From Uloborus plumipes (taxonomy: Eukaryota; Arthropoda; Arachnida; Araneae; Uloboridae): 64,000 bases of DNA. Shown in pieces: positions 1-64,000 of this stretch; the stretch's first letter is position 1, and every line of letters starts with the position of its first letter. Under the pieces are notes generated by a model. That model ran no database searches and was not told where the DNA came from. It was given only the letters and a program-made list of their open reading frames with translations. Made by a program: the position numbers and the translations under genes. The stretch spans positions 32,026 through 96,025 of the forward strand of contig JAXGGA010003878.1 in the NCBI GenBank assembly GCA_038373865.1, read 5' to 3'.

Positions 1-57
1 AGGCGCCGTGTAAGCTATTTCAGCATGTCTATAAGGTTATAATAGTCCAGGATCTGA

Positions 58-390
58 CAGCACTTCGGTAGGAATGTTTGAGTAGGGGGAATTTTTTTTC
101 AAAAATGTTTAGCAGGTGCCCTAGGAAGTATTTTGGACTCGGGTGGACATCCGCCACCTGGTGCATTTTTTTTGCTATGACGTCATCAAAGATGGCGGCC
201 ATTTTGGTTCTCATAAATGCTAAAAAATGCCCAGCACTTGTGCAGGAAATTTAAAATTTGAGAATTTCTTTTCAAAAATGTTCAGTAGGTGTCCTAGAAA
301 GAATTTTAGACTCGGGTGGACACCCGCCTCCTCTTAAATCTTCCGGTTATGACGTCATCAAAGATGGCCGCCGCTCGATCGTATAAATGC
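58..390. repeat. Subterminal tandem duplication of the palindrome, period about 174 bp
   Basis: A unit containing CTCGGGTGGACA, CCGCC and TGACGTCATCAAAGATGG occurs at about 134 and again at about 308, with each copy ending near a run such as AAAAATGTTCAG. The mirrored pair lies at 6560-6895. Each unit carries the octamer TGACGTCA (178-185, 350-357, 6585-6592, 6757-6764) next to AAGATGGCGGC-like sequence. Subterminal repeats like these are typical of transposase-binding regions in foldback elements. That role is inference. Confidence 0.75.
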
Positions 391-665
391 TCATATCTAT
401 ATTGATATTTGACCGATTTGCATGAAAATTACAATTTTTTTACTAATTTGTCTGATGCTTATTTGTCTTTTAGCTGCACTGTTAGAAATTTACTCAAAAA
501 TGAAAATTTAAAATCAATTTATTTATTTATTTTTATTTTCAACTACCATAACTTAACCATAAAAAATGGTATTAACCCTTTATTTGTGCGAGAAACTGCT
601 AACTCTCCTCTGCTTGCATGCCAAAAGATACAACCGTATTACAAATCAGTAAATTTAAATTTATA

Positions 666-1316
666 CAGGGTGTCCACTCCAATCGTGGACCAATAGCTAA
701 TTTCTAAACCGTTAGAGATAAGCATATAGTTTATTTAGGAAAAAATCTCCAAATTATGAAAGGAATTTTGGGTCTATTCAATGTTTTTCAAAAAATCAAA
801 TTTTGAAAGAGTTACGAAATTTAAATTTTTATACAGTCCCGCAGTCCTATCAATCATATTTAGTAAAACATTCTTGACACTGTAACGTTTAAAACTAAAA
901 AAAAATCACTGTTCTACGACAAAAATTGACCGAGTTATGACGTTTTGAAAAATCAAGATTTTGAAGGATTTCGCATACGGTCCCTTAAGCAATCTCTCGA
1001 TGACGTCATGAAACAATGCAAAATCTTGATTTTTCAAAACGTCATAACTCGGTCAATTTTTGTGGTAGAAGAGTGATTTTTTTTTAGTTTTAAACGTTAC
1101 AGTGTCAAGAATGTTTTACTAAATATGATTGATAGGACTGGGGGGCTGTATAAAAATTTAAATTTCGTAACTCTTTCAAAATTTGATTTTTTGAAAAACA
1201 TTGAATAGACCCAAAATTCCGTTCGTAATTTGGAGATTTTTTCCTAAATAAACTATATGCTTATCTCTAACGGTTTAGAAGTTAGCTATTGGTCCACGAT
1301 TGGAGTGGACACCCTG
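666..1316. mobile_element. 651-bp self-palindromic MITE, copy 1 (TA target)
   Basis: It starts CAGGGTGTCCACTCC and ends in the complement (GGAGTGGACACCCTG), flanked by TA at 664-665 and 1317-1318. The arms are roughly 300 bp and nearly identical, around a short central loop containing TGACGTCA at 1001-1008. Two further copies of the same length lie at 9881-10530 and 54812-55462. The mirrored arm of the host palindrome at about 6236-6258 keeps the uninterrupted target, which proves insertion after the palindrome formed. The TA target and CAGGG ends suggest a Tc1/mariner-superfamily non-autonomous foldback. No coding capacity. Confidence 0.92.
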
Positions 1317-1505
1317 TATAAAATAAATATGAATGAGACAAAATACGAAAATTCCGACATGTTGTAGCAGTTAAGGAGAAGTACTTGATCTCTTTATCAC
1401 AGTTCCGAATTTATTGTTGATTATGATTTTTCTTCCTAACCTTCGAAGAACCGTCTTTACTATCCTGTAGTGCTAAAGGTACAATGTGCAAAAATATTGT
1501 CTCAA

Positions 1506-1855
1506 TTAATGGTGCGTGGCACTCGTTGCACTAGAAGGTGGCAAATTCTCAAGGCCAATATTCTTCACGTGATCATACGCTGTAATTCTTAGTTCATCTA
1601 AAAATTTACATAATGATCCTTTTCGTATTACCTGCACAACGCATTCTTTTGCTGATTCGCGAATTTTTTCTACGTATTCCAGTCGGATGATATACCAATT
1701 TTCTCCAAATATTTCATACAAACATAATGAAGAGCTGTTTTTTTAGTGTAAAATGTACTCCAGTTGTTTGATCCAGATATTGCGTGGATGGTTGGTAGGT
1801 TTTCATCTTTGTTTCGGTGAGTATTATGAGCAAACAAAAGTCTCGTAGAATCCAT
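1506..1855 (-). pseudogene. Coding-like remnant in left arm of first palindrome
   Basis: Two overlapping minus-strand reading frames (1506-1721 and 1670-1855) encode short peptides, one including MYEIFGENWYIIRL and DELRITAYDHVKNI. The mirrored copy at 5836-6051 on the plus strand keeps the second peptide with few changes. The shift between frames in the overlap suggests one broken reading frame. I do not recognise the family. Preservation in both arms may simply reflect recent common origin of the arms, not selection. Confidence 0.4.
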
Positions 1856-2326
1856 AACTCCAGTGTACCCCTAAAGTTCCGCTACTTCCTCTGCTGTCAA
1901 GCAAATTATAATGATGCCCAATTCCTGATAATGCCCAAAAGTTGTTGATTAGGATAGGCAGAGTAGCATCTTGAGAGATCTTAATGACATGTATAAAAAT
2001 ACTGCTTACCTTGTTTCTAAGCGTTCGGATTCTTTAGGGGAAAATTTGCTCTAATTGTAAAAGATATTATGCTCTTCCACAGCACTTTGTGATGCTCCCA
2101 ATATATGATTTAAATAATAATAATAATAATAAAAAATAGTTATTACTTTCAAGGGTTTGTTTTTATTTGTCATAGCCTTTCGTGCAAAAAAGTTCACTAT
2201 ATAACAGGACTTTTCATCAAACAAGGCTTCTTCTCTTGTGTTGCCATAAGATTTTTCTAGCTCTTTTTACAATGCACCTATTTGTAATCTTAACATAAAC
2301 TCTTGTTCATTTAACAATGAACAGTT

Positions 2327-2574
2327 GGATGGTGTTATGCAAAAAGGAGTTAACCCACAAAACATAAAAAAATGAGTTATCTAACTGTGATGGTAAAATA
2401 TGTTGCTTTCTACATTAAGCAAAAATATTTAAGCCCTATCAGCATTTCATGGTAACATATCATTGGTGTATTGATATAGAGCTCCATGCTTTTTGCCAGA
2501 GTTTGTTGACTTTAAAGCCCACTATCTCAAAATCAGGTTTTTGTGGGTTAACTCCTTTTTGCATAACACCATCC
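2327..2574. mobile_element. 248-bp MITE with 4-bp target duplication AGTT
   Basis: Ends are GGATGGTGTTATGCAAAAAG and its complement, giving a terminal inverted repeat of about 35 bp that includes GAGTTAACCCACAAAA. AGTT flanks it at 2323-2326 and 2575-2578. The mirrored arm of the host palindrome (around 3130-3150) reads straight through with a single copy of this tetranucleotide, so the ends and the target duplication are confirmed by an empty site in the same locus. The superfamily is not determined. A 4-bp duplication would fit CMC/Chapaev-type elements. Confidence 0.85.
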
Positions 2575-2803
2575 AGTTTTCAGATGGTTCATACTGAAAG
2601 AGCTCTTCCACGTTAGAGGAACGAACTAAAAGTTTTCGTATCATGATGTGAGGCTGACTGTTTGACTTCTTTTTACTGGCTTTCCTTATGGTAGTACAAG
2701 CATTTTGTGTTTTGTTGCAAGGAAATACTGGCAATATGGCTTTAAGAATGGAGCTTGAGCTATCGTGACTCTCTTCCTCTTGTATCGTGTTAAGTACAGT
2801 CAC
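2575..2803 (-). pseudogene. Coding-like remnant, left of palindrome centre
   Basis: The minus strand encodes a basic stretch including PVFPCNKTQNACTT and then RKLLVRSSNVEELFQYEPSE. The mirrored plus-strand copy lies at 2977-3168. The apparent C-terminal part of the open frame runs into the inserted MITE and is not native. The Cys/Lys-rich character suggests part of a nucleic-acid-binding or transposase-associated protein, but I cannot assign a family. Confidence 0.35.
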
Positions 2804-2976
2804 CGGTATTAAAAAAGTTTTACAGATTTTTCATTGTATCTTGTGAAGCAACCAACAAACGTACTGGCTTCACAAGATACAATGAAAAATATATAAAACT
2901 TTTTTAATACTGGTGACTGAGCTTAATACAAGGGAAAAAGAGTCAAGATCGCTCAAGCTAAATTCTTAAGGCCATA

Positions 2977-3168
2977 TTGCCAGTATTTCCTTGCAACAAA
3001 ACACAAAATGCTTGTACTACCACAAGGAAAGCCGGTAAAAAGAAGTCAAACAGTCAGCCACACATCATGATGCGAAAACTTTTAGTTCGTTCCTCTGACG
3101 TGGAAGAGCTCTTTCAGTATGAACCATCTGAAAACTGTTCATTGCTAATGAACAAGAGTTTATGTTAA
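2977..3168 (+). pseudogene. Mirrored copy of the coding-like remnant, right of palindrome centre
   Basis: It encodes the same peptide as the left arm with a handful of replacements (for example HIMMRKLLVRSSDVEELFQY), then diverges to a stop because it lacks the MITE present on the left. This copy is therefore closer to the pre-insertion state. Function unknown. Confidence 0.35.
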
Positions 3169-4031
3169 GATTACAAATAGGTGCATTGTAAAAAGAGCTA
3201 GAAAAATCTTATGGCAACATAAGAGAAGAAACCTTGTCTGATAAAAAGTCCTGTTTTTAGTGAACTTTTTTGTACGAAAGGCTATGACAAATAAAAAAAA
3301 ACTTTGACGAAGTAGTAACTGTTTTTTTTAATTATTATTATTATTTAAATCATATATTGGGAGCATCACTAGGTGCTGTGGAAGAGTATAATATTTTTTA
3401 CAATTAGAGCAAATTTTCTCCTAAAAAGTCCGAAAGCGTAGAAACAAGGTAGCAGTATTTTTGTACGCGTCAATAAAATCTCTCAAGATGCTACTCTGCC
3501 TATCCTAATCAACAACTTTTGGGCATCATCAGGAAACAAACTGATCTTACAGCGTGGAAAGACCTGGACATAATAAATTGCTTGATAGCAGAGGAAGCAG
3601 ACTTCGAGACTAATGGTGTTAGCTTTATTTCCCAGGTATAGGGGAGAGCGGGGCTAAAAGTTCCGCGGGTAAAGTTGTTCCCTTTGAAATAACTCAGCTA
3701 AGAAAAAAGATATATGTATTTTGTAAATACGTCGTGAAATAGAATGTTATAGCGCACAAATGGCGGCCATTTTCGCCAGCCCAGTGGCGTCCGGTGTATC
3801 AAAAGCCGAGCACGTGCATTACTGATTTACGAAAGTAAATATTTTTGTTTTTGGTGTTTTTGGTCTTTCGCCCTAAATTGAATAGTTAATGTTTAGCTTT
3901 TTGGTTTTTTTACATGAAGATAGATTGTGCACCCTTATATCCTACGCTGAAACTATTTATGTTTCGTTATCTAACCTATAATTTAATGATTTAAAGACAT
4001 GTGCTTTTGGGGCTAGTTGTTCCCTTTTTTG

Positions 4032-4063
4032 GGGGCAAGTTGTTCCGCGGAACAACTTGCCCC
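4032..4063. repeat. Perfect 32-bp palindrome
   Basis: GGGGCAAGTTGTTCC is followed by CG-centred inversion to GGAACAACTTGCCCC, with no spacer. The same half-sites recur at the right end of the element around 5427-5480, where one (GGGGTTAGTTGTTCC) is altered. It is probably a transposase-binding or replication-hairpin feature of the 2.0-kb element (inference). Confidence 0.85.
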
Positions 4064-4472
4064 AGAAAAATTAGCAACTATCCCGAAGAAACGTCTTGCC
4101 CTATTCATCTGAACCAGTGATGCAGTGACTTAATACACATATAAATAAATATTATATGCTACTGTGAAGACCGAAAGTGAGATTTAATCAAACATAAATC
4201 CAGAAATATTCAGTCTATCCGATAGATATATATTAGATATAAAATTTTCGAAAAGCGAACCATGTAAGCTATCGAAATATGTTTCATACTTTGATATAAA
4301 AGTCATAATTTCGGAGAATCGTATTAGAAGTTCTAGATAGCTCCCTGTTATAACTGAAGACTGAACCAATTATCTTAGCTTATTAGCTGTTAGTTATTAT
4401 ATGTAATTTTCATTTGTTGCACTGTATTAACTGTATTTTACCATATTAATGTGTTATAATTTACTATTTACT

Positions 4473-5300
4473 AGATGCGTTGCCCGGCTTTGCACGGTCT
4501 ACCTTGAGAATAAAACTTTTGTCAAGCAACGCGTGTCTATAAGTCCCGATTGCATTATTCCGAGTGCAAAAAAGAAATCAATCGTCAAAAAAAGTTTTAA
4601 ATCCCGTCGTAACAGGAAAAGCCTCAAAGCAAAGGTCTTATCAGAAAAGATCGAAGAAAATACGTCCTAAAGGAAATTTTCTCGCGCAGCTTTAAAAATT
4701 ACTAACCGCTTCACCCGGCAAAATGATACAGGCGTTTTTAAGTTAGTAAAAATCAATTTCAAATTGGATTTACAGAAATCGTCTGCTCTAATTAGCGTGA
4801 AAAAAATGAATGGTAAAAAAAAAGTTGAATAAAAATGGGTTGCCATTTTTTTTCTTGAGCGTAAACTAATTTTCTAAATATGGCCGATTTTAACAGCATT
4901 CAGTGGATTTTTCGCAAAATATCGCCAATAGCGCAAAAATTGAACCGAAATTCAAGAAATCATTTTCTTCGGCAAATTTGTCGCCAACTTGGCGAGCTGT
5001 CACCAAGTTGGCGTCAAACACTTGGCGACCAAAAGCTTGGCGACATATCGTCAAGTGATTGCGCCAATTCATATCACTTTTGTCTACATTAAAATTAACA
5101 CTGATTTACCCCAAAAAAGGGTAAGCCCCCCCCCCCCGGAACATTCGAATGCAACCACAAGGAGAGGTACACAACTAGACCTCCCTCAAAGCCAACATAT
5201 CAAATTAGAATCTTCTACGGTATACAGTTTTTGAGTTACGCGACATACCTACATACGCACATGCATAACATACGTACATACAGTCATACAGCCGTACATA
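4473..5300 (-). mobile_element. Helitron-like fragment, minus strand (3' end at 4473)
   Basis: Read on the minus strand, the segment ends with CCGTGCAAAGCCGGGCAACG followed by CATCTAG and then T, the CTRR-plus-T signature of Helitron 3' ends. The far boundary is uncertain. The stretch near 5225-5300 with ACATACGTACATACAG-like short repeats may belong to it. A related fragment (GTGTGGCCGGGCTTTGCACG) is at about 28500-28560. No Rep/helicase coding is visible. Confidence 0.5.
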
Positions 5301-5835
5301 AAGTCATACTAATATCAACCATTGTTTTTTTAATACAAATTATGTTTTTAAGGAGTTATTCATCTCGCAACGTGGTTAAATTCGAAATCAGCATCGTAAG
5401 TCATCGTCTTGTTAATATCGGAACAATTTGCCCCAACCACGGAACAACTTGCCCCAAGACGGGGTTAGTTGTTCCTTTTCGGCTTTACTTGCTATAAAAT
5501 TAATTATTAAAAAATCTTACAAAATACAACTCAAAAAACAGTCTGTATATCAAAGGGACATATAATACTAAGTTTTAACCTCGGAATACTAATTCTAGAA
5601 CAAAGTTTTCAAAACGAATTTTGAGCTTGATCAAAAAACGGAACTTTTAGCCCCGCTCTCCCCTACTCTTATTCAGCGATTTGGTGTTTAGGAACTTTAG
5701 AGGTACACTTGAGTTATGAATTCTACGAGACTTTTGTCTGCTTATAATACTCACCGAAACAAAGATGAAAACCTACCAACCATCTACGCAATACTGGAGT
5801 ACGTTTTACACTAAAAAAACAGCTCTTCATTATGT

Positions 5836-6051
5836 TTGTACGAAATATTTGGAGAAAATTGGTATATCATCCGACTGGTATACGTAGAAAAAATTCGCGA
5901 ATCAGCAAAAGAATACGTAGTGCAGGTAATGCGAAAAGAGTCATTATGTAAATTTTTAGATGAACTAAGAATTACAGCGTATGATCACGTGAAGAATATT
6001 AGCCTTGAGAATTTGCCACCTTCTAGTGCAACGAGTGCCACGCACCATTAA
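5836..6051 (+). pseudogene. Mirrored coding-like remnant in right arm of first palindrome
   Basis: This is the plus-strand counterpart of the frame at 1506-1721, with the same start context (MYEIFGENWYIIRL) and the same ending (SSATSATHH then stop). The upstream part at about 5712-5835 matches the other broken frame of the left arm. Unknown family. Confidence 0.4.
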
Positions 6052-6901
6052 TTGAGACAATATTTTTGCACATTGTACCTTTAGCACTACAGGATAGTAA
6101 AGACGGTTCTTCGAATGTTTTTTTGGAGAAGAAAAATCATAATCAACAATAAATTCGGAACTGTGATAAAGAGATCAAGTACTTCTCCTTAACTGCTACA
6201 ACATGTCGGAATTTTCGTATTTTGTCTTATTCATGTCTATTTTATATAAATTTAAATTTTCGTTGCTATCGCTTGGACAGCAGGACGTTTTACTGATTTG
6301 TAATACGGTTGTATCTTTTGGAATGCAAGCAGAGGAAAGTTAGCAGTTTCTCGCACAAATAAAGGGTTAATACCATTTTTTATGGTTAAGTTATGGTAGT
6401 TGAAAATAAAAATAAATAAATAAATTGATTTTAAATTTTCATTTTTGAGTAAATTTCTAACAGTGCAGCTAAAAGACAAATAAGCATCAGACAAATTAGT
6501 AAAAAAATTGCAATTTTCATGCAAATCGGTCAAGTATCAACATAGATATGAGCATTTATAGGATCGAGCGGCGACCATCTTTGATGACGTCATAACCGGA
6601 AAATTTAAAAGGAGGCGGGTGTCCACCCGAGTCTAAAATTCTTTCTAGGACGCCTACTGAACATTTTTGAAAAGAAATTCTCAAATTTTAAATTTCCTGC
6701 ACAAGTACTGGGCATTTTTTAGCATTTATGAGAACCAAAATGGCCGCCATCTTTGATGACGTCATAGCAAAAAAAATGCACCAGGTGGCGGATGTCCACC
6801 CGAGTCCAAAATACTTCCTAGGGCACCTGCTAAACATTTTTGAAAAAAAATTCCCCCTACTCAAACATTCCTACAGAAGTGCTGTCAGATCATGGACTAT
6901 A

Positions 6902-8530
6902 AGCAAAAGAGTCCAAGCAAATCTTCTGCTCTTAAACAGTTTTCTTCCTTCCGTTGAATCAATACTACGTAGGATTTTCTCTAGTGCAATGTATTTTAGC
7001 ATTTTAATAATTGTTCGTGGTGATTCGACGGCTTTATGTTATCGTACATAAAAAAAATACGGTAAGCATATATTTGCATGTTACTTACTTGTGCACAATA
7101 TTTACATATTATGGACAACAGTTTAGGTTCACTGTTCAGTTTCAAAAAGTAACAATTTGACCATAGTCACACAATTATCTCCTCTTTGCGTCAAACACTA
7201 GTTTTTTAATTAAAAAAAAAGACCTTTGTACAATGCATTTTTATTTCATATTAAATTTAATACCTTTTTACTAATCCGGATTTTATTGGTTTTCCGAGAA
7301 AGATTTCAGTTTCCGATTATAAGGGGTAATATTCTCCACTTTATACTTCAATTCAGAAATATAATCAGTACCCTATCTGTCCTGTTTTGACAGACGAAAA
7401 AGTGTGATTAATTATTTGTGAAATGCAAATTCGAGAGATATTTAGAGCTACTTTAACTTTGATATTTAAAATATTTCTTTTTCCAAAATACAATGTTGTA
7501 GTAAAAGAGCTATTGAACTCGAAAACACTTTGAGATGTGAAGTAAAAATGTACTGGGTATTCCAAAATTAAATATTTGGCATGCTTCGATTTTTGGCTCA
7601 GAAAACTTTTTATGAGTAGTATTTGACAGGAAGTAGTTTGGTTTTATAAGCAGTAGTTAAAATTCAGAGTTATTCCTACATTTTTCTAGTTAAATGTTCA
7701 ACGATATTTTTAATCACTTAAATTGTTAAATGTTGTTAATGTTTTATTTTCAATGTCTAGATTTCCACATTTCAGCTTACAAATGTTTCTGTTGATGAAT
7801 TTTTATTCTTTCCAGATTGGTCACAATAGAATAGTCGCATTATTTTCAATGGTGTTAGAGCACTTGACACTAGGTTTTGTATAGCTCATGTTGAAAACTT
7901 CTTTTTGTTTTTACCCCAAATTTGCTGAGTTATTTGCAGTAAGAAAGTTGTGTGTGTGTGTCCTCTCGCACGTGCAGGTTTTTTAAAACTTACAATGATA
8001 ATAATTGGTATTGACTTTCAGCCAGCTTCACACTTTTTAAATTTTATAATTATTTATTTACCGTAAAATGATGAAGTCTATTTGAGGCAAGGTAATAAAG
8101 GAGTGTTATTTGAGATAGAATATTAGTTTAAAATGATTGAGAGTTGACTGAATTCTCGAAAACCAGGCCCGTCACTGGAAGGGGGGGGGGGCTTTGAGAG
8201 ATCAATAGATTAACAAAAAGTCGGAGTGGTTTTTGTTGTTTACCAATAAAATTTGCACCCTTTGACCCCACTCCCAAGACAACTTTAAAACAACGAGCCT
8301 ATCTATGTGCTAATTTTAGCGCATTTTTTAACTCCCAAAAGAAATTGTATGTTTTAATTTGGAACTTTTCCTTTTCTTAAAGAATACACAGATCTGGTTT
8401 CACACACCCATTGCATGTTTTCCTCATAAAAAAATAAATAATTAATCAATAAATACACTCGTGAGATACTAGTCTCAAGCAGATTATTTGAGCTAGTTTT
8501 GATTTAAATAGTTTTAGTTTCTTTTTTGCT
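6902..8530. other. Anonymous AT-rich DNA, no supported gene
   Basis: No open frame of note on either strand. It has only simple features, such as a short TG run near 7952 and a G run near 8180. I see no duplication of this stretch elsewhere in the window. Confidence 0.5.
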
Positions 8531-8534
8531 TGCA

Positions 8535-9043
8535 CATGTTGTATGCTTTGTAATTGGATCGAATGCGATTGCGTGAAAATATTGAATGTGATAGCGAATT
8601 TAATTTGATTGAGAAAAAAATATATACTACTTCATTTATATTCTCACATATTTAAGTTCCATACTTTTCAAATTTGTAGTAAATTAAATATTAAATTAAT
8701 TTATTTCGAACTGTAAGATAATTGTGTCTAGCAATTTATTTAGTATGAGATGTGTTTAGTATGTACTATGCATGTATATGTAATATACATACCAGTTTAT
8801 ACATTTATTTTGTAAATGTGGTATACTTTGTAATTGCATCGAATGCAATTGCATAAAAATATTAATGTGACATAATTTACTAAGAAAAATTACTTAAAAA
8901 TATATATTACCTCAATTATATTTACACATATTTTAAGTTACATATTTTTCAAATTTGTAACATATTCTGTATTAAATTATTTGTTTCTAACTGTAAGATT
9001 AAAGTTTCAAGCAGTTTAGTTAGCATAAGATGTGTTTAGTATG

Positions 9044-9045
<2 letters not shown>
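8535..9045. repeat. Diverged tandem duplication, period about 280 bp
   Basis: The block beginning CTTTGTAATTGGATCGAATG near 8548 is repeated near 8828 (CTTTGTAATTGCATCGAATG), and both copies end with AGATGTGTTTAGTATGTA. A weaker third piece follows the microsatellite at 9093-9200. Confidence 0.75.

Positions 9046-9047
<2 letters not shown>

Positions 9048-9092
<45 letters not shown>
9048..9092. repeat. (AT)n microsatellite
   Basis: About 45 bp of uninterrupted AT dinucleotides at the end of the 280-bp tandem duplication. Confidence 0.95.
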
Positions 9093-9095
<3 letters not shown>

Positions 9096-9880
9096 TATAA
9101 TTTCCTTTGAACATTTAATTAAATTTATATGCATTTACATTCACACATGTTTTAAGTTCGATATTTTTAAATTAATATATATTATATATATTATTTGTAT
9201 GTATTATGTAATGCTTTTCTCAGTACCATTTTTTTAAATCTCTTGTTTGATAAAACACAAGTTGTTCACGCTTTTTTTTTCTTTGTTCTAAAAAAAAAAC
9301 AATTATACGCGAAACTTATTTTTTCTGAATTATATTTGTCCATAAAACATCACTGCTGGTGTTAACTATCGAATGCTAGTGCATAATGCGCTCAGAAGAC
9401 ATTTGCACGAGGGCGCCGATCAGGCTTTGCGCGGCCCTGGATGGAGGTGAAGCTTAGTTCGAATAAATTGATGTTACAAAAAGCAATCGTCACTATTAGT
9501 GGCTGTCATTATTTTGCAAGATTAATGGGAAACTATATAATGAGTTAAAAACAGAAACTCTTGCGATCGAGAAACGATATTTTGCATAGACGAAATTTTC
9601 ACTTATTCAGGTAAAACATTTTTGTCGACTAATTTTACATTTGTATTGATTTGCGTTTTTAATGCTTGTTTTTTATTTTGCCGCGTAATTTTATAGTGTT
9701 CTTTGTACATTAAACTGCAGCAATTTTGAAACACCTTGAAGTTTTAACAGAAAAGCCAGTGCCCAAAATTGTGGCTTTCAGAAATATTAGGAAAACATTG
9801 GAAAATTAAAGCACAATAATTTCAAATAGCAATGAACAGAATTTTTTTTCTTAAGAAATCAAGTTAAACTATCTTAAATA
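9093..9880. other. AT-rich interval, no supported gene
   Basis: No coding signal. A short GC-richer patch at about 9405-9450 (around GGGCGCCGATCAGG) looks like the edge of an old element, but I could not find a partner end. Confidence 0.4.
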
Positions 9881-10530
9881 CAGGGTGTCCACTCCAATCG
9901 TGGACCAATAGCTAATTTCTAAACCGTTAGAGATAAGCATATAGTTTATTTAGGAAAAAATCTCCAAATTACGAAAGGAATTTTGAGTCTATTCAATGTT
10001 TTTCAAAAAATCAAATTTTGAAAGAGTTACGAAATTTAAATTTTTATACAGCCCCCAGTCCTATCAATCATATTTAGTAAAACATTCTTGACACTGTAAC
10101 GTTTAAAACTAAAAAAAAATCACTCTTCTACCACAAAAATTGACCGAGTTATGCGTTTTGAAAAATCAAGATTTTGCATTATTTCATGACGTCATCGAGC
10201 GATAGCTTAAGGGACCGTATGCGAAATCCTTCAAAATCTTGATTTTTCAAACCGTCATAACTCGGTCAATTTTTGTGGTAGAAGAGTGATTTTTTTTTTA
10301 GTTTTAAACGTTACAGTGTCAAGAATGTTTTACTAAAGATGATTGATAGGACTGGGGGGCTGTATAAAAATCTAAATTTCGTAACTCTTACAAAATTTGA
10401 TTTTTTGAAAAACATTGAATAGACCCAAAATTCCTTTCGTAATTTGAAGATTTTTTCCTAAATAAACTATATGCTTATCTCTAACGGTTTAGAAATTAGC
10501 TATTGGTCCACGATTGGCGTGGACAACCTG
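9881..10530. mobile_element. 650-bp self-palindromic MITE, copy 2 (TA target)
   Basis: Same family as 666-1316: it starts CAGGGTGTCCACTCC, ends in a slightly mutated complement (ACAACCTG), and is flanked by TA at 9879-9880 and 10531-10532. The central loop holds TGACGTCA (10187-10194) and is in the opposite orientation to copy 1. Confidence 0.92.
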
Positions 10531-10619
10531 TATTTTAAATAGAAGGAGGAAGGAGTTTCATTATGATCCAATGAAGATTTCAGAAAATTAAGGCACGAAT
10601 GTCTTTTTGTTGCAGACAT

Positions 10620-11240
10620 TTTTAATTCTATTTATTTCATTGATTACGGTAAACTTGAAGAAGTTGACGTTCATCTAAAAGATCAATAAGGATATCATTA
10701 TTTGAAAGATAAGTCGAGAAATTCAGTCTCTGTTTAATATTTATATTTGTATGAATGAGTTCTAAATCACCAGGATAGATATTTTTGAATTCTTTATAAA
10801 GTTGAAAACAAGGTCGTTAACATATCTGAAAGCTTTAGGAATTGTATAGTTGAAGTTAATTTTCGAAGTTAGAGATTAGCTAATACAGAAGAGAATTTGG
10901 ATCCCCTTAATTAGAAGGTAACAATGTTCACCATTCAAGACTTAATCGTTGAAAAGGCAGAACCAACGAGTTTCACTAATGTCAAGAGTTTTGCTATAGT
11001 CGTTGTTCTTAAATAAGACATAAGAACATCTTTACGACTGGAAATAGAAATACTTGGAAAGAGGTCTTTTAAGTCAAATGAGTAAATGCAATATATATAC
11101 CCCAAAGCAGAATACTTAGTGATGTTCTGCAATGCAAAATTATTTGCCCAAAATTGTCCCTCAAGATATATTTATACATTATATATTTACCGTCAAAATG
11201 TTACCAAAAAGTGCTTTCTCATTTTTACATATAATGTAAT
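10620..11240 (-). pseudogene. Penelope-like reverse transcriptase fragment (broken)
   Basis: On the minus strand, a frame ending near 10935 encodes YSFDLKDLFPSI, which fits reverse transcriptase motif A (Asp followed by a hydrophobic/Phe run). Further downstream, interrupted by stops and a frameshift, come RYVNDLVFNFI (motif C region, with Asn where the first catalytic Asp of YVDD is expected) and then GDLELIHTN and YLSNNDILIDLLDERQ. The order and spacing fit the C-terminal half of a Penelope-type RT. No endonuclease domain is visible, and the element is clearly dead. A related RT clade is the main alternative. Confidence 0.6.
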
Positions 11241-11292
11241 GCAATTTAGAATTTAATGAAAATCAACCAAATTGAATATATATCTGTCTGTC

Positions 11293-11367
11293 TGTGTGTG
11301 CGTGTATATATATATATATATATAATAGCATTATATATATATATATATATATATACACGCACACACA
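11293..11367. repeat. Palindromic microsatellite (GTGTGTGCGT / AT runs)
   Basis: GTGTGTGCGTG, then an AT run, then an AATAGCATT-like loop, then an AT run and CACGCACACAC. The arms are near-perfect complements, so the stretch can form a hairpin. Confidence 0.85.
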
Positions 11368-11450
11368 ATATACAATATTCATATTTGCAATTGATTTTTA
11401 GCTGCAATAAATGCGCTAGTTAATTTGCAGACTTTAAACTGTTAATCTTG

Positions 11451-11566
<116 letters not shown>

Positions 11567-11601
11567 CTGTTGAAAGTTTCAGGTCATCAAATATCACCAG
11601 A

Positions 11602-11871
11602 AGAGAAAAAGCTGTAATACCTCCTTCTTTGGGTCACACCAGATTTACTCACAGATATCTGTTTCGCCATGAACTAGTTCCCTTATGCAACACATGTAAT
11701 CTCAAATAGACAGTATTGCATATACAATGGAGATTGCCTCCCGATTGTCCAAATTTCAATCATATTCATTTCAGATTCTTTAGTCATTTTCATCCTTCTT
11801 TAAAAGACTTGTTAAGGAAATTGTTCCTTCTTCAGCAGATGGGATTTCTGTTTTTTACTATTCAAAATGTA
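11602..11871 (+). pseudogene. C-terminal fragment of a non-LTR retrotransposon ORF2
   Basis: The plus strand encodes PPSLGHTRFTHRYLFRHE followed by PLCNTCN, a stop, and a frame-disturbed TVLHI...CPNFN...HFRFF. In non-LTR elements with an RNase H domain, GHTRLTH plus a C-x2-C and an HIL..CP zinc-like motif form the C-terminal end. I infer a 3' fragment of such an element. It has an in-frame stop after CNLK and at least one shift. No upstream RT domain is adjacent. Confidence 0.6.
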
Positions 11872-12409
11872 AAACTTCATTAATGTGTTGATTTTAGCAA
11901 AAATTTTCTTAATTCTACAAGATCTTTCTTCAAACATTTTCATTTTGACACCTTTACTTTTAAACAAGTGTTTGGCTCAGTATAGCCTATTAAGGCTTTT
12001 ATGCCAAAAATCCAACCACATCAACTTAATTTTTTAATACCATGGTAAAGAAAATAATTATTTTTAAAATTTGTTTCATTTTTCTATGAAGAGTTTGTAA
12101 TAGAAAGATTTCATAAGTTTGCAAATACTTCTTGCTTTATTTTCATTAATTCATATTTTAAATGCTTTAGTTTGACAAATATATTTATAATTATGTTATT
12201 AATGCTTACTATATATATACTTCATCATCGGTTCAGAAATTCAGTTCAAAAAGTTCAAGCTCTGCATTGGGACGTTAACTAATTTCCGGATTGCAGAACA
12301 AATGTTAGAAAACAGTTTTCCGATTGGGGGGAAAGGGGGCCTGGACTACACCTATTTTCCTAATCTTAGCCTGAAATTAATTGTTTCAAATATAATTACT
12401 TCGTCCCCG

Positions 12410-14010
12410 CGATTCTCTCAAGCGGAAAAATTGTTTTAAAATAATTTGAATGACTATTTTTACTTCAAGCTCCGTCAGAAATTCTGCGGTTAAAATGTGA
12501 AATCCCGAAAAACTTGAAAGGAGGCTCCCCTCCACTCCGCGTTTCTCTTACGCGAAAAAATTGTTTTAAACATCATTTGAATAAATAATTTTCACTGCGA
12601 GTTCCGTAAGTGCAATTCTGCGGCAATATGTGAAATGCTGCAGAACTTTAAACAAAGCTTTGCCCCCGCGATTCTTTCACCAAAAAATTGTTTTTAATAC
12701 AATCTGAATAACTAATAACTAATAATAAACTCAAAATGATGAGGCCCGCAGAACTATCGACGTAGCTTGTGTCCCCTCGATTCTTCCGTAGGAAAAATTA
12801 TTTTAAATCTTAATTTGTTCTGTAAGATTCGTTACAGCAGTTCTGCGGTCAAAACGTAATGAGAACTTCAAGCGATCACCCCCCCCCCGGCCATTTATTG
12901 ATAAGTAACGATTTAATGTTTTAAAGAAAATTTGAAAAGCTAATTTGTTCTGGAAGTTTTGTAGCTGACGTTCTGTGGCCGAAATGTGAAAGCCCGTAGA
13001 ACTTTAAACCAAGCCTACGCCCCTCGATTCTCTCAACAGGAAGAGTTAATAGTTTTAAACATTATTTGAATAACTAATATACACTGCAAGTTTCTTCTCT
13101 GAAGTTCTGCGGCCAAAATGTGAAAGACCGCGAAACTTCAAGCGAGTACTCCCCCCTTCCGCGATTCTCTCACGAGGAAAAAATGTTTTGAACATTGTCG
13201 AATACCTAATTTGTACCGCAAGTTTCGTCACTGAAGTTCTGCGGATAAAATGTGTAGGCCCGCAGAATTTCAAACGAAGCCCGTTTTAACGCGATCCTTT
13301 AACAGGGAAGAAATAATTGTTTGAAACAAAATTTGAATAACTATAGTTTGTACTGCAAGTTTCGTCACTGAAGTTCTGCGGATAAAATGTGTAGCCCCCC
13401 CCCCCCCCCCCGCAGAACTTCAAACGAATCCCGTTCCCCGCGAATCTTTAACGCGGAAGAATTGTTTTAAACATAATTTGAAAAACTATTTGTACTACAC
13501 GCTTCGTCACTGAAGTTCTGCGGCCAAAATGTGAAAGCCCGAAGAATTTCAAGCGAAGCTTGCGTCCCCGCCATCCCCTCATGAGGAAACAAGGTTTTAA
13601 ACATAACTGAATATCTTCTAATATATACTACTAAGTGTCGTCACTAAAGTTCTGCGGATAAAATGTGAAGACCTGCAAAACTTCAATTGAACACCTGCGC
13701 CCCTGCGATTCTCTTGCGAAAAAATTGTTTTGAACATAATTTGAAGAACTGATTTGTGTACCTACCGCAAGCTTCGTCACTTAAGATCTGCGGCCAAATG
13801 TGAAGGGTCGCAGAATTTCAGACTAAGTTTGCGTCCCCGCGATTCTCATGCGGAAAAAAATAATCGTTGGAAACATTATTTGAACAACGAATGTGTACTG
13901 CAAGTTTCGTAGCTAAAGTTCTGCGGCCCAAATAAGAAGGATTGCAGAACTTCAAACGAAGCCTGCGCAGCGCAAGCGTCATCACTGAAGTTCTGCGGAA
14001 AAATCAGAAA
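12410..14010. repeat. Degenerate tandem array, units about 120-140 bp, about 12 copies
   Basis: Each unit contains a variant of AGTTCTGCGGCCAAAATGTG, then CGCAGAACTTCAAACGAAGC, a CGCGATTCTCTCA block, and AATTGTTTTAAACAT. The TTCTGCGG core recurs near 12490, 12616, 12852, 13104, 13240, 13376, 13516, 13652, 13919 and 13993, with mutated versions between. Open frames across it are chance products. C and G homopolymers (for example 12883 and 13397) sit at one fixed position of the unit. Confidence 0.88.
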
Positions 14011-14127
14011 GGTCCTCAGAAGCTCAAGTCAAGTCGTTTTTTTTGCTCAATTTTGAACAGAATTGTTCTGCAGCCGCGATGTCTGTTCTGCGACGTACGT
14101 CGCCGATTTAGCAGTATTCTGCTTTCG

Positions 14128-14130
<3 letters not shown>

Positions 14131-14205
<75 letters not shown>
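14131..14205. repeat. (AT)n microsatellite
   Basis: About 75 bp of AT dinucleotides directly after the tandem array. It produces spurious Tyr-Ile polypeptide frames on both strands. Confidence 0.95.
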
Positions 14206-14206
<1 letters not shown>

Positions 14207-16500
14207 TTTAGTAGCGACGCTACGGGAGGGGGGGTTGATCCGCCCCGGGTGTCACCCATCTAGGGGGTGATACCCAGAACGGCCCAACAAAAAAAGAGAG
14301 AAAGAAGGAAGAAGAAAAAAAAATGGGGGGGGGGGGATCTTTATTCGCGTGACACCAAAATGGTATTAAGTCTTTATAAAAGATTCTTCAGTACTGAATT
14401 TTATTGAGCATGAAAAATGTACATATGCATTTACTCTTTCGAAATTCGTCCTTCTGTGCAACTAATGATCGAGATAAGTAATATTTATACAGTACTAAGT
14501 TTCATGCGAAAATGTACAGACCCTCAGTGCAGGGAGTTGGGAGATCTCAAACCTGACACGTTTTCACTGTCTTCTGCAAAATTCGGCCGCAAAGACAGGA
14601 TTATAGTCAGCTTTAAAATTTTAAATGTATTTCGATTTGGACATAAATGCGGTGATGAAATTGCAAAAGATACTTTGGTTGAAGCTTAAAGCGCTGAGAT
14701 AATCTAATTTTAGAACAGGTCTATTTTAGAAAAACACGTAGTTGGTCTAAACTTAGCGAATTTTTACAGGTCCCCAAAAGTTGTTTGTACGAGTTAAATT
14801 TTTGGGGAGAAAATATGAAATACATTTCTTCCGAAATCTTAGAAGAATTCACCATAAAATTTTTTAGCAAAATCAAAAATGGTGTATATCTGCACACCCG
14901 ACACCTCCCAATAACCGACAAAACTTTCGGTACCGTGTCGTTCGCTCTTCAGATATACTACCGCATTTTGAGCATTGAAAGGAAGTTTTGTTGTGACATA
15001 GTAATTGTTCATCATTAGACTCATGGCTATTATTTGATTAGAAAAATTGCCTGCAAAAGATTAACAGTATCTTCTTCCCAACGGTGAGTAGTTATGTTGA
15101 TGACATAATTAGAATCTGATTTCAAGATCTGTTTCTACTTAATTGTGAAGTTGCTAATACTTTAAGGTTTAAAACAAATTTTCACCCAAACATTTCCACA
15201 AACCCCCACCTTTTTTTTTTCGGCTTCAAAGAAATGGTTACAAGTTGCCCTTATGGCATGCCAAGCAAACTAACAGCTTTCGCTGCAGCAAAAAAATGCT
15301 TTTTTTAAACTATAGATTATTTTTATCGATTACTTTCCAGATTATAAACAAACAAAATCATAAATAAATGAAATTCTTTAAATCTAAAAAAAAAAACATT
15401 TTATACGTTATGATTTCATAATTCACAAATAAATTATGCATTAGCAGTTATCTAGCTTTATTCAATCTTTCAGTAATAATAAATTTAATTTACCGTAAAG
15501 TTCTAGTTAATAAGGCCTATTCCTGTATTTTGCTGAAAATCTAAATCGATATCCTAAAAACAAATGCATAGCTGCCAACATGTCAACTTCAAAAATCTTA
15601 CAATGCCTACCATGTCTGTGTCAGCGCACTTTTTTAACCAACGCCAAATCATTAAAATATAAAGCATTACAATAATTCCAGATCTTTAAGGTGTAATTAA
15701 TCTGCACTTTTATCAGTAATAAAACCGGGGGAGGGGACAAGGAAAGAAAACAATAGCACCGTTGATTTACAAACAAAAAAAAAATAGGATTACAACACTG
15801 TCAAAGTCAGGTTTGTGCTTTTAATAATTCAAGAATACAAGTGTGCTCTATTAAAGCATCGTTTTATATTTTTCTGCAAGGTGCACCATTAATAAAAATT
15901 ATTAAGAGTATCCTTTTTGGAGAAACTAGTAGCTGATTTGTAATCTTAATTTTTCTTTTGCAATTTATAGCTATCTGTTTTTGCTGATATAACTGGAACT
16001 TAAGTTTTCATAAGTTGCTGACCTTAAAAAGTTTTCTTTCAAAAACTTGTTCAAAACATTTTTTTTCTAAGCTCGTGGTGATCGAAATTTTCTCCAGTTT
16101 GCTATCAGACAGAACTGTGTAGTTCTGACCTAGCTTTTCTGATGCTACTAAATATTTTTTTGCACTCTGTGGCTTATGAAATATAGATAGGATTGAAAGC
16201 ATAGTAAAGGAGACCCTTTCATACTGCAATGAACTAAAAGCATCAATTAACTTCTTCAAAACAACCCATTTTAAATCCATCCCCCTTCCTCATTATTTTT
16301 AACATCATGTATTTGAACAGAACAAAATTCGCTTTGGAGCTTATCTTAAGTTGCATATGCAGTTTTTCTATTCTTCTACAGCAACATAACTGAAAACTTA
16401 TAGAAAATCAATATTGTGGACCTGGAACTTAATTATTATAAAATTATGCATTAAGCTCTTACAATCTTACAAAAGAGTGAATCCATACCAACTTACCAAA
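14206..16500. other. Anonymous DNA, no supported gene
   Basis: It begins with a GC-rich piece (GATCCGCCCCGGGTGTCACC near 14238) that looks like the end of a repeat. The remainder is AT-rich with only short frames (14417-14689 plus, 16008-16280 minus) lacking recognisable motifs. Confidence 0.45.
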
Positions 16501-16923
16501 CGGGGGTCGCACGACCGACTCGAATTTTCTTTAAATTTGGCACACAGATTGATTATATAGCGGCATGGAAGAGTACAAAATTTAAGGTTCCTGTTCCACT
16601 TATTTTCTGAGATACATGACCTCAAAGTTTCTCCGCCTCGTCAAAATACTAAAAAACTGATGTTATTTAATTATTTTTTGTAAAAAATTGTACTCAGGCA
16701 ATATAAAAGTGTTAGATATCTATGGAAACTAGTTACACCAGGCATTCAGAAAAAAAAACTAGAACGTTCATAATGAAAATTGCTAAGGTACAGGGCTCTT
16801 TGAAGTTGTCACCACAAAAACTTGATTTTGCTACAATTGAGGAATTTATTCCAAAAAAAGGAAGCCATAACCAACAGTTTACTCACTTTCTGGTAGTGTA
16901 CAGATGTTTACTGTAAATAGTTA

Positions 16924-19900
16924 CACAATGCATAACTTGGGTTTCTCACTCCTTTTTGGAAATATTTAAGCTTAAAGGTAAGCCATAAGGCAAAAACATG
17001 CGATTTTGGCCACCTTGGCAGCCATTTTTCTCATAAAGGGGGAGCAGTAGAAACTTTAATTTTTTTTAAACAAGCTACCGATATGTTAGGTATTCACAGG
17101 AAAAGAGTTTACTTTTGGTTATTTCTTGCATTAAGAGATAGCCAGCTGACAGTATACGCATGTTTTTCGCGACGACCATAAGGGTCATTCCATGTCAAGT
17201 GTCCCAAATTTCGAAAAAATCCCCATTCGACCCCCTCCGATTTTGATGAAATTTTTTTTGGATGTACATATAAGACTTTCATGAAACCATACCAAAGTAT
17301 AGCTCTATAGGCCTTATGGTTTAGCCAATAAAAATTATTGAAAAAAGGCCTCTTTTTCGTGTCTTGAAAAAAAATGAACAAATCGTCAAGTTTGTGCTTT
17401 TATTGCTCGCGACCTAAGACGATTATCAGGCTCAAATTTGGTGATTCTGATCACTGTTTAGGGTAGAATAGCCTACTTGTGTAACAAAAGCTTCATGCAC
17501 TATAGATTTTTTGCAATTTGCTGCCAAAGTTGGTAAAAAATCGTATTTTGGTAAATTTTGATCATACGTTATCAGCTTGTATCTGCTGAGAGAATGACTT
17601 TCTGAAGCTAATTCTTTCCTCGTTTGTAGCCTGATAGTTCGTCCGAAAGGTGTGCAAGTGGCATCTCGATAGCTCAAATAATTGCTGAATTATGCGAGTT
17701 GAAATTCCAGTTAAATTTCTTTTTTCTCAATTTTGTCTCAATTTCAAAGTGCAATATCTCAAAAGGGTCAGCTTGGATTTCAATTTTCTTTACATCATTG
17801 GAAAGAACACACTTTTCTTAACTAAAAAACGTTATTTTTATTTTTGAGACAAACCAGTTTCAAGGGATATTGCAGGTCAAAAATGTGTACGTCATTCAAC
17901 GTGAAATCAAAGAAAAAAAGACATAGACCTCAAAAGTTGATGTCAATTTGTTCTATTAAAATTTACAGGAGCTATTGTACTTATTTTCTGATAAAAGAAA
18001 CCTTTTTTAGATGTTTTTGAACTTTAGTTTTTGTGTGCGCACCCGTGAAAACTCAAGAAATGGCAAAAAATAAAGTTTCGTTTTTAACAAAAATAATTAT
18101 CTTCTTATCGCTGCTATAAGAGCTTGAGTCTTTTCCTATGTGTTATTTTTAAGTTCTTGAAACAGAATTTTGGATGATATGTCACTTGGCAAGGTGTCAT
18201 TAATATTTTAAATTCATAAAAAGCATTGTTTCCTTTTTCAAAAAAATAAATAAATAAATAAACATAAAAATAATTAATCAATGAGATAAATAATAAATAA
18301 AACAGTTAATATGGTGTGTACGTGATAAAAAATATGTATAATAGGACTGCAGAGCCATTTTTCTAAAATGCGATAACGAAAGTTTTCGATAGAGTTGAAT
18401 ATTACAATTATTTCCACCGTGTAAATAAATGATAACAATAGTAATTGAAAATATGATAAGTATTAATTGAAAATACATTCATTATTCTGCCGAGGATGTG
18501 TTTAGATATTCAGCCTATGATTGCAATTTGCCCATAAACAAAATTGATGAAAAATGGGAAAATGCTTTTTATGATCTTGAAACATTAATGACCTACAACC
18601 TTGCCAAGTGACATATCATCCAAAATTCTGTTTCAAGAGCTTAAAAATAACACATAGGAAAAGACTCAAGCTCTTATAGCAGCGATAAGAAGATAATTAT
18701 TTTTGTTAAAAACGAAACTTTATTTTTTGAAATTTCTTGAGTTTCACGGATGCGCACACAAAAAACTAAAGTTCAAAAGCATCTAAAAAAGGTTTTTTTT
18801 AATCAGAACATAAGTACAATAGCTCCTGTAAATTTTAATAGAACAAATTGACATCAACTTTTGAGGTCTATGTCTTTTTTTCTTTGATTTCACGTTGAAT
18901 GACGTACACATTTTTGACCTGCAATATCCCTTGAAACTGGTTTGTCTCAAAAATAAAAATAACGTTTTTTAGTTAAGAAAAGTGTGTTCTTTCCAATGAT
19001 GTAAAGAAAATTGAAATCCAAGATGACCCTTTTGAGATATTGCCCTTTGAAATTGAGACAAAATTGAGAAAAAAGAAATTTAACTGGAATTTCAACTCGC
19101 ATAATTCAGCAATTATTTGAGCTATCGAGATGCCACTTGCACACCTTTCGGACGAACTATCAGGCTACAAACGAGGAAAGAATTAGCTTCAGAAAGTCAT
19201 TCTCTCAGCAGATACAAGCTGATAACGTATGATCAAAATTTACCAAAATACAATTTTTTACCAACTTTGGCAGCAAATTGCAAAAAATCTATAGTGCATG
19301 AAGCTTTTGTTACACAAGTAGGCTATTCTACCCTAAACAGTGTTTAGAATCACCAAATTTGAGCCTGATAATCGTCTTAGGTCGCGAGCAATAAAAGCAC
19401 AAACTTGACGATTTGTTCATTTTTTTCAAGACACGAAAAAGAGGCATTTTTTCAATAATTTTTATTGGCTAAACCATAAGGCCTATAGAACTATACTTTG
19501 GTATGGTTTCATGAAAGTCTTATATGTACATCCAAAAAAATTTTCATCAAAATCGGAGGGGGTCGAGTGGGGACGCCTCGTACACTTGACATGGAATGAC
19601 CCATAAGCTTTTGTTCCCCCTCTCATGGACTTAAAATTAATTAAACCTAAAAATAATGATATATTTTTTAATAGCTGTATTATCTACCCAATGTCATGAA
19701 ATTTAATTTATTAAATCATTGAACAATAAATTAGGTATTTGATGAAAACAAGAAATAGTATTTCTCTGATGACTGAGCATTATGCATTCATAATTATAAA
19801 GTACTAAAGAATTTCTTGAGAAATTAATTAAAATAAAGGAGCTCTAAATATTTATCTCATAAGCAATACCCAATCTTGTGATTGGGATATTCCTGCTTTT

Positions 19901-20850
19901 TATAGCAAAATTTCTTGAATATCACATGAATATCAGAAAATAAATAAGGCCTTTTCGTTTGATGTAGGATATTTTATGACAAATTTATTTAATGGGCTAC
20001 TAACTGAGCATGGTGATAAAGAGTTATTAACTTCAGCATCGAATTTCATTTTACCTTATTAACAGTTAAATATTAAAAAAATAATTAAAAAATAATTTAA
20101 TATAAAGCAATGCTTGAATAATTAAAATTAGTACAACTAATTTATTCCCATACTGATCTTTACAAAACTGACATGTGCTGTGCAATGATAAGAGCTGACA
20201 AGAATACGTTTACTCACTAAAACACTAATTCACAGATACCATGCAGCATACATTCTATTTTCTGCAAAATAATACTGCAAACAAAGAAGAAGGGTATCCT
20301 CCTGTTTATAGCCAATCAGGAATATGCCAATCACAAGATTGACTAATGCTTATAAGATAAATATTCAGGGCTTCTTTATTTTAATTGATTTTTCAAGAAA
20401 TTCTTTAGTACTTTATAATTATAAATGCATGATGCTCAGGCATCGGAGAAATACTTTTTCTTGTTTTCATCAAATACCTAATTTATTATTCAATGATTTA
20501 ATAAATTAAATTTCATGACACGTTGGGTAGATAATACAGCTATTAATAAATATATCATTTTTTGGTTTAATTAATTTTAAGTGGATGAGAGGGGTCGTCG
20601 CGAAACACATGCGTATACTGTCAGCTGGATATATCTTAATGCAAGAAATAACCAAAAGTAAACTCTTTTCCTCTGAATAGCTAACATATCAGTAACTTGT
20701 TTTAAAACTAAATTAAAGTTTCTACTGTTCCCCCTTTATGAGAAAAATGGCTGCCAAGATGGCCAAAATCGCATATTTTTGCCTTATGGCTTATCTTTAG
20801 GCTTAAATATTTCCAAGAAGGAGTGAGAAACCCAAGTTATGCATTATGTA
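16924..20850. repeat. Second giant palindrome (foldback), arms about 1.3 kb
   Basis: The outer ends are ATGCATAACTTGGGTTTCTC (left) and its complement finishing CCAAGTTATGCAT (right). Inner matches pair 17430-17700 with 19080-19380, and 18080-18200 with 18590-18740. The arms are separated by a spacer of several hundred bases near 18220-18580. The right arm is about 1 kb longer because of a nested foldback at 19604-20593. The minus-strand frame at 17432-17677 and plus-strand frame at 19117-19347 are mirror copies (MSYRDATCTPFGRTIRL), but show no known domain. Confidence 0.9.
19604..20593. mobile_element. Nested foldback element inside right arm of second palindrome
   Basis: CTCTCATGGACTTAAAATTA at its left mirrors TTTTAAGTGGATGAGAG at its right. 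Further matches converge on a centre near 20110, including GTTTTCATCAAATACC and CACAAGATTG near the inner arm. The left arm of the host palindrome at about 17175-17185 reads CGACGACCATAAGGGTCATT without interruption, so this block is a later insertion. Target duplication unclear because of extra bases at the left edge (GCTTTTGTTCCC). Confidence 0.8.
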
Positions 20851-21735
20851 CCGTAAAATGGGGTGAATCGGAACACTTTTTCAGCATTGATTGTAAAAAA
20901 AGCAGTTAGGATTTTTTTTTAATTTGATTTTTTGGGTAAAAACTTCAGTCTTGCTTTACTTTTGATACTCCAAGCGAAGACAAAACATTGAACAATTATT
21001 ATTAAAATATATAGGAAATTATGGGTGTTCCGAATCACCCCGCTGATAGGGGTCAATGGGATCACATGTTAATTTTTTTTTTTTGTTTTTCAATTTAACC
21101 TGTAATAGGTCTCACAAACATGAGTAATATTGATGGGGGAAAATAAGAACAGATAATTACTGTCAAATAAATGCATAATTTCAATACCAGTAAACGTGTA
21201 TAATTATTCAAAATTCAAAATAATTTTGAACTTATGAAAAATGAAAAGTAATTTTAAGAAATGCTTTTGAATTGAAATACAAAGATTTAACATGAATAGA
21301 AGTCACTCATGTCGTCCACAAATATGTACTTGTCCTTAAAACTAGCAATTGTGACTTGGCTGAAGTTGTTTCATAACGTCTCCTGCGATGAACTCTGCCT
21401 TTTCTTTAGTTTCTTGAAATCTCTGGGTTTCGAGGACTGTCCTGAAAGATTTTTCCGCTTATTCATCACTGTCTGTGCGCTGGATTTTTACTACATAAAG
21501 TCTATGTGACTTTCCCCCTCGTATTTTAAGTAAAAAGAAGTCTCCTGGAGAAAAAATCTTTTGAAATCTGCAACTGTTTGTCATTCTAAGATCTAGTTGC
21601 TCACGAGAAGGGATAAACAGTAATAAATAATTGTCCTTGTCTTGATTAGAAGAACTGGGGTGAGAATCTTGATTTTTCAAACAGTTTCCTTCAAATAAGT
21701 TTGAATTGGAACAACAAAGTGTTCCGATTCACACA
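20850..21735. mobile_element. Pogo-like MITE with GGGGTGAATCGGAACAC ends
   Basis: It begins CCGTAAAATGGGGTGAATCG just after TA and ends near 21735 in GTGTTCCGATTCAC, a decayed complement. An internal copy of the complement, GTGTTCCGAATCACCCC, lies at about 21027. It abuts the second palindrome exactly at that palindrome's right end, so the palindrome end may be the insertion target. The ends resemble, in layout, the GGGG...TTCC ends of the element at 3641-5663. Confidence 0.65.
21459..21680 (-). pseudogene. Decayed transposon-encoded C-terminal fragment
   Basis: The minus strand encodes PGDFFLLKIRGGKSHRLYVV followed by KIQRTDSDE, reminiscent of the GDFVLVKF...YVG tail that follows the catalytic domain in arthropod pogo-like proteins. 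A stop follows directly and the catalytic domain is absent. Its place inside the GGGGTGAATCGG element fits a deleted autonomous copy. The family call is tentative. Confidence 0.35.
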
Positions 21736-21739
21736 GCAA

Positions 21740-22640
21740 ATTTTTTTCCTATGGCATTTTTCAGAATTCTTCATTTTTATGACACATTTTTACGACGATT
21801 TTGAATGGTCCCAGCACATTTCATAGAAAAATAATGATAATATTATTCGTTTATGAGTCGCTCTAAAGATATGTATTTCATTTATGCGCCGATTTTTCCC
21901 TAAAATGTAAAAAATGTAATTTATTTTCTTTAAAAAAATAAGCATTTTTCTTCACTTTTCTCTTTAATCTTTCGCCTAGGCTTTTTTTCCGCATGAACTA
22001 GAGTTCGGAGAGGGACAATTATCTATTATGGATCATTTTAAAGGGAACAGTTTGTAATTTGGTATGCTAAAATTTTTGTTTTCTCTTTATCATTGAAGTT
22101 ACGTTACAGTTATTGTCAAACCATGGTAATATGTCCCTTTCCTCTATAAATAGTCTTATGCATTCTCTCATTAGAAACTATGTTGCGTTTTAGGCCTTTA
22201 AATAGGCTTGTTCACTTATACGTCTCTCTCACTTATGCGCCTTTTTTTGTTGGTTTCTTGGACCGGCGTATAAGTGAGAGTTCACTGTATTGAAAAGAAA
22301 GAAAACAATGATTTAAAATACAAACAACTCTTGCCCTGAAGTCAGATTGCTACCTCATATTTTCAGTTGGCCTAAAAGCATTTAAAAAAATAAAACAAAC
22401 GTGCAAAGACTTATATCTACATTCTTGTATCAATTTCGACATAGTACTTAAAATACGCTATATTAAGCAATCGTGTCTTTTTCATAGAGCTGCAATGTGG
22501 TGTGCAATGGAATATTTTAACTCTTCAGGCTCTCACACTTGCGCATTCATTTCAAACGCATATCTAGTGCAAATTTTTATTACACAATTTCGAAAAGGGG
22601 GCTTGTAAATCACCTTTGGAGCAAGGTGTCCTCTATGTGT
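21740..22640. other. AT-rich DNA with one repeat end
   Basis: No gene. Around 22220-22292, CACTTATACGTCTCTCTCAC and GCGTATAAGTGAGAGTTCAC form an imperfect inverted pair finishing at CACTGTA, typical of a pogo-type terminus. The opposite end is not visible. Confidence 0.4.
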
Positions 22641-23688
22641 AGAAATTACTAAGGCTCGACCGATGCATCGGCCGCCGATGCTAACATGAAAAAAACATCG
22701 GCCCATCGGCCTCAAAAATATCTAAATGCCGATGCAAGGCCGATGTTTTTTTTTTTTTTTTAAGTTTTCTTAAGAGGGAATTCTATTTTCTCGATTTTTT
22801 ACTTCACAATTAAAAGTTACATAGCACAATTAAATGTTCAGCATGTGGCTAGAAATCGGGCAGCAAACGGGACTAACACAGTTCTGGGTTTTGGAATTTT
22901 CCGAATCGGGCAAAAGGGCGTATTTAAGGAGGGGGGGCGAGGGAGCCCGCACTCCCCCCCCGAATTCGAGAAAGATTTTTTCAAAAGTAGGTGTTCGGTT
23001 CGTGTTTGCTCAAAAAAAAAAAAAACTTAAGAAAAACGCCCACTCTCTATTAACATTGTTTTCAAAGGTGTATATAAGGGAGTGCTCCAGAGGGTCTTTC
23101 CCTCCTATACCCCTCCCCCCCCCCGAAAAAAATTCGTTTTTTTTTAATAGGTAGTTATTATTATTCGGTTTAAGTTTACTTTAAAATTATTTACATACTT
23201 TTAGCTTGAAATGCTTAACTAAATAAATAATTATTACTAATAATAATTCGTTAGATGACACCAGGCAGTATATATAGCGGCTCTAGTGCAACCCAAGAGG
23301 GTCAGGGAGCCCTAGCAATTTACTCGAGAGAAAGAAGAACGTGTCTTGGGAAAATGAAGATATTTCAATTAGAAAACGCACAGAAAAAATCCTAATCATT
23401 TTGAATAGAAATCTTTAAATGAAAAATATTCAACGCGTGTTGATTATTAGTCAGCAAATTACGTTTCTCTCTTTGTTCTCATTCCCCCTGTTTTTCTAGT
23501 CAGCCAAGAAATAAGAGTCTTTAAAGTAATGCTACACTCAATAAATTTAAAATAAAGTGCAATCATTCCTCCTCGGCAAGAAATTTAGAATAAAGTGTAA
23601 GTATTCCTCCCAGTAAGAAATTTAAAATAAAGTGCAATCATTTTTGGTTTTAGTTTTTTCACAAATAATTTCCAAGCTTTCAGCTGAA

Positions 23689-23689
<1 letters not shown>

Positions 23690-23731
<42 letters not shown>
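23690..23731. repeat. Poly(A) tract, 42 bp
   Basis: Forty-two consecutive A. A preceding upstream block with repeated AAATTTAAAATAAAGTGCAA-like phrases (23545-23640) may be the 3' end of a retroposed sequence, with this tract as its tail. Confidence 0.9.
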
Positions 23732-23732
<1 letters not shown>

Positions 23733-23826
23733 GAAAAGAGGTAGAAGTTCAAGCCGGCCGAGCTAGAAGGGGCACGTAATTTTCAATTTCTTTACCAGTG
23801 GTGAAATTAAAGAATAGAGTGCTTCT

Positions 23827-25189
23827 CAGTGGCGGGTTTCAGGTAGGAAGTCGAGGCCCGTATATCCGCCAAGCATGAATTCAAAGAAGGCTCATGACCC
23901 CCCTTAAATAGTCCAAAGAGATCTTAAAATTTCGCTTTTACAACTTGTAGTTTAATCGCAGTTTCAACACTTCAATATCCAAAAATTTTCGGAAGAGAGT
24001 TCTTTTCCCGCTTCTTCAATACCTTGATCAAACATTGCATCAAATGGCATTTTAGAGATTCAAAATTCAAACAGTTAACGGTAGTTGATATCCTCCTTAC
24101 TTTTCTAGAGTCTTTAGCTCTAAAATGTGTTTTTTGAAAAGAGAGAGCTCCCAAATCACAGTCTCTAATTTCCGGAAGAGTCCCTAAACCCTTTTATTAT
24201 CCTAAATGTTGTCAGACAAAGCCTAAAAGCAGTTGTTCCTATCAAGAATCATGGCGTAAGCGGCGCTATTGAATTATTTTTAAGGGCGGCGTTTTTAAAG
24301 GTTTTTGTTTTCTTTTTCTTTCACGTGTGGCTCTCGTTTTTAGAGGCATCTTCGTGGAATTCTTAGATGATAAATTTTTGCTCTTAGGGGTAATGGGCAC
24401 CTCTGCTAAAAGTAAAATTTTGAACCTTCAGTTTCAAAAAATAGAGCTTAAAATTGCATTCTTGAAGCTTCACTGCCGCAAAATTTCGGGCACAGCGCCC
24501 GAATCCTACCTCTTCTCTTGACTGTACTAAAGATAACCTAAATAAAAATGTTTTTAAAGCATTAATTTCGAAACATTTTGGGAGAGAGTCCTTGCTAACG
24601 TTACTACCAAAGATGGCTTAAGGTTTCAATTTTGAAAATTTTCGGAGGGAGATCCCTAACCACTTTTTATCTCTTAACGTCTCCAAAGAGAACGCGAAAT
24701 TGTGCATTTATATCGCGAAAATCTTTCGGGGAGGGTCTTAGAACTTTTACTTCCCAAAGATAACTTAAATGAGACTTCAGTTCAAAAAAAAAAAAAAAAA
24801 ACTCATCTGCTTTTCTTTTACTCTATCATGCTTCAGTGTCAAAATATTTCAGAAGAGATGCCCCGAGTCTTCTCAATTCCTTTAACGTCACTAAAGATAG
24901 CCTGAAATTGCGTGTTTAGAATTTAAGTTTCAATAAGTTTCTCAGAGGAGTCTTGATCCTTCAACGTCATCAAAGGTAGCATAAATAATTTCAATTTTGA
25001 AAAATTTTTTGAAGGGAATCTAAAATTTCGTAATTTTCTACCTTTTCTAAAAATTACAATTTTTTAATTCAATTTGAAAATGTCTACCTGTCTTACAGTA
25101 ATAGCAAAAAAAAAGAGAAAGGTGGGGGGGGGGGGGCTAAGCTTGATTATATGGGCCCCCTCCGAAATAAAATCCTATATACGCCACTG
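23827..25189. mobile_element. Element with CAGTGGCG inverted ends and internal degenerate array
   Basis: CAGTGGCGGGTTTC at the left and TATACGCCACTG at the right form short inverted ends like those of the confirmed hAT-like MITE at 43767-44468. No matching 8-bp flanks are seen, so the two ends could belong to different copies. Between 23930 and 25080 lies a degenerate tandem array of units about 110-130 bp containing AAAATTTTCGG, GAGAG, and CCTAAC/CTTTAACGTC-like blocks, about nine copies. Confidence 0.55.
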
Positions 25190-25282
25190 ATCGGGCAGAT
25201 ACCGAAATTTTCACAACACAGCAGACGAGTGTGTTGCAATTTTCACAACACAACATTCCGAGTGATCGCTTTGATGCGAATT

Positions 25283-25778
25283 TTAACACTTTACCGACCG
25301 GTAGCGATTCGAACATCCTATGCCCTTTCACCGCCCGCTCAGCTGCAGATCGTCCAAGACACCGACTCGGTTTTGGCCTAGACTGACGCGCGGGGATATA
25401 TGTGCATTTCTTAAACTGGTAAAATTGTACGCTTCGTGTTATTGTAGGGTAACAAAATTTAATAAAATCTTGTACTTTTAGAAAACTGCTGGTGGGCTTT
25501 TATCCGCCGTCTAAGGCTAGAATTTTTGCATAATACAACCTTCACATCGATGAAAAAATCCCGACTTTCCTCGCAGGAAAATCTAGTCGCACCCAGCTGC
25601 ACTCGAGAAAACGACAGCTTGATTGGTGAAAAGGTAGTCACCACAGATCGGTTCAAAGTCGATTAATCGACGCCCGGTCGGTAAGCGCCGGAGAGCAAAC
25701 GTCGAATAATCGACGCCCGGTCGGTAAGCGCTGGGAACAAACCGTCGATTAATCGACGCCCGGTCGGTAAAGTGTTAA
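25283..25778. mobile_element. piggyBac-like MITE (TTAA ends)
   Basis: TTAACACTTTACCGACCGG at the left matches the complement CCGGTCGGTAAAGTGTTAA at the right, each including the TTAA target that piggyBac elements duplicate. The right part contains three near-identical 43-bp units starting GTCGATTAATCGACGCCCGG (25658, 25701, 25744). No transposase. Length 496 bp. Confidence 0.8.
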
Positions 25779-25785
25779 GAATTAC

Positions 25786-25860
25786 AGTAAAACCTCCGAA
25801 TAACGGAACCGGAAGTTTTGTCCGTTATTGGGAGGTGTTCGCTATTAGGGAGGATTATGC
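25786..25860. repeat. Pogo/Tigger-type terminus (TACAGTAAAACCTC)
   Basis: Directly after the piggyBac-like MITE comes TACAGTAAAACCTCCGAATA, with CGGAACCGG and an imperfect inverted CCGTTATTGGGAGG. This is a common 5' terminus of arthropod pogo-like elements. The matching right end is not visible. Confidence 0.45.
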
Positions 25861-26782
25861 TATTTCAGATTTTACCTATTCGTTTAATGCAAAATTATAA
25901 TATTGAATATGTGCCATTGCCATCTTGCACTACGATACTGATAATTTGTGTATTATTTACTATATCTCGCTTGAACTCACATCACTTCACCTTTGCACTT
26001 TTAAATACTAGCGTGCCTTTTTATTGCAATTATTTAACTCCCCCCCCCCCCATCTCTTTTACCGTATATTTCTGTTAGAAGCATAGTTCGCCTGCCTACG
26101 CATTTTTCTCCGAAATTTTTTCTATGATAATCTATGAGATATTTTCACTGAAAAATTTCAATTGTAAATATATCGACGGCTCCCTCTTATAACTTTCTAT
26201 CATACACTCATTACTAAGTCTTATTTAAACTATATCAGGGGTGGGATACGATGGATGCAATTTCGGAACAGGAAAAAATTCTGTTTTGGAGTGAAAAAAT
26301 AATTATTTTGGAGCATACTGGAGGGGAAAAAAACACCGTCTTGGAGCAGGCTGAAGCAGGAAAATTACAATTTTAGCGCAACTGAAAAAAAAAAAAAAAG
26401 AATGCCATTTTGATGCAAGATTCAGCAAAATAAGAAATTAAACTAGGAGCAAAAGTAGCACAAAAAAAAAAAAGGTGCAAGCTGACTTTTTTTTCATGGT
26501 TATTCATTTTTCAATAAAATAAATAATGTAATTGTCGCAGCTTTTAATGAACATGCAAACATTTCTGTTCATACATTTTAAGCATAGCGAAATTCCCGTT
26601 AAAAAGAAAAAAAACGAAAAAAGCATTAAAAGCGGTTTAATGCATCACAAAATTATCACCAGGTCCAAAAAAAAAATCAAACAGAATTAAAAACATTTAA
26701 AAAAATTGAAAAATTAAAATTTGGAAAGTAGGGTTTTGAGATGGGGAATTTGTGTGTCGGTCTGTCTGCACCCCCCCCCCCC

Positions 26783-27350
26783 TAATAACTTTTGAATGAA
26801 CATTCCGATTTGTATAAACTTTTTTTTGTTGGAAAGATCTCGGCGAGTACAGCTCATTCCCGCATTTGATTTTTCGATTTGAACAATTTTTGGTGCAACT
26901 TTGAACCGTTCAAACAACCTGTCCCGCGATCCTAACTTTTTAGTGAACAGTCCGATTTGAACAAACTTTTTTTTGTTCGAAAGATCTTATCAAGGATACT
27001 TCATTCCCGTATTTAAATTTCCGATTTAAACAATGTTTCGTTAAACATTGAACCGTTCAAACAAGCTGTCACCCCTAATAACTTTTGAGTGAACAGTCCA
27101 ATTTAAATTAACTTGTTTTTTGTTCGAAGATCCCGGCAAAGATACTTCATTACCGTATTTAAATTTTCAATTTAAACAATTTTTTGTTCAGTATCGATCC
27201 ATCCAAACAACCTTTTCCCACCTAATAACTTTTAAGTGAACAGTCCGAATTGAATAAACTTTCAGAATTCATAAGGGGACACATCATCCCCAAGTTTCGC
27301 TTTTTGATTTGAACCTTTTTTCGTTCAATATTGAACCGTTCAGAAGAAGA
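26783..27350. repeat. Tandem repeat, four units of about 147 bp
   Basis: Units start TAATAACTTTTGAATGAACA-like at 26783, about 26930, 27076 and 27223. Each continues with TCCGATTT...AAACTTTTTTTTGTT, AAAGATC, CATTCCCGTATT, and GAACCGTTCAAACAA. Spacing is 146-147 bp throughout. A poly(C) run precedes the first unit. Confidence 0.88.
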
Positions 27351-27469
27351 CTTAACATTGCACCAACGGGGAAATTTAAGTTTAATGTAGATCCTGAACT
27401 TAAAGGCGGATTTCTTTCAAACTAACTTTGTTAGAAAATGATTTTGATAATGTTTGTAAAGTACTTTTC

Positions 27470-27670
27470 TGAATAAGCTGCAGTGAAGACTCTGCTTCCG
27501 ACTCCTTGACGCTGACTCCGACCCCGCAAACATGGCAGAAATGCAGGCTCAGAAAAAAATGACCCACTCCTACCATTATAATTTTAGAGCTTTCGACTTC
27601 GACTGACATTCGAATTTTTTAAAACCGACTCCGACACCGAATTTTCGACTCCAACTCCGCCCCATGGTAG
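27470..27670. repeat. GACTCCGAC-rich repeat split by an insertion
   Basis: Blocks of GACTCCGAC, GCAAACATGGCAGAAATGCA and GGCTCAGAAAAAAATGAC occur here and again at 30670-30850. The element at 27680-30670 sits exactly between ATACAGG and ACAGGCTC of this repeat, which shows that it split a tandem unit. Confidence 0.75.
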
Positions 27671-27879
27671 AAATACAGGGGTCTAGTCTCTGCCCAATAC
27701 GGAAAAATTCTCCGCATTCAAAATCAACCCGTGACGTCATTTTAACGTATGTAGCGAGACCCGCTAGTCTCTGCCCTTTTTTTCCGCACGCAAAATACGT
27801 ACTCTAAAATGTAAACATACGGAAAATTTACGCCGTCTTCTTACAGGCGGAAAACCATTTTGCGTACTTAAAATCCAAG

Positions 27880-28100
27880 ATGGATGCCGCGTTTGCTGCG
27901 TTGGATTAGCATCTAGAAGACGTTGAAAGATTGGAAACGATAGAAAGAAATGGTGTTTAAAGACCAATTCAATGCTTTCGAGCTTTCAGATCGCAGATTT
28001 GTTAAACTTTTCAGATTAACAAAAAATTTAGCGATTGATTGACTTCACGGAAGATATTAAAGATAGTTTTCCCGCCGAAAGACTACCAGCTCACTTGCGG
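27880..28100 (+). pseudogene. HARBI1-like transposase first exon, broken
   Basis: It begins ATG GAT GCC within AAGATGGATG. With a stop and at least two frameshifts, it encodes LEDVERLETIERNGV, then KDQFNAFELSDRRFVKLFRL, then TKNLAID, then DIKDSFPAERLPAHLR. LSD..F...FRL.K...D...... is the usual N-terminal region of Harbinger nucleases (HARBI1 family). It stops at CGG followed by GTAAGT (28101), a good splice donor, so this is an N-terminal exon. The DDE domain is not found nearby. Confidence 0.55.
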
Positions 28101-29140
28101 GTAAGTACTTTCTTCATTATTTTGCAAACAAAACATCATTTTTAATGCTTTGCGTCCATTTATAGAGTAGTAGCAAATCTTGTTCGCGCCTTACGAAAAC
28201 TGCTGTTTATTTTTTTCACACTGATTCCTTTTATTCAACCATATTAAATCAACCAAAAAACGAAAGAAATCTCGACCTGGCCGTTTCGGATTTTCATGTA
28301 ACTTTTGGGAATCCTACCCTTGAACAGTGCTGTATTTACGTATGGTCTTAATGGGCTATAGCCCAGGGCGGCATGATTGGGGGGGGGGGGGGGCACTTTT
28401 TTCATGTAAAATGAAGACTTTTTTTTTTAGACAACAGGGTGGATCGGCCGCGAGAATTACATCTATCAATTGAATTAAATACTGTTCTTTGTTAATAACG
28501 CTGTGTGGCCGGGCTTTGCACGGTTTACCTTGAAAATACATTTTATGTCAAGTAAATAAAGTTTTTTTTTTACAACTCTGAAATTCAACACCTCAAGGGG
28601 GCGGGCAGTTTCAAAAGTCCAGGGCGGCCTCACGTCTATTTTTTTATATTGAAAAATCTATTATTCATAATTAATCAGTAATTAATTTCTGAAATTCGTT
28701 AAAAAACATTTTTTTTTCTTGCTGGCAGTGTTGTAAAATATTATAACTCAAGTTCTATGAGAGGTACAGAGTTGCATATTAACTCATTTTAATAACAATT
28801 ATATGCGCTTTAATTTGATATGTAACGACAATATTTCGAGGAAAGATTTTCTCACAAAATAAATAAATAAATGACACTGTCAGTTAAAAATTTAGGCCCA
28901 AGGCCGACAATACTTTAGAGGCCCCCTTCTGTGCTCTGCCTTTTCAAGTCACCAAAAAAAAAAAATCTTTTTCGCAGTGACGATATAAGGGGGCACCCTT
29001 GTATCCCCGCCCTTAATTATCCCCCCTTGTATCGCCACTGCGATACAAGGGGGGGATAATTAAATAATACTCTATAAATGGACGAAAAGCATTAAAAATG
29101 TTTTGTTTGCAAAATAATGAATAAAGTATTTACCCATCCC
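28101..29140. repeat. Inverted repeat flanking composite repeat debris
   Basis: TTCATTATTTTGCAAACAAA at 28113 and the following TCCATTTATAGAGTA are mirrored at 29068-29140. Between them are GGGCGGC-rich repeat ends (28365-28395, 28600-28640), a Helitron-like scrap at about 28500-28560, and GATACAAGGGGG palindromes near 29000-29055. No gene. Confidence 0.6.
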
Positions 29141-30906
29141 CCCTCCCCCAAGCTCAATGGCGCGAATCCCCCCCCCCAAAAAAAAAATTCACAACCCTCT
29201 TGTGCTTTTTATTTTTTTTCCCTCTTTTTTATTTCTTTTTTCTAATATTATTTATTTATTTTTTAAATTATAACTATTAGTTTTTCATGTATTAACTTTT
29301 TAAAAGTACTAATTATGCACAGAATATAATCGCTTTTTTTCTCTTCCACACATTCCAAGCACACCCACACCCACACGAAAAAAAAAAATAATTTAAATTA
29401 ATAAATAATTTAAATAAATAAATCAGTTTTAAAAAATCCCCCCCCCCTAAAATTTTGTTGGTGCAGCTTGCGCCATAATCCTCCCTGTGGGCACCCCTGA
29501 GGGGGGTGATTTTTGGAGATCATTGTATAGAGCTCTGCAAGGCACTATGTAGTTGTACTGTATGCATTATGTCTAGCCCTGATACTGTTTTTTTATATCC
29601 ATTTTAGCTCAAGATTTTTAAAGCTAATTCCCAAGAAAGAAATCTTTTTTTCTTTCCATAAAATGAACTAAATAAGAGAAGTGCTAATTAAGTATCAAAA
29701 GAGATTGTTTTTATTTTTCAATTTATGAATCATTATTTTTTTCTTAAAAATACATAATTCTTCAATGCTGTGCATCAGTTTTTAAAAAATTAGGGGCCCC
29801 TTAGGAAGATGAGGCCCCAGTCCCAGGCCTAGATGGCCTGTGCCATAATCAGGCCCTAGCAATTGTATTAATTAGGGCTTGTAGTACTTGTTTTTAATTC
29901 CATATCCAGCACAAAAATATTTTAAATTAGATTCTGAAAAATATTATAGTGTTATACATATTCAGGAGCCCCGAAGGGAGGTCATGAGAGTTTTCCTCAT
30001 TCGGCAAGCTCGAAATGACAAGTCGGCAAATTCAGGAACAGTATTACTTTTTTTGTGAAGCTGCAATATCTTCCTGTTTTTACATAATTTTGTTGCCTTT
30101 GAAAATAAGAAGACCCGATTTATAAAACTCAATTCGGCTGTTGTCAAATGATATGTCTATGATATGTCATACAGTCAATACGCTTTAATCTGTATATATG
30201 TTAACAACAATAATTTATAAATCATGAAATCAGTTGTTTTGACTATTCAAAATACACTCCCGCTGTTATTTATCTAAATTCCAATATTTGTCAATGATTT
30301 TTTTAGTGACACCCATTGTCTTTTCTCATAAGTAATAGTATAAGGTCTGTGTGTATGCAAACAATGGAAAACAAAAAGTAAAAGCGTTGTCTGCCGAGCA
30401 TTGTCAAGTCAACGATTACGATACGTGCCGATTGAAACACTAATTTTCGATTGGCTGATTTGGATTGGAATAAAGGCGTGGCTTAATATTTTTCAGTACG
30501 TTCGTAAACACGCAGAATGTTAACGTACGTGCGAAATATTTGGGCAGAGACTACGCAGTTACCGCACGTACGGTTATCAGCATACGTTATTAGAGTTCGT
30601 TACGATGCGTGCGTACGTTGACGGCATGATTAACGTACGTAAATTTACGTATGGGCAGAGACTAGACACCACAGGCTCGGAAGAAAAGACCGAGTCCTAC
30701 TGTTAGAATTCTTGTGCCTTTGACTGACTCTTAACAGTCGACTGCGACTGATGACTCCGACTTTTCAACCCCAACTCTAAGTCCTCGACTCTAATTCTGA
30801 CTCAGCAAACATTGTAGAAATGCAGGCTGGAAAAAAATGACTGACGCCTACTCTTAAAAGAAATAACCGTGCAGACGACTTTTTTCTTTGTTTATTCATT
30901 TGTTTT

Positions 30907-30913
30907 ATTTATT

Positions 30914-30948
<35 letters not shown>

Positions 30949-30950
30949 TT
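30907..30950. repeat. (TTTA)n microsatellite
   Basis: Eleven or so TTTA units, followed by a T run. Confidence 0.95.
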
Positions 30951-31211
30951 TTTTTTTTGCAGACGCTTTTTTGTCTAACAAAAATTACTCATTTAAGAGA
31001 ACATTTTATTATTTATTTAATTATTTGTTTTCAATTATTAGCAACGGATTAAAAATGAAATTCGAGACATTTTTTCAGGAACGGAGTTTTTTTTTTTTTT
31101 TTTTTGCTTCCTATTTTAATTCTTTTTTTCAAAACAATTAGTTTTTCTTTGGAAGAACTATAAAAGCTGCATTGTTTAAAAGATGCAACAACTTTATTTT
31201 TTGCTTACTTT

Positions 31212-31736
31212 TTAACCCATTTATGCCCAAGTTTTTTTACCAATTCTGTTCAATTTTGATTTGCTTAAAACGCTTACTTGGAATGGTTTACATACATTTT
31301 AGCCTTAAAATAGATCGCCGTTGCCATATTTATTAAGTTGTTTAACGTCCTGTTTATGGCACACTGGGCAGATAGTTGCTCAAAATACGACCTTAGTTGG
31401 CTTTATTTTTGTAAAATAACATTACAGAAGGCATCTGTGATCAATTTTAAGCAAATCATTTTAAAATAGTTTAGTTTTATGAAAAATAAGCTCGCAAAAA
31501 AAACTTACTTTCTTCGGCTACCTATGCTGGATCGTTGCTTGACTGATTTGTCTGAAAATAGCTGTCAATAAATAAACTCTGATGTCCAAATAGTGGCTCT
31601 AACTAGTTATCTCAAGAACAAGGACTATTTAACTTATGAAAAACAGCTTTACTAAAATGATATACCCATTACAGGTTTTTTTATGCAGTAACTAACAAGC
31701 GTCCTGTTTTTAGGACACTGGGCATAAATGGGTTAA
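31212..31736. mobile_element. piggyBac-like MITE (TTAACCCATTTATGCCCA ends)
   Basis: TTAACCCATTTATGCCCA at 31212 and its exact complement TGGGCATAAATGGGTTAA ending at 31736, each including TTAA. The subterminal motif GTCCTG...CACTGGGCA occurs internally near 31350 as well as at the right end. 525 bp with no coding region. Confidence 0.85.
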
Positions 31737-32935
31737 GTGCCTAGTTCATCAGATGAAATCTGCATATTTGGTTATTTTAGAAATCAGCTTTATGTGCTGT
31801 AAAAGTTCGTCTGACATAATTTGTCATCTCAGATAATTAGAAGAATATCGATCAGATGCTAGAATACCGATGTCGATGTACGGAAAAGTAGGCTCGTTAA
31901 GTTCTTTACAGAACTTCTTGTTTTGTTTAACTTTATGGTTTAAAAATATCTTTAAGAACTTTTCCACTCACACAGTGTAATTTGTTGACTGGTTCACGGT
32001 TTTTTTTCTTTTTTTAATGATTAAACAACATAATGGGAAGTTCTTTTACCAAGTTTGGTGTTTCTAAATCCACATATTATTGCTGAAGTCTTTTTTTTAA
32101 TGTTTATGTTAAACAATAAAGCAGTTGCCTAATTATAAACACAGTGTCCGTTTCAAATTTTTATTTCAAACGTTTTCGTACATGTACGTGGAACTTAATT
32201 CATGAATAAAAGAGTATATAGCGAACCGATGCGGAATTGCTTTGCAGAGATTCATGAAACAAATATCGACAATTTTGATAGGAACTTTGTCAAATACCGC
32301 CCAGCCGATACCGAATTCCACATCTTATTTTTTTCTCCATCTTTTCTGTATCTTTCTCTGTTAGTTATAAAACATTTTGCGATTACCACTCAGTTGTCAC
32401 CAATTTATGATACTATTAGTCTGCATTGAAATTAAAATTGATTAATCAAAAAAAGAAGATAAGGTAAAAAGCACATTCGGAACATCGGATTGCAGCTATG
32501 AAAGTATATTCATAACTACACCTAGTACAAATGGTACGAATGGGTTCTCAACTTACTGCGTCTTTCTCTCTCTCTCATATGATTTTTGTCGAGTGGTAGT
32601 AAAATAGAAATTTAGGCCCTAAATCTGAATGACTGAAAAAGAAGTAGAATGGATTGAATATATGACCCATCATATCTCTTATAAACATTTATTTTTCTAA
32701 TCATTTGATTTTTTTTATCCATCGGCCATCGGCCGAAGGAAGAGGGAAAAAATCGGCCAGGCCAACTTTGAACAATCGACCAACAATCGGCATCGGCCCA
32801 TCGGCCAAAAAAATGCCATCGGTCGAGCCTTAGAAATTATTTTAATATCGTGAAACAAAAATTGAAAACTCTTTTTTACTTTTAGAAGAGCAATATAGTA
32901 TTCAATTAAAACAAAAATTCATTTGCAAATCGGAA

Positions 32936-33240
32936 AAGGGAGCCACGTGGGACTAGAGATAGAGTACTCTCCTCGTAAGCAAGTGGTCGCGGGTTTGAGT
33001 CCAGGGATGTTATTTCATCCTCTGTGTGCCGTAATTGTGTCCTGTGTTTGTCAGGAGACAAAGCGCATAGTAAGCAGTCCTCATGTATGTCGAAGCTCAT
33101 GGCTTCCGTATATAAAGAAAAGGCGGAAAAATTAAATAAAACATTTTTATTCAACGTTGTCATCGCTTCACGTGTTCTGCAATTTTTTTTAACTACAGCA
33201 GTGTCTAATATTAAAAAAATAATAATATAAGGAGCACAGA
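32936..33240 (+). mobile_element. tRNA-derived SINE
   Basis: The head reads GCCACGTGGGACTAGAGATA then GAGTACTCTCCTCGTAAGCA and GGTCGCGGGTTTGAGTCC. The last part fits the Pol III B box (GGTTCGANTCC), with an A-box-like block about 40 bases upstream. The body after about 33010 is not tRNA-like, and the cloverleaf has mismatches, so this is a SINE head and not a tRNA gene. The tail boundary is uncertain. Confidence 0.55.
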
Positions 33241-33708
33241 TAATTAACCTATTGCATTAGTTGCCTTTTGTTATAGGTCCTTGGGAACAGGCGTATGGTC
33301 ACCATTTACAAGAAATAAAATCATTAATGTGTTAATAACTTATAAGATATAACTTTATATCTTATAAATTATTATAAGATATAAAGTATATTAATGTGAA
33401 CGTGGTTGAAGAAAAAAGTAAACAATATTTCAAATAATTCTCGATACGTATCTTGATTGAAAGTTCTAAGAATTCAAACCCCCACATGTAAATAAAAATC
33501 CTTAATTGGAAATTAGCAGTATTACTCTTCAAAAGTTAAATCACAGCATACAATAGCCGACCGATCAAGGTAATCTCTTCAAATTTGCGTTGAAGATACA
33601 TATTTTACAATGCATAACTGCCGTTTTGTTATGAAAAAAAATTTATTCTAATTTTTGGGAGTGTTCTACCTCAGGAACAGTGGCTAATTTTCGCTCATCT
33701 ACCCCTTG

Positions 33709-33905
33709 TGAGTCGTTTAGAATCAAGTCCACTTTTTGTGAAAAATTATTTTACTCAAAAAAAAAAAAAAAAAATAGTTTAAAAGCTTCTTTACCAATGG
33801 CTTAAAGGCAATAGACATAAAAAATGAATAGAAAGTAAGAGTTTTAAGTCAAATTCGCCCTCTGAACTGTGTGTTTTGAGAAATGAGTTTGATTCTAAAC
33901 GACTC
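33709..33905. repeat. Small inverted repeat around GAGTCGTTTAGAATCAA
   Basis: GAGTCGTTTAGAATCAA (33709) and its exact complement TTGATTCTAAACGACTC (33889-33905). Possibly a short foldback. Ends are not clear. Confidence 0.5.
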
Positions 33906-34035
33906 AAATATGAATGTAAGAATCATAAATTCAGCTATTTTCAGTTGAAGTGAAAAAAGTTTTCACAACTAATTTAAGAGCCATTATTTTGAAATTCAGA
34001 CAAGGTGTGGCAGTGATCATTTTTGATTTTCCTCA

Positions 34036-35648
34036 TTTTAATATATAAAAATTACGTGTCCCTGTGTTTGCGGCCAATGGACTCCTCAGCTACAGAACCA
34101 ATTTTAACCAATATTTGCACGCAGTTTCAGTTTGGTCCAACTTAAATGATAGGATAGTTTTTATCTCAATTTAGGACCGCAATATATTTTTTATTGCAAA
34201 TTATCTATTTAGCTACCAGCTTTTCTGTATTCTTGGCTTCTATAAGATAAAATCTGCTGATGGGTTGTCAGTTGCTTCGGAAGCAAAAAGCAACAGTGGT
34301 AACGATCAAGGATGTCGAATCGGTTTCTGGCATATTCGTCCCGATTCTCTTAATTTAAATTGTGCGTGTATTATTAAATTGATATTCGAAAAGTATTATT
34401 TGCTTACTTCTCCGTTACTTAATTCAATTTATTAAAGCAGTTTAGATACTTAACATATGCTATTTTGTATGTTTTAAAAATATTTTTCACTCATGTTTAG
34501 GTACAAATATTTTTTTAGGAAAATTATTTTAGTGAAAAATATCATACCTTTTTCGAGCTTTGAGTTATAAAATATTCATATTGTTTAGTGATTTTTATGT
34601 CAGGTGTATTTAGACAAAGAAAGGCTCACTGCATTATGTGATCTTTTACCTATGTAACATTTAAATTTTTAGTGATTTAGTTGAGAATTGTATTTGCTAA
34701 GCGTATCCATCTGCAGCAATAAATTTGCAAATTATCGTTCAACAATACATTTGGTATTTACTATTCAAAAAACATTCTTAGGAGGGAAAATGTACAGTTT
34801 TATGGTGTGAAGATTAAAATTATTTCTATACACTCAATTTTTACCGTCACATTGCGTTGTAACATAAATATACACCTCATAGTTCGCGATTCAAAATTCG
34901 ACTGTATCGTAAATATCGTACCTTTTCGGGTTTTTAAGTTATACAATATTCATTTTTTTGTGATTTTGTATTTCAATTGTATTGTAATAAAAAAAGGTTT
35001 TACTGTAATTTGTGAACTTTTACCTGTGTAATATTAAAATTTAGAGTGATTTTGCTCAGAATTGTATTTTCTAAACGTACCTCTCTGCATTCATAAGTTT
35101 TCAAATTATTACTATTACAGCTTATTTTTTATTTTTTTTTCCTTAATAAATACAAATGTATTCCTGGACGACAATTTGCACATTTATAACCGCAGGTACT
35201 ACGGTAGTTTGAAGCCTATTAGTCAAAGCCGTTTAGTTACCAAAGCTGGGGTGAAAATAATATTTATTTACTCTAATTTTCAATTCTACGCAGGTAAAAT
35301 TCGCAAATAACAGTAAAACTTTCTTTTAATATCTTTTATTTAGGTGCGAAGATTAAAATTATTTCTATACACACTATTTTTACAGTCACATTACTTTGTA
35401 ACATAAATATACACCTCATAGTTTGCGATTCAAAATTAGACTGTTTCGTAAATATTGTACCTTTTCTTGTTTTTAAGTTATACAATATTCATTTTTTTTT
35501 GTTATTTTGTGTTTCAATTGTATTGTAATAAAAAAAGGTTTTACTGTAATTTGTGAACTTTTACGTGTGTAAAAGTTTTTCGTTTCTATTGAAACATTAT
35601 AGTTTAAGCCATACCTTAGATACAGCAACGCGTGGCCGGGTCAGCTAG
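34036..35648 (+). mobile_element. Non-autonomous Helitron, 1613 bp
   Basis: It starts TTTTAATATATAAAAATTAC followed by GTGTC and ends GTGGCCGGGTCAGCTAG, a CTRR 3' end, followed by T. Unit 2 of the palindrome retains the uninterrupted target (CCTCATTTTTTTATATG at about 39848), so insertion was exactly between A and T with no duplication, the Helitron signature. Internally a block of about 230 bp (GATTAAAATTATTTCTATAC) is repeated at 34812 and 35349, with a weaker third copy. No Rep/helicase coding. Confidence 0.85.
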
Positions 35649-36515
35649 TTTTTTTATATGTCAAAGTAGGTCATGAGAAGTGAACATTTTGAAGTTCGTA
35701 GCCACCAAAAAAATGTTGTCCGCTCGGTGAAAATTCCCAATGTTTGATGTTTTGCAGCGCTTTTTTGGTAAAATGGCTGAAAGACGCATTTCAGTGCGCT
35801 GTAGTTTTTTACAGAAACTCCACCTCAAGGTTTATTGATTGTATGTACAGTTAGTGTCTGGTTATGAAGACCCCATAGTTACTTGGGTTGAGGTGTGTTG
35901 CTTTCTTTAGTTAAGGCGCCGCAAAGTATGGTTTTTAGTCCATTTTAGCTCGACATTGAACTGCGTTCTTTCCAGTAAAATTTTTAACATAAACTGAAAA
36001 TGTATACTATGAAGAGAATATGTGGTACGAAAATTGTTTAATATCTCATTGCTTAGACTTAAGACGTTTTTCAAATTTTCAAAATTTGTGGTTTTTTGAT
36101 CGCATTTAACTCAAAACTGCAACCCTACAAAAATAACTTTTATGAATTATGGAACCTACAGATGTGTAGAATAACGTAAAAAAGAAAGTTGCGTGGGGTC
36201 TCGTCTAGTTTTCAAGAAAATAAAATTTTGTAGCTCTTTTTAATGCTTTTTTGTCATAGTAAAATGTGTTCATCAAGTAGGTCAGATCTGATGAAACTCT
36301 AAGTATATAGTAATGATGTATTTAAATTTGCATAGGAAAGAGAAAAAGACTAAAAACACTTAATTTTGTCTAAATTTTTAATTTTTAGCTTTTTTAATTT
36401 GCAATTACCTCAAAAACGTAAAATACTGAGAGAACTATTGAATGCACATGTTACTAGCTTTGAAATATTGGAAAAAGTAAATTCGGTGAGGTATCTTTAG
36501 ATGTATTCCGGTAGG

Positions 36516-36530
36516 AGGTCACAGTGTCCT
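36516..36530. promoter_or_regulatory. IR3 nuclear-receptor-like site (one mismatch)
   Basis: AGGTCA CAG TGTCCT in the left arm of unit 1, the inverted AGGTCA repeat with a 3-base spacer. It is the first of six such sites in the two units (others at 37056, 37396, 40746, 41286 and 41632). Regulatory activity is untested. Confidence 0.35.
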
Positions 36531-37618
36531 CTAGAAACATTTCGAATCCCGAAAAATTTTCGATCGAAAAATTTTGCTGATGATTCGGCAAAGTTGGAAA
36601 CAATACTGCAACATTGAAATTCTCTATTAATTTATATTTTACATGTTATGATTATTTTTTTATATTATATGATACCTGCATGTGTGTAAAACAACGTAAA
36701 AAATAAAGCGGCCAGGGGTCTCTTCCAGTTTTACAGAGAAAAAACATGTTGCAGATTTTAATACGTTCTCCCGTAGTAAAATGTGTGCAGTATGTAGGTC
36801 AGATCTGCTAAAACTTAAAATATGTAATAATAATTAATGTATGCATGTATAGAGAAAGAAAAAGACTCACAGAACTTAATTGTGTCTGAATTTTAGAACT
36901 TTTAACTTCTTATTGCAATAACATCAAAAAACTATAAATCGTTACTGAGTTAATTATTGAATTTACACATTTCTAGCTGGCAATGACTGGAAATATTCGA
37001 AAAAGTAAATATTGTGAGGTATTTTTAGAGGCTCCCAAATGAGAAGTCAAAGGAGATCACTGTGACCTCCAGAAAAGTTTCATACTCTGAAAAATTTTCT
37101 GAAGATTCAGCAACTTTGGAAACAATACTGCAACATTGAAATGATTTTTTTTTATTTTTTACGTATGGGCTTGATCGTATTTTATCATTCGAAAAAATCC
37201 GGTAATTCCTTTGGCAAATTAAGAACATCCTCTTGAGAAGTGTAAGATACTCATGGGCACTAGAACTTAAATTTTTACAAAATACGATCAAGCACATGTG
37301 CGAAAAATGTATCATTAAAAAAATTCAATGTTGCAATACTGTTTCCAAATTTACCGAATCGTTAGCAAAAATTTTTGATCATGAAATTTTTCGGCAGGTC
37401 ACTGTGACATACATCTGAAGATACCTCACCAAATTTACTTTCTCCAGTGTTTCAAAGCTAGTAATATGTGCATTCAATAGTTCACTCAGGATTTCACGTT
37501 TTTTGAGTTAATTGCAATTAAAAAACTAAAAATTATCAAAATTTAGACAAAATTAAGACGTCTTTTTTTAGTCTTTTTCTCTTTCCCTATACAAATTTAA
37601 ATACATCATTACTATATA

Positions 37619-39037
37619 CACTGCTCGACATTGAAAATGCAACACCAAGAAGGAGTGGTCAGAAATTCATGCAAATTCTACCGTAGACGCACGCCACTGA
37701 GTTATGCAAATGATATGAAATGCGCAGCTCTCCGACGCACGTGAAGTAAGATATAAGAGAATGAAGTTGAAAAGTGGGCTATGTTCATGTTGGTTTTTCT
37801 GCCAGACTAATTATCGGAGAAATTTGGTTTTTGTCTCGAAGGATACGTGTGATAGGAGGAAATGCCACGCCGTCCTCAACGAAGACACTTCCAGCATATA
37901 GACGACTTTACAAGGGGTATGGTGATCGGACTGAGAAGGGGAGGTTGGTCCATACGTCAAATTGCAGCTGATACCCACATGGATGCAAGCACTGTGCATC
38001 GACTGTGTCGGAGATGGTTGGAAAGAGGAAATGTAGCCACATTGAGGGGTGCAGGTGCAGCCAGAGTGACGTCAGACCGCTTGGATCGACGGATTCACCG
38101 ACAAGCTGTGGCGGACCCGCAAGTCACTTGTACGTCGATTCTGCAGCACGTGCAAGGTACCCTGGATGTTCCTGTGTCGACCAGAACCATTTCCCGTCGA
38201 CTGGTTGCACGTGGCCTGCAATCACGGCGCCCGCTAAGAAGACTGCCATTGACCTCACAGCACAGACTCCAATGTTTCGAATGGTGCCGGACCAGAGCGA
38301 CGTGGATGGCAGAATGGCAAACCGTAGTGTTCTCAGATGAATCCCGCTTCTGTTTATCCAGCGATAATCATCGCATACGTGTGTGGCGTCGACGTGGAGA
38401 AAGATTTAATCCGGCAGTAACTGTAGAACGCCCCACAGCGCGACAACGTGGCATAATGGTTTGGGGCGCTATTGCATACAATTCCGTATCACCTCTAGTT
38501 CGTATTCGGGCACTATGACGGCCCAATGATATGTAGATAATGTACTGCGGCCGGTGGCAATCCCCTACCTTCAGGGTCTGCCAAATGCATTTTTTCAACA
38601 GGATAACGCCCGGCCTCACAGTGCTCGAATCAGCCAACATGCTCTACGAGGTGTACAGATGTTTTCCTGGCCACCATACTCTCCTGACTTGTCACCAATC
38701 GAAAATGTGTGGGACGTGATTGGACGCCGTTTGCAGAACCTGTCACTGCCTCGTTCAGAGGACGAACTGTGGCAAATGGTTGAAAGGGAATGGAGTGCCA
38801 TCCCTCAGGACACATTCCGCAGGCTTATTGACTCCATGCATAGACGTGTTTCTTCGTGCATCGCTGTCCGCGGTGGTCCTACTTCTTACTGAGCCGACGC
38901 CGTCCTCGCTCTAAATTTTGCTTATTTATTTTGAAATAAATATCACTTATTGTTCCATGCTGTCTTTGTCTTCTTACCAAATTTCGTCAATTTTTGACCA
39001 CTCCTTCTTGGTGTTGCATTTTCAATGTCGAGCAGTG
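37619..39037 (+). mobile_element. Tc1-type transposon with 43-bp perfect inverted ends
   Basis: Both ends read CACTGCTCGACATTGAAAAT then GCAACACCAAGAAGG and AGTGGTCA on the inward strand (43 bp identical), flanked by TA at 37617-37618 and 39038-39039. The left arm of unit 1 (about 36298-36330) and both arms of unit 2 retain the empty target, so the insertion is exact and later than the palindrome. Length 1419 bp. The near-perfect ends argue for recent insertion even though its transposase is broken. Confidence 0.96.
37862..38892 (+). pseudogene. Tc1-type transposase, one frameshift and one nonsense codon
   Basis: The first frame (37862-38518) starts MPRRPQRRHF. Residues 15-55 form a helix-turn-helix (RQIAADTHMDASTVHRLCRR), followed by a second DNA-binding region and VVFSDESRF with the first catalytic Asp at residue 159. 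The second frame (38554-38892) carries QQDNARPHSAR with the second Asp and SPDLSPIENVWD with the catalytic Glu, 32 residues after that Asp by my count. Between the frames the GC run near 38508-38512 has apparently lost one base, and a TGA sits where Tc1 relatives have Arg (CAA TGA TAT). The full length of the family is about 340 residues, so all domains are present but the protein cannot be made. It normally cuts and pastes its own element in the nucleus. Confidence 0.93.
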
Positions 39038-40745
39038 TACTTAAAGTTTCAGCAGATCTGACCTACTTGATGGACACATTTCACTATGAGAAAAAAGCGT
39101 TAAATGAGCTACAAAAAAAATTATTTTCTTGAAAACTACACGAGACCCCAAGCAACTTTCTTTTTTACGTTATTCTACACATCTGTAGGTTCCATAATTC
39201 ATATAAGTTATTTTTTTCTAGGGTTGCAGTTTTGAGTTAAATGCGATCAAAAAACCACAAATTGTGAAAATTTGATAAATATCCAAGTTTTTTTCTCTTC
39301 AAAACAATGAGATATTAAACAATTTTCGTACCGCATATTCTGTTTATTTATACATTTTCAGTATATGTCAAAAACATTTGGGGGGTTACTTTTAGGGGAA
39401 ATAACGCAGTTCAAAGTCGAGCTAAAATGGACTAAAAACCATACTTTGCGGCTCCTTAACTAAAGAAAGCAACACACTACAACCCAAATAACTATGGGGT
39501 CCTCATAACCATACACTGTACAATCAATAAACGTAAACATAACCTTGGGGTGGCGTTTCTGTAAAAAACTACAGCGCACTGAAATGCGTCTTTCAGCCGT
39601 TTTACCAAAAAAGCGCTGCAAGACATCAAACTTTGGGAGTTTTTACCGAGCGAACAAAAATTTTTGGGGGGGCTACAAACTTTATAATGTTCACTTCTTA
39701 TGACCTAATTGTACATTAAAAAATGATGAATATCAAAAATGGTCACTGCCAAAATTTTTCTTTTTTGTTCGATTTTCAAAATAATGTCTCTTAAAGCCAT
39801 TATTTTGAAATTCAGACAAGGTGTGGCAGTAACCATTTTTGATTTTCCTCATTTTTTTATATGTCAAAGTAGGTAATGAGAAATAAACATTCTGAAGTTT
39901 GCAGCGCCCCAAAAAATTTTGTTCGCTCGGTAAAAATTCCCAAAGTTTGATGTTATGCAGCGCTTTTTTGGTAAAACGGATGAAAGACGCATTTCAGTGC
40001 GCTGTAGTTTTTTACGGAAACGCCACCCCATGGTTATGTTTACATTTATTGATTGTACAATGTGTAGTTATGAGGACCCCATAGTTATTTGGGTTGGGGT
40101 GTGTTTCTTTCTTCAGTTAAGGGACCGCAAAGTATGGTTTTTAGACCATTTTCGCTCGACTTTGTACTGCGTTATTTCCCCCCTAAAAGCAACCCCCCGA
40201 AATTTTTTTAACATATACTGAAAATTTACAGTATGAAGAGAATATGTGGTACGAAAATTGTTTATTATTTCATTGCTTTAAAGAGAAAAAGACTTAGACA
40301 TTTTTCAAATTTTCAAAATTTGCAGTTTTTTGATCGCATTTAACTCAAAAACAGCAACTCTAGGAAGAAAAAGGTTTAATGGATTATGGAAACTACAGAT
40401 GTGTAGAATAACGCAAAAAAAAAGTTGCGTGGGGTCTCGTCTCGTTTTCAAGAAAATAATTTCTTTTGTAGCTCATTTTAATGCTTTTTTCTCATAGTAA
40501 AATGTGTCCATCAAGTAGGTCAAATCTGCTGAAACTCTAAGTATATAGTAATGATACATTTAAATTTGTATAGGGAAAGAGAAAAAGGCTAAAAACACTT
40601 AATTTTGTATAATTTTTAGTTTTTTAATTGCAACTAACTCAGAAAACGTGAAATCCTGAGACTATTATTTAATGCACATATTACTAGCTTTGAAATATTG
40701 GAAAAAGTAAATTCGGTGAGGTATCTTCAGATGTATTCTAGTGGG

Positions 40746-40760
40746 AGGTCACAATGACCT
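40746..40760. promoter_or_regulatory. Perfect IR3 site (AGGTCA CAA TGACCT)
   Basis: A canonical inverted repeat of AGGTCA with a 3-base spacer, the architecture bound by estrogen-receptor-like and related nuclear receptors. It lies in the left arm of unit 2. Confidence 0.45.
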
Positions 40761-41285
40761 CCCGAAAAATTTCATGATCGAAAAATTTTGCTGATGATTC
40801 GGCAAAGTTGGAAACAATACTGCAATATTGAACTTTTCTATTTATCTATTTTTTGCATGTTATGATTATTTTTATATATTATATGATACCTACATATGTG
40901 TAAAACGATGTACAAAATAAAGCGGCCAGGGGTCTCTTCTAGTTTTACAGAGAAAAAAAATGTAGCAGATTTTAATGCGTTCTCCCGTAGTAAAATGTGT
41001 CCAGTATGTAGGTCAGATCTGCTAAAATTTAAAATACATGATGATAATTTATATATGTGTGTTTTATATTTGAGTGTATAGTAATAGTGAAAAAGAATCA
41101 CAGCACTTAATTGTGTCTAAATTTTTAGAACTTTTAGCTTCCAATTGCAATTATATTAAAAAACGATAAATCGTTACTGAGGGAATTATTGAATTTACAT
41201 ATTACTAGCTGGAAATGACTGGAAATATTCCAGAAAGTAAATACTATGAGGTATTTTTAGAGGCTCCCCAATGGGAAATCAAAGG

Positions 41286-41300
41286 AGGTCACTGTGACCT
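41286..41300. promoter_or_regulatory. Perfect IR3 site (AGGTCA CTG TGACCT)
   Basis: The second perfect IR3 in unit 2, extended to GGAGGTCACTGTGACCTCC, a 19-bp palindrome. Regulatory role is inference. Confidence 0.45.
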
Positions 41301-42620
41301 CCAGAAAAATTTCATATTCGGAAAATTTTTATGAAGATTCGGCAACTTTAGAAACAATACTGCAACATAGAAATTTTCTATTAATTTATTTATTTTTTAC
41401 ATGTGGGCTTGATCGTATTTTATCATTCGGAAAAATTGGGAAATTCCTTTGGCAAATTAAGAACATCTTCTTGAAAAGTATAAGATACTCATGGGCACTG
41501 GAACTTAAATTTTTACAGAATACGATCAAGCACACGTGACAAAAATGTAGCATTAAAAAATCTCAATGTTGCAATACTTTCCAAATTTGCCGAATCGTCA
41601 GCAAAATTTTTCGATCGTGAAATTTTTCGGGAAGTCACTGTGACCTCCCACTAGAATACATCTGAAGAGACCTCACCGAATTTACTTTTCCAATATTTCA
41701 AAGCTAGTAATATGTGCATTAAATAATAGTCTCAGGATTTCACGTTTTTTGAGTTAATTGCAATTAAAAAACTAAAAATTAAAAAAAATTTAGACAAAAT
41801 TAAGTGTTTTTAGCCTTTTTCTCTTTCCTTATACAAATTTAAATATATCTTTACTATATACTTAGAGTTTCAGCAGATTTGACCTACTTGATGGACACAT
41901 TTTACTATGAGAAAAAAGCATTAAAATGAGCTACAAAAGAAATTATTTTCTTGAAAACGAGACGAGACCCCACGCAACTTTCTTTTTTATGTTATTTTAC
42001 ACATCTGTAGGTTCCATAATCCATAAAAGCTTTTTCTTCCTAGAGTTGCTGTTTTGAGTTAAATGCGATTAAAAAACCGCAAATTTTGAAAATTTGAAAA
42101 ATGTCTAAGCCTTTTTCTCTTTAAAGCAATGAAATATTAAACAATTTTCGTACCACATATTCTCTTCATAGTATAAATTTTCAGTACATGTCGAAAAAAT
42201 TTCGGGGGGCTGCTTTTAGGGGGGAAATAACGCAGTTCAAAGTCGAGCGAAAATGGTCTAAAAACCATACTTTGCGGTCCCTTAACTGAAGAAAGAAACA
42301 CACCCCAACCCAAATAACTATGGGGTCCTCATAACTACACATTGTACAATCAATAAATGTAAACATAACCATGGGGTGGCGTTTCTGTAAAAAACTACAG
42401 CGCACTGAAATGAGTCTTTCAGCCGTTTTACCAAAAAAGCGCTGCATAACATCAAACTTTGGGAATTTTTACCGAGCGAACAAAATTTTTTGGGGTGCTG
42501 CAAACTTCAGAATGTTCATTTCTCATGACCTACTTTGACATATAAAAAATGAGGAAAATCAAAAATGGTCACTGCCAAAATTTCCTTTTTTTGTTCGATT
42601 TTCAAAATAATAGCTCTTAA

Positions 42621-43004
42621 TTACTTTATTCATATATAAAAACACACCTAATAGAACGGTCAACTACTTTTCACTTGTCGCCAAGCACGAACAAATTACG
42701 CCAAATAGAAGATGAAAAGCACTGGTTAAAAATCATAAATTGTAATAAAATTAAACTCTCACCTGAACTTGATGCGATCTATTTTTTTAATTCTTTATGG
42801 TTATATTTCATGCATGAAAGGAACAGTGAAAGCATAATTTATATCAGATCAACAATATTGTTAAGTATAAAAATTACCCTACTAAATGTAAGAGTTTACT
42901 TAAGATGCTAAGTCAAAATCAAACATTTTTAAAGCACCGATAGGAGATTTCAGTTGTTGTGCGAAAACCTAAATCAATCAATATTTACAACAATTAAACT
43001 AATT
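42621..43004. other. AT-rich interval, no supported gene
   Basis: A single frame at 42675-42911 has no recognisable domain. No repeats found. Confidence 0.4.
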
Positions 43005-43610
43005 TGATCACTAAATAAGAGCCATAGAAATAAACAGTAAACTATAGGTTAACACTGTACACGTTAACACTACCAGGCCCGAAGTAATCATGCAATTTAA
43101 AGGTTCACAGCATTCGATAAAAGTTTACTACATTTAAGCTCTTACCTTGACAGGATATTTTAAAATTCTTTTGTGATTGCAACCATCAAAAACGTTATCA
43201 TAGAAGCTTAATTGAGAGGTTCATCAGCAACCGATCACCGTTTGAACAGAATTGTTACAGAGACAGAAAATTTCGTTCCGAAATTAAGCTACATATTAAT
43301 AATTAAAACATGTTATAGCAATACCTTGAATATAAGAGTTGTATTTTTCTTTACTTCTAGGAGATTCCGTATTTCTTCACACCCTGATCTCCGGCCACGT
43401 GTCGAAGCTAAAGGACGAACAATATGGCTGCCCCGTGGAGGCGAATTTCGGCCCTGCGCAGTAAAGTAATTATGTCTCTGACGTCACTCTAATCTCCCAT
43501 TTTTCGCCAAAAGATGAGAAATATTTTTCGATTCCAATATTTCCTGAAAAATCACGCCACTTTTTTCCAACCTTTCCGACTTGTTAAAAAGGTTCTCATT
43601 TCGTCAGTTA
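43005..43610. repeat. Diverged direct repeat, copy 1 (possible duplicated promoter region)
   Basis: It starts GATCACTAAATAAGAGCC and shares, with 49812-50405, the order of blocks TTTACTACATTTAAGCTCTT, ATTGCAACCAT, AAGCTACATATTA, CTGATCTCCGGCCACGTGT, ACAATATGGC, GCGCAGTAAAGTAATTATGT and CTCTGACG. It carries TGACGTCA at 43479-43486. A frame at 43212-43469 spans part of it. It may be an old segmental duplication of a gene's 5' region or an unidentified repeat. Confidence 0.7.
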
Positions 43611-43766
43611 GGAGTAGGATTATTTTTTTCATTTGGAATAAATATTTTTGAATTTATTTGTTTTAATGAAATAAAGAGTCTCGGTGGCGGACTTACCATG
43701 TCACAAATGTTACCATTGCGGAAATCCTCCACGACATAGGGGCATCAAAGGGAATACAATAAGGGG

Positions 43767-44468
43767 CAGTGGCGTTGGTTGATAGGGCTGCAGCCCCCTC
43801 CGAAATTTTCCGAACAAATTTTTAAAAAAGTCATCTGAAATCGTTTATTTATTTTTATTTTTTTTCCTAAATTGCGGAAATCAAGGCATGAGATTTTCTT
43901 TTTTGAAAAGAAAATTAAGTATGGGGCAAAATTAAAAGAAAGGGAAAAGAAGTAAATTCCGTCTTCTTTTCTTTTCTTTTTAATCTCTCCATTTTACTGT
44001 ATGTGACGTGTATGCTTGTCTTATAATTCAATTTTGTTGACATTTATTTCAAATACGTTTCAGAAACACCGATTAATGCTTGTTCATTCATCTTATTCTG
44101 TTAAATAAATTTCAGTAAAAGTGCGATTGAAACCCATTATTAAAAATATAGTAAAATAAATGACAAAATTAATGTTATTAAAGCTCAAAATTTCAAAAAT
44201 ATTTTCAAATATTTTTGAAAATAAAGAAACATTTTCAAATTTCAATTTTGTTATTTTCCATTTTCATCGCAACGCTTTTCTTGTCAACAATAATTATAAT
44301 GGTAAAAAATATTTTTTAATGATTATTTTTGTCATCTGAAAATAGCATTGATATCAGAAATTCGAAACATTCACTTTTCTTAGCTACATTTTATTAGGTG
44401 TCCCGCCCCCTCATCTCAAAGAGTCTCGGCGCAGCCCCTCTGAAATGATTTGTCTGCGTACGCCACTG
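43767..44468. mobile_element. hAT-like MITE, 702 bp, 8-bp target duplication ATAAGGGG
   Basis: Left end CAGTGGCGTTGG and right end GTACGCCACTG, with ATAAGGGG directly outside at 43759-43766 and 44469-44476. An 8-bp duplication with CAGTG ends is typical of hAT. The subterminal GCAGCCCCCTCCGAAATTTT is mirrored near 44430. No transposase. Confidence 0.88.
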
Positions 44469-44476
44469 ATAAGGGG

Positions 44477-45857
44477 TATGAAAAATAATTTTTATTCCTT
44501 CAAATAGCACACAGAAAGTGTTTTTCAAATGTGTGACAAAACAATAAGCTCACTTTTTAAAGTAATAAATAATTTAGTGCAAAATGCAAAAAAAAGTGGA
44601 TCGTATTTCCATCATAATTTTTTAAGGGAAAAGGGGGCAGTGACGCAGAAGAAAGAAACTTCAAGGGGGATATGATTCAATTTCGGAGGAGGATGGGACT
44701 CATTTCAATCCCTTTCGATGGTCGAAAATGGAAATTCTCTGAATTTCAGCTGGGGCTATATCTTTAAATCCCCTCCCCCTACTGGATGCGCCTCTGCGTA
44801 AAGATAAAAAATGAAAATCAAAAAACTTATTTAAGTTTTTTTAATGTTCAAAGATGCAAAAATGTGCACTAGTGTAAGTGTCATCTTCACCTTTCAGTGT
44901 ATACGGCGCTTAAAAATGCATTATAACGTGGTAGGCTCAATGACTTACGATGCCACGCTGGACTTTTATGAGGAGGTGCTTTTTAAGATTTATTGCTTAA
45001 CTTTAACAGAATTATTGGTTAGGGGTCTAATAATACGACACCATAGAAGGGCTACACTTGCACCTCCCTGGCTTTTGGGACAAAATTTGTTTTGTAAAAA
45101 AAAGAAAAATTAATGACATTTCAGTTTAAAAAAAAAATGCTACTTATTTGAATAAATATTTTAAAAGTGATTTTTCAGATCAATTTTTGATTTTTTGGGG
45201 AGGGTGGGGGGGGGGGGTTCGGATGGACATATGATTTTATTTTGCCGCCCATGTATGTGCCGGCACATTCCTGCACATCAAATTTAAAGTGAAACATGAT
45301 GCATTCCCACGTTCAGACTTAATCTTTTCGCAAAACAATTTTCATCATATGAAATTTCATCAAAAGTAAGCAAATCAGAAATTGCTCACCTCTCTTTATG
45401 CTACGTTGCGTCTGTTCTTTGACGTCAGTAGGTCGGTTAATCCGTTCACTAAACTAAACATATCTAAATTATAAAATCGAATCACTCAGAGGCCTGAAAG
45501 AAGAACTAGACAAAACTTCATTTAACTAACTATATTACTATATAATTACAAGATATTTTCAATTTAAGTTGAACATATTAGAAATTTCGACAAAGCATCA
45601 AGGAGTAATACCGTACAGTTCGCGGTTCGAAGCATCACTAACTCTCACCATCCAAAGTTCGGATAAGAAGTAATAATTCAGTTTCTAAGTGGATGACTCA
45701 TCCAGAAGAAGAGGGAAAGGGGGGGAGAGAAGATCGGCTGTTCGCCACATTATCGGTGAAAATGTTTATATTCAATTGCATACTGTAGTCTGACCAGTGC
45801 ATGAAATGAACAATAAAGCGCTTATCCTATCTTATAAAACTAGTATTTGGTACATAA
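44477..45857. other. Anonymous interval with no supported gene
   Basis: A frame at 44844-45113 has no recognisable domain. G-runs at 45196-45217 and a GGGAGAG stretch near 45715 look like repeat edges. TGACGTCA occurs at 45420-45427. Confidence 0.4.
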
Positions 45858-46827
45858 TTAACCCTCATTAATCTGAACCCTATTAAATTGGACTTTGCTC
45901 AGTCCGGACACAGTCATTTAGATGTGCATACCAGTGTTCGGTTTTTAATGACAACAAGTGGTTTTAGATGGAGGGGGGTGCAGTAATAATATTGGTTTGA
46001 ACTGTCTAACACCTGTCAACCCTTCCTCTCTCAGTGTCGAAGTACTCAGTGGTGAAATGTTTGGTGAATAAACATAAGGAAGTACGAACCAATAACAGCT
46101 GCCATACATTATGATAAAATTTAAATACAGCATAAGTAATAAGCAAGCCTTAAAATTAACTAAAAATGAGGTAACATGACAGGATTCAAATTTCAAAGAG
46201 ATCTTAAATGCATATTCACAAACATTTCATGTTTGTTTCCTAAAAAAAAATTAAAAACTCAAGTTAACATGCATTTTTGACATAATTAACTAGCTTATTT
46301 TTACTAGAAATTAAGAATAAAAGGAATAAATTATATACATGTCTGGTATCCTGACAGTAAGTTACAAAAAATGTTTTCCTTGAAGCAAGTAAGGGGGGGT
46401 GAACAATTATTTAGCAGCTCAATATTTGGACATTCCATAAAATTTAGTAACTCCAACATAGTGTATTTCCATATATTTCCCCCAATTTTCGTGTTATATT
46501 AAATTTTAAACATAAAATTGCTTTTCGACAGTAGTTGACATTTTTGACAAGAGGGTATTTAACGTGACAGTTTAAAACATGGTCTTTAAACTGTCAAGAG
46601 CTTGCAACTCTGGTACGAGCTACATAAATAAAAAGCGAGTTAGAGCAATAATGTACACTCATGTCCAAAGTTATCTTTACATATACAAAAGTAATGATAT
46701 TCGATGAAATATCAGATCAATGTGGTCCATTTTTGCAGAAAATGTGTGAAAAACAAGCCTAATTAACATTATTCAATAAAAAGTTATAAAACGAGTCTGT
46801 GATACGCAAATGTAGGCTTACGTCATG

Positions 46828-47928
46828 CAGGGCCGCCTCTACCAGCGACGGGGCCCGGTAATGCCGGGCTCCCCATGCACCCCTCTCCACCTCCAATTGC
46901 ATATTTTGATACCTTCGTTTCAACACATTTGCAATTGTAAAAAAAAAATGGAGAAAAAAAAAATTTTCGGAAAACTTTTTTTTTTTTTTTTTTCGAAAAT
47001 GTGCATTTGATTTTATTTTCACGTTAATTGTATCGCCAGATGATTTTAATATTTTTTTTTAACACGAAACGACAAGTTTGAAAACAGAAAAACACAATTT
47101 TTGACGTTTGGTCTGACAAACTTCAAAATGAATAGTTTGAAATTGCATTCACATGTAATATTGCATTGTTTAGTTGCTTATAACTGAATTTTTAAATTTT
47201 GATGTAAATTTAAAAACTGTAATTCGAAGTTTTCATAAAAAAATATTTTTAAATACAGTATCTGGATACGGAAAAAGTTGGATAACTTTTCATGTCTGAG
47301 ATAAGTGAGGCAACATGATATACTATGAATTTCCAATAAGGTGAAATCGGATGGACCAAAGGAAAAAGTTAGAATTTCGATATAAAAAGTTTCGTAAGTA
47401 AATATTAAAGCAGAAAAATGGCAAAAGCATGCATAATATAAGTCGAAATATAATTGAATTTATTAAGACGCGAATTTATTAAGACGAATACATAATACAT
47501 TTGACTTGATAAATCAATAACCAGGAGGATTATTGACTTTCTAGAACAAATATAATAAAGAATTATATATGGATATAATCTCTTCGACGTTTCAATTAAC
47601 ATTCAAATGAATTTACTTACGTTTACATCACTTTAACATCCAATGAGTATGTATACTCATTCACTAGCATATTTTCACCATAAGTACTTTTTTGTAGCAA
47701 ATTCGTGTATGACTGAGCGTTTCATTCATTAGTATTTGTAGGTACTATCAATTGTTTCATATTGAGAATCGGGCAATAGAAAGCGAAATTTTTTCTTTTT
47801 TTTTTTTTTGATGAAATTATTGACACTATTACTGGAAAAACATGTTCATAACCTTACGGGCCCCCCCAAAGCTCCGAGCCCCGGTACTAGAGGTCCAGAA
47901 TCCCCCCCCCCCCTAAACGGCGGCCCTG
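46828..47928. mobile_element. hAT-like element, 1101 bp, target duplication ACGTCATG
   Basis: Ends CAGGGCCGCC and GGCGGCCCTG, flanked by ACGTCATG at 46820-46827 and 47929-47936, a perfect 8-bp duplication. GGGCCCGGTAATGCCGGGCT near the left end and a GCCCCGGTACTAGAGG stretch near the right form diverged subterminal complements. No transposase. Insertion reconstitutes a TGACGTCA octamer at the right junction (47927-47934). Confidence 0.92.
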
Positions 47929-47989
47929 ACGTCATGCGATGCGTAACCAAGCGTTTTGCGCAAAACGGATAATCTCTGCGAGATAACGT

Positions 47990-48957
47990 TTGATTTCATC
48001 GTGCAAGGGCTCAAATCGGTTTGCTATGACTTCGATGTATCATTTGGGAGAATCTGTGAAGTGGCGACTCATCGACCATTTAGACGCAGGCCAGCCTATT
48101 ACGGACGTAGCCAGATGTCATGACAGACAGTCTCCACATTATGGAAACAGTTTCAAACTGAGGGAACTGTTGCAAGAAGGGTTGGACAAGAATGTAAACG
48201 AATGACAACTGCTGTCGAAGATCGATATTTAGTACCGACTGTCCGTCATAACAGGAAATCTACTGCTCGCCAGTTAGCTGTAGACCTTGTAGCCACCATT
48301 GAAACTGCTGTATCACGGCTAACGGTGTACAGAAGGCTTAATGATACAGGCCTTTATGCCAGAAGGCCAAGGGTATGTGTTTCACTGTCCGCACAACATA
48401 AGAGGGAACGCCAGAACTGGAGTGAACACCAATGGCCCTATGTTCTGTTTACTGATGAACAGAGGTTTGGTTTTACAGGTGATTTTAAACTGTGAAGGGA
48501 GTCAGGAGCACGAAATCATCCCTCAAACATTATGGAACATAACTGTTTTGGTCGTACTGGTGATGGTTACGGGGAGGTCGTGTGATGGTTACGGGAAGGA
48601 ATAACGATCAATGGACCTACACCCCTACAAGTTTTCGACAGTGGATCTGTGACCGGTGCGAGGTCTCGGAATGCGGTTCTAGTGCCTTATGTCAGACTTT
48701 TCAGATGTGCATATGGACCTGACTTTTTATTTATGAACGAAAATGCTCGTCCATATCGAGCAGCGCTCATTGACGACTTCCTTGAAAGTGAGGCATTGGG
48801 CAAATACCATGGTCACCAAAGTAACTTGATCTGAATCCGATAGAGAACTTATGGGACTACCTTGGAAGAGCAATTGCACGTAGACCTCATCCTCTTCGAA
48901 CTGTAAATGCTCTGAAGATAGCATTACTTGAAGAATGGATTCCCCCAAACTGTGGTT
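47990..48957 (+). pseudogene. Tc1/Tc3-type transposase, multiply broken
   Basis: Frames 47990-48205, 48202-48495 and about 48562-48834, then a shifted frame to 48957, together follow a Tc1-type protein: an N-terminal helix-turn-helix region, then RYLVPTVRHNRKSTARQLA, VLFTDEQRFGFTG (first Asp), NENARPYRAALIDDFLES and LNPIENLWDYLGRAIARRP (catalytic Glu). In the second motif the usual Asp (as in QDNARPH) is Glu. At least three frameshifts or stops separate the pieces. It is inactive, older than the copy at 37862-38892 and of a different subfamily. Confidence 0.85.
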
Positions 48958-49811
48958 AACAACGTTATTGGCAGCATGAAAAAACGTTGTGATATGTGTG
49001 TACAAGTCAGAGCAGATCATATTCCGTATTAAAATCGCAAGGCTTAATTCTGTTTCGCGTTAATCCTTCTTTTTTCTGAAATTGTTTTCCCACATTTTAT
49101 TATCATTTGTCATGTTTCATGCTGCAATTTTATATTATGTGCAATGCTCTTACTTTTTCTATTTGTTATTTATGCGTCATAGTGCTATTTAACATTCCAC
49201 AAAACATCACAAATTCATAGTTCACAGTGTCTAAGAAATCCGTGAATTTATGCATAAAGATAATTTTGGACATGAGTGTATTTTTGTAAGCCTGTAAAAT
49301 AACTACAGATTACACTTGATTTTCTCTGGTGCAGTTTTATAGTTCATTCCCCTGAATTCAAAGCTAAATATTTACTGTGTGCAGAAATTCGCTCAAGTAC
49401 CTTGGCTCAATTCCTATGTCCAATCCCGACTTTAATTCATTCGGACCAACAGGATCCCGATTTTGTCCGGATTAATGGGGTTCTGCCTGCATAACATTTA
49501 TTTTTCCTTCCATTGTATAACTATTGAGAACAAACCAAAATATTTTTTATGTTTCTGCTTCAAGGTTTTAGCAAAATTACTGGCAAGAATCTCACACACT
49601 CCTGTGTTCAAACCTGCATTCAAAATGAAATTTGAAGTATTCCCTTGACCACTTGCCTGCTAACAGAAAATGGATGGAATACATGTTTAATTTTAAACTA
49701 GGTGGGGCAGTCTGACCTGAATGAATACTTACGCACAGCACAATTTCATTCATATGAAATCTTTAAGCTAGTATTTGTTACATTTATTTTCTTACGGCAG
49801 TAAAAGAACTT

Positions 49812-50405
49812 TGATCACTAAATAAGAACACATAGAAAGAAACAGTAAACGGCAGCCACTCGTTGACTAGCGCCAACAAATCACTCAAAATCGAAGGTAC
49901 AATGCACTCCTTAAAAGAATTTAGACAGTTTACTGCATTTAAACTCTTATCTTGATAGGTTACTTTTTTAATTTCTTTATGATTTGCAACCATTGTTAAA
50001 GTTATGATAAAAGCTGAATAGAGAGGGTCAACTTGGTAGATCGGCATTCTAGCAAAATTTTTGAAGAAAATTCAACTTTTGGCTTAAAATACAGCTACAT
50101 ACTAGTAATTAAAATATTTTAGAACAATACCTTATGCACAAAGAGTTGTAATTGCCTTTATTGTTAAGGACAAAATGTTTTTTCACATCTTGATCTCCGT
50201 CTACGTGTTAAAGCTCCAGGGCAAACAATATGACCGACTCGGGTGGCGAATATGCGCAGTAAGTTAATTATGTCTCTGACGGTACTCTAATCTAACATTT
50301 TTCACCAAAAGGTAATAAATATTTTTAAATTGAACTATTTCGTGGAAAAATCAAGCCAACATTTTCCATCAACCTTTCCCAGTTGTCAAAATAACTTTTT
50401 TCATT
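49812..50405. repeat. Diverged direct repeat, copy 2
   Basis: Partner of 43005-43610, same orientation, about 6.8 kb apart, with the block order conserved (TTTACTGCATTTAAACTCTT, GATTTGCAACCAT, CTTGATCTCCGTCTACGTGT, AACAATATGACCG, GCGCAGTAAGTTAATTATGT). The octamer of copy 1 is CTGACGGTA here, so it is lost. It lies just outside the pogo-like element that separates the copies. Confidence 0.7.
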
Positions 50406-51068
50406 AATAAAATAAAAAATTTTCAAACTTGACATTTATTTGTATACATGAAAAAAAAAGGATGTCACATTTCCCAGTTAAAAGTAAATCTTGAAGAGAG
50501 AAAAGAATCCATGTTGAAGTGATTGGTTTGTAATTGAGTTTATTGGCACAAGAGCCTTAATAGGCTGTACTGCGCCCTGTTGAAGGGATATTGGTTAAAA
50601 AAAAACTGAGAAATAAATAAGCAGAGGGAATAAAGTATAATATAACCTCGTTTACCCGGCACGCGTTGATCCGGATTTTCGGATAATACGGAACAATCTT
50701 GCAGATAAATTTGAAAAGTTACTCATTTATAGTTAATCTCATTTTGATGACCACAAGAACGTGTTCCAAGAATCAGATTTTTATTTTGATGAAAATTGTA
50801 CAGATCCTGGATAGGTTGCACAGTAAATATTGTAACATAGCAAATATCATTAAAACGCCACACGTGACGGGGGAAAAAAAAAACAGAATGAACCAGTTTT
50901 TGAAAAGAAATGATGTGAAAATTATTCTTTCTATGTATATTTTTAATGTTTTAAAAACAATTCAATGCAATTTTGTAACATTTTTTAAATAGAAAGTGTT
51001 TCTATTAAAGGATTTGTTTTGCCTATCTTACCCCGGTTCTCGATTCCGCGAACTACTTTTACTCTCTT
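50406..51068. other. AT-rich interval with repeat ends, no gene
   Basis: It contains GGCACAAGAGCCTTAATAGG-type sequence at about 50545, which resembles a common repeat but has no partner here, and a pogo-type CCGGATTTTCGGATAATACG terminus near 50670. Confidence 0.4.
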
Positions 51069-51666
51069 TTAACCTCTTCCCGGCTTTTCCCGAGCTGGAC
51101 TCGGGTAAGCGAAATGTTCCATTCTGGCTCATCCCGAGTGTAGCTCGGGCACTGTGAAAATTAACACTGCACAACCAGTCTTTCCCGAATTATTTCACAT
51201 GTCCCTTTTATGGTTTCGGATGCTTTTATTTACTATTGTTGCAACTAGATAACATAACTATACAGTGTTTTGAGCTGTAGATTTAAGATAAGAGTTGGCA
51301 CCAACTCCAAAGTATAATGATTTCTGCCATACAGAAAGCCAACTTTACAGGTAAATACTCATTTATTACTCATTTACTTAAATAGATATTGTTACATTTA
51401 TTTTTAGGAAATGTTGCATGCGAATGATGCTATTATGTTTATAAAGATATGTATGAAAATAAGCGTAAAAAATTGACATTTTTTGATCCGTAATCCCGAA
51501 ATTACTCATTTATTTAAATAGATATTTTTACATTTATTTGTAGGAAATGTTGCATGCGAATGATGCTATTATGTTTAAAAAGATATGTATGTATGAAAAT
51601 AAGCATAAAAAAATTGCCATTTTTTGATCCGTAATCCCGAAATAAAATGAGCCTGGAAGGGGTTGA
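51069..51666. mobile_element. piggyBac-like MITE with internal 137-bp tandem duplication
   Basis: The left end TTAACCTCTTCCCGGCT and the right end AGCCTGGAAGGGGTTGA (complement, last bases mutated from TTAA) form inverted ends. CCCGAGCTGGACTCGGG and CCCGAGTGTAGCTCGGG lie near the left end. A unit beginning ATTACTCATTTACTTAAATA is duplicated (51365 and 51502), with GGAAATGTTGCATGCGAATG in both. Confidence 0.7.
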
Positions 51667-52365
51667 TCCAGGCAAACGTTGTTGTCAAAATAAAACAAGA
51701 ACTCCTTCTAGAACTCAGAGATTACTTCCCCGCACCCTTTCTTTTATACCCCCGTCTTCAGCTCCATTTAATTTCCTATATTCATTTTTTCGGTAAAATA
51801 AGCAATTTAAAAACAAAGCAGAACTTACCAGGCTCTTATTTTCAATTTAGAAAGCAAAGAGATTCATTTATTCTAACGAGTGTCAAAAAATAGTTTAATA
51901 AATGAAATAATAATACATCAGTCTAACATTAGTAAGCAATAAGACCAAACGGCTAACAAAAAATGTAACAAAGTTTAAAGTATGTTTCCGCTTTTATTTT
52001 TTCTTACCTATTGAAATTTCACCGTTTTCTACACATTAGAGGGTGCAAAGCTGAATTACCAATTTTTTTTCGCCATAACTTTCTTAACCCCCCCCCCCGG
52101 TTCCTTCTAAAACATAAAAGAAAACACGCTGTTTCAAAATTCTATATAACTTAAGACTAGTTCAATAAGTACACACCTAATAGAAATCAAACAAATGTCC
52201 ATGATTTACCTACACAATATATTTAAATACACACTTAATATGCAATTTTTGGGTGCCCCCTGGCACGGGGAGTAAAGGAGGTGGGAAAATTCCAGAACCA
52301 TTGAAATGAACGTAGATTGTCAATCCTAATATGGTACTTTATATACAAACATAGACAGGTATGAG

Positions 52366-52637
52366 TAAGGGCGGATCCAGAAATAGTTCAAGGGAGGGGC
52401 AATTCACTTTTTTACTTAACTCTTTACTACATATCCTAGTTTATAAATGTTGAACACAAATGATTCGGTCTTCAATTTCGAAACGTTTTCGGAAGAAAGC
52501 ACAAAATCTCCCTTTCCCTAACATCAAAAATAGTCCAAAAAAGTATTTTTGAACTTAAATGCTGAAAATGTACTAAGAGACAGTCGCTCAAGGAAGGGGT
52601 GATCGCCCCTGTTTCCCCTCCCTTGTATCCGCTCTTG
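52366..52637. mobile_element. hAT-like MITE, 272 bp, target duplication GGTATGAG
   Basis: Left end TAAGGGCGGATCCAGAAAT and right end CTTGTATCCGCTCTTG are complements with few mismatches, flanked by GGTATGAG at 52358-52365 and 52638-52645. The interior has AAACGTTTTCGG and CCTAACATCAAAAATAG, matching the degenerate unit of 23930-25080. Confidence 0.85.
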
Positions 52638-52983
52638 GGTATGAGTTGAGTAGTGTTGCAGCTAAGGGGAAGCGCGTTGGACACTGTGCCCCGAAACATT
52701 GCGATTTTTTATTTTTAAAATAATGCAAATGTAATAATGTAAATTAGTTTCAGTTCACATTTTCTATCCGTGAGTTCAATTCCCATTTTCCAGCCACGAC
52801 CCCAAGATGGATTTCATTTTTTCCTCTGCTTTCAACTATAGCACTGGGTACGATCTCCCCAAATGTTCAATTCTGACCACTCTATTGATGCGCAATCTGT
52901 GCAGAGTTTTTTAAAGCAACATTTTAAATTTCATCTACCGTTTTAAAAAGCTAGTTCTCAACAAACATCGCGATAACCAAATA

Positions 52984-53661
52984 AATGTGCGTCGCTGAGT
53001 AAATGATTACGGCAGTAAAGATATTGCGAAAAACTGATGAAAGCAAGAAAAAAAATAGGAAAGCAAAGAAATTCAACCGACTGCAACTCTCTCTAAATTG
53101 AATCTGTTTTGCGCAAAAACCACATAATGTAAACTTACAAATAAAATAAGAAATAGCTCAAGGGCCAGTAGCCACAGGGATGCGGAAACCTCGAAATGAA
53201 AATATTTAAAAAAGTAATTAAATATATCTTCATTATTCTTGTAAAATAATTTTTTTCACCTGGAAAATAAAGTTCCTTTTAAAGTAAATGACGGCCACAT
53301 AAATGTATGCGTTAAAAAAAATGTGTGTTGTCAAGTAAATGACCACGACCGAGAAGATGGTGAGAAACATTTACACAAGGCAATGAAAATTTCTCAGAAA
53401 AAAATTAAGAAAGAAAAGACATCCAAGCAAAGACATCCTATAGCCACATAAATGAACTCATTAAAAAAAATGTGTGTGTCATTAAGTAAATGACCACGGC
53501 CGAGAAAATGTTGAAAAAAAATTTAAAAGGTAATGAAAATTCACCTCAGAAAAAACTTAAGAAATTCAAGCATAACTGAAGAGCTTTTTAAAAAATGTGT
53601 GCCGTAAAGTTCATGAGCACGGCCAAGAAAAAATGATAGAAAGCAATGAAACTCACCTGAG
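52984..53661. repeat. Irregular repeat units resembling a splice-donor region
   Basis: Units begin near 52984, 53320, 53469 and 53594 with AATGTGTG...AAGTAAATGACCACG and end with GCAATGAAACTCACCTGAG or a decayed version (AATTCACCTCAG, AATTTCTCAG). On the minus strand the last unit reads CTCAG|GTGAGTTTC, a near-ideal donor (intron starting at 53656). The others are mutated versions of it. Spacings are 336, 149 and 125 bp. Confidence 0.7.
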
Positions 53662-53689
53662 AAGAAACTTAAGAAATCCGAGCGCCTGC

Positions 53690-53900
53690 CAGTCTCTCCA
53701 ACGTGACTTCAATAATCCGCGATCCCCGTTTGGGGAGCCAAGATGCCCATTCCTTTTCGAACGCATCTGCGAGGTAAACAAACACGCGAGAGTGACCACG
53801 GAAAGACCGGGCCGTCTGCGCAGGCGCCAGATCGGCGCACGCGCCTGCGCCTTTCTACTTCTACTGACGAAATCCCTTCTCGATTTCTTCTAGGTTTCTT
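53690..53900 (-). promoter_or_regulatory. CpG-rich promoter-like stretch and possible first exon
   Basis: This is the only clearly CpG-rich, GC-balanced stretch in the window (CGCAGGCGCC, CGGCGCACGCGCCTGCGCC), with motifs resembling NRF1 sites, TGCGCAGGCGC and GCGCACGCGCC. On the minus strand it leads to a strong GTGAGT donor at 53656, so a non-coding first exon is plausible. The minus-strand frame 53709-53948 and plus-strand frame 53743-54003 have arginine-rich, low-complexity products expected of any GC-rich stretch. No gene body is visible downstream of the donor in the window. Confidence 0.5.
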
Positions 53901-54022
53901 CTTCGAGAGCGATGAGATTTCTCGAACTGGGCTGAAAACACTCCTCAAGAAATTTATAATTTTTTTCTCTCATTCTCAAAGGTCCAGCTGCCAAATAAAG
54001 TAGAATGCACATAACCAAAATT

Positions 54023-54370
54023 CACGTGCAGACTTTATAGTTGGCATTTTCCCGTCGATGCCGATTGTTCAAAGTCGGCCAATGGCCGATTCGTTTTCGT
54101 TTCAAATGGCCGGTAGAAAAACTCAACAAATGGAAGCTGAAATGTGCATTTCAAACATTTTTTACGGGACAATAATGTATTTACTAATTTAATACATTCT
54201 AGAAATTTATGATAAGTCATATTTTCTGAAAAACCCATGCGCAGACTTGATATTAGCGCTCCACCGACGGCATTTTTTGGTCTATTCTTAGCCAGCTGTT
54301 CAAAGACAGCCGATGGCCGATTATTTTTCGTTTCGAATGGCCTATGGTTGATGGAAAAATTCAAGAGGCG
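54023..54370. repeat. Partial tandem duplication, period about 213 bp
   Basis: GTGCAGACTTTATAGTTGGC followed by CAAAGTCGGCCAATGGCCG at 54026 recurs in altered form at about 54239 (GCGCAGACTTGATATTAGCG; CAAAGACAGCCGATGGCCG), with TTTCGTTTC then GAATGGCC in both. Confidence 0.7.
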
Positions 54371-54811
54371 ATTTTATAAGAACCGGGCAGAAATCGGGTG
54401 TCCAGGTATACACTATTTTTTATTTTGCTGAAATTTTTAAGGTGGATTCTTGTAACGATTTCAGAAGACACGTATTTTTTCTTTTTCCCCAAAAAAATTT
54501 TTGGAGACCTGTAAAAATTTGTAAAGTTTAGACCGACTTAGTGTTTTTCGAAAATCGATCTTTTCTAAAATTTGACTGTCTCATCGCCCCCTGTTGAGCT
54601 TCAACCAAAGTATTTTTGCAATTACATCATCCCATTTATTATCCAAATCAAAATATTTATTAAATTTTATAGTTGACCATCGGGGGACATTGTCAGGGGT
54701 GGCCAAACTTCGGCGAAAATAGTGAAAAAGTGTCATGCTTGAGGCCCCCCTAACTGCTAGCACTGAAGGTCAGCAAACAGTTTTCGCATGAAGCCTAGTT
54801 TGTACTATATA

Positions 54812-55462
54812 CAGGGTGTCCACTCCTATCGTGGACCAATAGCTAATTTCTTAACCGTTAGAGATAAGCATATACTTCATTTAGGAAAAAATCTCTAAAT
54901 TACGAAAGGAATTTTGGGTCTATTCAATGTTTTTCAAAAAATCAAATTTTGAAAGAGTTACGAAATTTAGATTTTTATACAGCCCCCCAGTCCTATCAAT
55001 CATATTTAGTAAAACATTCTTGACACTGTAACGTTTAAAACTTAAAAAAAATCACTGTTCTACGACAAAAATTGACCGAGTTATGCCGTTTTGAAAAATC
55101 AAGATTTTGCATTATTTCATGACGTCATCGAGAGATCGCTTACGGGACCGTATGCGAAATCCTTCAAAATCTTGATTTTTCAAAACGTCATAACTCGGTC
55201 AATTTTTGTCGTAGAACAGTGATTTTTTTAAAGTTTTAAACGTTACAGTGTCAAGAATGTTTTACTAAACATGATTGATAGGACTGGGGGGCTGTATAAA
55301 AATCTAAATTTCGTAACTCTTTCAAAATTTGATTTTTTGAAAAACATTGAATAGACCCAAAATTCCTTTCGTAATTTAGAGATTTTTTCCTAAATGAACT
55401 ATATGCTTATCTCTAACGTTTAAGAAATTAGCTATTGGTCCGCGATAGGAGTGGACACCCTG
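54812..55462. mobile_element. 651-bp self-palindromic MITE, copy 3 (TA target)
   Basis: CAGGGTGTCCACTCC to GGAGTGGACACCCTG, flanked by TA at 54810-54811 and 55463-55464. Same length as copy 1. The loop with TGACGTCA (55120-55127) is in the same orientation as copy 2. Several compensating differences (CACTCCTATC left, GATAGGAGTG right) are shared by both arms. Confidence 0.93.
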
Positions 55463-55464
55463 TA

Positions 55465-58380
55465 TATGGGTGATCTAAGGTCAATGAGTTTTTTGTCCCC
55501 TAAAAAAATAATCTATTTAATTTCGCACTCAGTTTTCACTAGTCGCCGCTATTTTTATAATTTTAGTGGTAAGGACCAGATGAAATTCCAACTTTTGGGG
55601 GTTTTATTGATATCAGGGGAAAATGAGCTGCCAGGGGAGTGACACTATTGGCAGAATTGTAGTTTGATTTACTATTATTTCACTTTTTTTCGGTTTAAAA
55701 TCAGAGTATGGACTCATTTCTATAAGACCTGTGCTAAAAATTACATTATACATACGTACCTTTAGGTAACGCGATGAAATCTAAAAACTTATGCTTACCA
55801 GGGAAATACTACAGCGACTGGCGCAAGTACGCTTTTCGGCACTTTCCACGAGACTCGTTTTGTATTGGAAATCTTTCTTGTGTCGTCTTAAATGTTAATG
55901 AAGAAGTTCAACCTCTCCAGGCAATGGCAGCCCAAATCTTCATAGTGCTTAGTCATTTACTATGACACGAGAAGAGCAACAACAAAATCATTTATGTTTC
56001 TCTTTTGATACGTTTTGGTTCGAAGCAGATACATCTGTTCGACGCTGATTCATGTAGTATTCGAACTTTCTCGTAAGCACTAATGATAGATTTTCAAATT
56101 GCTCAAATTTAAATGAAAAGATGTTAAATCTCAAACCCGCTCGATGGAATATCGGTTAATCCCGCTTAATGTAAAACATTTGCAATGTACCGAGCCGTAG
56201 TAAATCATTTCTGTGCTAAATTCCCCGGTTAAAGTAACATTTTTTGATGCAATCCGGGTTAAAAGAATCATTTTTAGCCACGCTGATGTCGATATTTTCC
56301 CATTTCCAACTGATTCCAATCAGATTTCTCCTTCTGTAAAGAGCAAGAATGAATGTGAACGGCTTCCAAAGTTGTTTTTGTCACTTCGTTGGGGCAGAAA
56401 ATGGCGATTCTTAGAATTTGAAGGGAATGTTTCGCTATAGTGTTCGATACTTTTTATCGCCATTGCTACATTTCCCTATCCCAAGAATGAGCAACAGTCT
56501 CGAACTCTCTGAACCTCTGAGGGACCCAGAGGATTGACAGGAATTTAAATTGAAGTCCTAAAAACGCATTTGTAGACTCTCTTTTATAACATGAATATTA
56601 ATGCAATTCAGGACTCTCCCAAGAAGTGTTGTGAAATTGAAATTCCCCTCCCCTTTCAAAATAAAAAGCGCAACTGTAGGCGATTTTTGATGTCAATGGA
56701 AAAAGGATAAAGTTCGCAAATTCTTTACAGGTATTTTTCTGAAACTGATGTCCTAAGATACAATTGCAGGCCATCTTTGATTACCCCCTCCCCCCACACA
56801 CACAAAAAAAAAAAAAAACATATATGTTTTAAAGCTTTGATTTATTTTTATACTTGTTTAATATTTACTTGTTTGTTTATTGATTATTTTCACTTTATTG
56901 ATTTATTTCTTTTGTGTGTATGTGTGCTAGTGCAAACTGAGATTTCTCCGGGGGGAGGGGCAGTTGACTTTCTCCGGGAGGACAGTGCCCCCCCCCCCCC
57001 CCCCCCGAGATATGCCTGAAAGAAACACTGGTCTAAATCCGACTTCTTTAGCAACAAATAAGTGAGTAACATTATGAGTAATTTTTCAAAAATTGAAGCA
57101 AATATATATATTTTATAATAAAATAAGTTCCTTTTTTATCCAATTTCTAAATTTTAATATGTTTAAAGTTAATCATTAGATATTTGTTGATAAATATACC
57201 TGTGGGTAAGGCAATTTTTAATGCTTTCTTGGTTTCAATTTGAAACGTCGTATAGATAGGATCCCGGATAATGGAATATTCCGCTTATTAGAAGCATTTT
57301 TCGTGGCAAATTGGCTATTCCATTAAGCAGGCTCGACAGTGGAGCTCTAGCGAAAATGTTTTCTTTCAAGTATGACTTTTTAATTGGAAATTATTGGGCA
57401 TGGAGGTCCTTCAACTATTATATTTAACCGTACTGAAATGCTCAATTTGGAACAAAATTTTATTTGATCTTGGGCGTATTTAAAAAAAAAAAAATGGAAA
57501 CGTAGTCTCGCTTTACTGGCATTTGAAAAAGAAAAGCCTTCCTCGTAAGACCACCGATGTGAAGAAATTTTCTTTTGAATATCGTACTAACAAAACAAAG
57601 AATCAATTCCACGATTTCGAAAAACTAAAAAGAAATTCCAGATTCGCTTCCCTTTAAAATCTAAAATATCAATATTAAATATTTAAATCCAATTCATAAT
57701 TTTTTCATGACAATATCTTTTTATCAAAACGTATTAATCAGTTTGACCGTCCATTGACGCGTTTTATGCGAGTAAAAGGTTTTTTTTTTTTTAATGTTTT
57801 TTAGAACGCAAAGTTTGTGTTTTTTGAATAGTATTTCAGCTCAAAGCAACACTGTTAAAACTGACTTGCTTGAAAATGAGACAAAATAGTGACTTGTTTT
57901 TTCCGAGTCAATTGGTCTTGAATTTTAGTCTCCGAAAATTTGAGTTTTGAGACAGACCTGTTACTTAAATATTTCACAAATACGGAAAAGGGAAATATTA
58001 CTTTATTTACATTGAAACAATTTAAATTCGTAGAAAAAGACAAAGTTTATTATCATGAAACGATTTTCTATCTTACGCGTGACTAACGATTCAGCAGCTC
58101 CGACGAAAACAGATATCACTACGCGAGCAGCAGGAAAGGAAAAGGGAATTTCCCTAGCGCCGATGGACGAATCAGAGATGGCTTGAGAAGCGATATAATG
58201 GGTAAGTTTTTAATTTTCAGTGTTATGATTATGAACAGTTACCCTGCTTTTATTTTTATTTGATACCTTTTTTGAATTAACCAGTTGTCTTAGCAATAAG
58301 TATAGCACAATTTCAACTTTATCGATTTCACTAACGGACGAAGCCCGCGAAAACTAAGCCTGTCCTGTATCTATATGTGT
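55465..58380. other. Anonymous interval with scattered repeat ends, no supported gene
   Basis: The frame at 55774-55965 (MKSKNLCLPGKYYSDWRKYA...) is the most protein-like short frame here but has no known domain or splice support. Pogo-type termini occur near 56141-56260 and 57250-57340. C and G runs at 56985-57006 separate repeat fragments. Confidence 0.4.
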
Positions 58381-58384
58381 AAGT

Positions 58385-59515
58385 GGTAAGCTGTTTTTAC
58401 CATGGTATTTACCGTCCTTAGAAGAACCCGTTTTCTCCATGGTTTTTACCATCTTGGACAAAAATATAAAACATTCAAGGGGTTTCCTTTCAATAAAAAT
58501 GTTTTTGATTTTGAAAGTGTAAGTTAAGGTAAAATGATCAAGGCTGTATAAACATGAACAATCTCTCCCTCCCCTTTTTTAAATTTAAATCAAATTTCAA
58601 CGACAGTAATCATTCGTTCAAAGCTAGAACTTAAGTTACGAACAATACTATAATATCCACAACCTCCTAATATGAGCTATGTACACGGGGGGGGGGGGGA
58701 ATCCAAATGAAAAGGAAAGCATTTTTTTATTTTGATGGTGATAATGTGATTTTATTGTTGACTTTGCTGGTTTTTTGTGAGCCAACAAAATAAAAAAATG
58801 CTTCTAAAAATATTTGCCGTTGTTGTTTTCTTTTGCAATATGTGCTAAAGAATAAATGAAAGTCTAAACTCATAAATAATATGTTATTGTAAAAATTCTT
58901 ATGCTTAAAACATAATTATTGTTTCGGTAATTTTATTCAAATAATTAATTTTCAACGGATATGTTTGCTAAGTTCATTCATGCATAAAATAAATGCAGTT
59001 AATTTTTTCCTAAGAAAATTTTTAAAGAAAGGAAAACATAAATTTAACAATATAAATATTTGTGTCCTCTTAACATTCATTCTGTGGAAAAATGCAATTT
59101 TTTCGTGTGCATGATTAGTGCAATAGCTGATTTAGTTTAGTATAATTCACATGTAACACAAATAAATTATTTTGATTAACATTCATTTATATTACCTACT
59201 GATGAACTTTGAAAATTTAGTGAGATTATTAATTTATCCGAAACGGAAACCTTCCCTCTTATTTTATTTATTTATTCTACAAATCTTTAACTCGTGAGAT
59301 AGTTGTCATTTCATTACTTGTCACATGGTGTTTTTGGTAATATGGAATAATATATTAAGACAAAATAATACATAGGACATAATAGTAAAATATAAGATCT
59401 ATGCAGAGGCTTATTTAGAAAGGGACAAACAGTATTTCCTAGGTTTTTTCCCCGGTAAAAACCTGGTTTTTCTCATGTCGTGGTAAAACCAGTTTTTCCA
59501 GGGAAAAACCCAACC
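58385..59515. mobile_element. Possible hAT-like element, right end visible
   Basis: The right end reads CCAGGGAAAAACCCAACCCTG at 59497-59517, typical of hAT ends that begin CAGGGTTGGG. Repeats of TTTTTACCATGG and GGTAAAAACC lie near both edges (58398-58452, 59450-59490). The left terminus has decayed and no target duplication was found. Confidence 0.4.
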
Positions 59516-59799
59516 CTGTGTGTGAGGATTTTGAATTGAATTCCCGAAAACGTAGAAATATATCAACAACAGCAAAACAATCTATTAAGTGTTTGACTTT
59601 TTCCAATTGCTTACTTTTGTAATTTCCATCTCTATGTCTCGAAACCTCCCTTTCGAATTTTTCTTGTGTTCCATGATTCGAGATAGACAGGTTCGACTGT
59701 ATAAATTTATGGTATGCAATTATAATCCACTCCTAAAATGACTGTAGCAACTCAATATGTAAAACGAATAAAGGTAAAATTTGCATGTTGTTACTGGTA

Positions 59800-62700
59800 T
59801 TGGGGGGGAATAGGTATGTGGAGTGGCGGTCTTGCGGTAGTTGTGGGTTACGAGTCGTTTCGTGTTAGTGTTGTTGTGGATGTTATAAGGGGATAGGGTA
59901 AGGGTGGTTTATGGAGAGGTGTAGAGTAGGTGGGGGGTGGGTGAGGTGGGGAGGATGGGAGGTAGGGTTGGTTTATAGGATATGGGGGTTTAGGTTGTGT
60001 GAAGTGGGTGGTAGTTAGTGAATGATTATGGTTAAATGGGGGGTGGTTTGTTGGGATTGAGGGTTGTGTTATAAGGGTGTAGAGGTGGTGTAGGTGGATA
60101 GTGGTAGAGGGAGTTTGGGGTTGAAGGGTAGGGAAGTTTAGTGGTTTGGGTTTAGTTGTGTTGTGTGTGAGATGGTGTTGGAGGGGGATGTTTGGTTTTT
60201 GTGGATTTTTGGTTGATGTTGGATTGGTAGGTATTGGGAGTGTGGTTGTTGTGGTGGTTGGGTGGGGGTTGGGGTGGTTGGTTGTGGGGGTTGGGTTTTG
60301 GGTTGTGGGGGGGTGGGTGTTGGGTGGGTTTGTGGTGTGGTGTGGGTGGGTTGTGGTGGGGTGTTGGGGGTTGGTGGTTGGTGGTGGTTGGGGGGGGTGT
60401 TGGTTGTGTGGTGTGGGTGGTGTGGTTGGGGGTGTGGTGTGGTTGGGTGGTTTGTGTGGGGTGGGTTGGTGGTGGGGGTGTTGGTTGTGGGGGTTGTGGT
60501 GTGTTGGGTGTGTGGGGTGTGTTGTGGTGGTGGGTTGGTTGGTGGTGGGGTTGGGGGTTGGTGGTGGGTGTTGGGTGGTGGGTGGGGTTGGTTGTGTTGG
60601 GGTGGTGGGTGTGGGGTGGGGTGTGTGGGGTGGGTGGTTGTGGTTGGTGTGGTTGTGGTGGGTGGGTGGGTTGTGGTTGTGGTGTGGTTGGTGTGGTGTG
60701 TGGGGGTGGGGTGTTGTGGTGGGGGGTGGTGTGGGTGGTGGGGGTGTGGGGGTGGTGGTGGGGTTGGGTGGGGTTGGGGGTGTGGGTGGGTGGTGGGGGT
60801 GTGGGGGGTGGGTGTGGGGTTGGGGGTGGTTGGGGGGGGGTGGGTTGGGGGTGGTGGTGGTGGGTGTGGTGGTGGGTGGGTGGTGGGGTGTGGGGGTGTG
60901 TGGGGTGGGGTGGGTGGTTGGGGTGTGGTTGGTGGGGGTGGGGGGTGGGGGTTTGGTGGGTGGGGGGTGGGGTGTGGTGGTGGGGGGGTGGGTGGGGGTG
61001 GGGTGGTGTGGGGGTGTGGTGGGTGTGGGGGGTGGGGGTGGTGGGGTTGTGGTGGGGGTGGGGGTGGGTGTGGGGTGGGTGGGTGTGGGGGTGGGGGGGT
61101 GGTGGGGTGTGGGTGGGGGTGGGTGTGGTGGGGGGGTGGGGGGGGGGGGTGGGGGGGGGGTGTGTGGTGGGGGGGGTGGGGGGGGTGGGGGTGGGGGGGG
61201 TGTGTGGGGGTGGGGTGGGGGGGGGTGTGGGGTGGGGGGTGGTGGGTGTGGTGGTGGGGTGGGTGGGGGTGGTGGGGGGGGGGTGGGGGTGGGGGGTGGT
61301 GGGGGTGGGGGTGGGTGGGTGGGGTGTGGGGGGGTGGGGTGGTGGGTGTGGGTGGGGGGGTGGGGGGGTGGGGGTGGTGGGTGGGGGTGGGGGGGGGTGT
61401 GGGGTGGGGGGTGGGGTGGGGGGTGGGGGGGTGGTGGGGGGGGTGTGGGTGGTGGGGGGGGGTGGGGGGTGGGGGTGGGGTGGTGGGGGGGTGGGGGGGG
61501 GTGGGGGTGGGTGGGGGGTGTTGGGGTGGGGGGTGGGTGGGGGGGTGGGTGGGGGGTGGGGGGTGGGGGTGGGGGTGGGGGGGGGGGGGTGGGTGGGTGG
61601 GGGTGGGGGGTGGTGGGGGGGGTGGGTGGGTGGGGGTGGGTGGGGGGTGGGTGGGGTGGGGGGGGGTGTGGGGGGGTGGGGGTGGGGGGGTGGGGGGTGG
61701 GTGGGGGTGGTGGGTGGTGGGGTGGGGTGGGGGTGGGGGGGGTGGGGGGGTGGGGGGGGGTGGGGTGGGGGTGGTGGGGTGGGTGGGGGTGGGGGGGTGG
61801 GGGGGTGGGGGTGGGTGTGGGGGGTGGGGGGGGGTGGGTGGGGGGGTGGGGGGGGGGGTGGGTGGGTGGGGGTGGGGGGGTGGGGGGGTGGTGGTGGGGT
61901 GGGGGGGGGGGGTGTGGGGGGGGTGGGGGGTGGTGGTGTGGGGGTGGGGTGGGGTGGTGGGGGGTGGGGTGTGTGGGGTGGGGGGTGGGTGGGGGGTGGG
62001 GTGGGGGGGGTTGGGGGGGTGGTGGGGTGGGGGTGGGGTGGGGGGGTGGGGTGGGTGGGGGGGGGGTGGTGGGGGTGGGGTGGGGGGGGTGGGGGGTGGG
62101 GGGTGGGGGTGGGGGGGTGGGTGGGGGGGGGTGGGGGGGGTGGGGGGGTGGTGGGTGTGGGGGGGGGGTGGGGGTGGGTGGGGGGGGGGGTGGGTGGGGG
62201 GGGTGGGGGTGGGGTGGGGTGGGTGTTGGGGGGGTGGGGGGGGGTGGGGGGTGGGGGTGGGGGGGTGGTGGGGGGGGGGGTGGTGGGGGTGTGGGGTGGG
62301 TGGGTGGGGGTGGTGGTGGGGGGTGGGTGGGGGGGTGGTGGGTGGGTGTGGGGGGGGTGGGGGGTGGTTGGGTGGGGTGGGTGGGGGGGGGGGGGTGTGG
62401 TGGGTGGGGGTGGGGTGGGGTGGGGGGGTGGGTGGGGTTGGTGGGGGTGTGGGTGGGGGTGGTGTGGGGGGTGGGGTGGGGGGTGGGGGTGGGGGGTGGG
62501 GGGGTGGGGGGGGGGTGGGGTGTGGGGGGTGGTGGGGGGTGGGGTGGGGGGGGTGTGGGTGGGGTGTGGGGGGGGTGGTGGGGGGGGGTGGGGTGGGGGG
62601 GGGTGGGTGGGGGGTGGGGGGTGGTGTGGTGGGGTGGGGGGGGGGGGGGTGTGGGGGGGGGTGGTGGGGGGGGGTGGGGGGGGGTGTGGGTGGGGGGGTG

Positions 62701-64000
62701 GGGGTGGGGGGGGGGGGGGGGTGGGGTGGGGGGGGGGGGTGGGGGGGGGGGTGGGGGGGGTGGGGTGGGTGGTGGGGTGTGGGGGGTGGTGGGGGGGGTG
62801 GGGGGGTGGTGGGGGTGGGGGTGGGGGGGGGGGGGGGGGGGGGGTGGGGGGGTGGGTGGGGGGGGGGGTGGGGGGGTGGGGGTGTGGGGGGGGGGTGGGG
62901 GGTGGGGGGGTGGGGGGGGGGGTGGGGGGGTGGGGGGGGTGTGGGTGGGGTGTGGGGGGGGTGGGGGGGGTGGGTGGTGTGTGGGGGGGGGTGGGTGGGT
63001 GGGGGGGGGGGGGGGGTGGGTGGGGGTGGGGTGGGGGGGGTGTGGGGGGTGGGGGGTGGGGGGGGGGGGTGGGGGGGGGGGTGTGGGGTGGGGGGTGGGG
63101 GGGGTGGGGGTGGGGGTGGGTGGTGGGGGGGTGGGGGTGGGGGGTGGTGTGGGGGGTGTGGGTGGTGGGTGGGGGGGGTGTGGTTGGGGGGTGGGTGGGG
63201 TTGGGGTGGGGTGGGGTGGGGGGGGTTGGTGGGGTGTGGGGGGTGGGGGGTGGGGGGGTGGGGGTGGTTGTGGGGTGTGGGTGGGGGGGGGGGGTGGGTG
63301 GGGTGGGGGGGTGGGGTGGGGGGTGGGGTGGGGTGTGGGGGTGTGTGGGGTGGGGGTGGGTGGGGGGTGTGGGGTGGGGTGTGTGGGGGTGGGGGTGTGG
63401 GGGGGGTGGGTGGGGGTGGGGGGGTGGGGGGTGTTGGGGGTGGGGGGTGGGGGTGGTGTGGGTGGTGGGGGTGGTGTGTGGGGGTGGGGGGTGGGGGTGG
63501 TGGGGGTGGGTGGGGTGTGGGGGGGGGGGTGTGGTGGGGGGGTGGTGGGGTGGTGTGGGGGGGGTGGTGTGGGGGGGTGGGGTGGTGGGTGGTGGGGGTG
63601 TGGTTGGGGGGTGGGTGGGGGGGGGTGGGGGGGTGGGGGGGTGTGGGGTGGGGGGTGGTGTGGGGGGGGTGGGGGTGGGGTGGGGTTGGGTGGGGTTGTG
63701 GGTGTGGGTGGGTGGGGTGGGTTGGTGGTGGGGGTGGTTGTGGGTGTGGTGTGGGGGGGGTGGGGTGGTGGGTGGGGTGTGGGGTGTGTGGGGGGGTGGG
63801 GGGTGGGTTGGGGTGTGTTGGTGGGTGGGGGGGGTGGGGGTGGGGGTGGGGGGTTGGTGGGTTGTGGTGTGGTTGGGGTGGGGGGGGGTGGGTGTGTGTG
63901 GTTGGGGGGGTGGGGTTGGGGTGTGTTTGGGGTGGTGGTTGGGTTGTGGGGGGGTTGTGGGGGTGTGGGGGGTTGGGGTGGTGGTGGGTGGGGGGTTGGT
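59800..64000. repeat. G/T-only tract, progressively losing C then A (probable artefact)
   Basis: The last C is at 59861 and the last A at 60239. From 60240 to the window end the plus strand is only G and T (3761 bases). T then falls from about one third to roughly one fifth or less around 61100-63100, with G runs of 8-20, and rises slightly after about 63600. There is no repeating unit, no TTAGG telomere motif and no coding. The gradual drift from normal sequence, without a sharp junction, points to poor-quality consensus and not a satellite. Confidence 0.8.

What the first reader, a model, noticed from the sequence alone, without database searches (positions are those of the whole stretch)
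60240..64000. 3.76 kb of pure G/T with bases lost in order C, A, then T
C disappears after 59861 and A after 60239, with T declining later and recovering slightly at the end. A smooth compositional gradient with no repeat unit is not how satellites or telomeres behave. The leading explanation is consensus from failing reads, such as a stuck or noisy nanopore signal or dark-cycle poly-G. If real, it would be one of the most extreme strand-asymmetric G-rich tracts known and a massive G-quadruplex former.
Basis: partly seen in the sequence, partly recalled or inferred. Interest (0 to 1): 0.75.

Follow-up and report, generated by a model that had tools for sequence, protein, structure and literature searches.

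The report
Failing sequencer reads left in assembly
A 3.8-kilobase stretch made only of G and T at the end of a contig is best explained as output of a failing long DNA read, because similar stretches recur through the same assembly and one of them fades out of an ordinary repeat whose other copies read normally.

Summary
The anomaly starts earlier, at 59784, where the sequence leaves a repeat whose other copies continue almost identically. C and A vanish in steps, T follows a smooth bowl; there is no repeat unit.

It is almost certainly not DNA. A 14-mer of this type occurs 2122 times in the same 1.42-Gb assembly, on both strands. Eight further tracts, all interior to large contigs, show C missing where A remains. 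The decisive case is contig C109: its tract edge is an ordinary repeat read with rising error. Correct C calls fall from 1.0 to 0 and A to about 0.4, while G and T largely persist (controls). A Qipengyuania citrea contig carries a similar 1228-base tract between noisily read inverted copies of one locus.

Best reading: single-molecule long reads with failing base discrimination, kept by the assembler. The platform is not established. In the window itself no hidden template was recovered, so it is filed by likeness.

The parts
59300..59783 (+). Last normal stretch: part of an interspersed repeat, read correctly up to 59783
   Evidence: 39 other scored matches at 99-100% over query 1-484 (a lower bound, 40 of 1422 candidates were scored); 10 distinct copies fetched continue 99.8-100% alike for 1.5 kb past this point
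59784..59861 (+). Onset of the artefact inside the repeat: G rises sharply, C still present
   Evidence: Segment 59786-59865: A .125, C .088, G .425, T .362; no alignment to the repeat's continuation above controls
59862..60239 (+). A/G/T zone without C
   Evidence: Segment 59866-60240: A .176, C 0, G .472, T .352
60240..64000 (+). Pure G/T tract; T falls from about 37% to 17% and rises to 28%; TT avoided; no period; ends with the contig

Best explanation
The tract is a base-calling artefact, not DNA. A single-molecule long read (or a few) lost the ability to tell bases apart: C was lost first, then A, then most T, with G as the final default call, and recovery runs in the reverse order where it can be seen. 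Where coverage was thin the assembler kept the stretch, here as the contig end, elsewhere as an interior bridge. Shown: recurrence in the assembly, the order of loss, the C109 edge as a misread real repeat, and a bacterial counterpart. Inferred: that the window's own tract arose in the same way, that few reads support it, and that the cause is failing signal. My leading guess for the platform, a two-colour instrument of PacBio type, rests on recalled dye pairing only.
For: Tract at the contig end, starting abruptly inside a repeat whose copies go on normally. 14-mer 1085 times on one strand and 1037 on the other; the reversed-order control is equal, 1064 and 1054, so the sequence has no direction of its own. 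28 of 30 returned loci lie in such tracts, on 8 contigs of 265-649 kb, all interior. 9 of 9 tracts, window included, have 100-base bins with A but almost no C, and no bin has C without A. C109 left edge: called bases 377-1060 score 254-270 against 6 copies of the repeat, maximum 140 in 200 random window stretches; by segments 377-600, 600-850, 850-1100 and 1100-1272, 0, 0, 0 and 1 of 200 controls reach the observed score. Fate of true bases over ten bins: correct C 1, 1, 1.96.55.54.54.08, 0.07; correct A .97, 1.97.96.64.75.67.40.43.56. Q. citrea contig: 1228 bases of G/T, A returns at 136439, C at 136793; flanks are noisy inverted copies of one locus, and error falls to zero substitutions and deletions in the last two bins at the contig end.
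Against: In the window no template signal was found after 59784, so its case is by likeness. Only one own-genome edge gave the direct proof; the C106 edge had no useful copies, the repeat at C109 right does not reach the graded zone, and searches for C216, C2, C14 and C91 edges did not complete. In C109 the segments 850-1100 and 1100-1272 align to overlapping parts of the repeat, so the alignment is uncertain there. The two-letter core is not explained base by base: deleting A and C from the bacterial template gave z -0.6 to 1.0. No raw reads, quality or depth were available.
Confidence: 0.94

Rival explanations
1. Consensus of many noise reads: several G/T-biased noise reads align to one another and the majority vote strips the rarer letters (C, then A, then T) as depth rises; steps are read ends. 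A variant of the artefact reading that needs no graded signal failure.
For: Majority consensus of simulated noise loses C, then A, with depth. With A .15, C .05, G .50, T .30 and TT disfavoured, depth 100 gives G .837, T .163, TT 1 of 12.9 expected, close to 61241-63240.
Against: It needs chosen input frequencies and a TT rule; without the rule TT is near expected in most runs. A partial-order consensus kept about 9-10% A at depth 30. The C109 edge is a misread single template, which noise alone does not give.
Confidence: 0.15
2. Colour-channel failure on a PacBio-type instrument: the dyes of A and C fade or shift first, leaving G and T. A refinement of the best explanation.
For: C and A go before G and T in each tract seen and on C109.
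Against: The dye pairing is recalled; one paper search did not confirm it from its listing, and no platform is known for either assembly. Lost C in C109 is deleted or read as G, T or A, without one clean rule. A weak match to a recalled Nanopore adapter lies at the window's onset (p .03-.06 before correction for four adapters).
Confidence: 0.4
3. Real DNA: a heterogeneous G/T telomere, satellite or G-quadruplex island. The G-rich strand runs 5' to 3' towards the contig end, as at a telomere.
For: Orientation at this contig end; many copies in the genome.
Against: No period. TTAGG pairs are not enriched, 2 seen, 5.3 expected. Other tracts are interior. Across 21 tract pairs the mean similarity z is 1.25 with one pair at 4.5, from only 12 simulations each, so no clear shared sequence. 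Composition drifts along the tract. The C109 edge is a misread ordinary repeat, and a bacterium has a like tract.
Confidence: 0.02
4. Short-read dark-cycle poly-G assembled into a long tract.
For: Of 14 bacterial loci found by a tract-like pattern, 10 have their longest run within 15 bases of a contig end, several nearly pure G or C.
Against: 12 of those 14 runs are 86-203 bases, of short-read size; here 3761, and 5356 in C109. Graded loss of C, then A, over hundreds of bases of one template is not that pattern.
Confidence: 0.02

Closest known systems
Nanopore 'high-quality noise reads' and low-complexity spurious reads (CarrierSeq, PMC5872496, and PMC6708270; passages read)
   Same: Reads that match nothing and are put down to malfunctioning pores rather than DNA.
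   Different: Whole short reads (267-865 bases in the PMC6708270 table), no G/T composition mentioned in the passages, not joined to real sequence in contigs.
Base-calling loss at inverted duplicates on nanopores (PMC7229812; abstract and passages)
   Same: The bacterial counterpart lies between inverted copies of one locus, with wrong and missed calls nearby.
   Different: C109 has no inverted flanks, and no G/T output is mentioned in the passages read.
Two-colour short-read poly-G (recalled; examples)
   Same: G as the default call, often at contig ends.
   Different: Mostly 86-203 bases, without A/G/T zones hundreds of bases long.

Membership tests
Long-read base-calling artefact retained in an assembly | Edge is a real template read with rising error | tested here: met
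   Met for the C109 tract and for Q. citrea; not found for the window's own onset
Long-read base-calling artefact retained in an assembly | Unrelated organisms show the same profile | tested here: met
   Q. citrea contig: G/T, then A, then C return
Long-read base-calling artefact retained in an assembly | Low depth, low quality, one strand in raw reads | not testable with these tools
   No reads held
PacBio-type colour failure | The two bases of one colour are lost together | tested here: inconclusive
   C and A go first, but the pairing is recalled and the platform unknown
Telomere or satellite array | A repeat unit | tested here: not met
   No period above simulations; tandem repeat rows match only 62-75%
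Telomere or satellite array | Position at chromosome ends (telomere) | tested here: not met
   8 of 8 other fetched tracts are interior to contigs
Short-read dark-cycle poly-G | Length limited by short reads | tested here: not met
   3761 bases here, 5356 in C109

The most novel reading that the evidence does not exclude
The tracts are real DNA: a strand-biased process in the cell erodes ordinary sequence, repeats included, removing C, then A, then T from one strand over kilobases and leaving G-rich cores with great G-quadruplex potential at many places of a 1.4-Gb genome. The mixture of deletions, insertions and all kinds of substitution in C109 and the bacterial counterpart speak strongly against it but do not strictly exclude it.
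Probability: 0.015. Interest if true: 0.95.

Novelty: not a real feature. Interest (0 to 1): 0.2.

Why it matters
As biology it does not. As quality control it does: a large assembly appears to hold many kilobase tracts of this kind inside contigs (2122 hits of one 14-mer; 8 of 8 fetched tracts interior), and a public bacterial genome holds one too. They could be scored as extreme G-quadruplex clusters, strand-skewed islands or new satellites, and contigs joined across them may be wrong. The signature (G/T only, A/G/T zones at the edges, no C without A) is simple to screen for. If a real process made them, it would be an unknown kind of strand-specific erosion; I hold that very unlikely.

Tried and rejected
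Telomere, satellite and short-read poly-G: see rivals.

Recoding of the true template. In the window, 59784-60240 was compared with the repeat's continuation under six letter rules including none (z -1.3 to 1.1) and with permissive alignment, also against the upstream reverse complement: nothing above controls. In Q. citrea, deletion of A and C gave z -0.6 to 1.0. A wider set gave high z under many rules, and one control region also scored high, which I put down to uneven composition. A first fold-back test had controls of mixed lengths; a length-matched one gave 2 of 150 controls at or above the observed score for A to G with C to T, 0 of 150 for A and C both to T, 115 and 146 of 150 for the other two rules: a hint only. 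The idea that edges follow transitions fits the purine fraction of C91, C106 and C216 (.53-.54) but not C2, C14, C109, C180, C274 or the window (.62-.71); dropped as a rule.

Adapters: the best match at the onset, to a recalled Nanopore adapter core, has p .03-.06 before correction for four adapters; not used.

Simulations: a backbone-vote script gave the same numbers under two scoring schemes, which I take for a fault; not used. A partial-order consensus lost C, then A, only in part. In one search the observed alignments were searched on a finer grid than their controls; one search repeats the test on equal grids with 200 controls, and its numbers are the ones relied on. Tract-against-tract similarity: 21 pairs, mean z 1.25, one at 4.5, 12 simulations each; read as no clear kinship.

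Literature: ten searches; among the titles and abstract openings listed I saw none on kilobase G/T tracts in contigs. Beyond listings I read only passages of PMC5872496, PMC6708270, PMC11428151, PMC13374868 and PMC7229812. One paper was not held. A notebook entry speaks of 12 repeat copies; they are 12 loci of 10 distinct copies.

Full report
Observation. The rest of the window is ordinary AT-rich DNA, 28-42% G+C per 2 kb, with remnants of Tc1-type transposases and no Rfam match at gathering scores; I take it for animal DNA, an inference. Segmentation puts the main breaks at 59795, 60240 and 60930, and with a lower penalty also at 59785, 59865 and 63685. A is steady and then gone, T follows a smooth bowl, TT is avoided, and there is no period. 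Tandem Repeats Finder reports weak arrays over the tract (62-75% matches, periods 1 to 472); I give them no weight, without having run a shuffled control.

Place. The window is bases 32026-96025 of contig C3878 in an assembly of 1.42 Gb and 25906 contigs. That contig has 96025 bases, so the tract is its end. The last normal stretch, 59300-59783, is part of an interspersed repeat with 39 other scored matches at 99-100%, all ending at the same point. Ten distinct copies (12 loci) were fetched; compared with one of them, the rest are 99.8-100% alike for 1.5 kb that runs past this point. So the window departs in the middle of the element, within a few bases of the change in composition.

Not one place. 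The 14-mer GGTGGGGTGGGTGG occurs 1085 times on one strand and 1037 on the other; my own arithmetic puts chance below one. The first 100 places, the only ones listed, form clusters, one spanning about 10.7 kb on contig C588, which I did not fetch. Of the 30 loci returned, 28 lie in tracts on 8 contigs and 2 (C129, C265) do not. The 8 tracts are interior to contigs of 265-649 kb. Profiles: C109 loses C, then A, has 5356 bases of G/T with T near 20%, then A and C return. C2 has more than 200 bases of pure G near its start, then T, A and C return. C14 and C274 begin abruptly. C91, C106, C180 and C216 have graded edges, not all seen on both sides. 9 of 9 tracts, the window included, have bins with A but almost no C. 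TT is avoided in 8 of 9 (ratios .30-.74; C2 .93).

The decisive test. If edges are misread ordinary DNA, an edge inside a repeat should still align to intact copies. Three edge searches were answered. C109 left has 36 other matches at 93-95%, 34 of them over query 1-377. C106 has only short weak ones. The repeat near C109 right does not reach the graded zone. For C109 left, 7 copies were fetched; six are 96-99% alike to the seventh over 1.1 kb. Called bases 377-1060 score 254-270 against the 6 copies compared; 200 random window stretches have mean 51.7 and maximum 140.0. By segment: 377-600 scores 120.5 (control maximum 75.5), 600-850 scores 107.0 (84.0), 850-1100 scores 32.5 (25.5), and 1100-1272 scores 43.5 (44.5, 1 of 200 above); the last two use overlapping parts of the repeat, so the alignment is uncertain there. 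Over ten bins the share of true C called C is 1, 1, 1.96.55.54.54.08, 0.07; of A .97, 1.97.96.64.75.67.40.43.56; of G .96.86, 1.50.56.82.62.53.84.85; of T 1.97.97.82.79.81.77.89.84.53. Lost C is deleted or read as G, T or A. So 'C, then A' is an order of failing calls on real DNA. The mixture of deletions, insertions and many substitutions does not look like a known mutation process.

A case elsewhere. A scan of prokaryote contigs for a tract-like pattern gave 14 loci; an earlier stricter pattern gave none. Twelve have longest runs of 86-203 bases; one (L011) has 461; one, Qipengyuania citrea H150 contig Ga0466837_03, is like the window. There G/T runs from 135211 to 136438, A returns at 136439, C at 136793. 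After it comes the minus strand of a locus on contig 1, 88% alike over 1538 columns; in the first 150 bases about a fifth of true bases are wrong or missing, in the last two bins none, with 3 and 1 insertions. Before it comes a noisy copy of the plus strand of the same locus (score 136, best of 20 shuffles 101). The flanks are thus a fold-back. G is 52% and T 48% at the start of the tract. The passages I saw of two papers on this strain name no genome sequencing platform. The profile is therefore not peculiar to one organism.

Mechanism. Shown: ordinary template, rising miscalls, C first, then A, and recovery in reverse order where seen. Inferred: a disturbance of one molecule's signal, G as the default call, and coverage so thin that the assembler kept it. 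A consensus of noise can give the core statistics under chosen inputs, so depth may contribute; it does not account for the C109 edge. Nanopore noise reads are documented (passages of PMC5872496 and PMC6708270), as is base-calling loss at inverted duplicates (abstract and passages of PMC7229812); neither describes this composition in what I read. From recall only, PacBio chemistry pairs A with C and G with T by colour, which would suit the order.

Limits. The window's own tract is filed by likeness: its onset is abrupt and no template was recovered. One own-genome edge carries the direct proof. Raw reads were not available. The genome-wide extent is known only as the 14-mer count.

Noticed in passing
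37862-38892 and 48124-48495: Remnants of Tc1-type transposases: HTH_Tnp_Tc3_2 in two places and DDE_3 at 38530-38889.
   Followed up: partly
17179-19605 and 35650-42620: Large inverted repeats, for example arms 17179-18240 and 18548-19605 at 95.6%, and 39791-40853 with 41541-42620 at 92.7%.
   Followed up: no
58687-58699: A run of 13 G in otherwise normal sequence about 1.1 kb before the onset.
   Followed up: no
11451-11560 and 23687-23732: A 110-base run of only A and T, and a 46-base run of only A and C, both longer than in 20 shuffles.
   Followed up: no
L031 (Q. citrea H150, NZ_JALJZT010000003.1, 135001-138465): A public bacterial contig ends in a noisy inverted copy of a locus on another contig with a 1228-base G/T tract inside, apparently a misassembled fold-back read.
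   Followed up: yes
L001, L002, L004-L010, L013, L014: Runs of nearly pure G or C (86-203 bases) in bacterial contigs, mostly at or near contig ends, that look like short-read poly-G left in assemblies.
   Followed up: partly
L033 (C2) and L062 (C274): Two tracts hold long pure-G runs near one end (over 200 bases in C2) before T returns, as if the disturbance were strongest at its start.
   Followed up: no
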